DNA of 35,376 bases from a virus. Numbering within the stretch: position 1 is the stretch's first letter; the number at the start of each line of letters is the position of its first letter. Below, one piece after another: positions 1 through 35,376 of this stretch. Below the pieces are notes generated by a model. That model was not told the DNA's origin. It did not search any database and was given only the letters and a program-made list of their open reading frames with translations. The position numbers were made by a program, and so were the translations under genes. The stretch lies in the IMG/VR virus record IMGVR_UViG_3300009034_000129, positions 1 to 35,376 of that record, one strand, 5' to 3'.

Positions 1-119
1 CACGTCCAGGATTATTGAAAGTTATTTTTCGATATAGAGAGTCTTTCAGGGATACTGATACACTTGACTCCAATGATTGTGATGCTTATCCAGTTGTAAA
101 AATATGGAAGCATTATTAT
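1..119. repeat. Terminal direct repeat, left copy (circular closure)
   Basis: These 119 bases are identical to the last 119 bases of the window. The reading frame of the tail gene crosses the join without interruption. This is what a circular, or circularly permuted, genome gives when assembled as a linear contig with a k-mer-length overlap. A true short terminal repeat cannot be excluded, but a repeat lying in the middle of a coding sequence favours the assembly explanation. Confidence 0.95.
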
Positions 120-527
120 GATGGAGTGATAATTGAAAATTCAAAATATAATCTTCGTACCAGAAGAGGTGAGACAGGATTTAATGCTAAAGTTTTACGA
201 ATTGATAGTAGGTTTGTTTCAGAGGGAACCATCGAAGCGGTTGCAGATTTTTATTACAATTTCTATAACAAAATCAAAAAGTATATTTTTACTCAAAGAG
301 ATATGTATGTAGAACCAGAAACTATGGATAAGATTGTTAAAACAATAAGACAACCGGATGGAAGTGTGATGTGGAATCTCAATACAATCGTTATGGCATC
401 ATCATTTGTATCTTCACCAAAAGGAAAAGATTTTTATAGGATGAAATTGGAGTTACTTGAAATCGAAGGAGCTACTTACCATGAGCATATTTTGGAAGAA
501 GTGCCAGGAGGTGAATTAGTTGAGTAA
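1..527 (+). CDS. Tail-tip/baseplate protein, C-terminal part (continues from 33028)
   Basis: This is the last 175 or so codons of the large tail gene that begins at 33028 and crosses the circle junction. Position 1 corresponds to position 35258, and the frame is unbroken, giving a total of 918 residues. The segment is rich in beta strands and aromatic residues and ends in an acidic tail. Its stop codon (525-527) overlaps the next gene, whose SD site lies inside this gene at 507-513. Position after the tape measure implies a distal tail or tail-tip role. The exact family is not recognised. Confidence 0.85.
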   Translation, partial: RPGLLKVIFRYRESFRDTDTLDSNDCDAYPVVKIWKHYYDGVIIENSKYNLRTRRGETGFNAKVLRIDSRFVSEGTIEAVADFYYNFYNKIKKYIFTQRDMYVEPETMDKIVKTIRQPDGSVMWNLNTIVMASSFVSSPKGKDFYRMKLELLEIEGATYHEHILEEVPGGELVE

Positions 528-1230
528 CCAATTGATGGGAGATGATTTTCCAGTTGTGAAAATGTATGAGACAGTGCGCATCTTAACCTTTGAAGTTTCA
601 GGATATGTGAATGCAATTCCTACTGATATTGGAAAACCAGTTGTTGGAGCTATAACAGGGGATACAGGTGTATTACTCGAGTATAACAATACAACAAGAA
701 TATGGAAGGTCAGACAAGATGACAATGGAGACCTCTTTGATCAAGCAGAAGGAATTACGATTACAGGAGGTTCGGGAGCGGGAACTACCACAGGAGCATC
801 AACAACGGAACTCAGAATAAAAGAAAAATATGAGTTCAGTGGTAGGGATATTAGCAAGATAACTCCTGACTGCCCTCCAGATCTTGATGGTCCTCCAATC
901 TTGCTTGGTAGCAGAAAGAAAAAAATATATAGGGCAGGATACTGGACAAATTTCAGTCTCTTGTTTCTCTTTGATATAGACAATCCAGGAATGAGCAAAG
1001 ATGCAGATGATAACGACCTCAATGACTGTCAAACTTTTTTGTTGAATCTTCTCAACCATGATGATGTAATTAAAATCCAACCTCATTCTGATCAGAGTGA
1101 AGAGTACCAAGTATATTTATCGAAAGGATGGACTAATATCAAATATGCTTATGAACGACATTATGGCTATAGAGGAGTTCTCTACTTTGAAGGGCTTGAG
1201 TCAATATCACAACTTGATTTCAAAAAGTAA
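520..1230 (+). CDS. Putative distal tail structural protein (TTG start)
   Basis: A 236-residue protein of unknown family. The chosen start is TTG at 520, because a full AGGAGG site at 507-512 lies seven bases upstream; the next ATG (535) is too far from that site. The first third is rich in glycine, threonine and valine (residues about 30-105, with a TGGSGAGTTTGAS stretch), suggesting beta structure with a flexible loop. The second half holds aromatic and acidic segments. It overlaps the tail-tip gene by 8 bases, so the two are probably translationally coupled. Position between the tail tip and the fibre-like genes suggests a baseplate or distal tail component, which is inference from context only. 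Confidence 0.7.
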   Translation: MSNQLMGDDFPVVKMYETVRILTFEVSGYVNAIPTDIGKPVVGAITGDTGVLLEYNNTTRIWKVRQDDNGDLFDQAEGITITGGSGAGTTTGASTTELRIKEKYEFSGRDISKITPDCPPDLDGPPILLGSRKKKIYRAGYWTNFSLLFLFDIDNPGMSKDADDNDLNDCQTFLLNLLNHDDVIKIQPHSDQSEEYQVYLSKGWTNIKYAYERHYGYRGVLYFEGLESISQLDFKK

Positions 1231-1243
1231 AGTGAGGTAGTTT

Positions 1244-1771
1244 ATGGCAATGAAATATTTACGGAAATATTATGTTGACAGGGATCAATATGGAACTGCT
1301 CAGACGGGATCAACGGTTGAGGCTTTTCCTACAGGGACATCCTCTAACGGAACGACAGCGACTCCAGACGGTTATCAATATAAGTTTACAATAGATCCAA
1401 CCAGTAACCCGAGCAAGATATGTTCACACTATGATATTAAAATAAATAGTGTATTGGTAAAAGAACACATCCCTCTTGGTGAATGGAAGTGGTTTGTTGA
1501 GTTATCTATGAATAGTGCAGACAAGACTTTTCAGTTTCAGAATTTGAATGATGAGAATGGAGTCGGGCATCCTTTACCAACATCTATTCCGAATGCAATA
1601 GTTCAGATTATTTCAACCTCAAGAGGACGTCAGGCATACGTGGCGAGTCAGAACGATTCGCAGGTCAACATAAAATTACAAGATGCAGGTGATGATGATT
1701 GTAAGGATTCTGTCCTTTCTGGGAACCCTTTAATTGTGAAAGCACTTGTAACTATAAAAGAAACATTTTAG
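1244..1771 (+). CDS. Hypothetical tail-module protein
   Basis: A 175-residue protein starting at ATG 1244 (MAMKYLRKYY), 13 bases after the previous stop, with a GTGAGGT site upstream. The N-terminal region (residues 20-45) is rich in threonine, glycine and serine. The remainder is beta-rich with several Asp/Asn clusters, and there is no membrane segment. I do not recognise the family. Its place in an unbroken series of tail genes argues for a virion component such as a small baseplate or fibre-attachment protein. Confidence 0.65.
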   Translation: MAMKYLRKYYVDRDQYGTAQTGSTVEAFPTGTSSNGTTATPDGYQYKFTIDPTSNPSKICSHYDIKINSVLVKEHIPLGEWKWFVELSMNSADKTFQFQNLNDENGVGHPLPTSIPNAIVQIISTSRGRQAYVASQNDSQVNIKLQDAGDDDCKDSVLSGNPLIVKALVTIKETF

Positions 1772-1779
1772 GAGGTTTT

Positions 1780-3177
1780 ATGAATAAGAAAGCATTGGTA
1801 GTTATTCTCTTTTTAGCATTACTTATTTCTGGTTTCTGGGTGAAAGACAATCTCTATATAGATGACGACATCTATCTCAATGATGATAAAGTAGATAGTA
1901 CTACTGTAATTATCATCATAAGGAATGGTGGACAGGATACAGTTGTAATTATAGATACTTTGGGAACGTTAAGGTTTACTATCCCTTATGTCATTGATTC
2001 GATTCATACAAGCGACAGCCTTAAAACAAGAATTATATTTTGTAATAATAAAGCAATGGTGAAACAAACAACTACCCGTAAGAGTTTAGAAGTATTGAAT
2101 GACCAAGATTATGCCGCTCACATTAGTGCAATACAAGATACGGGTTTATTGGTGAGTGCTGGACAGAGTTGGGGATTGATTGTTACAGTAACCGATTCAT
2201 TGTCAGGTGAATTCAATTCTGCTATGATGGGAGTTATTTCTAAAGTAGCAGTGACTGATACAATATTTCCAAATAATAGTTATGCTTTTTATGGTACTGC
2301 TGAAGATAGTTTTGGGCTTTGGGTTAAAGCGGGGTATCATACTATTTATGCAGAGGCTTGCTCTTCCGGGGCTTTAGTTGCATACTTCCAAGGGGATAAT
2401 GGAATAATGGTAACAGATACAATAGATACCATTATTACCCGTCCAGATGAAATTATATTGAATCCAAGAGATGCGAGTGATAGTTCAGCAACGAATTCGC
2501 CACCTATAGAGTTTATTTCAAAAGGGGATACAGCAACGGGAAACAATGTTGCTCAGGTATCTCAAAAAATATATATACAAGCCAGAGGAACGTTTGCAGG
2601 TGATGGTGTTCTTCCTAATTATTGGCTTTCATTTAGAGATAGTTCAGCTGTAGGAGTTACACCTGGAGGGACTGAAATAGCAAGGCTTCTTCCTACACAC
2701 TTTGAGGTATTAAGTGCAACCGATACTATAAGATGTTATCCAACAAAAGCAGAAGCAGATACGGGAGATTTTGATTATGTTTTTGGCGACGGCTCAGGTT
2801 TAACAAATATAACGGTTCTTAAAATACTGGAATTTTCTTTTAATGAAGAAGGGCAATCTTACCTCAGAACACTTAATACAACATATACAGTTATGGGTAG
2901 TTTTATTTTTCGTGGCACAAATGAAATTGGCACACCGACTAAAATTGCTATTGTAGGGCATACAACAGCGGACAGCGTAGCTTTCAGAATATACGATTAT
3001 ACCAACAGCCAAACAATAGCAGAAACAACACAAATAACAAATGCCACAAAAACCATAATAAATATTAACACGATTTCCAACGTGCCCGCCACTGAGGCAA
3101 TCTGGGAAATACAAATGTATAAAACAGGGCTTGGAGCAACTTATGGCTATTTGCACGCTCTCGGAGTTCATTTTTAA
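1780..3177 (+). CDS. Fibre-like protein with N-terminal membrane/signal segment
   Basis: A 465-residue protein with a strong AGGAGG site just before ATG 1780. Residues 1-4 are MNKK, followed by a hydrophobic stretch at about 5-21, which looks like a signal peptide or signal anchor. The rest is Thr/Ser/Asp-rich and beta-rich. Around residue 240 there is an NSPPIEF segment, and near residue 340 a GDGSGLTNI motif; both types of segment recur in phage tail fibres and related surface proteins. A fibre or receptor-binding role is inferred. The export-type N-terminus is odd for a virion protein, since tails assemble in the cytoplasm. The alternative is a phage-encoded surface protein displayed on the infected cell. 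Confidence 0.65.
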   Translation: MNKKALVVILFLALLISGFWVKDNLYIDDDIYLNDDKVDSTTVIIIIRNGGQDTVVIIDTLGTLRFTIPYVIDSIHTSDSLKTRIIFCNNKAMVKQTTTRKSLEVLNDQDYAAHISAIQDTGLLVSAGQSWGLIVTVTDSLSGEFNSAMMGVISKVAVTDTIFPNNSYAFYGTAEDSFGLWVKAGYHTIYAEACSSGALVAYFQGDNGIMVTDTIDTIITRPDEIILNPRDASDSSATNSPPIEFISKGDTATGNNVAQVSQKIYIQARGTFAGDGVLPNYWLSFRDSSAVGVTPGGTEIARLLPTHFEVLSATDTIRCYPTKAEADTGDFDYVFGDGSGLTNITVLKILEFSFNEEGQSYLRTLNTTYTVMGSFIFRGTNEIGTPTKIAIVGHTTADSVAFRIYDYTNSQTIAETTQITNATKTIININTISNVPATEAIWEIQMYKTGLGATYGYLHALGVHF

Positions 3178-3190
3178 TTAGGAGGTAAAC

Positions 3191-3418
3191 GTGGTTTATA
3201 AATATCGTTATTTTTGCAATACTTGTGAATTGGAATATACAACAGGTTATCAAGGCTCAGAACCGACTCAGTGTCCAGAAACACATGAAGATATTGTAAA
3301 TATTACAATTGCAGAATCTATAGAGGATAAATTTTTACTTTGTTCTCCTAACGGACATCGGTGGGAAATAGGCATTGCCGATAATGGAGATTTTACCAAA
3401 ACGGATTTGGATGCATAA
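3191..3418 (+). CDS. Small zinc-ribbon-like protein (GTG start)
   Basis: A 75-residue protein starting at GTG 3191, preceded by AGGAGGT at 3180-3186. It has CNTC at residues 9-12 and further cysteines near residues 28 and 53, a partial zinc-ribbon pattern near the N-terminus. It sits among tail genes, and its stop overlaps the next start (TAATG), so the two are likely co-translated. Function unknown. A small metal-binding tail component or an accessory of the propeller protein downstream are possibilities. Confidence 0.65.
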   Translation: MVYKYRYFCNTCELEYTTGYQGSEPTQCPETHEDIVNITIAESIEDKFLLCSPNGHRWEIGIADNGDFTKTDLDA

Positions 3419-4764
3419 TGATACAAATTCTCAATAAAACTGCGAGCCAATTTTCTATTGACGGGGCTTCTCTTCTTGAGTTAAGTGCGGGGAAGATTAT
3501 CCCTTCTGATTTCACAGTTTCGACTGGTAAGATTTACGGTAGTGTTATGAGCCATACTATAAAAGCAAATGGTGATTTCTTCTTAACGACTGCAACATTT
3601 GCTGATAGGCTTTATACTATCCCTCTGGATTTATCAGCAGAGAGTTATGTAACATTTTCGGACAATGACCCGAATGCTAAATACGGAATGACTATCGACG
3701 ACGATGGCAATATTTATATCAGTTGTTTTCTTAATAATGGATTTATAAAAAAATATCAACCCGACGGGACTCACCTGTGGACGTATAATGCTTCTGGTTC
3801 GGTCGCGGGAAAATATTATTACGGAGCGGGAATTCACTTTTACGATAATAGAATTTTCAGCACAAGCATTTATAACCATACTCTTTTTGTCAATGATAAA
3901 GATGGGAATTTGATACAGGAAATAAATGTAACAACAGGAGGAACAGGATTGACAAGACCGAGAGCGGTTTTTGTTGATGATTCTGGGATATACGTTGTAT
4001 GTAATAACGGGAAAGTTGGGAAATATAATGTTTCTACTTATGCCTTTATCGAAGTTAAAAACTTGCCTGCGGATATTTATACAGGTGATGATGTTGGAAT
4101 TATAAGACTATCCGATGGAAATTTTATCATTCAAAATGGTTTGAATAGTCTTTATAGTTTTCCTTTTATGTTAGTTGATTCAAACCTTGAATCAGTTGAC
4201 GAATTAACATTTACCACTCAAGATCCGATAAACAATGCTGTCAAAGGAGGGATATATCGTTCAGCATTTACCTATTGTCCTATCTTGCTTAATGAATCAA
4301 ATAAAACAATATGGTATACATCTTTCTGGAATGATAATTTTTATTTGATTAAAGCAACAATGAAAATTGCTGATGACCGTTTCGCAACCTTGCAACACGA
4401 TTTCGGAAGTTCTATAACTCTGGAGAAAGTTATTCCTTTTCTTGAAGTTGATAACAGAAAGACTGAACAGCAATTCAAATTATGGTTACAGTATGATGAT
4501 GGAGGGTATAACCTCATAGACCTTACTTCATTAAGCAATCTTAATCAATCAGTAAAAAAACTTGACATAAAAATCGGTTTGACTGACTGGAGATTTATAA
4601 ACAGAAACAACCCTGAGTTTTTTGGTGTGGCTATTAGATATAATGATGGATTGACTGGAGATGTATTTGAACAGCCAATGCAGGGGATTATAGAAACAGA
4701 AAAAGACATTCACGGTGAGGTAATAGTTGAATACGAATTGGAGGGAGAGATAGATGAAAATTAA
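3418..4764 (+). CDS. Beta-propeller-like tail/receptor protein
   Basis: A 448-residue protein whose residues about 35-300 show repeated blades of the NHL/SMP-30 type. Examples are GMTIDDDGNIYIS, AVFVDDSGIYVVC and IIRLSDGNFII, each preceded by a short turn and spaced by tens of residues. The C-terminal 130 residues are beta-rich without the repeat. Propellers in this position of a phage genome are plausible host-surface or glycan-binding parts. No catalytic motif is visible. Start ATG 3418 overlaps the previous stop, and the end overlaps the next gene by 11 bases. Fibre function is inference; the repeat pattern is seen directly. Confidence 0.6.
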   Translation: MIQILNKTASQFSIDGASLLELSAGKIIPSDFTVSTGKIYGSVMSHTIKANGDFFLTTATFADRLYTIPLDLSAESYVTFSDNDPNAKYGMTIDDDGNIYISCFLNNGFIKKYQPDGTHLWTYNASGSVAGKYYYGAGIHFYDNRIFSTSIYNHTLFVNDKDGNLIQEINVTTGGTGLTRPRAVFVDDSGIYVVCNNGKVGKYNVSTYAFIEVKNLPADIYTGDDVGIIRLSDGNFIIQNGLNSLYSFPFMLVDSNLESVDELTFTTQDPINNAVKGGIYRSAFTYCPILLNESNKTIWYTSFWNDNFYLIKATMKIADDRFATLQHDFGSSITLEKVIPFLEVDNRKTEQQFKLWLQYDDGGYNLIDLTSLSNLNQSVKKLDIKIGLTDWRFINRNNPEFFGVAIRYNDGLTGDVFEQPMQGIIETEKDIHGEVIVEYELEGEIDEN

Positions 4765-5137
4765 ATCAGGAAATGATGTAATATTAAAAATCCTTGTCAA
4801 AGACAAGGCAGGAGCCATTATCACAAACCTTGCAACTGCCAATGATATTGTGTGTCAGATTAAAACAACTAAAGATGCAGTGACTCCAACGATTGAGAAA
4901 AAGAAGAGCGTTTCCGGGGAGATCCTTGTTGACGACCCTTCAACTGGATATTTGAAAGTTGTCATTAAGGATACTGATACACAGGGGAAAGAAGATGATT
5001 ATTATATCGGAGTCGAAGTTCAGTGGACAGACAACAATCAAGAAATGGATTTATATGAAGATGTTGGCAGTGGGAATTGGCAACTGTTTAATGAAATAGA
5101 AATCACAGAAGACATAGTTAAACCAGCATCACCATAG
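4754..5137 (+). CDS. Small beta-sandwich protein, possibly BppU-like/fibre-adaptor
   Basis: A 127-residue protein starting inside the end of the previous gene (ATG 4754; SD GGAGGGAGA). The opening MKIKSGNDVILKI followed by VKDKAGAIITNLATAND resembles the beta-sandwich N-domain found on upper baseplate (BppU-type) proteins, where a substrate-like strand is followed by a description of allowed values. The similarity is weak and from memory. A C-terminal segment (ED/E-rich, residues 95-120) is acidic. Last gene of the tail module, directly before the holin. Confidence 0.5.
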   Translation: MKIKSGNDVILKILVKDKAGAIITNLATANDIVCQIKTTKDAVTPTIEKKKSVSGEILVDDPSTGYLKVVIKDTDTQGKEDDYYIGVEVQWTDNNQEMDLYEDVGSGNWQLFNEIEITEDIVKPASP

Positions 5138-5145
5138 GAGGTATT

Positions 5146-5373
5146 ATGAAAGATTTAAGAGATTTTATTTTTTGCTTCTTGAAGAAATTATTTTCAAGAA
5201 ATTTTATGCTTCCCCTTGTCTGTGCAATTTTAATATATAAAATTGCTCTGGTTGTTACAGACCCAGCAATTTTGAAAATTGTATGCCCTGCTCTTGTTGT
5301 TGTAGCAATAGGCTATAACGGATTAGGAGCATTGAACACTTTTATAAAAGGAAAAAATGGGAATGGAAAATAA
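5146..5373 (+). CDS. Putative holin (two transmembrane segments)
   Basis: A 75-residue protein with a basic N-terminus, a hydrophobic segment at about residues 20-37, a short turn containing TDPA, a second hydrophobic segment at about 43-63, and a basic, glycine-rich C-terminal tail (KGKNGNGK). Size, topology and position just upstream of a peptidoglycan amidase fit a class II holin, which would open the cytoplasmic membrane to release the amidase. AGGAGG site 5136-5141. The family cannot be named, and the call rests on topology and neighbourhood. Confidence 0.7.
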   Translation: MKDLRDFIFCFLKKLFSRNFMLPLVCAILIYKIALVVTDPAILKIVCPALVVVAIGYNGLGALNTFIKGKNGNGK

Positions 5374-5695
5374 TAAGAAATCTTGCATTAAAAAATATTG
5401 GGCTCGGTTTCTCTTTCCCTTAATTTCTTTGCTTATTCTTGCAGGGGGATATTGGAAGACTACAATCAAGGCAGAGCAAAGAGTAGAGGATACAGTTCAA
5501 AGTATTGCAGACAACTATGATGACCTTAACGAAGATTTCAACAAACTTCAGAACTCACATCATTCACTTGATAAAGAACACACTCAAACCAGACAAATGG
5601 TTGTAGATATAAAAGATGATATTGATATTATCAAAAAATCTCAAGAGAAAAGTGAGGGGTATATCTATGACCTTTGGAAAGAGAGAAATAAATGA
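5357..5695 (+). CDS. Membrane-anchored coiled-coil lysis protein (possible i-spanin)
   Basis: A 112-residue protein with a positively charged N-terminus, one transmembrane segment at about residues 19-35 (FLFPLISLLILAGGYW), and then a long charged helical stretch (residues 40-105) with heptad-like hydrophobic spacing. An inner-membrane anchor plus periplasmic coiled coil is the architecture of inner-membrane spanins and of XhlA-like proteins. It overlaps the holin by 17 bases and the amidase by 4. Starts at ATG 5357 or 5363 are both possible. If it is a spanin, the lipoprotein at 6378 could be its partner; this pairing is inference. Confidence 0.6.
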   Translation: MGMENNKKSCIKKYWARFLFPLISLLILAGGYWKTTIKAEQRVEDTVQSIADNYDDLNEDFNKLQNSHHSLDKEHTQTRQMVVDIKDDIDIIKKSQEKSEGYIYDLWKERNK

Positions 5696-6270
5696 GAATA
5701 GCCATAGACTGCGGACATAATCCACCTGGAGACCTTGGATCCACATCTTCAGAATATAAACTTGCTGAGTTTGTAGAAGCTCATAGGATTGTTAGTTATG
5801 TTTACAGGGAACTCTATGAGAAAGGTTTTCAGATTGTGAACTTTGCTGAAAGGTTGAAGACTAAAGTGCAGATTGTTAATAAAAGCAAACCCGATATAGC
5901 AATCGAAGTACATCTCAATTCTTGCTCAGATGTCAAACAACGTGGAGCATTGTGTATGTATTATCCTTCCCAGAAGTCAAGAGACCTTGCAAGATTTATT
6001 TTGAAAGAGATTGGAAATGTAAGTGCAGTTGGGATTATTGGAAGTGCATTGATAAAGAAACGTGGTGTCTATGTTGGAAATTTCAGGTTAGACCCTTCGT
6101 ATCCTATTCTCTATTTTCTCAGGAAAACGAAATGCCCTGCGGTTGTAGTTGAACCTCTTTTCTTGAGCAATACAGAGGATTGTAAACTTCTAAAACGTGG
6201 ACAGATTCACAAGATAATTGCTGAAGGTATCTATCTTGGAATTTTAGATTATATGAGACTTTACAAATGA
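5692..6270 (+). CDS. N-acetylmuramoyl-L-alanine amidase (Amidase_3 type endolysin)
   Basis: A 192-residue, single-domain amidase that would cleave the bond between N-acetylmuramic acid and L-alanine in peptidoglycan at the end of infection. The opening IAIDCGHN provides His9, EVHLNS provides His74, and a glutamate in the LAEFVEAH segment (Glu26 or Glu29) would complete the zinc site. VVVEPLFLSN provides the catalytic Glu154. These match the Amidase_3 family in order and spacing. There is no signal peptide and no cell-wall binding domain, so release by the upstream holin is expected. Start ATG 5692 overlaps the previous stop. Length is normal for a minimal family member. Confidence 0.88.
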   Translation: MRIAIDCGHNPPGDLGSTSSEYKLAEFVEAHRIVSYVYRELYEKGFQIVNFAERLKTKVQIVNKSKPDIAIEVHLNSCSDVKQRGALCMYYPSQKSRDLARFILKEIGNVSAVGIIGSALIKKRGVYVGNFRLDPSYPILYFLRKTKCPAVVVEPLFLSNTEDCKLLKRGQIHKIIAEGIYLGILDYMRLYK

Positions 6271-6368
6271 TTATAATAGTGGGAGCTTTGGCAACGGTTC
6301 TTTCCACTTGGAAGTTGGTGGAGCTTATAACTTTTCAGGGTAGTTATGAGTTTCACTGCTTCCTATAA
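6267..6368 (+). CDS. 33-residue hydrophobic lysis-region peptide
   Basis: A short reading frame that begins with the ATGA overlapping the amidase stop, so translational coupling is likely. The product starts MIIIVGALATVLSTW and contains one possible membrane segment over residues 2-20 with an aromatic end. It may be an anti-holin, pinholin-like or accessory lysis peptide. There is no family evidence. The support is the precise stop/start overlap and the lack of any other explanation for the 107-base gap. Confidence 0.45.
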   Translation: MIIIVGALATVLSTWKLVELITFQGSYEFHCFL

Positions 6369-6377
6369 AAAAATATT

Positions 6378-7016
6378 ATGATTAGATTCGTTAGAAATGT
6401 CCTTATCGGATTCGGTATATTTATGTTGTGTGTGAGTTCTTGCAGGATAGGTGCTTGGTGGACTAAAAGACAATTTAATTCCGAGCCTGTTGTTGTTAGA
6501 CTTCCTATCAAACCTGAATTGCCTGAAATTCCAAAAGAAGACAAATCGTGGTGGTGGAGATTCACACACAAAAAAGCCAAAGTTGACACTGAGTATATCT
6601 ATGAATATACGGAAGAAGAAAAACTACCTGATTGGTTTGCGACAAGATGGTGGTGTTTTGATTTAGAACGATACAAAGACGGTTCTGGTATTATGTGGCT
6701 GAGAAGAGAAAACACAATTAAGAAAGTTCCTTTTGAGAATGTGCCTCCTGCTTTTAAGATGACAACAACAGACACAGAAAAGGGATATGAATTGTCATCG
6801 AAAAGATTTTCAAACCCTATCAAGTGGACAGGGGTATCTCTCTTAAATGAAACATCATTGCTCCCTTATATAACCACTTCATTCGGAATAAAAACAGGTT
6901 GCTCTTTCTGGAGATTCACCTTCGAGGGATATTATAAAAACAGAGAAATGATAATCGAGCAAAAAAGAGAAAGAGACAATGTGATAGGAATAAGTTCAGA
7001 ACTTCGTATTTGGTAA
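6378..7016 (+). CDS. Putative lipoprotein of the lysis cassette (possible o-spanin)
   Basis: A 212-residue protein. Residues 1-22 form a lipoprotein-type signal: arginines at 3 and 6, a hydrophobic core at 8-18, and the lipobox VSSC ending at Cys22. A proline-rich segment follows (LPIKPELPEIP, about residues 43-53), then a Trp-rich stretch with WWWR and a mixed domain to the end. Last gene of the late transcript, behind holin and amidase. A lipoprotein here would fit an outer-membrane spanin, implying a diderm host, although it is longer than typical o-spanins. Alternatively it is a superinfection-exclusion lipoprotein. No clear SD site is present, so translation may depend on the upstream peptide. 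Confidence 0.55.
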   Translation: MIRFVRNVLIGFGIFMLCVSSCRIGAWWTKRQFNSEPVVVRLPIKPELPEIPKEDKSWWWRFTHKKAKVDTEYIYEYTEEEKLPDWFATRWWCFDLERYKDGSGIMWLRRENTIKKVPFENVPPAFKMTTTDTEKGYELSSKRFSNPIKWTGVSLLNETSLLPYITTSFGIKTGCSFWRFTFEGYYKNREMIIEQKRERDNVIGISSELRIW

Positions 7017-7204
7017 CTTCTTTATTTTTTATAAGTTAGTAAATTCCCCTTAAATACATATAAAAACAAACAAATACTGTGTTTTCCCCTTAGTTTTCCA
7101 TACAAATACTGTGTTTTTTTACTAAAATAACAAGTATATATTGTGATTTTTCAGTAAAAACTCATACAAACTTTGAGAAAGTTGAATTTTCTTGAAAAAA
7201 AGAC
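7017..7204 (+). other. AT-rich non-coding control region with repeats
   Basis: No gene is visible between 7017 and 7388. This part is very AT-rich. It contains TTCCCCTTA twice (7044-7052, 7084-7092) and the 16-bp direct repeat at 7070-7117, followed by a promoter and a structured leader. No convincing intrinsic terminator for the late transcript is present before the promoter; the T-rich run at 7021-7030 lacks a stem. Confidence 0.6.
7070..7117 (+). repeat. Two 16-bp direct repeats 32 bp apart (candidate operator)
   Basis: ACAAATACTGTGTTTT occurs at 7070-7085 and again at 7102-7117. The offset of 32 bp is about three helical turns, so a regulator would meet both copies on the same DNA face. 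Part of the unit (ACAaatacTGT) is a short inverted repeat. A weaker relative (ACAAGTATATATTGTG) follows at about 7130-7145. The repeats lie 90-135 bp upstream of the -35 box. No phage repressor gene is recognised, so the binding protein may be a host factor or one of the small early proteins. Confidence 0.55.
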
Positions 7205-7233
7205 TTGACATTTTTTAGATTTTCTTATATAAT
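7205..7233 (+). promoter_or_regulatory. Consensus sigma-70 promoter for the early operon
   Basis: A perfect -35 box TTGACA at 7205-7210 and a perfect -10 box TATAAT at 7228-7233 are separated by 17 bp, preceded by an A/T-rich stretch that could act as an UP element. Transcription should start near 7240 and run rightward into the structured leader and the early genes. Such a perfect match indicates use of the unmodified host RNA polymerase immediately after infection. Confidence 0.92.
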
Positions 7234-7246
7234 GCAAATATGATTA

Positions 7247-7372
7247 TGGTGCAGATAATAGATGGATTCAAAAAAGAAATTTTTAATAAAGGGGCTCTCA
7301 CAAGGACAGGTCAGATTTCAAATCTAAACCATTTGTTATCTGCACCAGCCTGTTCTTGTGTTCCCCTTTTTT
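7247..7372 (+). ncRNA. Pseudoknotted leader RNA / attenuator of the early operon
   Basis: Two long stems interleave. Stem A pairs 7247-7258 (TGGTGCAGATAA) with 7336-7347 (12 perfect pairs). Stem B pairs 7288-7310 with 7349-7369: CACAAGGACAGG with CCTGTTCTTGTG, then AAAGGGG with CCCCTTT across a small internal loop. The right arm of A lies inside the loop of B, giving the order A-B-A'-B', which is a pseudoknot. A small hairpin (7313-7325) sits in the loop. Stem B ends in six T residues and is an intrinsic terminator. The region begins at the predicted start of transcription, so it would be either a roughly 130-base RNA or a switchable attenuator. Confidence 0.75.
7288..7372 (+). terminator. 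Intrinsic terminator inside the early leader
   Basis: A stem of 12 pairs (one G-U), a small internal loop and 7 further pairs is formed by 7288-7310 and 7349-7369, followed directly by T residues 7367-7372. It stands between the promoter and the first early gene. Read-through must therefore be controlled or partial for the operon to be expressed. Confidence 0.72.
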
Positions 7373-7387
7373 AATATGGGAGGAAAG

Positions 7388-7609
7388 ATGAGAATGAGAA
7401 AAGTTGCTGAAGTTTCTCTGAAAGAAGCCCAAGAATGGTTGGGACTTTCTGAGGAAATGTATCCTATCTGGATAGAAGAATTCGGAAAGGGAGAAAAAGT
7501 CGAATCTCTCCGATATGAATACAACGATGGGAATTGCATACGGTCTGGAGAAGCAACTCTCAACCTTGATATTCCCTGTCAAATTCTGGTATATGAGGAG
7601 GAAGGATGA
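7388..7609 (+). CDS. Hypothetical early protein
   Basis: A 73-residue acidic protein, the first gene of the early operon. The start at ATG 7388 is chosen because GGGAGGA (7378-7384) lies just upstream, in the same arrangement as the next three genes (GGAGG, four bases, ATG). The sequence opens MRMRKVAEVSLKEAQEWLGL, a probable helix-turn arrangement, and then becomes beta-like. Position next to the promoter suggests a host-takeover or regulatory role. The family is not recognised. Confidence 0.7.
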   Translation: MRMRKVAEVSLKEAQEWLGLSEEMYPIWIEEFGKGEKVESLRYEYNDGNCIRSGEATLNLDIPCQILVYEEEG

Positions 7610-7794
7610 AAAAGATTGAAAAATATCAGAAGGCACGGGCAGAGTTCGAGAAAAAGGCAGGAGAGCCTTGCCCAAATGCCACTGGAATCCTTAGCCAACA
7701 TTCTTTCTACGCTGAGAATGATGAAAATGGCAATGAAATGGAATGTATCAGTTGCCATTTGAGATTTCGATATATCGATAAATTGGAGGCATAA
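7606..7794 (+). CDS. Small Cys-containing early protein
   Basis: A 62-residue protein overlapping the previous stop by ATGA, with AGGAGG at 7596-7601. It begins with a lysine-rich helix and then carries GEPCPN near residue 22 and a CISCHLRF segment near residue 48. Together these could bind one zinc ion through cysteines and a histidine. Unknown function. Confidence 0.65.
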   Translation: MKKIEKYQKARAEFEKKAGEPCPNATGILSQHSFYAENDENGNEMECISCHLRFRYIDKLEA

Positions 7795-7812
7795 AACCAA
7801 AAAGGAGGAAGG

Positions 7813-7992
7813 ATGAAATATTTTAAGCAATATAAAGATAAAGACGAGAGAGCAATATTAAAAATAACAAAAGTGGAAGCAATCAACCTTGTGGGAAATC
7901 ATTATTCTAATCCCGATGAAGTTTTGAGTTCGTCTTCAAGAGAGCATAAAATCAGAACTCCATTTGTCAATGTTTGGAAGGAGGAAGGATGA
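7813..7992 (+). CDS. Small hypothetical early protein
   Basis: A 59-residue protein starting at ATG 7813 behind the strong site AAAGGAGGAAGG. It is rich in lysine and serine (MKYFKQYKDKDERAIL at the front, DEVLSSSSREHK in the middle). It ends in KEEG because its last codons form the SD site of the next gene, and stop and start overlap as ATGA. No family recognised. Confidence 0.6.
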   Translation: MKYFKQYKDKDERAILKITKVEAINLVGNHYSNPDEVLSSSSREHKIRTPFVNVWKEEG

Positions 7993-8141
7993 GAACAAAG
8001 AGAAAGAAAAAATATATTGAAATTGTTACCCAGAATGGTATGAGATGGCTATTCTCAACTACCCAAAAAACACTAATCACAATAAAAGAATTAGTTGATA
8101 TTGATACAGGTAATATCGTAAAAAAAACTATTTATAACTAA
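7989..8141 (+). CDS. Small basic early protein
   Basis: A 50-residue, strongly basic protein (opening MRTKRKKYIEIVTQNG) with the same GGAGGAAGG-ATG arrangement as its neighbours. The sequence suggests a small beta sheet with a charged start, which could bind nucleic acid. It is the last gene before the hairpin at 8153-8205. Function unknown. Confidence 0.58.
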   Translation: MRTKRKKKYIEIVTQNGMRWLFSTTQKTLITIKELVDIDTGNIVKKTIYN

Positions 8142-8152
8142 AATTAACCAAC

Positions 8153-8205
8153 AGGGCGGGTATCTCATAGAACCTCCAAATCTTCGAGATAACTCAACCC
8201 GCCCT
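8153..8205 (+). promoter_or_regulatory. GC-rich stem-loop before the replication initiator
   Basis: AGGGCGGGT (8153-8161) pairs perfectly with ACCCGCCCT (8197-8205). Inside it, ATCTC (8162-8166) pairs with GAGAT (8186-8190), leaving loop 8167-8185. The loop contains GAACCTCC, which resembles the anti-SD tail of 16S rRNA. No T tract follows, so it is not a forward terminator. The next gene (8218) has no SD site of its own, so this structure probably affects its translation or the stability of the message. Mechanism is inferred. Confidence 0.7.
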
Positions 8206-8217
8206 TAAAAGAAAAAA

Positions 8218-9069
8218 ATGCCACAGGGAAGAATAATATTGAAATCAATTTGTCAGAGTAAGAAAATGCCAAAGTTAAAAACTGATGGAGCAAGGTTGCT
8301 TTATACCTGGCTCCTGACTAATCTCGATATTAATGGTTGTTTTTCTGGTAACATTCAAGATATAAAAGGACAAATTTTTACAAGATTAAAACACTCACTT
8401 AAAACAATAGAATCCTATTTACAAGATTTAGAGAAAAATGACCTTATTGTTCGTTACGAAGTAGATGAAGAAGATTATATTTTTGTCCCCGATTTTGTTA
8501 AAAAGCAACCAAAATTAAGGGCTGACAGAGAAGCAGAGCCAACTATACCTTTACCAACTCAGGAGCAACTCAGGAGTAACTCAGGAGTAACTCCGGGTAC
8601 AAGTAAAGTAAAGTTTAAGTTAAAGAAAAGTATAAGTAAAGATAAAAGAAAGAAAAAACCTTTTGTTGAAAATTCTATCGAATTTCAACTTTCCAAATAT
8701 CTTTTTGATTTAATCAGAAAAAGGAAGCCAGATTTCAAAAAACCAAATAAAGAGAAGTGGACAGAACATATTGATAAAATGATTCGATTAGATAAGAGAA
8801 AACCAAAACGGATTCGAGAAATAATCAAGTGGTGTCAACAAGATGGTTTCTGGCAAAACAATATCTTATCAACTGAGAAACTAAGAAAACAGTTTGATCA
8901 GTTAGAGCTGAAAGCAGATTCAAAAAAAGAGAAGAAAGAAGATGAGTTAATAAAACAAGCGGAGGAATGTTCACGATATGCGGGTCCGAACTGTGTCTAT
9001 GAAACTTCTGGTACACCTGAAAAAATTTGCAAGTACTGCCATAGATATAAAAAAAAGGAGAAGCAATGA
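8218..9069 (+). CDS. Phage replication initiator / replisome organizer
   Basis: A 283-residue protein. Residues about 1-105 form a winged-helix domain of the type found in phage replisome organizers (KLKTDGARLLYTWLL, IKGQIF, DLIVRYEV, then VPDFVKKQ and DREAEPTIPLP). Residues 110-150 are a low-complexity basic linker that carries the iterons. Residues about 155-230 match the usual C-terminal domain of such proteins (IREIIKWCQQDGFW, NILSTEKLRKQFDQL). The end holds a Cys cluster (CSRYAGPNC, CKYC), a possible zinc site. It should bind the origin and load host replication proteins. ATG 8218 lacks an SD site, unlike most genes here. Confidence 0.8.
   Translation: MPQGRIILKSICQSKKMPKLKTDGARLLYTWLLTNLDINGCFSGNIQDIKGQIFTRLKHSLKTIESYLQDLEKNDLIVRYEVDEEDYIFVPDFVKKQPKLRADREAEPTIPLPTQEQLRSNSGVTPGTSKVKFKLKKSISKDKRKKKPFVENSIEFQLSKYLFDLIRKRKPDFKKPNKEKWTEHIDKMIRLDKRKPKRIREIIKWCQQDGFWQNNILSTEKLRKQFDQLELKADSKKEKKEDELIKQAEECSRYAGPNCVYETSGTPEKICKYCHRYKKKEKQ
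8556..8599 (+). repeat. Iterons inside the initiator gene (candidate replication origin)
   Basis: Four consecutive 11-bp units of the form AACTCAGGAGY lie at 8556-8566, 8567-8577, 8578-8588 and, degenerate, 8589-8599. Eleven is not a multiple of three, so the repeats do not produce a repeated peptide, which argues for selection at the DNA level. A strongly A-rich segment without cytosine follows (about 8601-8660), suitable as an unwinding element. Iterons within the initiator gene followed by AT-rich DNA is the arrangement of the lambda O origin. Confidence 0.72.
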
Positions 9070-9218
9070 GATGCCTTTCTTGTGATAGCTTAAACACATA
9101 CTACTGGAGCGGAACTGATGGTCATTCAGGGCAACAGAGCGTCCTGCATTGTTATGAGTGCGGTGATAGTTATGAGAATGGAGAACTTATAACGGAAGGA
9201 GGTGAAGATGATGATTGA
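9066..9218 (+). CDS. Small zinc-ribbon protein
   Basis: A 50-residue protein beginning with the ATGA overlap at the initiator stop. CLSC at residues 3-6 and CYEC at about 34-37 form a complete two-knuckle zinc ribbon, with GTDGHSGQQS between them. The C-terminus is acidic and overlaps the start of the nuclease gene. Zinc ribbons of this size often bind nucleic acid or a partner protein. Specific function unknown. Confidence 0.7.
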   Translation: MRCLSCDSLNTYYWSGTDGHSGQQSVLHCYECGDSYENGELITEGGEDDD

Positions 9219-9987
9219 CCATATTAGTTATTCTCAGTTATCAATGTATTCCCGTTGTGGAGAGCAATATCGTAGAAGATATATTGAAGGTGAAAAAATT
9301 CCTCCTGGGATTGCTTTGATTAGAGGTATTTCGATTCACAAGGGAGCGGAGGAGAACAATAAATATAAACTTGCAACAAAGAAAGACAAGAAAAAATCTG
9401 ACATAATCGAAGTTGTTTCTGCTACTTTCGATGACAAACTAAAAGACGGTATATGGCTCACAAAAGAGGATAAATCTCGCAAGAGTCAAATAATTGGAGA
9501 GAGTAAAGATGACACGGTTAAACTTGCTGGTTTATACTGTGATGAAACCGCTCCACAAATTATGCCTGATAAGATAGAACTCTGGTTTGAGATTCCTCTT
9601 GAAACCACAAAACTCACAGGGCGTATTGATATTATAGATGACAAAGGTTTTGTGAGAGATCTAAAAACAGCAAGTAAAAGCAAAAATCAAAGAGTTATTG
9701 ATTTAACATCTCAGCTGACTTGTTACGCTCTTGCTTATGAGTTTCTCTTTGGTAAACCACCGTCAAACATTGTTTTGGATGTTCTTGTAAATACGAAAGT
9801 TCCGAAATATCAATTCCTTGAAACAAAGAGATCCCACAAAGATATTGACATCCTTTTGAAACGGTTGAATACAATGCTAATGGGAATCGAAAAAGGCGTT
9901 TTCATGCCCGCGGATCCTGGTGAAAGCTGGATGTGTGATGAAAAATGGTGTGGATACTTCTGGACATGCCCTTATAGAAATCCATAG
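9208..9987 (+). CDS. RecB/Cas4-like PD-(D/E)XK nuclease with Fe-S type cysteines
   Basis: A 259-residue nuclease of the RecB/Cas4/AddB superfamily. The front ISYSQLSMYSRCGEQYRRRY carries Cys17. The active site is seen as GRIDIID (Asp141) and DLKTAS (Asp151, Lys153), followed by the helix SQLTCYALAYEFL. Cys243, Cys248 and Cys254 near the C-terminus together with Cys17 form the four-cysteine Fe-S staple typical of the group. It would process DNA ends, most likely as the exonuclease partner of the annealing protein at 10325. ATG 9208 is chosen for its distance from AAGGAGGT (9196-9203); GTG 9202 or ATG 9211 are alternatives. Confidence 0.87.
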   Translation: MMIDHISYSQLSMYSRCGEQYRRRYIEGEKIPPGIALIRGISIHKGAEENNKYKLATKKDKKKSDIIEVVSATFDDKLKDGIWLTKEDKSRKSQIIGESKDDTVKLAGLYCDETAPQIMPDKIELWFEIPLETTKLTGRIDIIDDKGFVRDLKTASKSKNQRVIDLTSQLTCYALAYEFLFGKPPSNIVLDVLVNTKVPKYQFLETKRSHKDIDILLKRLNTMLMGIEKGVFMPADPGESWMCDEKWCGYFWTCPYRNP

Positions 9988-10005
9988 AGAATGGAGGTGA
10001 TTAAA

Positions 10006-10308
10006 ATGTATAAGATTTACAAATATGAGTTACCCATTCAAGATAGACCTACTTTGTTGATTGAAAATCCTGCTCGGATTTTATCTGTTAAAGAGCAAAG
10101 AGGGAAAATAGTTGTATATGCATTAGTAAAACCAGAGTCAGATTTTGCCACCATTAAAAAAGAGATTCATTTTCGTGTTATTGGGACTGGGCACGATATT
10201 TCTGAAGATGAATATAAGACATTGGAAAGAGGTTTTATATTTCTTGATACGGTTAAATTAGCATTAGGAAGGTTGATGTTTCATATATTTGTGGAGAAAA
10301 AAATATAA
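10006..10308 (+). CDS. DUF7352-like small phage protein
   Basis: A 100-residue protein. MYKIYKYELPIQ, the ILSVKEQRGKIVVYALVKPE stretch, the IGTGHDIS motif and the hydrophobic end RLMFHIFVE follow the pattern I know for the DUF7352 family, which is common near phage replication and recombination genes. The biochemical role is unknown. Start ATG 10006 follows GGAGGTGA by seven bases; an in-frame ATG 9991 overlaps the SD itself and is less likely. Confidence 0.75.
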   Translation: MYKIYKYELPIQDRPTLLIENPARILSVKEQRGKIVVYALVKPESDFATIKKEIHFRVIGTGHDISEDEYKTLERGFIFLDTVKLALGRLMFHIFVEKKI

Positions 10309-10324
10309 AAAGGAGGTGATAAAA

Positions 10325-11398
10325 GTGAAGAAGAAAGATGAAACAAAACAACAGGATTTTACTGATATTCCTGTCTCTACTCTGGACCCGAGAGTCGATA
10401 TTCTCAAAGGAGGGAAAACTCTGATTAAAACAGAGGTTGAATATCATACTGCAATATCAGTTCAAAAACCAAGAGACATCGATGAGATTGTGAAAAACGT
10501 TCTCAAAGAAGCTGAGTTTGGTGGACAGGAATTTTATTATTCCTGGCCAATCAATACGAAGTATGGCAAGAAAATCGTGGAAGGTGGAAGCGTTGGGCTT
10601 GCTGTTTCACTTGCAAGAGAATGGACAAACTGTGCTATTCCCGTAGAAGTAAGTGAGAACGATGAGTGTTACACTTTCCGAGCTGCCTTCGTTGACCTCG
10701 AAAAAGGTTTTACCCTGATGAGGACCTATAGACAGAGAAAAGCGCAAGATATAGGGAAAAAATATGATGAGCAACGAGCGCAGGATATGATTTTTCAGAT
10801 TGGACAGAGTAAGGCAATAAGAAATGTTGTCTTGAACGCGGTCCCAAAATGGCTCGTTAAACAAGCTATTGAGAGGGCAAAAGAGGCGGTTCTGAAAAAC
10901 ATAACAAAAGATGGGATTGATACAGCAAGAAATAAAGCAATCTCTTTTTTTCAGGGTTATGGTATTTCAGTTGAACGGTTGATTATATTCCTTGGTAAAA
11001 AAGAGAACGATTGGACAATAGAAGATATTACTCAACTTCGTTCTGCAGGACAAATGGTTAAAGATGGCGAGGTTTCGACAGATGAAATTTTTCCACCTCT
11101 TGAAACAGAAGAACCAAAAAAACCTCAAACCACAGAAGAGGTTCTCGGGAATGGCAAAAATGAAGACACCAAGGAAAAAGGAAAGTCTAAGCCAAAGCAA
11201 AAACACACAAAGGAATTTATTGCTGAGTTTGTGAATGTAACCATTGAGTGCGTTGCCAAAGGGAAAAAGATTTCACCTGCAGAATTGCCAACAAAGGATA
11301 AGGAGAATCTCAAGAAAGTAACATTGAAAAAACTTGAGAGATTGCCGAACGATAAGGCAGAAATAGAACTCAACGATATGAAGGAGGCATTGAAATAA
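10325..11398 (+). CDS. Putative single-strand annealing protein (recombinase-like)
   Basis: A 357-residue protein starting at GTG 10325 behind AAAGGAGGTG. Its core (residues about 50-190) has the pattern GGSVGLAVSLAREW (87-100), then FRAAFVDLEKGFTLMRTYRQ and SKAIRNVVLNAVPKWLV (162-178). I associate this with a widespread phage family predicted to have a Rad52-like, single-strand annealing role. The adjacent nuclease, as in Exo-Bet systems, supports this. Residues 235-290 are acidic and proline-rich. The C-terminal helical basic segment (residues 295-357) could contact a partner. It is not RecT or Erf by obvious motif, so the exact family is uncertain. Confidence 0.6.
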   Translation: MKKKDETKQQDFTDIPVSTLDPRVDILKGGKTLIKTEVEYHTAISVQKPRDIDEIVKNVLKEAEFGGQEFYYSWPINTKYGKKIVEGGSVGLAVSLAREWTNCAIPVEVSENDECYTFRAAFVDLEKGFTLMRTYRQRKAQDIGKKYDEQRAQDMIFQIGQSKAIRNVVLNAVPKWLVKQAIERAKEAVLKNITKDGIDTARNKAISFFQGYGISVERLIIFLGKKENDWTIEDITQLRSAGQMVKDGEVSTDEIFPPLETEEPKKPQTTEEVLGNGKNEDTKEKGKSKPKQKHTKEFIAEFVNVTIECVAKGKKISPAELPTKDKENLKKVTLKKLERLPNDKAEIELNDMKEALK

Positions 11399-11406
11399 GA
11401 ATGAGA

Positions 11407-11500
11407 GGCTCGGTTGTGATGTGATAGTCTGACTGAACGGAGGTTCGTCCTATCCTGATAGTTGGTGGTAAGTTGCAATTATCGAATTGCCAACCGAGCC
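11407..11500 (+). ncRNA. Structured intercistronic RNA element, copy 1
   Basis: GGCTCGGTTG (11407-11416) pairs perfectly with CAACCGAGCC (11491-11500). Inside are GCAATT-ATCG-AATTGC (11475-11490), stacked directly on the closing stem, and GATAG (11423-11427) pairing with CTATC (11450-11454) or an alternative local CTATC/GATAG hairpin. The closing stem is identical to that of the element at 15342-15451. The 13-base sequence GAAATAAGAATGA flanks the element on both sides (11392-11404 and 11508-11520). It fills the gap between two early genes and contains no coding frame of note. Confidence 0.75.
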
Positions 11501-11516
11501 TTGAAAGGAAATAAGA

Positions 11517-11855
11517 ATGAATCTAAGAACAAGAATGATGTTAGAGGCAGGTTTGATAATTTGTGAAAACGAAAATAGAAGTACAGAATATACCATACAG
11601 TATCTGCAGGATTTCGCAAAGGTTGACCACGACTGCGTAATGAATTTTTTATGTGAGAATCGAGATAAAGAGAAAGGAGATGAGATGACTGGTAAAGATT
11701 TAAGAGGAAAAGTAAATAATTTCAATGATGCATTAACCGATATTAGATGTTTTCTCAGAGAAAAAAAAGTGTTAAATACTGAGATTACTGTCCTTATTGA
11801 TAGCATTAAAGAAGATTGTAATGAGTTATTTTACTTAATCCCATTAGAGAAATGA
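11517..11855 (+). CDS. Hypothetical helical early protein
   Basis: A 112-residue, mainly helical protein starting at ATG 11517, 16 bases after the RNA element, with a moderate AAAGGA site. An internal in-frame ATG (11685) has a good GGAG site upstream and could give a shorter 56-residue form. The second half (KVNNFNDALTDIRCFLREKKVLNTEITVLIDS, described in two parts: residues 61-80 and 81-92) looks amphipathic. No family is recognised. It overlaps the next gene by ATGA. Confidence 0.6.
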   Translation: MNLRTRMMLEAGLIICENENRSTEYTIQYLQDFAKVDHDCVMNFLCENRDKEKGDEMTGKDLRGKVNNFNDALTDIRCFLREKKVLNTEITVLIDSIKEDCNELFYLIPLEK

Positions 11856-12073
11856 CCGATAAAATCCGTTCCTGCAACAGTAGCATCCCTGAATCTAAAT
11901 ACAATCAAATCTTTAGAAAAGAGAAGAAAATAAAGAAATGTTGGCGGTGTGGAATAGATGAAGTTTATGATATAGAAGACAATAATGGTATGTGTTATAA
12001 TTGCTATGTTGAATGCGTAGAGGCAGAAGAGCGAGAACGAAATAGCACTTTTGAAAATGGAGAGCAAAAATGA
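11852..12073 (+). CDS. Small zinc-binding protein
   Basis: A 73-residue protein with CWRC at residues 30-33 and CYNC at about 48-51, spaced as a zinc ribbon with an acidic hairpin (GIDEVYDIEDNNG) between. The N-terminus is basic and the C-terminus acidic. It overlaps both neighbours by ATGA-type junctions. Probably nucleic-acid or protein binding; function unknown. Confidence 0.68.
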   Translation: MTDKIRSCNSSIPESKYNQIFRKEKKIKKCWRCGIDEVYDIEDNNGMCYNCYVECVEAEERERNSTFENGEQK

Positions 12074-12156
12074 TTAACATATTTCTTTACTCAACCAAAA
12101 TTTTCATAATGTTAGTTTTATTTCCAGCGTGCTTCGTTGACGGATTTTGGGAGTAA
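12070..12156 (+). CDS. Possible 28-residue hydrophobic peptide
   Basis: A short frame beginning with the ATGA overlap of the preceding gene and reading MINIFLYSTKIFIMLVLF, then PACFVDGFWE. It would form a single membrane helix. The same DNA forms a 14-bp long-range RNA stem (12086-12157), so either the peptide, the structure, or both may be selected. It has no SD site and would depend on coupling. Confidence 0.35.
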   Translation: MINIFLYSTKIFIMLVLFPACFVDGFWE

Positions 12157-12157
12157 A
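12086..12157 (+). promoter_or_regulatory. Long-range intercistronic stem-loop
   Basis: TTTACTC (12086-12092) pairs with GAGTAAA (12151-12157), and after a two-base bulge CCAAAAT (12095-12101) pairs with ATTTTGG (12144-12150), 14 perfect pairs in all. Inside, CAGCG (12125-12129) pairs with CGTTG (12135-12139) around a five-base loop. No T tract follows. The structure ends 26 bases before the next start codon and 14 bases before its GAGGTGAG site. Confidence 0.6.
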
Positions 12158-12182
12158 CTTTTAAGAGAGAGGTGAGATATAA

Positions 12183-12461
12183 ATGAAAGTTGCTATAAAT
12201 AGTTGTTATGGTGGTTTCGGTTTATCAAAAGAAGCATATAAATTTCTGAAATTAGAATGGGACGGATATGGATATGATTATTGTGATAAGAAAAAAAGAA
12301 ACGCTCCTGAACTTATAAAATGTATTGAGACATTAGGGAAAAAAGCAAGTGGTTGTTTTGCAGAATTAAAAATAGTTGAAATTCCCGATGATATAGAATA
12401 CATAATAGAAGAATATGATGGTGTTGAATGGATAGCGGAAAAACATAGAACTTGGAAGTAA
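12183..12461 (+). CDS. Conserved phage protein of unknown function
   Basis: A 92-residue protein of a family common in tailed phages. The opening MKVAINSCYGGFGLS, the KRNAPELIKCIETLG segment, ELKIVEIPDDIEYII and the ending EEYDGVEWIAEKHRTW are the conserved blocks as I remember them. No activity is known to me for the family. It has a GAGGTGAG site upstream and a structured leader at 12086-12157. Confidence 0.8.
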   Translation: MKVAINSCYGGFGLSKEAYKFLKLEWDGYGYDYCDKKKRNAPELIKCIETLGKKASGCFAELKIVEIPDDIEYIIEEYDGVEWIAEKHRTWK

Positions 12462-12465
12462 TAAA

Positions 12466-12765
12466 ATGAACGGCACACAATTAAGTTTAGGATTGAGACA
12501 GGAGCAACAAGAGCCTGAAGAAATTCGTAAACTAAAAGAGAAACTCAGAGACGAACGAAACACAACACAACCCGCAAGAGTGTTTAGGCTTTTGCGGGCT
12601 TATGGAACGCTCAATACAATCGAACTGGTTGAGCATTGCCTCAGTTTATCACCAAAAATTTCTCACGGTGATAGAAAGTTGAGATACTTATATACGTGGG
12701 GAGTAGTAGAAAAGTTTAAACGGGAAGGAAGCAAAATCCTGATATGGAGGGAGCGAATGTTATGA
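12466..12765 (+). CDS. Winged-helix DNA-binding protein
   Basis: A 99-residue protein. After a charged Glu/Gln/Lys-rich N-terminus, residues about 36-95 read as a winged helix: ARVFRLLRAYGTLNTIELVE as helices 1-2, HGDRKLRYLYTWGVVEKF as recognition helix, and GSKILIWR as wing. It may be a small transcription regulator of the phage. The SD site is weak (GGAAG), and the stop overlaps the next start. Confidence 0.65.
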   Translation: MNGTQLSLGLRQEQQEPEEIRKLKEKLRDERNTTQPARVFRLLRAYGTLNTIELVEHCLSLSPKISHGDRKLRYLYTWGVVEKFKREGSKILIWRERML

Positions 12766-12893
12766 AATATATAATCATAGCACTTATTTTGCTTGAATTG
12801 TTATTGCTTCAATGGATAGCTGATGAATTACTTCTCAAGCGGGCTTTAGACGCTTGGCAGATTATAATAGAGGTTGAGGAGATTGTTAAATGA
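12762..12893 (+). CDS. 43-residue single-pass membrane peptide
   Basis: The frame begins and ends with ATGA overlaps to its two neighbours, and GGAGGGAG lies upstream. Residues 4-22 are a leucine/isoleucine-rich membrane helix (IIIALILLELLLLQW), followed by an amphipathic acidic helix. No family recognised. The tight junctions on both sides make it a credible gene. Confidence 0.65.
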   Translation: MKYIIIALILLELLLLQWIADELLLKRALDAWQIIIEVEEIVK

Positions 12894-13246
12894 TTGACAA
12901 GATAAAATTATGGCTTGAAAAGTGGGGCAGACTCACTCCCCTAAAGGCTATCCGAATAAATTGCGTTGATTGTCAAGGCGGAATAGAGGAGGGAAGCGTT
13001 AAAGGGGTGAGATTATGTCCTAACATCCTATGCGTTTTCTGGGGCTTCAGAATGAGACGCAACCCGTTTCTGAAGGGTAGATATAAAGTCAAGCAAGAAC
13101 GCACGAAATCGGGACGGTTTTCTCCGTTAAAAGCGGTAAAAAAAGATACTGTGGTGTCTGTTAGTGAGGGTGTTTTTGTCTCAAAGGAAGAATGGGGGAA
13201 AATCAAGAAAAAATTAAAGGAGATAGAGAATGGGAAAGAGAGATAA
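12890..13246 (+). CDS. Conserved Cys-rich phage protein (zinc-binding)
   Basis: A 118-residue protein containing the blocks LTPLKAIRINCVDCQGG (residues 15-31), VRLCPNILCVFWGFRMRRNP (40-59). These define a widespread small family in phages of anaerobes and thermophiles. The four cysteines (CVDC, CPNILC) probably hold one zinc ion. The C-terminal half is basic, with a second LKAV segment, and ends in a charged helix. Function unknown; nucleic-acid binding is plausible. Confidence 0.78.
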   Translation: MIDKIKLWLEKWGRLTPLKAIRINCVDCQGGIEEGSVKGVRLCPNILCVFWGFRMRRNPFLKGRYKVKQERTKSGRFSPLKAVKKDTVVSVSEGVFVSKEEWGKIKKKLKEIENGKER

Positions 13247-13595
13247 AGGAAATTATTACAAGAGGAAAACAAAGAAATGGTTTATCAAACAGGGTTATTG
13301 GTGTGATTATGTAGAACGTTTACAGAGAATTGTAACATATGATAAATTTACAAAAGAACCAAAAGTTATATTCGTCAAACAGGATTTAGCAGGAGCTGAC
13401 CTTCTCGCAATGAATGGTGAAGAACTTATCTTTGCTAACTCGAAACTCGGAAGAAAAAACATTGCAGAGGGCTTGAAAGAGTTTGCGAAATTTCCTTATC
13501 CTCCATTCGTGAAACGATGGCTTGTGGTCTGGGAAGTTAGAGCAAGAGAACCTGAAATTATAGAATATGAGGAAGGAGGTGATAAGAATGTATGA
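13230..13595 (+). CDS. Holliday-junction-resolvase-like / restriction-fold nuclease
   Basis: A 121-residue protein with the layout of small PD-(D/E)XK nucleases: a basic front (KRKTKKWFIKQGYWCDYVE), Asp in DLAGADLLAM (around residue 55), and a strand ELIFANSKLG in the position of the catalytic E-x-K, followed by EGLKEFAKFPYPP. The catalytic Glu/Gln-x-Lys is not clean, so activity is uncertain. It overlaps the previous gene by 17 bases and sits with recombination genes, which supports resolvase or VRR-NUC-like function. Confidence 0.6.
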   Translation: MGKRDKGNYYKRKTKKWFIKQGYWCDYVERLQRIVTYDKFTKEPKVIFVKQDLAGADLLAMNGEELIFANSKLGRKNIAEGLKEFAKFPYPPFVKRWLVVWEVRAREPEIIEYEEGGDKNV

Positions 13596-14016
13596 CGCAG
13601 TAGAAACTTTTACAGACTGTCCGAAGTGCAAGAAAGCAAGGTTAATCAAATGCTTTCCCGACCTTTTTATTTGTCCTAAATGCAAGAGAGTATTTTTGTT
13701 TACTAAGGGAAGAAAGAGAAATTTTTTCAGAAAGACTTCAGTTGATAATGAAAGAGAATGTAGAGCGGTTCTGGATTCTGGTAACTGGAAACCAGTTCAA
13801 AAAGTCGAAGGAGAAAAGGAAACAGGCGGGATTAAAATAAAACTGACAACAGAATATCTTAGTCTTGAAGATGAAAGGAAGATATTTATTTCTGAGGCGA
13901 AAACTCTCTTAGGAAAATTTGAGCGTCTTCTTTCTCGATATAGTAAAAAAGTAGAAGACAACAAGGCTATTCTTGAGAAAATCAATGACTTAACGAAAGG
14001 AGGTAACACAGATTAG
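13588..14016 (+). CDS. Zinc-ribbon protein with helical C-terminus
   Basis: A 142-residue protein. CPKC at residues 11-14 and CPKC at about 29-32 form a classical zinc ribbon, followed by a basic KGRKRNFFRK stretch, then beta and finally a helical segment (residues 90-135). ATG 13588 is used because AAGGAGGTGA (13573-13582) lies at the right distance; an earlier in-frame ATG 13567 lies before that site. Placed directly upstream of the SMC-like ATPase, it may be its partner or a DNA-binding accessory. Confidence 0.7.
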   Translation: MYDAVETFTDCPKCKKARLIKCFPDLFICPKCKRVFLFTKGRKRNFFRKTSVDNERECRAVLDSGNWKPVQKVEGEKETGGIKIKLTTEYLSLEDERKIFISEAKTLLGKFERLLSRYSKKVEDNKAILEKINDLTKGGNTD

Positions 14017-14042
14017 TCTAACCTTAAAGAAGTGGAGGAAAA

Positions 14043-15332
14043 ATGCCAAAGCAAAAGACACAAAAAAATGACGGACTTCGCATTCTCAAACTCGAAGCTG
14101 AGAATGTGAAGCGGATTAAAGTTGTAAGCATTACCCCGGAGGGTGATGTTGTTATTATCTCGGGAAAGAACGGACAGGGAAAAACCTCTGTCTTAGATTC
14201 TTTCTGGCTTGCACTCGGGGGAAAGAAAGCATCTCCTCAAATTCCTATAAGAAAGGGACAGGAAAAAGCAAGCGTAAAAGTTGAGCTCGGGTCCAAAAAC
14301 TTCCAGAAGATTAAATACATCATTGAGAGAGTATGGAGTGATAATGAACATTCTCATCTTAAAGTAACAACGGGAAAAGGTGATGGTTTCGGTACTCCTC
14401 AACAACTCCTCGATAGTTTACTCGGAGAACTTTCTTTCGACCCTTTAACTTTTGCACGTGCCGACAAGAAGATACAACGTGATTTTCTTATGGAAGCAGG
14501 GAAGATTAAAGGTGACTGGGATAAACTTACTTTAATTTCTGGTAGCGATTGGTCTCATTATCCAAACTACATCGACGCAACAGATGCAGCAGTCAAAACC
14601 TTATTTGAGACCCGGACAGAGATAAACAGGAGAGTGAAATCTCTTGCTAATCAGATTGATGCCATTAAGATTCCAGAAGAATATGAAAAGGCAAAACCTG
14701 TGGACGTTACGAAGCTCCTGGACAGGCAAAAGAAAGTTGACCATCTTGCAGAATTACAACGCAATATAAAGACAACGGAAGAAGAGATAGAAAACCTTAA
14801 CGACAGATTAAAGGAATTACAGCAAGAGAGAAAGAAACTTCTGGACAAAGGTATTTCAATAATCGATGGAGGAAAGATTCGAGAGCAGATTAAGAAAGCA
14901 GATACAATCAACAAATTTTCTAACCTCATAGAAAAACGGAAAGAGCTTAAGGAAACTTACAAAACGGATGCCGATGAGTCAGAACGTTTAACCAATGTTC
15001 TTAATCAGCTCAGAGAACTCAAGACTGAAGTTGTGGCAAAGGCAAAACTCCCGATTGACGGTCTTGGATTCGATGAGGAAGGAGTTACATACAATGGTCT
15101 TCCCTTCTCTCAAGTTTCTGATAGTGAGAAACTGAAGATTTCAATGGCTATCGCCATGGCTCTCAATCCTCAGATTAGAGTGATCAGGATAACTGATGGC
15201 TCGCTCCTCGATAAAGACAGTATGAAAATTATTGAGGAGATGGCAGAAAAGAACGACTTCCAGGTGTGGCTTGAAGTGGTAGATGACACAGGTAAAGTAG
15301 GAATTTACATCGAAGATGGAAGTATAAAATAA
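14043..15332 (+). CDS. SMC/RecF/SbcC-like AAA ATPase
   Basis: A 429-residue ATPase. The N-terminal half-domain has the strand ILKLEAENVKRIKV and the Walker A GKNGQGKTS at 41-49. A coiled-coil segment follows (about residues 180-315, with QRNIKTTEEEIENLNDRLKE in its first half). The C-terminal lobe holds SDSEKLKISMAIAMALNP, in the signature position, and IRVIRITDGSLLDKDS, in the Walker B position, where aspartate is present but the usual following glutamate is not. It probably helps load or organise proteins on recombining or replicating phage DNA. It is shorter than SbcC and lacks a zinc hook. Annotation as RecF-like is by architecture. Confidence 0.8.
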   Translation: MPKQKTQKNDGLRILKLEAENVKRIKVVSITPEGDVVIISGKNGQGKTSVLDSFWLALGGKKASPQIPIRKGQEKASVKVELGSKNFQKIKYIIERVWSDNEHSHLKVTTGKGDGFGTPQQLLDSLLGELSFDPLTFARADKKIQRDFLMEAGKIKGDWDKLTLISGSDWSHYPNYIDATDAAVKTLFETRTEINRRVKSLANQIDAIKIPEEYEKAKPVDVTKLLDRQKKVDHLAELQRNIKTTEEEIENLNDRLKELQQERKKLLDKGISIIDGGKIREQIKKADTINKFSNLIEKRKELKETYKTDADESERLTNVLNQLRELKTEVVAKAKLPIDGLGFDEEGVTYNGLPFSQVSDSEKLKISMAIAMALNPQIRVIRITDGSLLDKDSMKIIEEMAEKNDFQVWLEVVDDTGKVGIYIEDGSIK

Positions 15333-15341
15333 AAATGAAAT

Positions 15342-15451
15342 GGCTCGGTTGTGGCATGGTAGCCAAACAATTCTGGATGGTAGCGAGGGTAGGGTTCGAT
15401 TCCCGTAAAAACTGCCCCTCAAATTGTTGCAGACCAACTGCCAACCGAGCC
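15342..15451 (+). ncRNA. Structured intercistronic RNA element, copy 2
   Basis: The closing stem GGCTCGGTTG (15342-15351) with CAACCGAGCC (15442-15451) is identical to that at 11407-11500. Inside are TGGC/GCCA (15352-15355 with 15362-15365), a long arm ACAATT/AATTGT (15367-15372 with 15422-15427) continuing with GAGGG/CCCTC (15385-15389 with 15416-15420) and capped by GGG-TTCGATT-CCC (15392-15404), and GCAG/CTGC (15429-15432 with 15438-15441) stacked on the closing stem. The cap loop resembles a tRNA T loop. A near-repeat AAAAATGARAT brackets it (15331-15341, 15469-15479). No coding frame. Confidence 0.75.
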
Positions 15452-15477
15452 TTGAAAATTGAAATGAGAAAAATGAG

Positions 15478-15849
15478 ATGAACAAACAAGGGAAAAATGA
15501 TATTGAATGGACAGATTATACTTGGAATCCGCTTAAGGGATTATGTTCTGTAAACTGTAAAGACTTACAAGGTAAACCCTATTGTTACGCAAGGCGGATG
15601 TATAAACGTTTCAAGTGGAATCCGAAAATAAGATTGGATGAAAAAGAATTACTTGAGCCATTGAAACTTAAAAAACCCTCTAAGATATTTGTTTGTAGCA
15701 CTATCGAATTATTCCATCCTGATATATTACAGAAGTGGCAACGGTTTATATTTGATATTATAAAAGAATGCCCGCAACATACTTTTGTTATATTAACAAA
15801 AATTCCCGAAAATGCTATCGGATGGAGTTTTCCTGAAAATGTACGGTAA
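15478..15849 (+). pseudogene. DUF5131 (Gp37/Gp68) family protein, C-terminally truncated
   Basis: A 123-residue protein matching the first half of the phage Gp37/Gp68 (DUF5131) family, with IEWTDYTWNPLKGLC at the front, CYARRMYKRFK, KPSKIFVCSTIELFHPDIL and CPQHTFVILTKIPE. Members are usually about twice as long, with a second half after this point. Here translation ends at TAA 15847-15849, and no continuation is found in the next 50 bases. The cysteine pattern of the family is also altered (C-x3-C then eight residues before the next C). The start has no good SD site. It may be a decayed gene or a functional short form. Confidence 0.68.
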
Positions 15850-15901
15850 AACAGATGTGATAGTTTTTCATTTTGGAGTATATAATGATAAGGAGGCATA
15901 G

Positions 15902-15979
15902 ATGAAATATTTTATTTTAATATTGTTTCTCTTTGTAATTCTGTTCTTAGTTGGACTGAGCGGGCGTCGCCCGTTTTGA
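15902..15979 (+). CDS. 25-residue membrane micro-peptide
   Basis: ATG 15902 follows AAGGAGG (15890-15896) at normal distance. The product MKYFILILFLFVILFLVGL followed by SGRRPF is one continuous membrane helix with a basic tail. A tight CGGGC-GTC-GCCCG hairpin overlaps the last codons (15961-15973) and is followed by TTTT, possibly limiting downstream transcription. Function unknown. Confidence 0.6.
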   Translation: MKYFILILFLFVILFLVGLSGRRPF

Positions 15980-15991
15980 AAAAGGAGATAA

Positions 15992-16714
15992 ATGAAAATA
16001 ATCATACCAGACAAAGTTAAAGTAGGCGGTCATTTCTACACAGTTGAATTAACCAAAGATATGGCGTGGTTAGAAAATGCTGTAGGGTATCACAAAAAAG
16101 CAATACTTAAAATCATACTTGATTTATGTGGTGGCACTGGTGCCTGGAGTAAGCCATACAAAGACAATGGTTACGATGTGAGAAATATAACCTTACCTGG
16201 TTACGATGTACGGACTTACAAACCGCCTGAAAATGTTTATGGTATTTTATCAGCCCCGCCTTGCACTCATTTTTCTATAGCAAGAACAAGAGCCAAAACT
16301 CCACGTGATTTAAGGAAGGGTATGAAAACTGTAATTGCTTGTTTGAATATAATTTGGGAATGTAGATATAAAAATAAACTTGCTTTTTGGGTATTAGAAA
16401 AACCAACTGGTTTTTTAAGGCAATTTTTAGGTAAACCATTTTTTACATTTCAACCTTATGAATATGGAGATTTATATTCAAAAAAGACTGACTTATGGGG
16501 ATATTTCAATATTCCCAAAAAAATCATAAGTGATATTAAAAACAGTTTACTAAAAGATTTAATTAAAAATGATTATGGACATCCAACTAACAGGAGAAAG
16601 TTACCAAAATTAAAGCAAAAAGGAAATATTCCAATACAATTAAGAAGTGATACAAGAGCCAGAAGTATAACTCCATCAGGATTCGCACAAGCATTTTATG
16701 AGGCAAACAAATAA
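15992..16714 (+). CDS. Cytosine-C5 DNA methyltransferase, with foreign N-terminal segment
   Basis: A 240-residue protein. Residues about 40-105 carry the cofactor loop LDLCGGTGAW (43-52) and the catalytic motif SAPPCTHFS with Cys91, as in short phage C5 methyltransferases; the conserved C-terminal residues (KKTDLWGYFN, SITPSGFAQAFY) are also present. It would methylate cytosine in phage or host DNA, probably as protection against restriction. Residues 1-38 (IPDKVKVGGHFYTVELTKDM) do not belong to this family. They look like the opening of a small phage metallopeptidase-like protein, with the join at about 16104-16110. AAAGGAG precedes ATG 15992. Confidence 0.78.
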   Translation: MKIIIPDKVKVGGHFYTVELTKDMAWLENAVGYHKKAILKIILDLCGGTGAWSKPYKDNGYDVRNITLPGYDVRTYKPPENVYGILSAPPCTHFSIARTRAKTPRDLRKGMKTVIACLNIIWECRYKNKLAFWVLEKPTGFLRQFLGKPFFTFQPYEYGDLYSKKTDLWGYFNIPKKIISDIKNSLLKDLIKNDYGHPTNRRKLPKLKQKGNIPIQLRSDTRARSITPSGFAQAFYEANK

Positions 16715-16732
16715 AACAAAGGAGGTGAAAAT

Positions 16733-16981
16733 ATGCCAGACGAAGAGAAAGTTCCAAAAAAGATGTCGGATGTTGAAATCGAATGCCCGCACTGTCATAA
16801 AAGATGCACTGTAAAAGTTTTCAAGCAAAAGGTTGAAAACGCAAAATACAAAATATGGGCAGAGGTTAAGACAATTCAACCTGACCTTTTCGATGACCAG
16901 AGGAAGAAGGAGAGCAAGGAAAGGAAAGCGACTCCTCTGAAAAAAGAGATTCCGGGAAAGAAGGCAACAAAGAAGAAGTGA
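16733..16981 (+). CDS. Small basic zinc-binding protein
   Basis: An 82-residue protein with AAAGGAGGTG before ATG 16733. Residues about 18-26 contain CPHCHKRC, a compact metal-binding knuckle. The C-terminal third is highly basic (KKESKERKATPLKKEIPGKK), suggesting nucleic-acid binding. No known family. Confidence 0.68.
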   Translation: MPDEEKVPKKMSDVEIECPHCHKRCTVKVFKQKVENAKYKIWAEVKTIQPDLFDDQRKKESKERKATPLKKEIPGKKATKKK

Positions 16982-17152
16982 TTAAGGAAGGAGGTGAAAA
17001 AGATAGACTCTCGATTTCGATTCAACGAAAGGAGGGTATTATGCGGAGTCGCTCTTAAAGACTCCTATATGAACATACACTTTTCACCACTTATTAAGTT
17101 AGCGGTACAAGCGGGGGTTACATTGCCTCCGCTTGTAGTAAGGAGAAAGAAT
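16982..17152 (+). promoter_or_regulatory. Structured leader with orphan SD sites before 17153
   Basis: This 171-base gap holds two hairpins: GGAGTC/GACTCC (17045-17050 with 17060-17065) and ACAAGCGGGGG/CCTCCGCTTGT (17107-17117 with 17126-17136, one G-U pair). AAGGAGGTG at about 16986 has no start codon at the right distance. AAAGGAGG at about 17029 precedes ATG 17041, which opens only a five-codon frame (MRSRS) ending inside the first hairpin. It may be a leader-peptide control region or the remains of a gene. An in-frame extension of the downstream gene to GTG 16994 is possible but less likely. Confidence 0.5.
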
Positions 17153-17359
17153 ATGTCAAAAAGACCAAGAATGAAATGTAATGCCTGTGGGTTTTCGGGG
17201 AATTGTACTGAGTTTCATTTTTCTCTTGATCACTCACATGATGTTATCTGTCCGAAGTGTGGATCAACCAAGATAGATACTTCAAAGATGCTCGAAGCAA
17301 ACCCTCGATATATATACGGAAGCAACAACACGATTAAAAATATAGGAGTTACGAAATGA
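17153..17359 (+). CDS. Small zinc-ribbon protein
   Basis: A 68-residue protein beginning at ATG 17153 after AAGGAGA. CNAC at about residues 9-12 and CPKC at about 35-38 make a complete zinc ribbon, with a His-rich loop (HFSLDHSHD) between them. Its end overlaps the next gene by ATGA. Probably DNA- or RNA-binding. The frame is open further upstream to 16994, but that part lies in the structured leader. Confidence 0.66.
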   Translation: MSKRPRMKCNACGFSGNCTEFHFSLDHSHDVICPKCGSTKIDTSKMLEANPRYIYGSNNTIKNIGVTK

Positions 17360-17763
17360 AAATAGGAACGATTGAAAATCCTTATGTGCATGCTCCTGAT
17401 GATTGGTTTGAAAATGGAGTGCCTTATGGAGCATTCTGTAAGTGCTCAAAATGCGGATACGTTGGAACATCCACTGTTTTATTTGATTATTATGCAAACA
17501 ATCCTGGAGAATTACTTATCTGTGAATATTGTCAGTTCTCAACATCTTATGAAGTGGAAAAGCAAATACGAAAATATGTATTACCAAAAGGGAAGCAAGA
17601 GGAAAAACTACGTTTGATTTTAGCACGTTTTGAAGACAAGCATTTGCAATATTTGACTTATTTTAAGAGTGGACGTATAACATCTGGTTTATATGCTGAA
17701 CTTTTACAACAATTCTTTGAGATTACAATAGAAGATATTCTGGAGATTTTCAATGATAGTTAA
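17356..17763 (+). CDS. Zinc-ribbon protein with helical C-terminal domain
   Basis: A 135-residue protein. CKCSKC at about residues 28-33 and CEYC at about 56-59 form a zinc ribbon, and residues 70-135 are helical (EEKLRLILARFEDKHLQYL, then LYAELLQQFFEITIEDIL). It overlaps both neighbours, so it is co-translated in a run of six small genes. Unknown family. Confidence 0.68.
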   Translation: MKIGTIENPYVHAPDDWFENGVPYGAFCKCSKCGYVGTSTVLFDYYANNPGELLICEYCQFSTSYEVEKQIRKYVLPKGKQEEKLRLILARFEDKHLQYLTYFKSGRITSGLYAELLQQFFEITIEDILEIFNDS

Positions 17764-17947
17764 ACTTCCCTCGAAAATAGTTCCCTGTTTGAAATGTAAA
17801 AATAAAGGAGTGATTGGAAGAAAGACGAGCGCACTCAATACTTTCTATATTGTTTGTGGATGTATGACAAAGAGCGGAAAGAGAGAAGTGATAACAAAGA
17901 AACAGTTTGATAAGAGAATATTAAAACTTGCAGGGAGGAGAAAATGA
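17753..17947 (+). CDS. Small basic Cys-rich protein
   Basis: A 64-residue, strongly basic protein with CLKC at residues 12-15 and CGC at about 35-37, probably one zinc site, and a Lys/Arg-rich C-terminal helix. It overlaps the previous gene by 11 bases and the next by ATGA. Unknown function, likely nucleic-acid binding. Confidence 0.65.
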   Translation: MIVKLPSKIVPCLKCKNKGVIGRKTSALNTFYIVCGCMTKSGKREVITKKQFDKRILKLAGRRK

Positions 17948-18222
17948 GAAAGAAAATATTGATAGGTGAATTTTATATCGGGAATTTTGAAAGATATTGG
18001 ATGCGGATAACACTTAAAAAATTAATAGGCACTTTTGAAATACCTTTTTTGAACAACCTTGAATCTCTGTGGTATGAGAAAGGTGAAAGAATGCCAACTC
18101 CTGAAGAAAGGGATGCAGAAATAAAATCTCATATTCAGGCATTTGTATTTAGAAAAGTTGGAAAACCTATCGAACTTAAAACTCGAATTGTTCAGAAATT
18201 TTTACTTGTGGAGGTAAAATGA
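17944..18222 (+). CDS. Hypothetical early protein
   Basis: A 92-residue basic protein without cysteines. It has the features MRKKILIGEFYIGNF at the front, a central PTPEERDAEIKSHIQ helix, and a beta-like end. No family recognised. Start and stop overlap the flanking genes by ATGA, and the SD site is AGGGAGG. Confidence 0.6.
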   Translation: MRKKILIGEFYIGNFERYWMRITLKKLIGTFEIPFLNNLESLWYEKGERMPTPEERDAEIKSHIQAFVFRKVGKPIELKTRIVQKFLLVEVK

Positions 18223-18566
18223 AGTGTGAATTTTGTGGCACGGTTGCAGTGTTTGACATAAACAATCATTGTGTTAATTGTGGAGCTCCATTACTTTTTT
18301 CAATTTCTAAAAAGCAAAAGAATAAGTTACCTCTTAAAAGTATTATCATTAAAGACCAAACTGGAAAATTGATTAGCCCAGTAATGGATGCAATTCGTTT
18401 AATAGACTCAAAAACTGGAATGGAATATATCGAGGGAGTAGATTTTATTGTGGATTATGTATCTAAAATGATTTATCCCACAGAATATGGAGCAATTACA
18501 GATATGAAAAATGTATCTATTAAATTTATAAAAAATCTTTCAAAGGAGAATTATGAAACTCTATAA
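18219..18566 (+). CDS. Zinc-ribbon protein
   Basis: A 115-residue protein with CEFC at residues 3-6 and CVNC at about 18-21 forming an N-terminal zinc ribbon, a basic linker, and a beta-rich domain (IIIKDQTGKLISPVMDAIRL, then IEGVDFIVDYV). The C-terminal domain looks like a small sandwich repeat but is not recognised. It overlaps both neighbours. Confidence 0.66.
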   Translation: MKCEFCGTVAVFDINNHCVNCGAPLLFSISKKQKNKLPLKSIIIKDQTGKLISPVMDAIRLIDSKTGMEYIEGVDFIVDYVSKMIYPTEYGAITDMKNVSIKFIKNLSKENYETL

Positions 18567-18735
18567 ACTCAAATGGCTCATATATTATTTCTGTTACAAA
18601 CTCAACCGTTGGCTTGGAGGGAAAACGAAATGGGAAAGAAGTGATGAAAGACATTATTACACTCTGTGGGAATTTCCACCTTCGGGATATTCTTGTAGAT
18701 GTCATATAGTTATTCCAGAAGAAAAAAACTGCTGA
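18553..18735 (+). CDS. Small hypothetical protein, last gene of early operon
   Basis: A 60-residue protein starting 13 bases before the previous stop, behind AAAGGAG. It is rich in aromatic and basic residues (KLKWLIYYFCYKLNRWLGG) and ends with a short segment containing CRCH and a final cysteine. It may associate with membrane through its N-terminal amphipathic helix. Function unknown. The operon terminator follows 28 bases later. Confidence 0.6.
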   Translation: MKLYKLKWLIYYFCYKLNRWLGGKTKWERSDERHYYTLWEFPPSGYSCRCHIVIPEEKNC

Positions 18736-18763
18736 AATAAAAAAGTGCTTTCCAGTGAGAAAC

Positions 18764-18800
18764 AGGAGTCAGAAATCACTGTCTGACTCCTTTATTTTTT
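18764..18800 (+). terminator. Intrinsic terminator of the early operon
   Basis: AGGAGTCAGA (18764-18773) pairs perfectly with TCTGACTCCT (18782-18791) around an eight-base loop, followed by TTATTTTTTT. A strong rho-independent terminator directly after the last early gene. An upstream CAGTGA (18753-18758) is complementary to TCACTG (18776-18781) in the loop, so a pseudoknot is possible. Confidence 0.92.
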
Positions 18801-18867
18801 TCCCCTTTTAAGTTCTTTCTATACCATACTTTATCTTTCCACTAATTTACATTTCAAAAAAAAGTTC

Positions 18868-18896
18868 TTGACAAAATATTTCAATCCTATTATATA
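18868..18896 (+). promoter_or_regulatory. Sigma-70 promoter for the late operon
   Basis: A perfect -35 box TTGACA (18868-18873) and TATATA (18891-18896) with 17 bp spacing, inside an AT-rich stretch between the early terminator and the first late gene. Transcription should start near 18903, leaving a leader of about 19 bases with a GGGAG site. The -10 box is weaker than that of the early promoter. TTCCCCTT upstream (18800-18807) also occurs upstream of the early promoter. Confidence 0.82.
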
Positions 18897-18921
18897 GTTA
18901 CTATATGGGAGAAAAACGCAA

Positions 18922-20070
18922 ATGAAAGTTATCGAGAAAAATGCTGAACTTAAAATATCTCAGTTAAAGAACTGGAAGGATAATCCTCGCAGTATTCAGA
19001 AGAAGGATTTTGAGCGTCTCAAAAGTCAAATTCAAGAGTTCGGGATTTATAAGCCTCTTTTAGTTTGCAAAAACGGGAAAGGGTATGATGTGATTGGTGG
19101 AAATATGAGACTTCGGGCTTTGAAAGAACTCGGAATCAATAAAGCGGATTGCTGGATTTTACAGTTCAAGAATAAAGCGGAAAAAATAAAAGTTTCTTTG
19201 AGCGACAATGACCGTTCAGGATATTATGATGACCAGGCACTTGCCGAATTGGTATTCCCTTTCAAAGATGACATTGACCTTGAAAACTTTAAGGTGGATT
19301 TGAAAGTCCCCGATATTGACTTGGGAAATATACTTGATAGGTTCGCTCCTGAGAACGAAAAAGATGATGAAGTTCCCAAAGTTCGTAAAACTAAAATCAA
19401 ACTGGGTGATATGTTTGAACTTGGCAATCATAAGCTCTTATGTGGTGATGCAACAAAGAAAGAGGATGTTGAGAGGTTAATGTATGGCAAGAAAGCATCT
19501 TTTTCATATTGTGACCCTCCCTATAATGTTGGTTATAAATATAATACATATCAAGATAATAAGAAATTTAATGAGCATTTAGAATTTATAAAATCTTGGT
19601 TTTTCTTACTCAAGAAATATGCTATAAATATTGCTCTATCAATCGGCGAAAAAAAATCTGCCCCTTATTTTGTTATTGAACAGCCTACTTGGATTGGTTG
19701 CTGGATAAAACGAAATTGTCAAACCCCCACCCCTATTTTTTATTTGAGTCGATGGGAAATGATTCTATTTTATATAACTAAAAAAATAAGACCACATCGA
19801 ACGGATGATATTTTTGAATATAATTTAAGAAGACAAAAAGTTAATCATCCTTGCCCGAAACCAGTTAATTTGATAATGGATTTAATTCAAAACTTTTCTC
19901 AAAGAGAAGATATAATTCTGGATTTATTTTTAGGTTCGGGAACCTCTTTAATTGCAAGTGAAAAAACTGACCGCATCTGTTATGGATTAGAAATTGACCC
20001 GATTTATTGTCAAGTTATTATTGACCGATGGGAAGCATATACAAACAAGAAGGCGGTTAAAATTGGCTAA
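18922..20070 (+). CDS. ParB-domain / adenine-type DNA methyltransferase fusion
   Basis: A 382-residue protein. Residues about 8-100 form a ParB/Srx-like domain (NWKDNPRSIQ, EFGIYKPLLV, DVIGGNMRLRALKELG). Residues about 155-375 form a beta-class amino methyltransferase, with DPPYNVGY (Asp198) before the cofactor motif DLFLGSGTS (334-342). Such fusions are common near phage terminase genes and methylate adenine N6 or cytosine N4. First gene of the late operon, so it may mark phage DNA before packaging. It overlaps the small terminase gene by 8 bases. Target sequence cannot be told. Confidence 0.88.
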   Translation: MKVIEKNAELKISQLKNWKDNPRSIQKKDFERLKSQIQEFGIYKPLLVCKNGKGYDVIGGNMRLRALKELGINKADCWILQFKNKAEKIKVSLSDNDRSGYYDDQALAELVFPFKDDIDLENFKVDLKVPDIDLGNILDRFAPENEKDDEVPKVRKTKIKLGDMFELGNHKLLCGDATKKEDVERLMYGKKASFSYCDPPYNVGYKYNTYQDNKKFNEHLEFIKSWFFLLKKYAINIALSIGEKKSAPYFVIEQPTWIGCWIKRNCQTPTPIFYLSRWEMILFYITKKIRPHRTDDIFEYNLRRQKVNHPCPKPVNLIMDLIQNFSQREDIILDLFLGSGTSLIASEKTDRICYGLEIDPIYCQVIIDRWEAYTNKKAVKIG

Positions 20071-20485
20071 ATCAAGACAACCTTACACAGAAAGAGAGCA
20101 AAATTTAATTCTCACTTTCTATGAAATGGGAACTACGGATAAAATGATTGCAGATGCTTTAAAAGAGCCTTATACAACTTTTAAAGACCGTTGTGGTTAC
20201 ACAATCTTTTATAAAAATGTGTTGAATGAAAAAGGAAAGATTGCAATGTTATCCGACATTATAAAAAAAGTTAAGAATATTGCTGATTTACAGGTTGAAG
20301 CATCTCTTTATATTCAAGCAAAAAAGGGGAAACTTGGAGCAATCTGTGTATGGCTATTTAATCGTATGCCTGAAAAATGGAAGACAGTGCAACATATCAA
20401 AATAGTAAAAGAGGTAAAAGAAGTTGTAGCAGAAATGACCGAGAAGGAGACTAATGAACTTTTCTCTGAACTTGTTAAAAAATAA
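20063..20485 (+). CDS. terS: Terminase small subunit (putative)
   Basis: A 140-residue protein starting at TTG 20063 (AKSRQPYTEREQ), where a weak AAGGCGG site precedes it; the open frame extends further upstream within the methyltransferase gene, which is less likely to be used. The N-terminal part is a helix-turn-helix (ILTFYEMGTTDKMIADAL), and the centre carries AICVWLFNRMPEKWK, a segment typical of phage small terminases. It would recognise phage DNA and regulate the large subunit. It overlaps the large terminase gene by 32 bases. Confidence 0.75.
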   Translation: MAKSRQPYTEREQNLILTFYEMGTTDKMIADALKEPYTTFKDRCGYTIFYKNVLNEKGKIAMLSDIIKKVKNIADLQVEASLYIQAKKGKLGAICVWLFNRMPEKWKTVQHIKIVKEVKEVVAEMTEKETNELFSELVKK

Positions 20486-21899
20486 GAAACTCACTCGGTA
20501 CGAAAAAGACCTCTGCATTAAGCACGAAACTCTTAATAATCTCTTTTTCTTTGAGAAGGAAATACTTGGATATAAAGACCTTGGACCCGAGCATCAGGAA
20601 TGGTGCTGGGATCTCGAGTATATGCTTAAAGAAGGTATTAATCTTTCACTCTCATTAGCTCCACGTATTACATATAAGACTACTGTTAGAACCAAAGGAT
20701 ATGCACTCTGGAGACTTACGAAAAATCCAGACCTTAGAATTTTACTTTTAAGTGACCTTGCTGATAATTCAAAAGGATTTCTAAGGGAAGCAAAGATACA
20801 CTGTGAACGCAATGAACGTTTCAGGTATTACTTTGGTGACTGGGTTAGTGAGAAATGGAGCGAATCTGAAATTGTTATTAAACCTCGGAAATCGAAATAC
20901 TCTGAAGGCAGTCTCACAGCTAAAGGTTTAGACTCAACCATTACCTCAAAGCATTATGATATTATAATAGGAGATGATCTTGTAGTGAGAAAAGATAGAG
21001 AGAGTGAGGCAACTCGCAAGATGAAGATAGAACGCTTTAAAGAACTTCCAAGCTTGCTTACAGAGAACGGAGAGATACATCTTGTAGGCACTCGATGGCA
21101 CTCTGACGACCTTTATCACTTTATAATCAATAAGCTTAATAAAGAACTTAAAGCAGAAAATAAACCTCAGTATAGAGTCACCTGTCAGTCAGCTCTTAAC
21201 AAAGACGGTGAGAGTAACTTCCCAAGTGTTTATTCAGTGGAAGACTTGAAACTTAAAGAAATCCTTGTTGGAATGGTGGTATACGCTTGTAACTATTTGA
21301 ACGATCCGTTAGCCGAAGGCACACAGATATTTCCTATAAAAGACCTTAAACTTTTCAATTATAATAAGTTTGAGCAAGAATATATTAACAGCAAGAAGCA
21401 TATTGATTTCTATGGTTTCATAGATCCATCTCTTGGAGGGGCAGGAAGCGATTATGTATGCATCATTATTGCAGCAGTGCCAAAGAATGGATATGTTTAT
21501 ATTCTGGAATGTAAGATGGTGCGTATACCTCCAACAAGACAGATTTCTACCATTATGGATGCTCAGAGAAGATACAAATTCAAGAAGTTTGGGATTGAGA
21601 CTAATATGTTCAGAGGACTCTTAAAGAAATACATTGAGGAGTTCTCAGCAAAAGAACGTTCATATATCAAGCTTTACAAAATAAACCAGACAAAGAATAA
21701 ACAGGTGCGGATTGAGGCTTCAGAACCAATGGTCAAGCAATATGTTTACTTTAGAGATGACTACCAACTGGCTTATCCACTACTTATGCATCAGCTTGAG
21801 AACTTTCCAATTACAACTCACGATGACGGACCGGATGCACTCGAGGGGCTTCTTAGTATAACTAAAGGCAAAGGCAAAGCACAGATTTATTTTGGCTAA
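20454..21899 (+). CDS. terL: Terminase large subunit
   Basis: A 481-residue packaging motor. The ATPase domain shows a deviant Walker A APRITYKTT (69-77), Walker B DIIIGDD (169-175) and the coupling motif GTRWH (212-216). The RNase H-like nuclease has Asp324 in FIDPSLGG, Glu382 in GIETN and Asp457/Asp458 in DDGPDAL. It pumps DNA into the prohead through the portal and cuts the concatemer. The Walker A lacks the usual glycines, as is known in some terminases. GAAGGAGA precedes ATG 20454. Full length for the family. Confidence 0.93.
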   Translation: MNFSLNLLKNKKLTRYEKDLCIKHETLNNLFFFEKEILGYKDLGPEHQEWCWDLEYMLKEGINLSLSLAPRITYKTTVRTKGYALWRLTKNPDLRILLLSDLADNSKGFLREAKIHCERNERFRYYFGDWVSEKWSESEIVIKPRKSKYSEGSLTAKGLDSTITSKHYDIIIGDDLVVRKDRESEATRKMKIERFKELPSLLTENGEIHLVGTRWHSDDLYHFIINKLNKELKAENKPQYRVTCQSALNKDGESNFPSVYSVEDLKLKEILVGMVVYACNYLNDPLAEGTQIFPIKDLKLFNYNKFEQEYINSKKHIDFYGFIDPSLGGAGSDYVCIIIAAVPKNGYVYILECKMVRIPPTRQISTIMDAQRRYKFKKFGIETNMFRGLLKKYIEEFSAKERSYIKLYKINQTKNKQVRIEASEPMVKQYVYFRDDYQLAYPLLMHQLENFPITTHDDGPDALEGLLSITKGKGKAQIYFG

Positions 21900-21910
21900 G
21901 AGAGGTTATA

Positions 21911-23929
21911 ATGTTGGAAACGGTTAAAAGAAATATAAGGCAAGGTTTATATTCTTTTCTATTCCCCGGACAGCAACAGCAAACAAAGGGTGAAGTTCCT
22001 GCAGTATACAAAGGTGTATTAACGTTTGAGCAATTAGTTGATTGGGAAAGGCACGGGAAAGTTAAAGCAGGCGATTATGAGAGTATGGTTAAAAGTAATA
22101 TGGGATGGGTTTATGCTTGCATTAACGTTCTCGCCTTCGATGTTAGCAAGGTTCCATGGTATATTTATAAAGAGAAAGGAAAGGAACTCTCTCTTGTTGA
22201 ACAACATCCTTTCTATAAGTTGTTTAAGCATCCTAATCCTTATATGCTTCCCTGGAAGATTATGTTTCTTACTCAGGCTTTTCTTGATGCAACAGGGAAC
22301 TCATTCTGGTATCTTCCTCGAACTCTGCTTAAAAGACCTTTTCAACTTTACCTTCTTCCATCTAATCGAGTTAATATAAGAATAGAAAAAGGGATAATCC
22401 AGTATGATTATTTCAATGGTAGAGATAGTATGACGTTTACAAAGGATGAAATCCTTCACTTTGAATATCCTAACATTGCAGATATGAACAGGGGAATGGG
22501 TCCTGTAGAGGCTGCAAGGCATGGGATAAATAAAGACTTTTATATGGAGATGTTTGGGCTCTCTTTATTTGCTAATAAGGCTCGACCGGACGGAGTGATA
22601 ACAACTGAGCAAGAGATAGATGAAGATGAAGGTAAAAGAATTGCTGCGAACTGGAGAAAACAACATCAGGGCATTGAGAAAGCAGGTGGTATTGCAGTGC
22701 TTGGCTCTGGAGCAAAGTATGCTACAATAACTCTATCCCCAAAAGATATGGAATTTATAAACAGTCAAGAATTTAGTATGGAGAAAATATGTAGCATCTT
22801 TAGCGTTCCTCCTTACAAACTCGGAAAGGTTAAAGATGTCAACCGTTCAAATGCTCATGAGCTTGAGCATAGCTATCAGTCAAATACAATAGCTCCGCGA
22901 TTGAGATGCAGGGATGAGTACATGTCAAAAGTTATTCAATGGTATGATGATACTCTTGTTATTAAATCAGAGAACGTCATTCCAAGAGATAAAGAATTCC
23001 TATTAAAACAGGAAGACCAGGATATGAAACATGCAGTTATAACAATCAATGAAGTTAGAGACCGTAGAGGGCTTGAACCGAAACCATATGGAAAAGATGC
23101 TTTTCTACCTATCAATATGTTACAAATAGGTTTAGCTCCTCCTGTAGAGGAAAAAGATGGTAAAGGCTATTTCTTTATGGACATAAAATCACTTAAACAA
23201 ATAGGGAACGTTCAAGAATGGAAGAAAGCATATTGGAAATATTATATCAGACGCACAGCAGGTGAAGAACGATTAATGATTTCTAAACTCGGAGATTATT
23301 TTACAAGGCAGAAGAAGAGAGTGCTTGCTAATCTAAAAAAATACCATAAGAGTTATAAACAAATTGACCTTTATATGTTTGCAACTTCAGAATGGGACAC
23401 TGAGCTTCTCTTAATGATGAATAGACTTCTTGAGCTTTCAATTACAAATGGAGCAGAGACACTCATTGAAGACTTTGACCTTGGCATTTCTTTTGACATT
23501 ACTTCTCCATTTGTTCAGGAATATTTCAAAAGTAGAGAAATGCTTATTAAGAATATCAACAGGACAACGTTTAAGGATCTGAAGGCTTCTCTTGAGCAAG
23601 GACTTCTTAATGGTGAAACGATTAAAGAGCTGAGTGGACGTGTGGAATATGTTTTTGATAAGGCAACAGGACCAAGGAGCTTTCTTATTGCCAGGACAGA
23701 AGTAAACACTGCGAATAACTTCGGGCATTTAGAATCAATGCGACAGGCTAATATTGAGAAGAAAGAATGGATAACTGCAGGGGATGGTGTGCCACCAACA
23801 AGACAATCCCATATGGACAATGAACTGGATGGATGTATCGGGCTAAACGATACTTTCTCAGGCACTGGTGAGGAATATCCAAGTGAGCCAAACTGCAGGT
23901 GTGTAATTATTCCCTGTATAGCAAAATAA
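21911..23929 (+). CDS. Portal protein fused to MuF-type head morphogenesis domain
   Basis: A 672-residue protein. Residues about 30-420 match an HK97-type portal (WVYACINVLAFDVSKVPWYIY, HPFYKLFKHPNPYM, DEILHFEYPN, FSVPPYKLGKVKDVN). Residues about 440-672 match the Mu gpF/SPP1 gp7 minor head family, including ARTEVNTANN at about 594-603, WITAGDGVPPTRQSH and the final Cys pair PNCRC. The portal forms the dodecameric DNA gate, and the MuF part is thought to be an internal head protein or ejected factor. The single frame is continuous, so the fusion is real unless processed later. Confidence 0.92.
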   Translation: MLETVKRNIRQGLYSFLFPGQQQQTKGEVPAVYKGVLTFEQLVDWERHGKVKAGDYESMVKSNMGWVYACINVLAFDVSKVPWYIYKEKGKELSLVEQHPFYKLFKHPNPYMLPWKIMFLTQAFLDATGNSFWYLPRTLLKRPFQLYLLPSNRVNIRIEKGIIQYDYFNGRDSMTFTKDEILHFEYPNIADMNRGMGPVEAARHGINKDFYMEMFGLSLFANKARPDGVITTEQEIDEDEGKRIAANWRKQHQGIEKAGGIAVLGSGAKYATITLSPKDMEFINSQEFSMEKICSIFSVPPYKLGKVKDVNRSNAHELEHSYQSNTIAPRLRCRDEYMSKVIQWYDDTLVIKSENVIPRDKEFLLKQEDQDMKHAVITINEVRDRRGLEPKPYGKDAFLPINMLQIGLAPPVEEKDGKGYFFMDIKSLKQIGNVQEWKKAYWKYYIRRTAGEERLMISKLGDYFTRQKKRVLANLKKYHKSYKQIDLYMFATSEWDTELLLMMNRLLELSITNGAETLIEDFDLGISFDITSPFVQEYFKSREMLIKNINRTTFKDLKASLEQGLLNGETIKELSGRVEYVFDKATGPRSFLIARTEVNTANNFGHLESMRQANIEKKEWITAGDGVPPTRQSHMDNELDGCIGLNDTFSGTGEEYPSEPNCRCVIIPCIAK

Positions 23930-23938
23930 GGAGGTAGA

Positions 23939-24382
23939 ATGAAGAAGTATATTTTTATCGGTTTTATCTTATTGGCAATGTTGCTCTCTGTTATTACTGT
24001 TGCCAAGACTTCTTACAAAAGGAGAGTTCTAATTGACCTCTTTGTTTCTGATAGTGATACAGTTCTTACTCAAAGAACTGCAGACTCCTTCCGGGATAGC
24101 ACTCTGATTATAGGAGGTTTAGAGCAAGGGGTTCAAATACAAGTATGGTTAGTGTTTTTTGGAGATACAGGAAGTGTCCGATATATCTGGTATTATGGGC
24201 ATGATTTAGATTATATGAAACCAGAAACACTTCTGGATACAACGGTTCTAATTGGAGACACACTTAATAAGATTTTAACAGTAACAAATTGGAAAACAAC
24301 ATATGGCTCATTTATGATGGAAGATAGTATTGAAGCTGGAGGGGATAGCGTGAAAGGGAAAGTAATTGAATATGAGCAATAA
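23939..24382 (+). CDS. Exported or membrane-anchored head-module protein
   Basis: A 147-residue protein with AGGAGGT before ATG 23939. The N-terminus (MKKYIFIGFILLAMLLSVITV, given here as residues 1-21 in two parts: MKKYIF and the hydrophobic core 5-21) is a typical signal peptide or anchor, with a possible AKT cleavage region. The mature part is rich in Asp, Ser and Thr and beta-like. It lies between portal and protease, where head genes are expected. It is similar in design to the proteins at 1780 and 27023. Function unknown. Confidence 0.6.
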   Translation: MKKYIFIGFILLAMLLSVITVAKTSYKRRVLIDLFVSDSDTVLTQRTADSFRDSTLIIGGLEQGVQIQVWLVFFGDTGSVRYIWYYGHDLDYMKPETLLDTTVLIGDTLNKILTVTNWKTTYGSFMMEDSIEAGGDSVKGKVIEYEQ

Positions 24383-24394
24383 GGAGGTGAAATA

Positions 24395-25756
24395 ATGGGA
24401 AAACTATTTCATTATTTTTATAAAGAAGGTTGCAAAATCTCTGATGTTTCAGAGAAGGAAAGGTCGCTTATAGTTACGCTCTCTGATAGAACTCAGGACA
24501 GATACGATGAGATAATGAACATCGATGGAGTAATTTTGAAAAACTTTGTGGGAAAGAACGCTCCTCATCTTTGGATGCATAATATGAAAGAACATTTACC
24601 ACCGCTTGGTTTATATCAATGGGTTAGAATTATAGAAAGGAAATTGCGAGGGAAAATTCTCTTTATGGACAATGAATTTTCAATGTCAATTCATTGGATG
24701 CATACTCATCCCGAAGGGAAGAAAGTGAAGTTCCTTAATGGTATATCAATCGGGTTTGATCCAAAAATAATGAGGGATGGAGAGGAGCTAACTGATAAGG
24801 AAAAGAAAAATGGTGTCAGCAGAGTTCATGAGAGCTGGGAGCTTCTTGAGGGTTCGAGTGTAACAGTTGGAGCTAATCCAAATGCACTTTCAGATGCTTA
24901 TGCAAAAGGACGAATTCCAGACATAATATATAAAGATTTCAATGAGCTTTTGGAAGAGAAAGATCCACTTATTCAATATAAGACATTCATTAACGGTGCA
25001 GACTTTGAGGAAGAACCAGAGAGCAAAGAAGATGAGCCTGAACCTCAAGAGGATAAGACAGATATGGATATAGAATTTGGAGAGCTTTTATCTGATGAAG
25101 ATGTAAAATTCATATCAGAAGAAAAACCTTTTCCTAATGAACATTCGGCACGCCTTCAAGATCCGAAAAAATTTAATCCTGAAACATTTCGGAGAAAAAA
25201 AGATGGAACTATTTATGGGAGAATAAAAGTTCCTAATACAGTTGCAGTGATATGGGGAAAAATTAAAGGAAGAGACAAACCTGCTGATAATCCAATTCCC
25301 CAGGCTTTAAGATTTCCAACCAAAGATTGGACTGTTATTGCTGCTAAAAAATGGCTCAAAGATAACAATATTAAATTTATCAGTTTTGAGCCTGCAGGAA
25401 AGGAATTTGGAGGAGAAACATCAGATGAAGAAAAAATAGGAAAGGACCTCATAGAACTCATCGGAGAGGAGATTGCAATTAAAGTGATTAAAGAAGAGAT
25501 AGGGCTTCTGGAAGCACTTGAAGAGTTTGACAAGCAGAAGAAAGAGAAGGAGAAGGAAATCGACCTCGACTTCGAGGATGATGATAAAAGTTCTCAGAGT
25601 GAAGAACCAGAGAAGTCAGATGAAATCGACCTTTCTGACCTCACTGAAGAAGACGCAAAAGAAATCGGTGAGAAAATCGGAGAGGAAGTCATTAGAGGCT
25701 TCAGGAAGAACGTTCTGGGAAAAGTTGACAATGAACCTGAAACAAAGGAGCAGTAA
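24395..25756 (+). CDS. Prohead protease with inserted domain and scaffold-like tail
   Basis: A 453-residue protein. Residues about 15-170 match HK97-family prohead proteases, with SDRTQDRYDEIM, LWMHNMKEHLPPLG (His62 or His67), FLNGISIGFDP (Ser117) and SWELLEGSSVTVGANP. Residues about 235-340 form a separate domain (NEHSARLQDPKKF, then ALRFPTKDWTVIAAKKWLKD) that I have seen attached to phage proteases and portals. Residues 345-453 are a highly acidic, Lys/Glu-rich helical tail suited to scaffolding. One gene therefore appears to supply both protease and scaffold, with the protease expected to remove the tail. Confidence 0.82.
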   Translation: MGKLFHYFYKEGCKISDVSEKERSLIVTLSDRTQDRYDEIMNIDGVILKNFVGKNAPHLWMHNMKEHLPPLGLYQWVRIIERKLRGKILFMDNEFSMSIHWMHTHPEGKKVKFLNGISIGFDPKIMRDGEELTDKEKKNGVSRVHESWELLEGSSVTVGANPNALSDAYAKGRIPDIIYKDFNELLEEKDPLIQYKTFINGADFEEEPESKEDEPEPQEDKTDMDIEFGELLSDEDVKFISEEKPFPNEHSARLQDPKKFNPETFRRKKDGTIYGRIKVPNTVAVIWGKIKGRDKPADNPIPQALRFPTKDWTVIAAKKWLKDNNIKFISFEPAGKEFGGETSDEEKIGKDLIELIGEEIAIKVIKEEIGLLEALEEFDKQKKEKEKEIDLDFEDDDKSSQSEEPEKSDEIDLSDLTEEDAKEIGEKIGEEVIRGFRKNVLGKVDNEPETKEQ

Positions 25757-26967
25757 TGAGCATGAAATTCAAAAATAAAGAGGAGCTTATCGCTTCTCTG
25801 GTTCCTGGAGTGAGTAAATCATTCTTTGAGCAACCAGAGATAAAGGAACTCTTGGAGAAGCATGAAGCTATTAAGAACGTGAATGTTGACGATCTCCAGG
25901 GAAGAAAGGAAACAAAATATATTCAGGCATCACGTTTCATGAGAGCACTTGCTCAAGGCAACCAAACGAAGTTGAAAGAGATCAATGAGGAGCAACATGA
26001 TGCATACTTCAAGCATTTCTATGGTATGTATGGAGATGATATAGAGAAAAAAGCACTCACTACATATCTAAATGAGACAGTTGGAGCTGAAGGTCAATAT
26101 CTTGTACCTCTGGAGTATTACGTCGGGATTTTCGAGATTATATGTGCCTATGGTGTAGCAAGAAGAGAATGCTTAAACGTTCCCGTAGCTCGGCAGGAAA
26201 TGAAACTCAATTCCATAACGGGGCTTCCCACAACTTATTGGATCGGAGAAAAGGCAAAGAAAACTGAGAGTAAACCCACCTTTGACCAGAAAGCACTCAA
26301 ACCTGAAAAGCAGATTGCTTTGATTCCTTTCAGTGAAGAGGTTCTTGCAGATGCCACTCCTCCATTGATTGCTCTTCTGGTTAGACTCACAGGACGTGCA
26401 ATGATGGCAGGGGAAGATGCTGCATTATGGAGCGGAGCAGGCACTGGTGTTTGTGGTGGAGCAGGTGTAGGAATCCTCAATGACACCAATGTTTATACAG
26501 TTCCAATGGATGCGGGACAAACAAGCTTCGAAGACATCACTTACAAACATCTTCTTGCACTGGCTGATGCTGTGGATTGTGAAAGTGATGAGGGAGGAAG
26601 TTTCTATCTCAACAAGAACATTCTCAGATGGCTCAGAGAGCAGGAAGACTTGCAGGGTAGACCTATACTTCAGCCTGCAAATGCAGGAGAGCCTCCTCAA
26701 CTGGTAGGTTATCCTTTCATTAAATCGTCGAAGCTTCCGGGGAATGCAGCTGATGCAACTGACACTCCATTTATGGTTTTTGGCAACCTCAAGAATTGTG
26801 TAGCTTTTGGAGACCGTCAGGCAATGGCAGTTAAATTGCTGACTGAGGCAACAATCTCAGACGTTAATCTTGCAGTCTATGACTTGCAGGCTTTAAGGTT
26901 TGTTGAGAGGGTTGACATCGAGATTATGCTTCCAAAAGGAATCAGCGTTCTCAAAACACACGCATAA
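25756..26967 (+). CDS. Major capsid protein (HK97 fold)
   Basis: A 403-residue protein. The first 110 residues are helical and charged, like the delta/scaffold arm removed by prohead protease. The core begins near ETVGAEGQYLVPLEYY and includes QEMKLNSITG, KQIALIPFSEEVLADA, the long helix LIALLVRLTGRAMMAGEDAA, GAGTGVCGGAGVGIL, and a C-terminal AFGDRQAMAVK and LRFVERVDIEIM. These follow the order of Phage_capsid family members. It would build the icosahedral shell. Start ATG 25756 overlaps the protease stop (TAATG). Confidence 0.93.
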   Translation: MSMKFKNKEELIASLVPGVSKSFFEQPEIKELLEKHEAIKNVNVDDLQGRKETKYIQASRFMRALAQGNQTKLKEINEEQHDAYFKHFYGMYGDDIEKKALTTYLNETVGAEGQYLVPLEYYVGIFEIICAYGVARRECLNVPVARQEMKLNSITGLPTTYWIGEKAKKTESKPTFDQKALKPEKQIALIPFSEEVLADATPPLIALLVRLTGRAMMAGEDAALWSGAGTGVCGGAGVGILNDTNVYTVPMDAGQTSFEDITYKHLLALADAVDCESDEGGSFYLNKNILRWLREQEDLQGRPILQPANAGEPPQLVGYPFIKSSKLPGNAADATDTPFMVFGNLKNCVAFGDRQAMAVKLLTEATISDVNLAVYDLQALRFVERVDIEIMLPKGISVLKTHA

Positions 26968-27022
26968 ACAATTTGAAAGAAAGGAGGATTTAATAATAAC
27001 ACTTAAAACAAAGGAGGAAGAC

Positions 27023-27484
27023 GTGAAACGAATATTTCCCTTTATACTTGCTCTGTTATTTATCTTTTCATTCTTTGCACCACAGGTTGAAGGAGCAAGA
27101 GCATACACTCACTGGGAGCTTATCAGCACGGATACACTAACAGATCAAGCTGCATGCACGCTTTATACTCAAACTCATAGAGTTTTTCCCGATAGTTCAT
27201 ATTGGCAAATGGGTTTTAGCACTAACCAAGCAAATGATAGTGTTGATTTGAAAATAGATGCTTACTGGGGAGTTGATTCAACATCGGGACCTTGGACAGA
27301 CGCTCAAGCTGTTGCAGCAAACCATACTGTAGATGATTATATAATGACACCATACGCATCTGAATTTATAAGTAAATGGTTTGAATGGGAAAAAATAATT
27401 ATTTTAGGGAATGCTGGGAATGGAGTAAGTACGATTGTGAAAACCTATATTGGTTATCGTAAATACTGGTTAAAAGAAAAGTAG
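27023..27484 (+). CDS. Secreted protein downstream of capsid gene (GTG start)
   Basis: A 153-residue protein starting at GTG 27023 after AAAGGAGG. Residues 1-25 are a textbook signal peptide (MKRIFPFILALLFIFSFF, then VEGA before ARAY). The mature part is rich in Thr, Ser, Asp and aromatic residues, with repeated strands. There is no cysteine pair beyond one Cys. It could be a capsid decoration protein, but the signal peptide argues for a periplasmic or surface protein made late in infection. A second SD (AAAGGAGG at about 26981) upstream has no partner start. Confidence 0.62.
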   Translation: MKRIFPFILALLFIFSFFAPQVEGARAYTHWELISTDTLTDQAACTLYTQTHRVFPDSSYWQMGFSTNQANDSVDLKIDAYWGVDSTSGPWTDAQAVAANHTVDDYIMTPYASEFISKWFEWEKIIILGNAGNGVSTIVKTYIGYRKYWLKEK

Positions 27485-27502
27485 GTCCTGTTTGTTCATC
27501 TT

Positions 27503-27531
27503 AAAGGGGTAGGTTAAACTCCTGCCCCTTT
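27503..27531 (+). terminator. Hairpin after the secreted-protein gene (weak terminator or stabiliser)
   Basis: AAAGGGGTAGG (27503-27513) pairs with CCTGCCCCTTT (27521-27531), 11 pairs with one G-U, around a seven-base loop, followed by only TTG before more coding sequence. With a very short T run it is probably a partial terminator or an mRNA-protecting hairpin that raises the level of the capsid message relative to the following genes. Confidence 0.6.
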
Positions 27532-27548
27532 TGTAAAAAGGAGAAATT

Positions 27549-27944
27549 ATGATTATGTCAAAGAAAGCACGTGAGGCTACAAAGAAGAAAAAGGAGGAGG
27601 AAGCAAAACGGAAAGCTGAAGAAGAAGCAAGAAAAAACGCTGAACCAGAGACTCCTCCAGAGAATAAATCCCCTGACAACCAGAAGAAGGAAGAAGAGGG
27701 AAAGAAAGAAGAACCACCAATAGAGGAAGAGAGCAAGTATCATCACAAGGGCATGGTTCGAGTGAAAACACAAAGAGGTCTTTATATTCCAACAGGGAAA
27801 AGCGGACTTCCTTATAGTGTTCCAAAGGGTGAAATTGTAAGAGTGGAAAAAAAGGTTTTTGATGATTCCGGGAAAGACCTTGAAGAACTTGAAGACGGAC
27901 CCACTTCAAAGGAAATGATTGAGGAAGAGAGTAAAAAAAAATAA
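27549..27944 (+). CDS. Charged coiled-coil/beta head-module protein
   Basis: A 131-residue protein. Residues 1-68 are low-complexity Lys/Glu/Ala, forming a helix (KKKEEEAKRKAEEEARKNAE) and a Pro-rich linker. Residues 70-110 form a small beta domain (GMVRVKTQRGLYIPTGKSG, LPYSVPKGEIVRVE). The 3' end is a run of nine A residues (27933-27941) just before the stop, where a -1 slip would add 22 residues. Placed between capsid and connector genes, it could be a head accessory or decoration protein. AAAAGGAG precedes ATG 27549. Confidence 0.7.
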   Translation: MIMSKKAREATKKKKEEEAKRKAEEEARKNAEPETPPENKSPDNQKKEEEGKKEEPPIEEESKYHHKGMVRVKTQRGLYIPTGKSGLPYSVPKGEIVRVEKKVFDDSGKDLEELEDGPTSKEMIEEESKKK

Positions 27945-28006
27945 CCAAAGGTAGCTTTTTTAAGAATGTTATTACTCCTAAAGACTTTGGTGCTAACAAG
28001 GGATGA
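27933..28006 (+). other. Candidate -1 frameshift extension of the 27549 gene
   Basis: The A-only run 27933-27941 can be read A_AAA_AAA in the zero frame. After a -1 slip the frame continues from 27941 as ITKGSFFKNVITPKDFGANKG and stops at TGA 28004-28006. A perfect seven-base stem ACCAAAG (27944-27950) with CTTTGGT (27985-27991) follows, though its spacing to the slip site is short. The extension fills most of an otherwise unusual 89-base gap and looks protein-like. A homopolymer assembly error would give the same picture. Confidence 0.5.
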
Positions 28007-28033
28007 TGTTAACCTTAATCAGCAGGAGTTGAT

Positions 28034-28567
28034 ATGGGATTGGTAAACCTTAAAGACCTGAAGAAATTCATTCACTACACAGAGAGCGAAGACAATTCTT
28101 TACTTAAAGATATCCTCGATGGAGAACTTGCCACACTCGATAAGTATGTCAACCAGAAGCTTGAGCAGGAAGAAATTACTGAGTATTATGATGGTGAAAG
28201 AGACAATATAATTATTCTTAAGAACGGTTTTGTTACTGCAGTTGCGCATGTGAAAATCGACTATGATGCAGACGGGACTTATGAAGAAGAACTTACTTAC
28301 CCTGACGAATATGCTTTCAAATTAATAGGAGAGATTATAAAAAGAGCGGGATATTTTCCAGAAGGAATACAGAACATAGAAGTTAAATATACTCACGGTT
28401 TCACTGCTGATAATATTCCAGGAGACCTCAAACTTGCAATTCTCAAACAATGTGCAAACACTTTCAGTGCAACTTTTAATGTATTAGAAGAAGAAGGGGA
28501 AGCAAAAAAGTTTTCTCAGAAATCTATTGATATGGTATTTGCAAAATACAAGAGGTATACTGTATGA
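28034..28567 (+). CDS. Head-tail connector (gp6/gp15-like adaptor)
   Basis: A 177-residue protein with the features of the phage head-tail connector fold. It opens GLVNLKDLKKFIHYTESEDNSLLKDILDGE, in two parts here (NLKDLKKFIHY, DNSLLKDILDGE), followed by EYYDGERDNIIILKNGF, YTHGFTADNIPGDLKLAILKQCA, and a final basic helix. Proteins of this kind form the ring under the portal. Order in the genome (after capsid) is as expected. SD AGGAG before ATG 28034. Confidence 0.8.
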   Translation: MGLVNLKDLKKFIHYTESEDNSLLKDILDGELATLDKYVNQKLEQEEITEYYDGERDNIIILKNGFVTAVAHVKIDYDADGTYEEELTYPDEYAFKLIGEIIKRAGYFPEGIQNIEVKYTHGFTADNIPGDLKLAILKQCANTFSATFNVLEEEGEAKKFSQKSIDMVFAKYKRYTV

Positions 28568-29046
28568 AAGCGGTTTTTAAGCTTGTTGGAACTCAAAGGT
28601 TTCTATCTAACATTAAGAAGATTGAGAAGAAGGTTCCAGATGCTTCTCGTATGGCAATGTTTATGGCAACGGAACTGTTAAGAGGTTACATTGTCAAATA
28701 CAAACTCTCAGGGCAATTATTGAAAGTCAGGTCAAATTTATTACGTTCGAGTATTACAAAAGAAGTGATAGGAAAAGGGTTTAACATTATCGGTCGTGTT
28801 GGCTCTAATGTTAAATATGCTCGTATCCACGAACTCGGTGGTCCCCAGAAACCTATAACGATTGTCCCTGTGAGAGCAAAAGCATTGCGTTTCTATATCG
28901 GGGGAGAAAAAATAATTGTCAGGAGTGTTACTATACCTGCATTTGCGATTAAGGCAAAATATTATATCAAGTCAAGCATGAGAGAAACTGCGAAACGTTT
29001 GAGACAGGTAATTGGTAGAAAAGTTTATATGGAGCTGAAAGATTGA
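28564..29046 (+). CDS. HK97 gp10-like head-tail joining / tail completion protein
   Basis: A 160-residue protein with RVGSNVKYARIHELGG at about residues 79-94, the most conserved block of the HK97 gp10/Phage_virion_morphogenesis-type proteins, and a helical N-terminal region. It should act at the joint between head and tail. Start overlaps the previous stop by ATGA, and its stop overlaps the next start (TTGA). It is basic overall, consistent with contact with DNA or an acidic ring. Confidence 0.8.
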   Translation: MKAVFKLVGTQRFLSNIKKIEKKVPDASRMAMFMATELLRGYIVKYKLSGQLLKVRSNLLRSSITKEVIGKGFNIIGRVGSNVKYARIHELGGPQKPITIVPVRAKALRFYIGGEKIIVRSVTIPAFAIKAKYYIKSSMRETAKRLRQVIGRKVYMELKD

Positions 29047-29531
29047 CCAAGACAGAAGTATATACAGAAATGTTATCACGATTCAATGCACTCAAAGATA
29101 CAACTGAACTCAAGAAAGTCTATAAAGAGTTTGTTGATTTTGATAGCGTACCAATTAATAAGGATGCGGTTATTATGTGTGAACCAGACCTCAGTGAGCC
29201 AATTAAAAAGAGCTATGATAGTGCAGGAAGAGGAGGTAACTATGCATTTGAAAGTTTCAACGTTGTAATTCTGGTTATGTTCAGACAATTCAAAAAGCAG
29301 AGTGGAGTACTTGGAATTACAGGTAGAAAAGGAGTTCTCGAGTGGGAGAAGACAATCAAAGATACACTTACTGCATCTCCATATCATCTTAACAAAACAT
29401 GTCGCAAGATAGAATTCGGTAATACAGTTTACATGAGAAACATTCCAGGGCTTGGCACTGTGAAGCATACAATCAGATTCGTTCAAATAGAAGCGTCTTT
29501 CCTGGGGTTCTACTCAACCTTAGAGAGATAG
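29043..29531 (+). CDS. Tail terminator / completion protein (putative, TTG start)
   Basis: A 162-residue protein following the gp10-like gene, where phages usually encode the tail terminator. It starts at TTG 29043 with GGAG eleven bases upstream; ATG 29070 is an alternative without a good SD. The sequence is mixed alpha/beta with a central strand FESFNVVILVMFRQF and a C-terminal FVQIEASFLGFYS. Family not certain; the call is positional. Confidence 0.6.
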   Translation: MTKTEVYTEMLSRFNALKDTTELKKVYKEFVDFDSVPINKDAVIMCEPDLSEPIKKSYDSAGRGGNYAFESFNVVILVMFRQFKKQSGVLGITGRKGVLEWEKTIKDTLTASPYHLNKTCRKIEFGNTVYMRNIPGLGTVKHTIRFVQIEASFLGFYSTLER

Positions 29532-29539
29532 GAGGTAAT

Positions 29540-29674
29540 ATGGACAGAGAGAAAAGGCTTGAGGAGCTTGAAAAGAAGCGACTCGAGTTAATGAAGAAAA
29601 GACACAAGCTCTGGGAGCAACTTGTGAAAGTCAACAAAGAGATCCATGAGCTGAAAGGAGGGAGGAAACAATGA
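29540..29674 (+). CDS. 44-residue coiled-coil peptide
   Basis: A short gene behind a perfect AGGAGGT (29530-29536), ATG 29540. The product is one continuous charged helix (DREKRLEELEKKRLELMKK) with leucines at heptad spacing. The end codons form the GGAGGG SD of the tail tube gene, and stop and start overlap as ATGA. Function unknown; possibly a small tail-assembly helper. Confidence 0.65.
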   Translation: MDREKRLEELEKKRLELMKKRHKLWEQLVKVNKEIHELKGGRKQ

Positions 29675-30462
29675 GCCAACTTGACGAACTTTTTAGAGAA
29701 GTGTTTACAGGTGATTTCTATTTTGATCCTGCAAGAGAAAGTTATCCTGGTTATAGACTCTTTGGAAACGTGGAACTCATCTCATGGGGAGATGATGTCA
29801 GAACGTATGAGACCAAGAATTTCAAATATGGGCAGGCTGATGATGTGAAACAATTCAGGATTGCAAGATTCGTGAAGATACGTACTGATAGAGTTCATTA
29901 CCAGAATTCAGAGTTTGCACGTGGTGAGAGTGCAGTTGATGAGGCAGCAGGTGTCTCAGCAGAAGTTGTTGACGAAATAGTCTCAATGGATGGTGATCAT
30001 ACTCTTGCAACAGGATGGCATGCACTTCTGCACGGAGGAGGAGCAAAAGCTCCTAACTCAGCAGTAGTTTGTTGGTCAGCTGCAGCAAAGACAGGAACGC
30101 AGTCTATCGAAGGAACTGACTTCTATTTTGACTATGCACTCGGCAGAGCTGCAAGGATTATCGGTGGAAATATCACTGACGGTCAGGATGTATATTTCAG
30201 CTACAAATACACCACGCAGGATTACAAAGTTATCAAGCACTCGCAGAACAAACTCAACACCAAAGGGAAATTCAAATATGTTCATACTATGGCTGATGCA
30301 ACCAATGAGTTTATCGTTGAGGTTCCACTTGGTTATGTTGCTGAGGTTGCTGATGTTCAGGATTCAGAAGATCCCAGAACTCTTGAAATCACCATCAGGT
30401 CGCTTAGAAAAGCATCCGAGACCGGACAGGAGCATGGAACTACGAAATTTGGACAATCATAA
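29671..30462 (+). CDS. Major tail (tube) protein (putative)
   Basis: A 263-residue protein located between tail completion genes and the tail chaperones, the canonical place of the tube protein. It is beta-rich, has a moderate net charge, and contains long strands (VKQFRIARFVKIRTDRVHYQ, YVHTMADATNEFIVEVPLGY). The family cannot be named from the sequence, so the call rests on position, size and composition. GGAGGGAGG before ATG 29671. Confidence 0.7.
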   Translation: MSQLDELFREVFTGDFYFDPARESYPGYRLFGNVELISWGDDVRTYETKNFKYGQADDVKQFRIARFVKIRTDRVHYQNSEFARGESAVDEAAGVSAEVVDEIVSMDGDHTLATGWHALLHGGGAKAPNSAVVCWSAAAKTGTQSIEGTDFYFDYALGRAARIIGGNITDGQDVYFSYKYTTQDYKVIKHSQNKLNTKGKFKYVHTMADATNEFIVEVPLGYVAEVADVQDSEDPRTLEITIRSLRKASETGQEHGTTKFGQS

Positions 30463-30474
30463 AAAGGAGGGTAA

Positions 30475-30894
30475 ATGCAAGAGAGAGACAGCACACTTGT
30501 CGCTCAGAAATTTCTTTATCCCTCCATTGCTAAGGTCGCGAGAGGTTACGGAAAATTCATAAAGCATCTTCATAAAGCAGGAGGTTTCAGCAAGCTGAAC
30601 CCTGAGAAGATGACTAAAGAGATTCTCGATGCAGCATGTAAGAGCGTTCTTGACAATGCTGAAGAAGTCTTCGGGGCTCATGGTGATGCCATAATGGAAA
30701 TCGTACCCGCGAGTCTCAGAATAGATCCAGATTCTCCGGAAGGTAAAGAAAAGCTCGAAAACCTCGATGCTGAGGTTTGTATGGATTTATTCCCTTCAGC
30801 GCTGGAGGTGAATGCGGGTTTTTTTACGAAACTTTTGCGATCCATTCTCGACAGCATATTCAGCCTATCTACACAACGACCGAAAAAGACGTAG
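30475..30894 (+). CDS. Tail assembly chaperone (gpG-like)
   Basis: A 139-residue helical protein immediately before the tape measure gene. Proteins here coat the tape measure during tail assembly. The zero-frame product ends at TAG 30892-30894. The T7 run at 30819-30825 allows a fraction of ribosomes to slip -1 into the overlapping frame, giving the longer gpGT-type product. SD AAAAGGAGG before ATG 30475. The arrangement is diagnostic even though sequence similarity to lambda G is not visible. Confidence 0.85.
   Translation: MQERDSTLVAQKFLYPSIAKVARGYGKFIKHLHKAGGFSKLNPEKMTKEILDAACKSVLDNAEEVFGAHGDAIMEIVPASLRIDPDSPEGKEKLENLDAEVCMDLFPSALEVNAGFFTKLLRSILDSIFSLSTQRPKKT
30819..30825 (+). other. -1 ribosomal frameshift site T_TTT_TTT
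   Basis: In the zero frame the codons read GGT TTT TTT ACG, so the heptamer T TTT TTT (30819-30825) fits X XXY YYZ exactly. A -1 slip continues as TAC GAA ACT in the frame ending at 31103. The predicted fusion has 117 residues before and 92 after the slip, 209 in total. Confidence 0.85.
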
Positions 30895-31103
30895 AACTCA
30901 TATTTATCAAAGAAGGGATAACTAAAGCAGACCTGATGGTGATGCCATGGGATGAGTACTACGACCTTGGAGAATCCATAATGAAACGCATCAGGATCGC
31001 AAAAGGAAAACCTCAGAAAAGAGACGTTACTGAGCATGGAGAGAACGTCCTTCTTCATTCAAGAAGAAAGGATAAATACAAGAGGTATAAACCTAAAAGA
31101 TGA
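30825..31103 (+). CDS. Tail assembly chaperone extension (gpT-like), made by -1 frameshift
   Basis: This frame is open from 30777 but has no proper start signal, and it overlaps the chaperone gene in the -1 register. After the slip it reads YETFAIHSRQHIQPIY and later DLMVMPWDEYYDLGESIMKR, ending in a very basic tail (RRKDKYKRYKPKR). The acidic/aromatic then basic composition suits binding to tube and tape measure proteins. The stop overlaps the tape measure start (ATGA at 31100-31103). Confidence 0.82.
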   Translation, partial: YETFAIHSRQHIQPIYTTTEKDVELIFIKEGITKADLMVMPWDEYYDLGESIMKRIRIAKGKPQKRDVTEHGENVLLHSRRKDKYKRYKPKR

Positions 31104-33031
31104 AGCTCGGAGAAATATACGGTGAACTCAAATTAAAAGCAGGGCAGTTTCAGAAAGAGCTTACTACTTCAAGATCGCTTTCTGAAAAACAGTTAAAAGC
31201 TATAAAGACTGCTTTTCTTGGTGTTACTGCTGCAATAGCAGGGATAACTTATGCAGTTGTCAAGGTAACTAAGAGCCTTGTTACTGCTTATAGTCAACAG
31301 GAGATAGCTGAGAAGAAACTCGATGCAGCTCTGAAGGCAACAGGCAATCAAGTCGGGATCACTACTGAGGAAATGCTCAACATGGCTCAAGAGATGCAAA
31401 ATTTGACAACATACACTGATCAACAAGTAATATCAGCACAGGGGCTTTTGGTAACGTTCACACAAATTGGAAAGGAAGTTTTCCCGGATGCTATCAAGGC
31501 AGCAATGGATATGTCAACAATGTTCGGGCAGGATCTTCAACAATCTGTCATTCAGCTTGGAACAGCTCTCAACGATCCGATACGTGGTGTTGGCAGATTA
31601 AGGAGAATAGGAATATCCTTCACAGAAGAACAGAAGAAAACAATTGCAGGTTTTATGGAAGCAAATGATATTATGAGTGCTCAGAGGGTTATCTTGGATG
31701 AACTTGCAGTAGAATTTGGAGGTGTGGCAGAAGCAGCAGCAACTACCACAGAAGGAGCAATTAAGCAATTCCAAAATGCACTTCAGAATATAAGGGAGGA
31801 ACTCGGGGAAAGAATTGCTCCTGTTATCTCAATGTATGCAAGGCTCATGACAAAATCATTCAACATAATGAAAGAACATATAGATATTCTCTTGCCAGGA
31901 ATTAAAAAAATAGCAGACAATTCAGAAGAAGCTTCCAAAGCAGGTGCGGAGCTTGCAATAATCACCATGAGGGGAGCTTTCAAAATACGTGCAGCAATAA
32001 CCAGAGTGAAAATTGTTTTTTGGGGCTTGGTTGCTGTGTTAAGTAGGGTTATGCAAGAGATGTTTGGACAACTTAAATGGGGAAGTCTTATTTTTAGAAA
32101 ATATGGAGAGACAATTGCGAATGTTATTGATACGATTTTCAAGACAAAATTAGGTGATGCAATAAGAGCACAGGGTGATTTTTTTGATACACAGGGAAAA
32201 GAATGGGAAGGTTATGTTACTAAAGCAACGACAGAGATGGAAAAATTGACTTCAGAATTAATATTAGTTAACAATAAAGAGAATGAAGCAGTTGAAGAAT
32301 TGAGAAAAGAATACGAAAGGCTTATAGAGAAAAAAATCGAAGCAACAGGAATCCCACCTCCCATTCCTCCTGCTCCTCCTACTGTTCCAGAAGAAGCACC
32401 TGGAAAAGTTGCTAAAAGACCTGCATGGGAAGAGGAAGAAGAAAAGATGGCAAGATATATGGAACGATACAGAGAAGCATTGATTTCTGGTGATGAGGCT
32501 TTGATTAAACTTTATGAAGATGAACAAAAAGTAAGAAAAGAATTTGTTGATCTTTCTACGGCAGCATCTCAGTTTGGTACGCTTATGTCTAATGCCTTCA
32601 CAGATGCAGAAATGACAGGTGAACAGTTTGTTAAAACTCTTATAAAAATGGGAATTCAACTTGCATTGATGCAAGTGACGGGTCCGCTTGGTGGATTTCT
32701 CGGTACATTCTTTGGAGGGATGTTTGAGAAAGGGGGGTTTGTTTTTACTCCTCCATTTTTCAAAGGAGCTCAGGAAGGAATGTTTGTAACAAATAGACAG
32801 ATAATTACTCCTGCTGGTGTACCTGCAGGTGAAAAGACAAAAGCAGAAGTCATTGCGCCATTTGATAAATTTGTAGATGTCATAGATAAGATGAAGTCAA
32901 AAGTCGAAGTTTATGAACCCGGACCTCTCACAAGAATTTTACAATTTACAGAATTTTCACAAGAGGAACTTGATTTAATTGAAACTGAATTGTTTGAGAA
33001 AGTACTTGAAAGACTTGAGGAAAGAGAATGA
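31100..33031 (+). CDS. Tape measure protein
   Basis: A 643-residue protein, long and mainly helical. Residues about 30-58 are hydrophobic (AFLGVTAAIAGITYAVVKV), and the middle carries the LGTALNDPIRGVGRLRRIGISFTEEQ block that is common in phage tape measures. Further hydrophobic stretches occur near 300 and 545-565, a Pro-rich hinge lies near 417-432 (PPPIPPAPPTVPEE), and a charged C-terminus follows. It sets tail length; at about 1.5 angstrom per residue the tail would be near 95 nm. Preceded by frameshifted chaperones as expected. Confidence 0.9.
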   Translation: MKLGEIYGELKLKAGQFQKELTTSRSLSEKQLKAIKTAFLGVTAAIAGITYAVVKVTKSLVTAYSQQEIAEKKLDAALKATGNQVGITTEEMLNMAQEMQNLTTYTDQQVISAQGLLVTFTQIGKEVFPDAIKAAMDMSTMFGQDLQQSVIQLGTALNDPIRGVGRLRRIGISFTEEQKKTIAGFMEANDIMSAQRVILDELAVEFGGVAEAAATTTEGAIKQFQNALQNIREELGERIAPVISMYARLMTKSFNIMKEHIDILLPGIKKIADNSEEASKAGAELAIITMRGAFKIRAAITRVKIVFWGLVAVLSRVMQEMFGQLKWGSLIFRKYGETIANVIDTIFKTKLGDAIRAQGDFFDTQGKEWEGYVTKATTEMEKLTSELILVNNKENEAVEELRKEYERLIEKKIEATGIPPPIPPAPPTVPEEAPGKVAKRPAWEEEEEKMARYMERYREALISGDEALIKLYEDEQKVRKEFVDLSTAASQFGTLMSNAFTDAEMTGEQFVKTLIKMGIQLALMQVTGPLGGFLGTFFGGMFEKGGFVFTPPFFKGAQEGMFVTNRQIITPAGVPAGEKTKAEVIAPFDKFVDVIDKMKSKVEVYEPGPLTRILQFTEFSQEELDLIETELFEKVLERLEERE

Positions 33032-35376
33032 AAGCAGCATCAACTGCATTTCAGGAAATCAGAAAGAGACTCCATATCGCTCCTGATTCCTCTGGAGCTA
33101 ATAAGGTTAAGACAAAGGTTGAACTCACAGAGGTTCAGGTTGACAATACCATTGAACTTGTTGAAGGCGATCTTCTTATCTCTGTTGGAGAAATAAGAGA
33201 TAGACTTGAGGGAACGAAACTTAACAGTTTTGCTCCATCAGAAGTTGTAGTCACACTTCACGATCCACAGGATTATCCTGTATTTTATAAAGCTGACGGT
33301 TCTGGACTTTTTGATGATCTTGGTAAGAAATATCAGGCTAAAGTTTACAAGGGAATGGAGATTGGTGGCTCAATGGAATGGTGGGAAATGTTCGATGGTG
33401 AAGTGAAAAATAATACCATAGAGAGAAAAGGACATCATAGAATTGAGCTTACTGTAATTGGATGGCTCAAAGAAGCAGAGCGGTATAATGCGGAAGAGGT
33501 TGCTGACCCTAATAATTTTCCTTTTAAGAATATAAAAGGAATTTCTTTTGTTGGTCTTAGTGGAGAACATCCAATAACAGGAGCAAAGACATTATCTTTT
33601 TCTATTGAAGATGAAAAAAATTATTTACAATATGAAGGAGGCATTAAAAAAGAGATTTCTGCTGATGGTAATTTTAATTGTTTCAGTGCTACAAGGGAAG
33701 AATATATAACTTTGGCTTGTGATATTTCAGAGATGCCTACTGAAAGTAAAACTGATAATTTTCCTATAATAAATTACGGAGGAACATTCCACGCTTGCTA
33801 TTGGTATGAGAATATCCCACTTGAAACCATTGTAAATTATCTTATAGACAAACTTGAGGAAGGAACTCCAGGAGCTATTACAAGAGATATAGATGTAAGA
33901 GAAATCGAATCAGAACTTGAAAAGAACTTTGTTTATTTGGGACCCAAACTCTTTATGCCGAACAATAATTTGGCAATCAGTGCTTTTATAACTGCGGTAA
34001 AATTAATTGACTATAATGCAGGAACGAATGTTATTACTTTTCTTATAGGAGTGCGTTCAAGAGTAGATGGGAATGTTTTTAATGACAAAAATTATTGTTA
34101 TAAAATTGTGATTGATGTAAACAATGATACTTATACAGCAACACGAATTACAGTTGAAATCAACACGGAATATCAGTTATCAAGATTTCTGCATTTTGCA
34201 AATAGATGGTGGGTTGTTTTGGGTTATCCAACAGAATGTGATTTAACTCCGAATGACCCCTATCGTTATTGGGCTTATAAGATTTACAGATTCAATGTTG
34301 CATTGACAACGACTGATTATGTTTTAAATTTTGGTTCAAATCCACCTTCAAATAATTATTCTGGTGATGATGATTGGTATATCTATCTTGTACATACTGC
34401 CGAAGTATTGGAAGGAACAAGCAATGATATGTATATAATTTTACAGGATAGGTCTTCCGGGGTTTATAGAGTTTTATTGAGAAAGTTTAATTGGAACGGT
34501 TCGATATTGGTTGAAAGCGTCGTGGATACTCTTGGCTTTTATGATTCAGGTGAAATACTGAGCGGTCTTATTTCAGATGATTATGCCACAATTTTTAAAC
34601 TTGATAATACAAATAAGAATTATGTATATGGAATTAGACATATCACTTATGCTCCAGGAGGGTATGATATAAACGATTTACAGATTCGGAGATACGATAT
34701 AGATGTCGTTACTTTTACTACTATTAAAGAACACAATAGCGTATATGGTGGTGTGGTTAATATGTCAAGAAATCTCCACATTCCAAACAATCACTGGAGG
34801 GCTTTTTATTATTATCAAAGCTCTGCGATTCCATATTATCGAGGTTATTGGATTGATAAAAATGGTATTGCATGGGTTCCCGTTACGGGAAATAATAAAA
34901 CAAATTATATCTTTTCTTCTCTTTTTACTCGCTATGATATGTGGTGGATGCATAATCCAGGAACTAACAGTTGGAGGATAGGCAGGAAAGATGTTGAATC
35001 AGATTATCAGGATTATATAGAAGCAAAATATTTATTTTCTGATTATGAAGGCAGTCAAGTTGCTCCTATGGTATACAAAGAAAATGATGTTACAGATTGC
35101 GAATATTGTGGAGTTGTTCTCGATAAAAATGACAGAGGAATTGTTCCATTTCTTTATAGAGCAAATGCTCTCTCGACGGTTCACCTTGCAGATTTTACAG
35201 ATATGTCAGTAAGGAGAGCACTTACTGAACTCGGTATTTTTGCTCTTGATATTGTTTCACGTCCAGGATTATTGAAAGTTATTTTTCGATATAGAGAGTC
35301 TTTCAGGGATACTGATACACTTGACTCCAATGATTGTGATGCTTATCCAGTTGTAAAAATATGGAAGCATTATTAT
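33028..35376 (+). CDS. Tail-tip/baseplate protein (continues across the join to 527)
   Basis: Start ATG 33028 overlaps the tape measure stop (ATGA). The frame is open to the window end and continues at position 3 of the left end to the stop at 527, 918 residues in total. Residues about 20-190 are a beta-rich tail-tip-like front (FAPSEVVVTLHDPQDYPVFY, WWEMFDGEVKNN). Residues about 370-670 are a Tyr/Trp/Asn-rich series of strands that resembles a beta-propeller-like insertion. The C-terminal part (from about 690, CEYCGVVLDKND) returns to a mixed domain with SVRRALTELGIFALDIV. By position it is the tail-tip hub or distal tail protein. Confidence 0.8.
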   Translation, partial: MKAASTAFQEIRKRLHIAPDSSGANKVKTKVELTEVQVDNTIELVEGDLLISVGEIRDRLEGTKLNSFAPSEVVVTLHDPQDYPVFYKADGSGLFDDLGKKYQAKVYKGMEIGGSMEWWEMFDGEVKNNTIERKGHHRIELTVIGWLKEAERYNAEEVADPNNFPFKNIKGISFVGLSGEHPITGAKTLSFSIEDEKNYLQYEGGIKKEISADGNFNCFSATREEYITLACDISEMPTESKTDNFPIINYGGTFHACYWYENIPLETIVNYLIDKLEEGTPGAITRDIDVREIESELEKNFVYLGPKLFMPNNNLAISAFITAVKLIDYNAGTNVITFLIGVRSRVDGNVFNDKNYCYKIVIDVNNDTYTATRITVEINTEYQLSRFLHFANRWWVVLGYPTECDLTPNDPYRYWAYKIYRFNVALTTTDYVLNFGSNPPSNNYSGDDDWYIYLVHTAEVLEGTSNDMYIILQDRSSGVYRVLLRKFNWNGSILVESVVDTLGFYDSGEILSGLISDDYATIFKLDNTNKNYVYGIRHITYAPGGYDINDLQIRRYDIDVVTFTTIKEHNSVYGGVVNMSRNLHIPNNHWRAFYYYQSSAIPYYRGYWIDKNGIAWVPVTGNNKTNYIFSSLFTRYDMWWMHNPGTNSWRIGRKDVESDYQDYIEAKYLFSDYEGSQVAPMVYKENDVTDCEYCGVVLDKNDRGIVPFLYRANALSTVHLADFTDMSVRRALTELGIFALDIVSRPGLLKVIFRYRESFRDTDTLDSNDCDAYPVVKIWKHYY
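35258..35376. repeat. Terminal direct repeat, right copy
   Basis: Identical to positions 1-119. Removing one copy gives a 35,257-bp circle in which the tail-tip gene is intact. Confidence 0.95.

Follow-up and report, generated by a model that had tools for sequence, protein, structure and literature searches.

A previously undescribed stem-closed element at gene junctions of related phages, probably acting in mRNA

Two gene junctions in the genome of an uncultured phage each carry a small unit with complementary ends (C1 and C2), which raises the question of whether they are copies of one element and whether such an element works as RNA or as DNA. The window (the whole stretch of DNA that was analysed, 35,376 nucleotides) corresponds to a virus entry in IMG/VR with a length of 35,377 bases. 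Its ends repeat over 119 bp (1-119 and 35258-35376), and the record is therefore probably a complete genome, either circular or terminally redundant. The large terminase (20454-21899) has its nearest relatives on three IMG/VR contigs at 55–56% identity, and among named viruses the terminase of ANMV-1 virus, which has an uncultured archaeal host, comes closest (35.5%). Despite this relative, promoter and ribosome sites in the window are bacterial in appearance.

Both units lie in an operon on the plus strand, in which genes for a DnaD-like helicase loader, a PD-(D/E)XK exonuclease and a phrog_3657 protein precede C1. After C1 come small genes, a RecF/SbcC-like ATPase gene, C2 and a short DUF5131 gene. 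The gene behind C2 (15478-15849, 123 aa) matches the first half of DUF5131 only (243 profile positions) and thus looks truncated; it also matches the NCBIfam radical SAM mobile pair protein A. A further intercistronic hairpin, GGGCGGGT...ACCCGCCC, is found at 8152-8204 between genes 7974-8141 and 8218-9069.

Table 1 Positions of the elements, their parts and their surroundings in the window
Feature	Position	Strand	Remark
Sigma-70 promoter	7205-7233	+	12/12, spacer 17; consensus match only; presumably drives the early operon holding C1 and C2
Gene upstream of C1	10289-11398	+	phrog_3657, function unassigned; adjoins the PD-(D/E)XK exonuclease gene
13-bp repeat GAAATAAGAATGA, left copy	11392-11404	+	stop of the upstream gene and an ATG
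Element C1	11407-11500	+	94 nt; P1 arms 11407-11416 / 11491-11500; eleventh pair A11406-T11501
Possible 5′ hairpin GAT/GTC beside P1, C1	11418-11429	+	read from the sequence; weak, outside the minimum-energy fold
Hairpin GCAATT/AATTGC beside the 3′ arm of P1, C1	11475-11490	+	in the sequence; probability 0.93 on the minus strand
Right flank TTGAAA of C1	11501-11506	+	conserved; C3 counterpart TTCAAA
13-bp repeat GAAATAAGAATGA, right copy	11508-11520	+	covers the start of gene 11517-11855 and the bases before it
Gene upstream of C2	14043-15332	+	RecF/SbcC-like ATPase, phrog_1499
C2 11-bp repeat, left copy AAAATGAAATG	15332-15342	+	not beyond chance
Element C2	15342-15451	+	110 nt; P1 arms 15342-15351 / 15442-15451
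Possible 5′ hairpin TGGC/GCCA beside P1, C2	15352-15365	+	read from the sequence; competes with a rod-like fold
Hairpin GCAG/CTGC beside the 3′ arm of P1, C2	15429-15441	+	in the sequence; probability 0.47 on the minus strand
Right flank TTGAAA of C2	15452-15457	+	conserved
C2 11-bp repeat, right copy AAAATGAGATG	15470-15480	+	not beyond chance
Terminator-like hairpin	18764-18791		10 pairs then TTATTTTTTT; presumed end of the early operon

The closing stem (P1) of C1 and C2 is identical over 10 bp, as GGCTCGGTTG and its complement are exact at all four arms. When up to one mismatch is allowed, the window contains seven sites of GGCTCGGTTG, where 0.49 would be expected; none of the shuffles reaches seven, and four of the seven sites are the arms themselves. 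The two copies also have a right end of 22 nt in common at 95% identity (AATTGCCAACCGAGCCTTGAAA). The common stem and right end are beyond chance. Among GC-rich perfect stems of at least 10 bp with ~75–100 nt between the arms, C1 and C2 are the only ones in the window. The stop codons before the two elements have their last bases at 11398 and 15332, so that P1 begins after 8 nt in C1 and 9 nt in C2. The coordinates, shared stems and flanks that a sequence-only reading had given for the two copies, and its placement of each just after a stop codon, were confirmed by this check of the sequence.

A third copy was found with a covariance model for which only C1 and C2 were used, with the 10 pairs of P1. 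In 406 kb searched, the best further match was C3 (22.9 bits, E 0.015), while the next unrelated match had 16.8 bits (E 0.41); on C3's own genome, the E value of C3 was 0.0012. C3 is 120 nt long (L035:15525-15644) and lies in a relative, G003 (IMGVR 3300031565_000194), the terminase of which is ~55% identical to that of the window phage. It is identical on a second contig of the G003 phage, and its orientation relative to transcription is that of C1 and C2. C3 begins 7 nt after the stop of a 331-aa gene, the stop-to-stem spacing being 7–9 nt in all three copies, and the next start codon is 19 nt downstream. The 331-aa gene comes behind an exonuclease gene, as the gene before C1 does; the two genes occupy this same slot, with no homology detectable between them by BLASTP (E 0.086).

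Kept in all three copies are GGCTCG, the TG that ends the 5′ arm and the TG after it, TGCCA..CCGAGCC and the right flank TT[GC]AAA (TTSAAA), the remainder having diverged. Eight pairs of P1 are invariant, and 29 of the 30 cells are paired. As for changes that could break the stem in homologues, the compensation that the sequence-only reading had counted on is seen at pair 8, where T-A becomes C-G in C3 by changes on both sides, and fails at pair 7, which is A.C in C3 on the plus strand (G.U on the minus strand). The covariation score of P1, based on one two-sided change, one mismatch and eight invariant pairs, was equalled by 162 of 500 shuffles. Judged by these shared sequences, C1, C2 and C3 are homologous copies of one element. 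Thus, an intercistronic element in more than one copy had been proposed rightly, with the homologue of the relative keeping the stem through one two-sided pair change. The covariance search suggested at that time yielded one further member, C3, when applied to the analysed sequence, with IMG/VR and GTDB covered by pattern scans.

Not every related junction holds a copy. In G003, where the genes behind the ATPase gene overlap, no element is present there, and in the more distant G001 none is present behind the ATPase gene or behind a RecT-like gene (named from its sequence). The element therefore appears to be lineage-specific, with positions that differ between genomes. None of the element-free junctions in G003 or G001 is a clean empty site.

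Whole C1 and C2 fold better than their dinucleotide shuffles, with z-scores of −3.6 and −3.5, because of the closing stem. Compared with shuffles, the interiors alone give p values of 0.13 (C1), 0.30 (C2) and 0.43 (C3) on the plus strand, and 0.015, 0.24 and 0.59, respectively, on the minus strand. Interior alignment scores between copies give p values of 0.15, 0.19 and 0.04, the interiors being barely alike. The idea that the interiors hold a conserved fold is accordingly not supported, as those of C2 and C3 fold no better than shuffles. The GCA..TGC hairpin, which had been proposed to stack inside the 3′ arm, is present in the sequences of C1 and C2, but it is absent from the plus-strand minimum-energy folds of both and appears on the minus strand instead.

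Searches for known families gave no match. With Rfam 15, the window has no match at the gathering threshold, and the matches that appear at E up to 10 are at chance level. ARAGORN reports no tRNA or tmRNA gene in the window, none in its intron or tmRNA modes, and low-score noise at a relaxed threshold. A D-arm-like 5′ hairpin and a T-loop-like motif in C2 had suggested a tRNA-like reading; as these features are kept in neither C1 nor C3, it was dropped. An intrinsic terminator was also rejected, as the loops are 74–100 nt, P1 is followed by TTGAAA or TTCAAA with no T run, and neither C1 nor C2 is listed as a terminator. With the Rfam, tRNA/tmRNA and terminator tests all without a match, the view that the element belongs to no known RNA family finds support in these searches.

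Further copies were looked for more widely. Pattern scans of IMG/VR at several strengths and of GTDB genomes returned, besides C3, just chance matches in GC-rich coding genes (L005, L038). A terminase search of the GTDB genomes found no relative, and BLASTN against phage records gave short chance matches only. When other stem-closed intercistronic units were sought in ~30 related loci, one true tRNA and chance stems were all that appeared.

The leader directly behind the early promoter (7247-7369) offers another structure. It contains two interleaved helices, A (TGGTGCAGATAA/TTATCTGCACCA) and B (AAAGGGG.../...CCCCTTT), arranged as an A-B-A′-B′ pseudoknot candidate. Both helices are kept in a homologue, L035:11256-11375, the stems of which differ for the most part in sequence (AGCCACAGAGTA, AGCGGGAT), and the loop TCAGATTTCAAA is common to the two leaders. 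Such arrangements occurred in one of 40 shuffled windows. The leader is thus a candidate conserved pseudoknot RNA that is not in Rfam, and it has better structural support than C1–C3. Between genes of a relative, a second A-B-A′-B′ candidate was seen at L009:6915-7002 (the same in L008:4573-4660), with helices AGGGGACAG/CTGTCCCCT and GCGAGAC/GTCTCGC. Another match of the pseudoknot search, L035:1666-1787 with arms CAACAGGAT and CCCTCCT, may be due to chance.

The main rival to an early-mRNA reading is that the unit works as DNA, either as a MITE-like element bounded by terminal inverted repeats or as a recombination site of the cassette type; the arms would then be recombinase sites, the interior would be free cargo, and insertion would have duplicated 13 bp at C1. 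We regard it as unlikely, though worth weighing in full. What favours it is the free interior between conserved ends together with the 13-bp bracket of C1, which the sequence-only reading had pointed out and which is indeed unusual; at least 13 bp are shared by 2 of 2304 unrelated stop/start context pairs (~1 in 1000), and in both of these pairs the shared bases are ribosome sites of small genes that neighbour each other. The base composition of C1–C3 (GC content of 0.48–0.54) is also unlike that of their genomes (0.37 and 0.41), and the symmetric two-arm change in C3 suits a shared binding protein as well as it suits pairing. However, the repeat around C2 (11 bp, one mismatch), while present as described, is ordinary, since 3.2% of unrelated stop/start pairs have one as good, and C3 has no flanking direct repeat at its junction. 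Insertion with duplication of the junction is hence not supported as the general origin that had been put forward, and from the sequences it may be claimed for C1 at most. Moreover, the orientation is the same in all three copies, the TTSAAA flank lies outside the repeats and on one side only, and the near-identical copies expected after recent transposition were not found in the IMG/VR and GTDB scans. Like integron attC sites, C1–C3 are imperfect inverted repeats that follow a stop codon and vary in their centre, but attC was rejected, as the RYYYAAC/GTTRRRY cores are absent on both strands of all three. Like bacterial MITEs, they are short non-coding units with inverted-repeat ends, and a direct repeat brackets C1. 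Unlike MITEs, they have differing interiors and thus lack whole-length likeness; their target-site repeat is inconsistent from copy to copy, and no parent transposon was found.

Other rivals fare less well. A small RNA acting in trans could be cut from the early mRNA at the ends of P1, with its interior varying with its targets. A discrete, stem-closed unit of 94–120 nt with an interior free to vary would suit this, but we find it improbable, as matches to a promoter of its own are at chance level on both strands and no seed is conserved. No complementarity beyond chance was found between C1–C3 and their flanks, between them and the leader, or between the copies. Even less probable is an antisense RNA from the minus strand, folded into P1 and the GCA..TGC hairpin. 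On that strand, whole C1 has a z-score of −5.3, its interior stands out, and pair 7 of C3 is G.U. On the other hand, the minus-strand interiors of C2 and C3 are unremarkable, and the sole nearby minus-strand promoter match (11567-11538) is 9/12, a grade with 29 matches vs 37.5 expected by chance. A small coding gene is hardly credible. C2 (48 aa, 15335-15481) and C3 (54 aa, L035:15518-15682) each have an open frame whose start codon comes right after the stop of the gene before, and the C2 frame overlaps the next start. Yet C2 and C3 do not read the conserved 3′ arm in one common frame, and their peptides show no likeness. In C1 the corresponding frame ends within a few codons, and frames of such length follow 21% of comparable start positions in the window; this rival was rejected on the frame, peptide and chance-openness evidence.

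We conclude that C1–C3 represent a real, previously undescribed small element that probably acts in mRNA. The RNA reading is favoured by the constant orientation, the stop-codon spacing and the lack of a constant target-site repeat. Counted for it are also the strong promoter upstream and the terminator downstream of the operon, the higher GC content of the elements than of their genomes, and the lack of a T run after P1; counted against it are the shuffle-level interiors of C2 and C3, the single two-sided change with its often equalled score, and the A.C at pair 7. Three copies do not decide between the RNA and DNA levels.

The explanation that we prefer, if tentatively, is a lineage-specific, stem-closed element of early mRNA with a cis effect at the junctions of genes, where its most likely role is that of a processing site or decay barrier. 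C1–C3 would be transcribed within the polycistronic early mRNA of a small group of related phages. Their ends would pair as a fixed helix of 10–11 bp, starting 7–9 nt past the stop and so just outside the terminating ribosome, and ending 16–26 nt before the next start codon. The conserved part would be this helix and the single-stranded TTSAAA behind it, and the 74–100 nt interior would be a GC-rich, poorly constrained filler. Acting post-transcriptionally, as a processing site or as a barrier of structure against decay, the element would separate recombination-gene mRNA upstream from small-gene mRNA downstream and could thereby give them different expression levels.

Intercistronic RNase III processing hairpins of the T7 type are a feature of phage early mRNAs. 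C1–C3 are like them in being structured, between early-operon genes, in several copies and all on the transcribed strand. Unlike them, C1–C3 have a closing stem of 10–11 bp round a long variable interior, and a stem of 10 bp is short for RNase III. The put antitermination RNA of HK022 is ~70 nt with two stem-loops near early promoters (PMC9378689). C1–C3 are likewise read as a cis-acting structured RNA of a phage early transcript, but each is one stem-closed unit, and C1 and C2 lie ~4 and ~8 kb from the beginning of the operon. In position, the pseudoknot candidate in the leader of this phage is closer to put.

A broader proposal, which we put forward as a doubtful one, is that C1–C3 stand for a class of phage element with a conserved closing helix and right flank, a freely evolving interior of ~75–100 nt and a fixed distance behind stops, which may spread between early-operon junctions and act as a boundary of polycistronic RNA. 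The practical value is modest today because three copies are known, and the finding adds a family missing from Rfam, from poorly sampled environmental phages. Should the element act as a boundary in RNA, it would give phages a portable means of dividing a long early operon that needs neither promoters nor terminators, and the way it spreads from junction to junction would reveal how expression inside an operon is rewired by phages.

Follow-up and report, generated by a model that had tools for sequence, protein, structure and literature searches.

Gene Content and Features of the Locus

The window, i.e., the whole stretch of DNA that was analysed, comprises 35,376 bases of an IMG/VR virus record (IMGVR_UViG_3300009034_000129) and has a G+C content of 36.8%. 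Its ends carry a 119-base direct terminal repeat (1–119 and 35258–35376), and it is one base shorter than the virus record (35,377 bases). The best-ranked match of the terminase (20454–21899) among phage records is to the ANMV-1 virus of an uncultured archaeon, at 35.5% identity.

The gene examined here is an ORF of 131 codons on the plus strand (27549–27944), the product of which ends in ...EEESKKK. Upstream lie the major capsid gene (phrog_10, 25756–26967), which is unbroken, and a gene whose product has a hydrophobic N-terminus (about 26957–27484); the next gene downstream, also on the plus strand, encodes a head-tail adaptor (phrog_442, 28034–28567) and starts 89 bases past the stop of the ORF. 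Judged by this position, 27549 is a head-module gene. The N-terminal half of its product is rich in Lys and Glu, and a conserved core extends over approximately residues 65–130. Hydrophobic, signal-peptide-like starts were seen by eye in three genes of the structural regions (26957–27484, 23939–24382 and 1780–3177), and the first two of these have relatives of 50–65% identity in both of the related viral contigs described below (L007 and L008). Such starts seem unusual in genes neighbouring a capsid gene.

The 3′ end of the ORF reads AGT AAA AAA AAA TAA. As an earlier note on this DNA had observed, nine A residues (plus strand, 27933–27941; AAA AAA AAA in the zero frame) directly precede the zero-frame stop (TAA, 27942–27944). 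This putative slippage site is the only A run of its length in the window, where five runs of eight come next, and within it the slippery heptamer A_AAA_AAA (27935–27941) is in phase with the zero frame. A TAA at 27932–27934 closes the -1 frame just upstream. With one stop on either side, a switch from the zero to the -1 frame is possible only within the A residues.

Past the run, the -1 frame (27941–28006, plus strand) encodes ITKGSFFKNVITPKDFGANKG and ends at a TGA (28004–28006). The earlier note had described a tail of 22 residues ending 28 bases before the next gene; the tail itself was confirmed, with its size corrected to 21 residues past the lysines (22 codons counting the stop) and the spacing to 27 bases between its stop and the ATG at 28034. 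Its frame lacks ATG, GTG and TTG, so that a separate small gene was rejected, and taken together with the -1-frame stop upstream this means that the tail can be reached only by a -1 change at the A run.

A 7 bp perfect stem (ACCAAAG/CTTTGGT, arms at 27944–27950 and 27985–27991 on the plus strand) with a 34-base loop lies downstream. It exists as the earlier note had stated, but a part in stimulating frameshifting found no support. Three pseudoknot-free folds of the region gave z-scores of 1.13, −0.20 and −0.15 against dinucleotide shuffles, and a stimulatory structure was rejected because its stability was not significant relative to those shuffles. A search of Rfam at E ≤ 1 returned no frameshift element; one sub-threshold match was found elsewhere (27425–27528, E 0.17). 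Upstream of the run, a Shine-Dalgarno-like AGGA (27922–27925, plus strand) stands 10 nt ahead of the P-site codon in A_AAA_AAA. Its surroundings are purine-rich coding sequence, which makes it a weak candidate for a functional signal.

Related Viral Contigs

A terminase scan of viral contigs supplied three relatives (L007, L008 and L009) that are syntenic with the window over the terminase, portal, protease, capsid, adaptor and further genes. Since L008 and L009 differ at one of 17,361 aligned bases, they were counted as one, leaving two independent relatives. In both, the counterpart of the 27549 gene is a single ORF (145 aa in L007 and 144 aa in L008) that lacks an A run and ends in ...EATISSKDFGGKKE and ...ENTISSKDFGGKKE, respectively; the adaptor gene starts 3 bases past this intact gene. 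Neither a slippery site nor a change of frame is present in L007 or L008/L009, where the gene is read in one frame throughout. The core of the window protein is 55% identical to that of L007 and 48% to that of L008. In the alignment, the zero-frame protein of the window ends short of the C-terminus of its relatives, and the -1-frame tail supplies the missing part. The check suggested earlier, a search for homologues carrying the extension in one frame, was thus positive in both independent relatives. As far as could be seen from these sequences, the frame break appears to be specific to the lineage of the window.

A profile built from the three full-length gene sequences matched only L007, L008/L009 and loci identical to the window, and more distant loci (L004–L006) were examined via their ORF listings. 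Relatives of 80–99% identity were found neither in viral contigs, which were searched with six different proteins through five single-sequence queries from the window and three alignment queries, nor in genome contigs. When five window proteins were compared with phage records by tblastn, the capsid, adaptor, terminase and portal proteins all gave matches below 60% identity, and the 27549 gene gave none.

The relatives differ from the window in several other respects. Their adaptor (L007, 10522–11319; L008, 13299–14096) is 265 aa long versus 177 aa in the window, and carries an inserted segment of about 90 residues that is absent from the window version (28034–28567). Identity between the window and L008 is 38–65% from the terminase to the adaptor, and 71–86% over the stretch that begins with the 28564 gene and extends to the tail tube; in that first gene, identity to L007 is about 50%. 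A mosaic junction relative to L008 is possible at about position 28560 of the window. The -1 overlap of the tail chaperone reads CCG AAA AAG ACG TAG in the window (30877–30894) and CGG AAA CAG ACA TAG in L008 (16447–16464), where a standard slippery heptamer is not evident by eye.

Conservation of the Tail in the -1 Frame

An open -1 frame is weak evidence by itself, because 24 of the 43 genes checked also have a -1 frame that stays open for at least 21 codons past their own stop, many running into the next gene, and because base composition alone gives a probability of about 0.18 for an open tail frame. The case for the tail comes from its similarity to the in-frame C-termini of L007 and L008/L009, to which it is homologous. 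Aligned with the L008 tail it scores 46, a value reached by none of 20,000 shuffles; the score with L007 is 32, a modest match when taken alone (43 of 20,000 shuffles), and when 3,999 open stretches of 21 codons were drawn from the six frames of the window, none reached either score. The end sequences are ISSKDFGGKKE in the relatives and ITPKDFGANKG in the window. Continuations in the zero and +1 frames scored only 6–12 against the tail of the relatives, and were rejected as lacking similarity to it.

Adding the tail to the query improved the tblastn E-values from 1.4e-13 to 1.4e-15 for L007 and from 1.5e-10 to 3.4e-14 for L008, with a single HSP in each case. In the reverse direction, the L008 protein aligns to two separate frames of the window, its tail part at E 1.8e-4; the corresponding value for the L007 tail is 0.037. 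The codon usage of the tail (0.365 bits per codon, versus an in-frame mean of 0.275) exceeds that of 71% of in-frame stretches, and its score is matched by none of 506 off-frame open stretches and by 2.9% of 662 antisense open stretches. Homology and codon usage led to the rejection of a chance open frame.

Over 22–23 aligned residues, the tail is 50% identical to that of L008 and 43% to that of L007. It is therefore about as diverged as the core, and shows no visible decay. The tails of L007 and L008 share 17 of 19 aligned residues, with five synonymous codon differences. Judged by these comparisons, the -1 frame encodes a genuine and conserved C-terminus, and the combination of a frame break, as sequenced, with a conserved tail is well supported. 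The locus presents two features expected of a poly-A slippage-rescued gene: an A run long enough for slipping at the break, and a homologous, undecayed continuation out of frame. Such a gene would also give mRNAs of mixed length and a full-length product.

Depletion of Long A Runs

The frequency of A runs in 46 hand-chosen coding sequences, the last of which runs off the end of the window, was set against synonymous shuffles made gene by gene. Runs of at least nine A occur once, against 5.71 expected (two of 500 shuffles were as low), and runs of at least eight occur four times, against 12.67 expected (one of 500 shuffles). T runs in the same 46 sequences showed no clear depletion. Just one of 12 KKK triplets is written AAAAAAAAA, and it is the one at the frame break. 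Long A runs would appear to be costly in the host of this phage, most simply via slipping of the polymerase or ribosome.

Possible Function of the Protein

Sequence searches gave little indication of function. For the window protein, PHROG gave no match at E ≤ 0.1 and nothing in Pfam or NCBIfam passed the cut-off, and direct comparison with the lambda gpFI sequence found no match. The L008 protein gave a sub-threshold match to Pfam DUF6465 (E 0.016; 15.7 bits versus a cut-off of 26). Weak matches to phrog_92 (DNA packaging chaperone FI) were seen with the L007 protein (E 0.047) and the L008 protein (E 1.3). A sequence search of solved structures returned four matches, none of them to a phage protein; the best (E 0.0038) falls on the charged half, and the next (E 0.16) on profile positions 14–104.

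An AlphaFold model of the L008 protein, made from three sequences, has a mean pLDDT of 64 and contains a small beta domain at approximately residues 65–110. Neither PDB nor BFVD gave a fold match to the L008 protein at E ≤ 0.001; the best from BFVD was an uncharacterised myovirus protein (E 3.8e-3). The C-terminal domain of gpFI (2lsm) ranked third in the Foldseek PDB search with the beta domain (E 0.67, TM 0.55 by target length), and by VIA-align it stood at rank 47 (Z 3.5), behind many other chains. The top VIA-align rows were chains of CMG/GINS complexes (Z 5.0–5.6 over 46–49 residues), which are read as reflecting a small beta arrangement of a common kind.

The position of the gene, between the major capsid gene (25756–26967) and head-tail connector genes (the adaptor at 28034), resembles that of FI in the lambda series E, FI, FII. 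In lambda, the capsid lattice is bound by gpFI, for which a role in bringing terminase and DNA together with the prohead has been proposed (PMC4856287). Position, together with the weak profile and fold matches, suggests that the 27549 product may resemble gpFI as an accessory factor that acts at the capsid while DNA is being packaged, a weakly supported lead rather than a classification.

Explanations for the Frame Break

The reading we favour, to which we give an even chance, is that RNA polymerase or the ribosome probably gets past a lineage-specific poly-A frame break by slipping, so that a packaging accessory protein, possibly gpFI-like, is made in two forms, a short one and a minor one of ancestral length. 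The ancestral gene would have encoded a protein of about 150 residues in one frame, as in the related phages. In the present phage, as sequenced, the frame is broken at the A9, just ahead of the last 21 codons. RNA polymerase may slip on the A9 to give a fraction of transcripts with an altered number of A residues; alternatively, ribosomes may slip by -1 on A_AAA_AAA ahead of the UAA, with the same product. The outcome would be mostly the 131-residue form plus a minor form of ancestral length, and the sole long A run would be placed where slipping restores the ancestral protein.

Whether both the short and the long forms are made is about evenly balanced, and a very recent, unrescued frameshift fits equally well, because the searches found no relative of 80–99% identity that would show the A9 being kept while bases around it drift. 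Such a frameshift would be real and present in the population, leaving only the 131-residue form and a freshly dead tail; in a variant of this explanation, the tract would be a reversible, phase-variable on/off switch. Replication tends to slip on poly-A runs (PMC3711429, PMC3017870), and the relatives have no A run; the tail has just 21 residues, and that of the relatives is a low-confidence coil in the model, so that its loss may be tolerable. Against this, the tail has no stop, its codons are coding-like and its identity is close to that of the core, and the near-identity of the L007 and L008 tails, with synonymous changes between them, points to constraint in those relatives. We regard an unrescued frameshift as a minority explanation, unlikely and yet to be taken seriously.

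A more ambitious extension of the slippage reading is that the A9 is a kept switch, through which a one-frame packaging accessory protein has come to be made as two isoforms. Their ratio would be set by slippage of RNA polymerase or the ribosome, long A runs would be kept rare in the other genes, and the tail, with its KDFG motif, would act in a minority of subunits. This is offered tentatively, as a rather doubtful proposal.

Alternatively, the A run may have been miscounted locally in assembly, or the population may be a mix of run lengths with A9 as the consensus, in which case the gene would really be in one frame. The longest A run of the window does sit exactly at the break, and both independent relatives are one-frame. 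A second contig (L002, IMGVR_UViG_3300009034_000380), however, is identical to the window at 9,245 of 9,245 bases, including the A9, although it may share the same sample and is perhaps not independent. When 12 window genes were compared with L008 (tail chaperone omitted), the 11 besides 27549 stayed in one frame over their matched parts; they belong to the packaging, head and tail region, and include the protease and adaptor, which each match in two pieces but in one frame. The assembly therefore does not appear to be frame-damaged in general. Three A8 runs lie inside ORFs, and two of these sit 29 and 138 codons before the stop, the ORFs running on past them. The third (9049) is four codons before the stop of the 8218–9069 ORF and is uninformative on frame damage. 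It lies within the ribosome-binding site of the next ORF, whose ATG overlaps the stop (9049–9069), an arrangement resembling ordinary translational coupling; a second break at this run was rejected, as slippage is not needed there. A miscounted or mixed run is accordingly judged improbable.

The remaining explanation is that, as in phage capsid genes, a programmed -1 ribosomal frameshift operates here that is dedicated, conserved and stimulated by a stem. It can draw on the in-phase A_AAA_AAA before the UAA, the AGGA located 10 nt ahead of the P-site codon and the perfect 7 bp stem, but is very improbable given relatives without a slippery site or frame change, a stem no more stable than shuffles and no Rfam frameshift element at E ≤ 1. 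The locus was not filed in that class because structure and conservation were both tested and gave negative results. What stands of the possible programmed frameshift put forward in the earlier note is the -1 switch at the A run as the sole route to the tail; its programmed ribosomal part has weaker support.

Should slippage at the A9 be real, the list of phage recoding events would gain a two-form head-region protein, produced by a route easily missed in annotation, where the poly-A break lies behind an apparently normal stop. It would also show a one-frame gene becoming dependent on slippage, with intact relatives available for comparison. Should it not be real, a frame break has been caught that is worth flagging by annotators, and this protein family now has a likely full-length end.

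Comparison with Known Systems

Among the papers listed, titles and abstract openings yielded no prior description of a poly-A frame break in a comparable head accessory gene. Within phages, the capsid frameshifts of T3/T7, A2, A118 and PSA (PMC5009743) are alike in affecting a head-module gene and yielding a short product alongside one that is extended at the C-terminus; they concern major capsid genes, whereas the capsid gene of the window is unbroken and the relatives found do not share the site. Lambda gpFI is of similar length (132 aa) and shares the locus between the major capsid and head-tail connector genes, but there is no significant sequence match and only a weak fold match, and an extra gene (26957–27484) intervenes in the window. 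The methyltransferase CPt10_0091 of a Campylobacter phage likewise has a distal poly-A frameshift for which slippage was suggested; it is a different gene, and the accessible part of that publication proposes slippage with no test reported (PMC2853527).

Runs of this length are slippage-prone in bacterial systems. According to PMC3711429, magnesium-chelatase cassettes in E. coli give 63, 40 and 10% frameshifting at 11, 9 and 7 A residues, and Thermus dnaX uses a run of nine. The insect endosymbiont Blochmannia resembles the present case in having lineage-specific poly-A indels in otherwise intact genes, with transcriptional slippage proposed as the correction, but those genomes carry 114–153 coding tracts of at least nine A, whereas the phage is depleted in such runs and has one (PMC3017870).

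The closest worked-out parallel would seem to be tssM1 of Citrobacter rodentium (PMC4256274). There too the gene is interrupted soon after a poly-A run, the ancestral C-terminus is intact in another frame and proteins of two lengths result, with the run rescuing expression at 20–25%. The tssM1 run is an A11 rather than an A9, and what it restores is a large domain rather than a tail of 21 residues. Slippage in tssM1 was demonstrated by mass spectrometry and function, while in the phage it is proposed from the sequence of a gene that its relatives keep in one frame.
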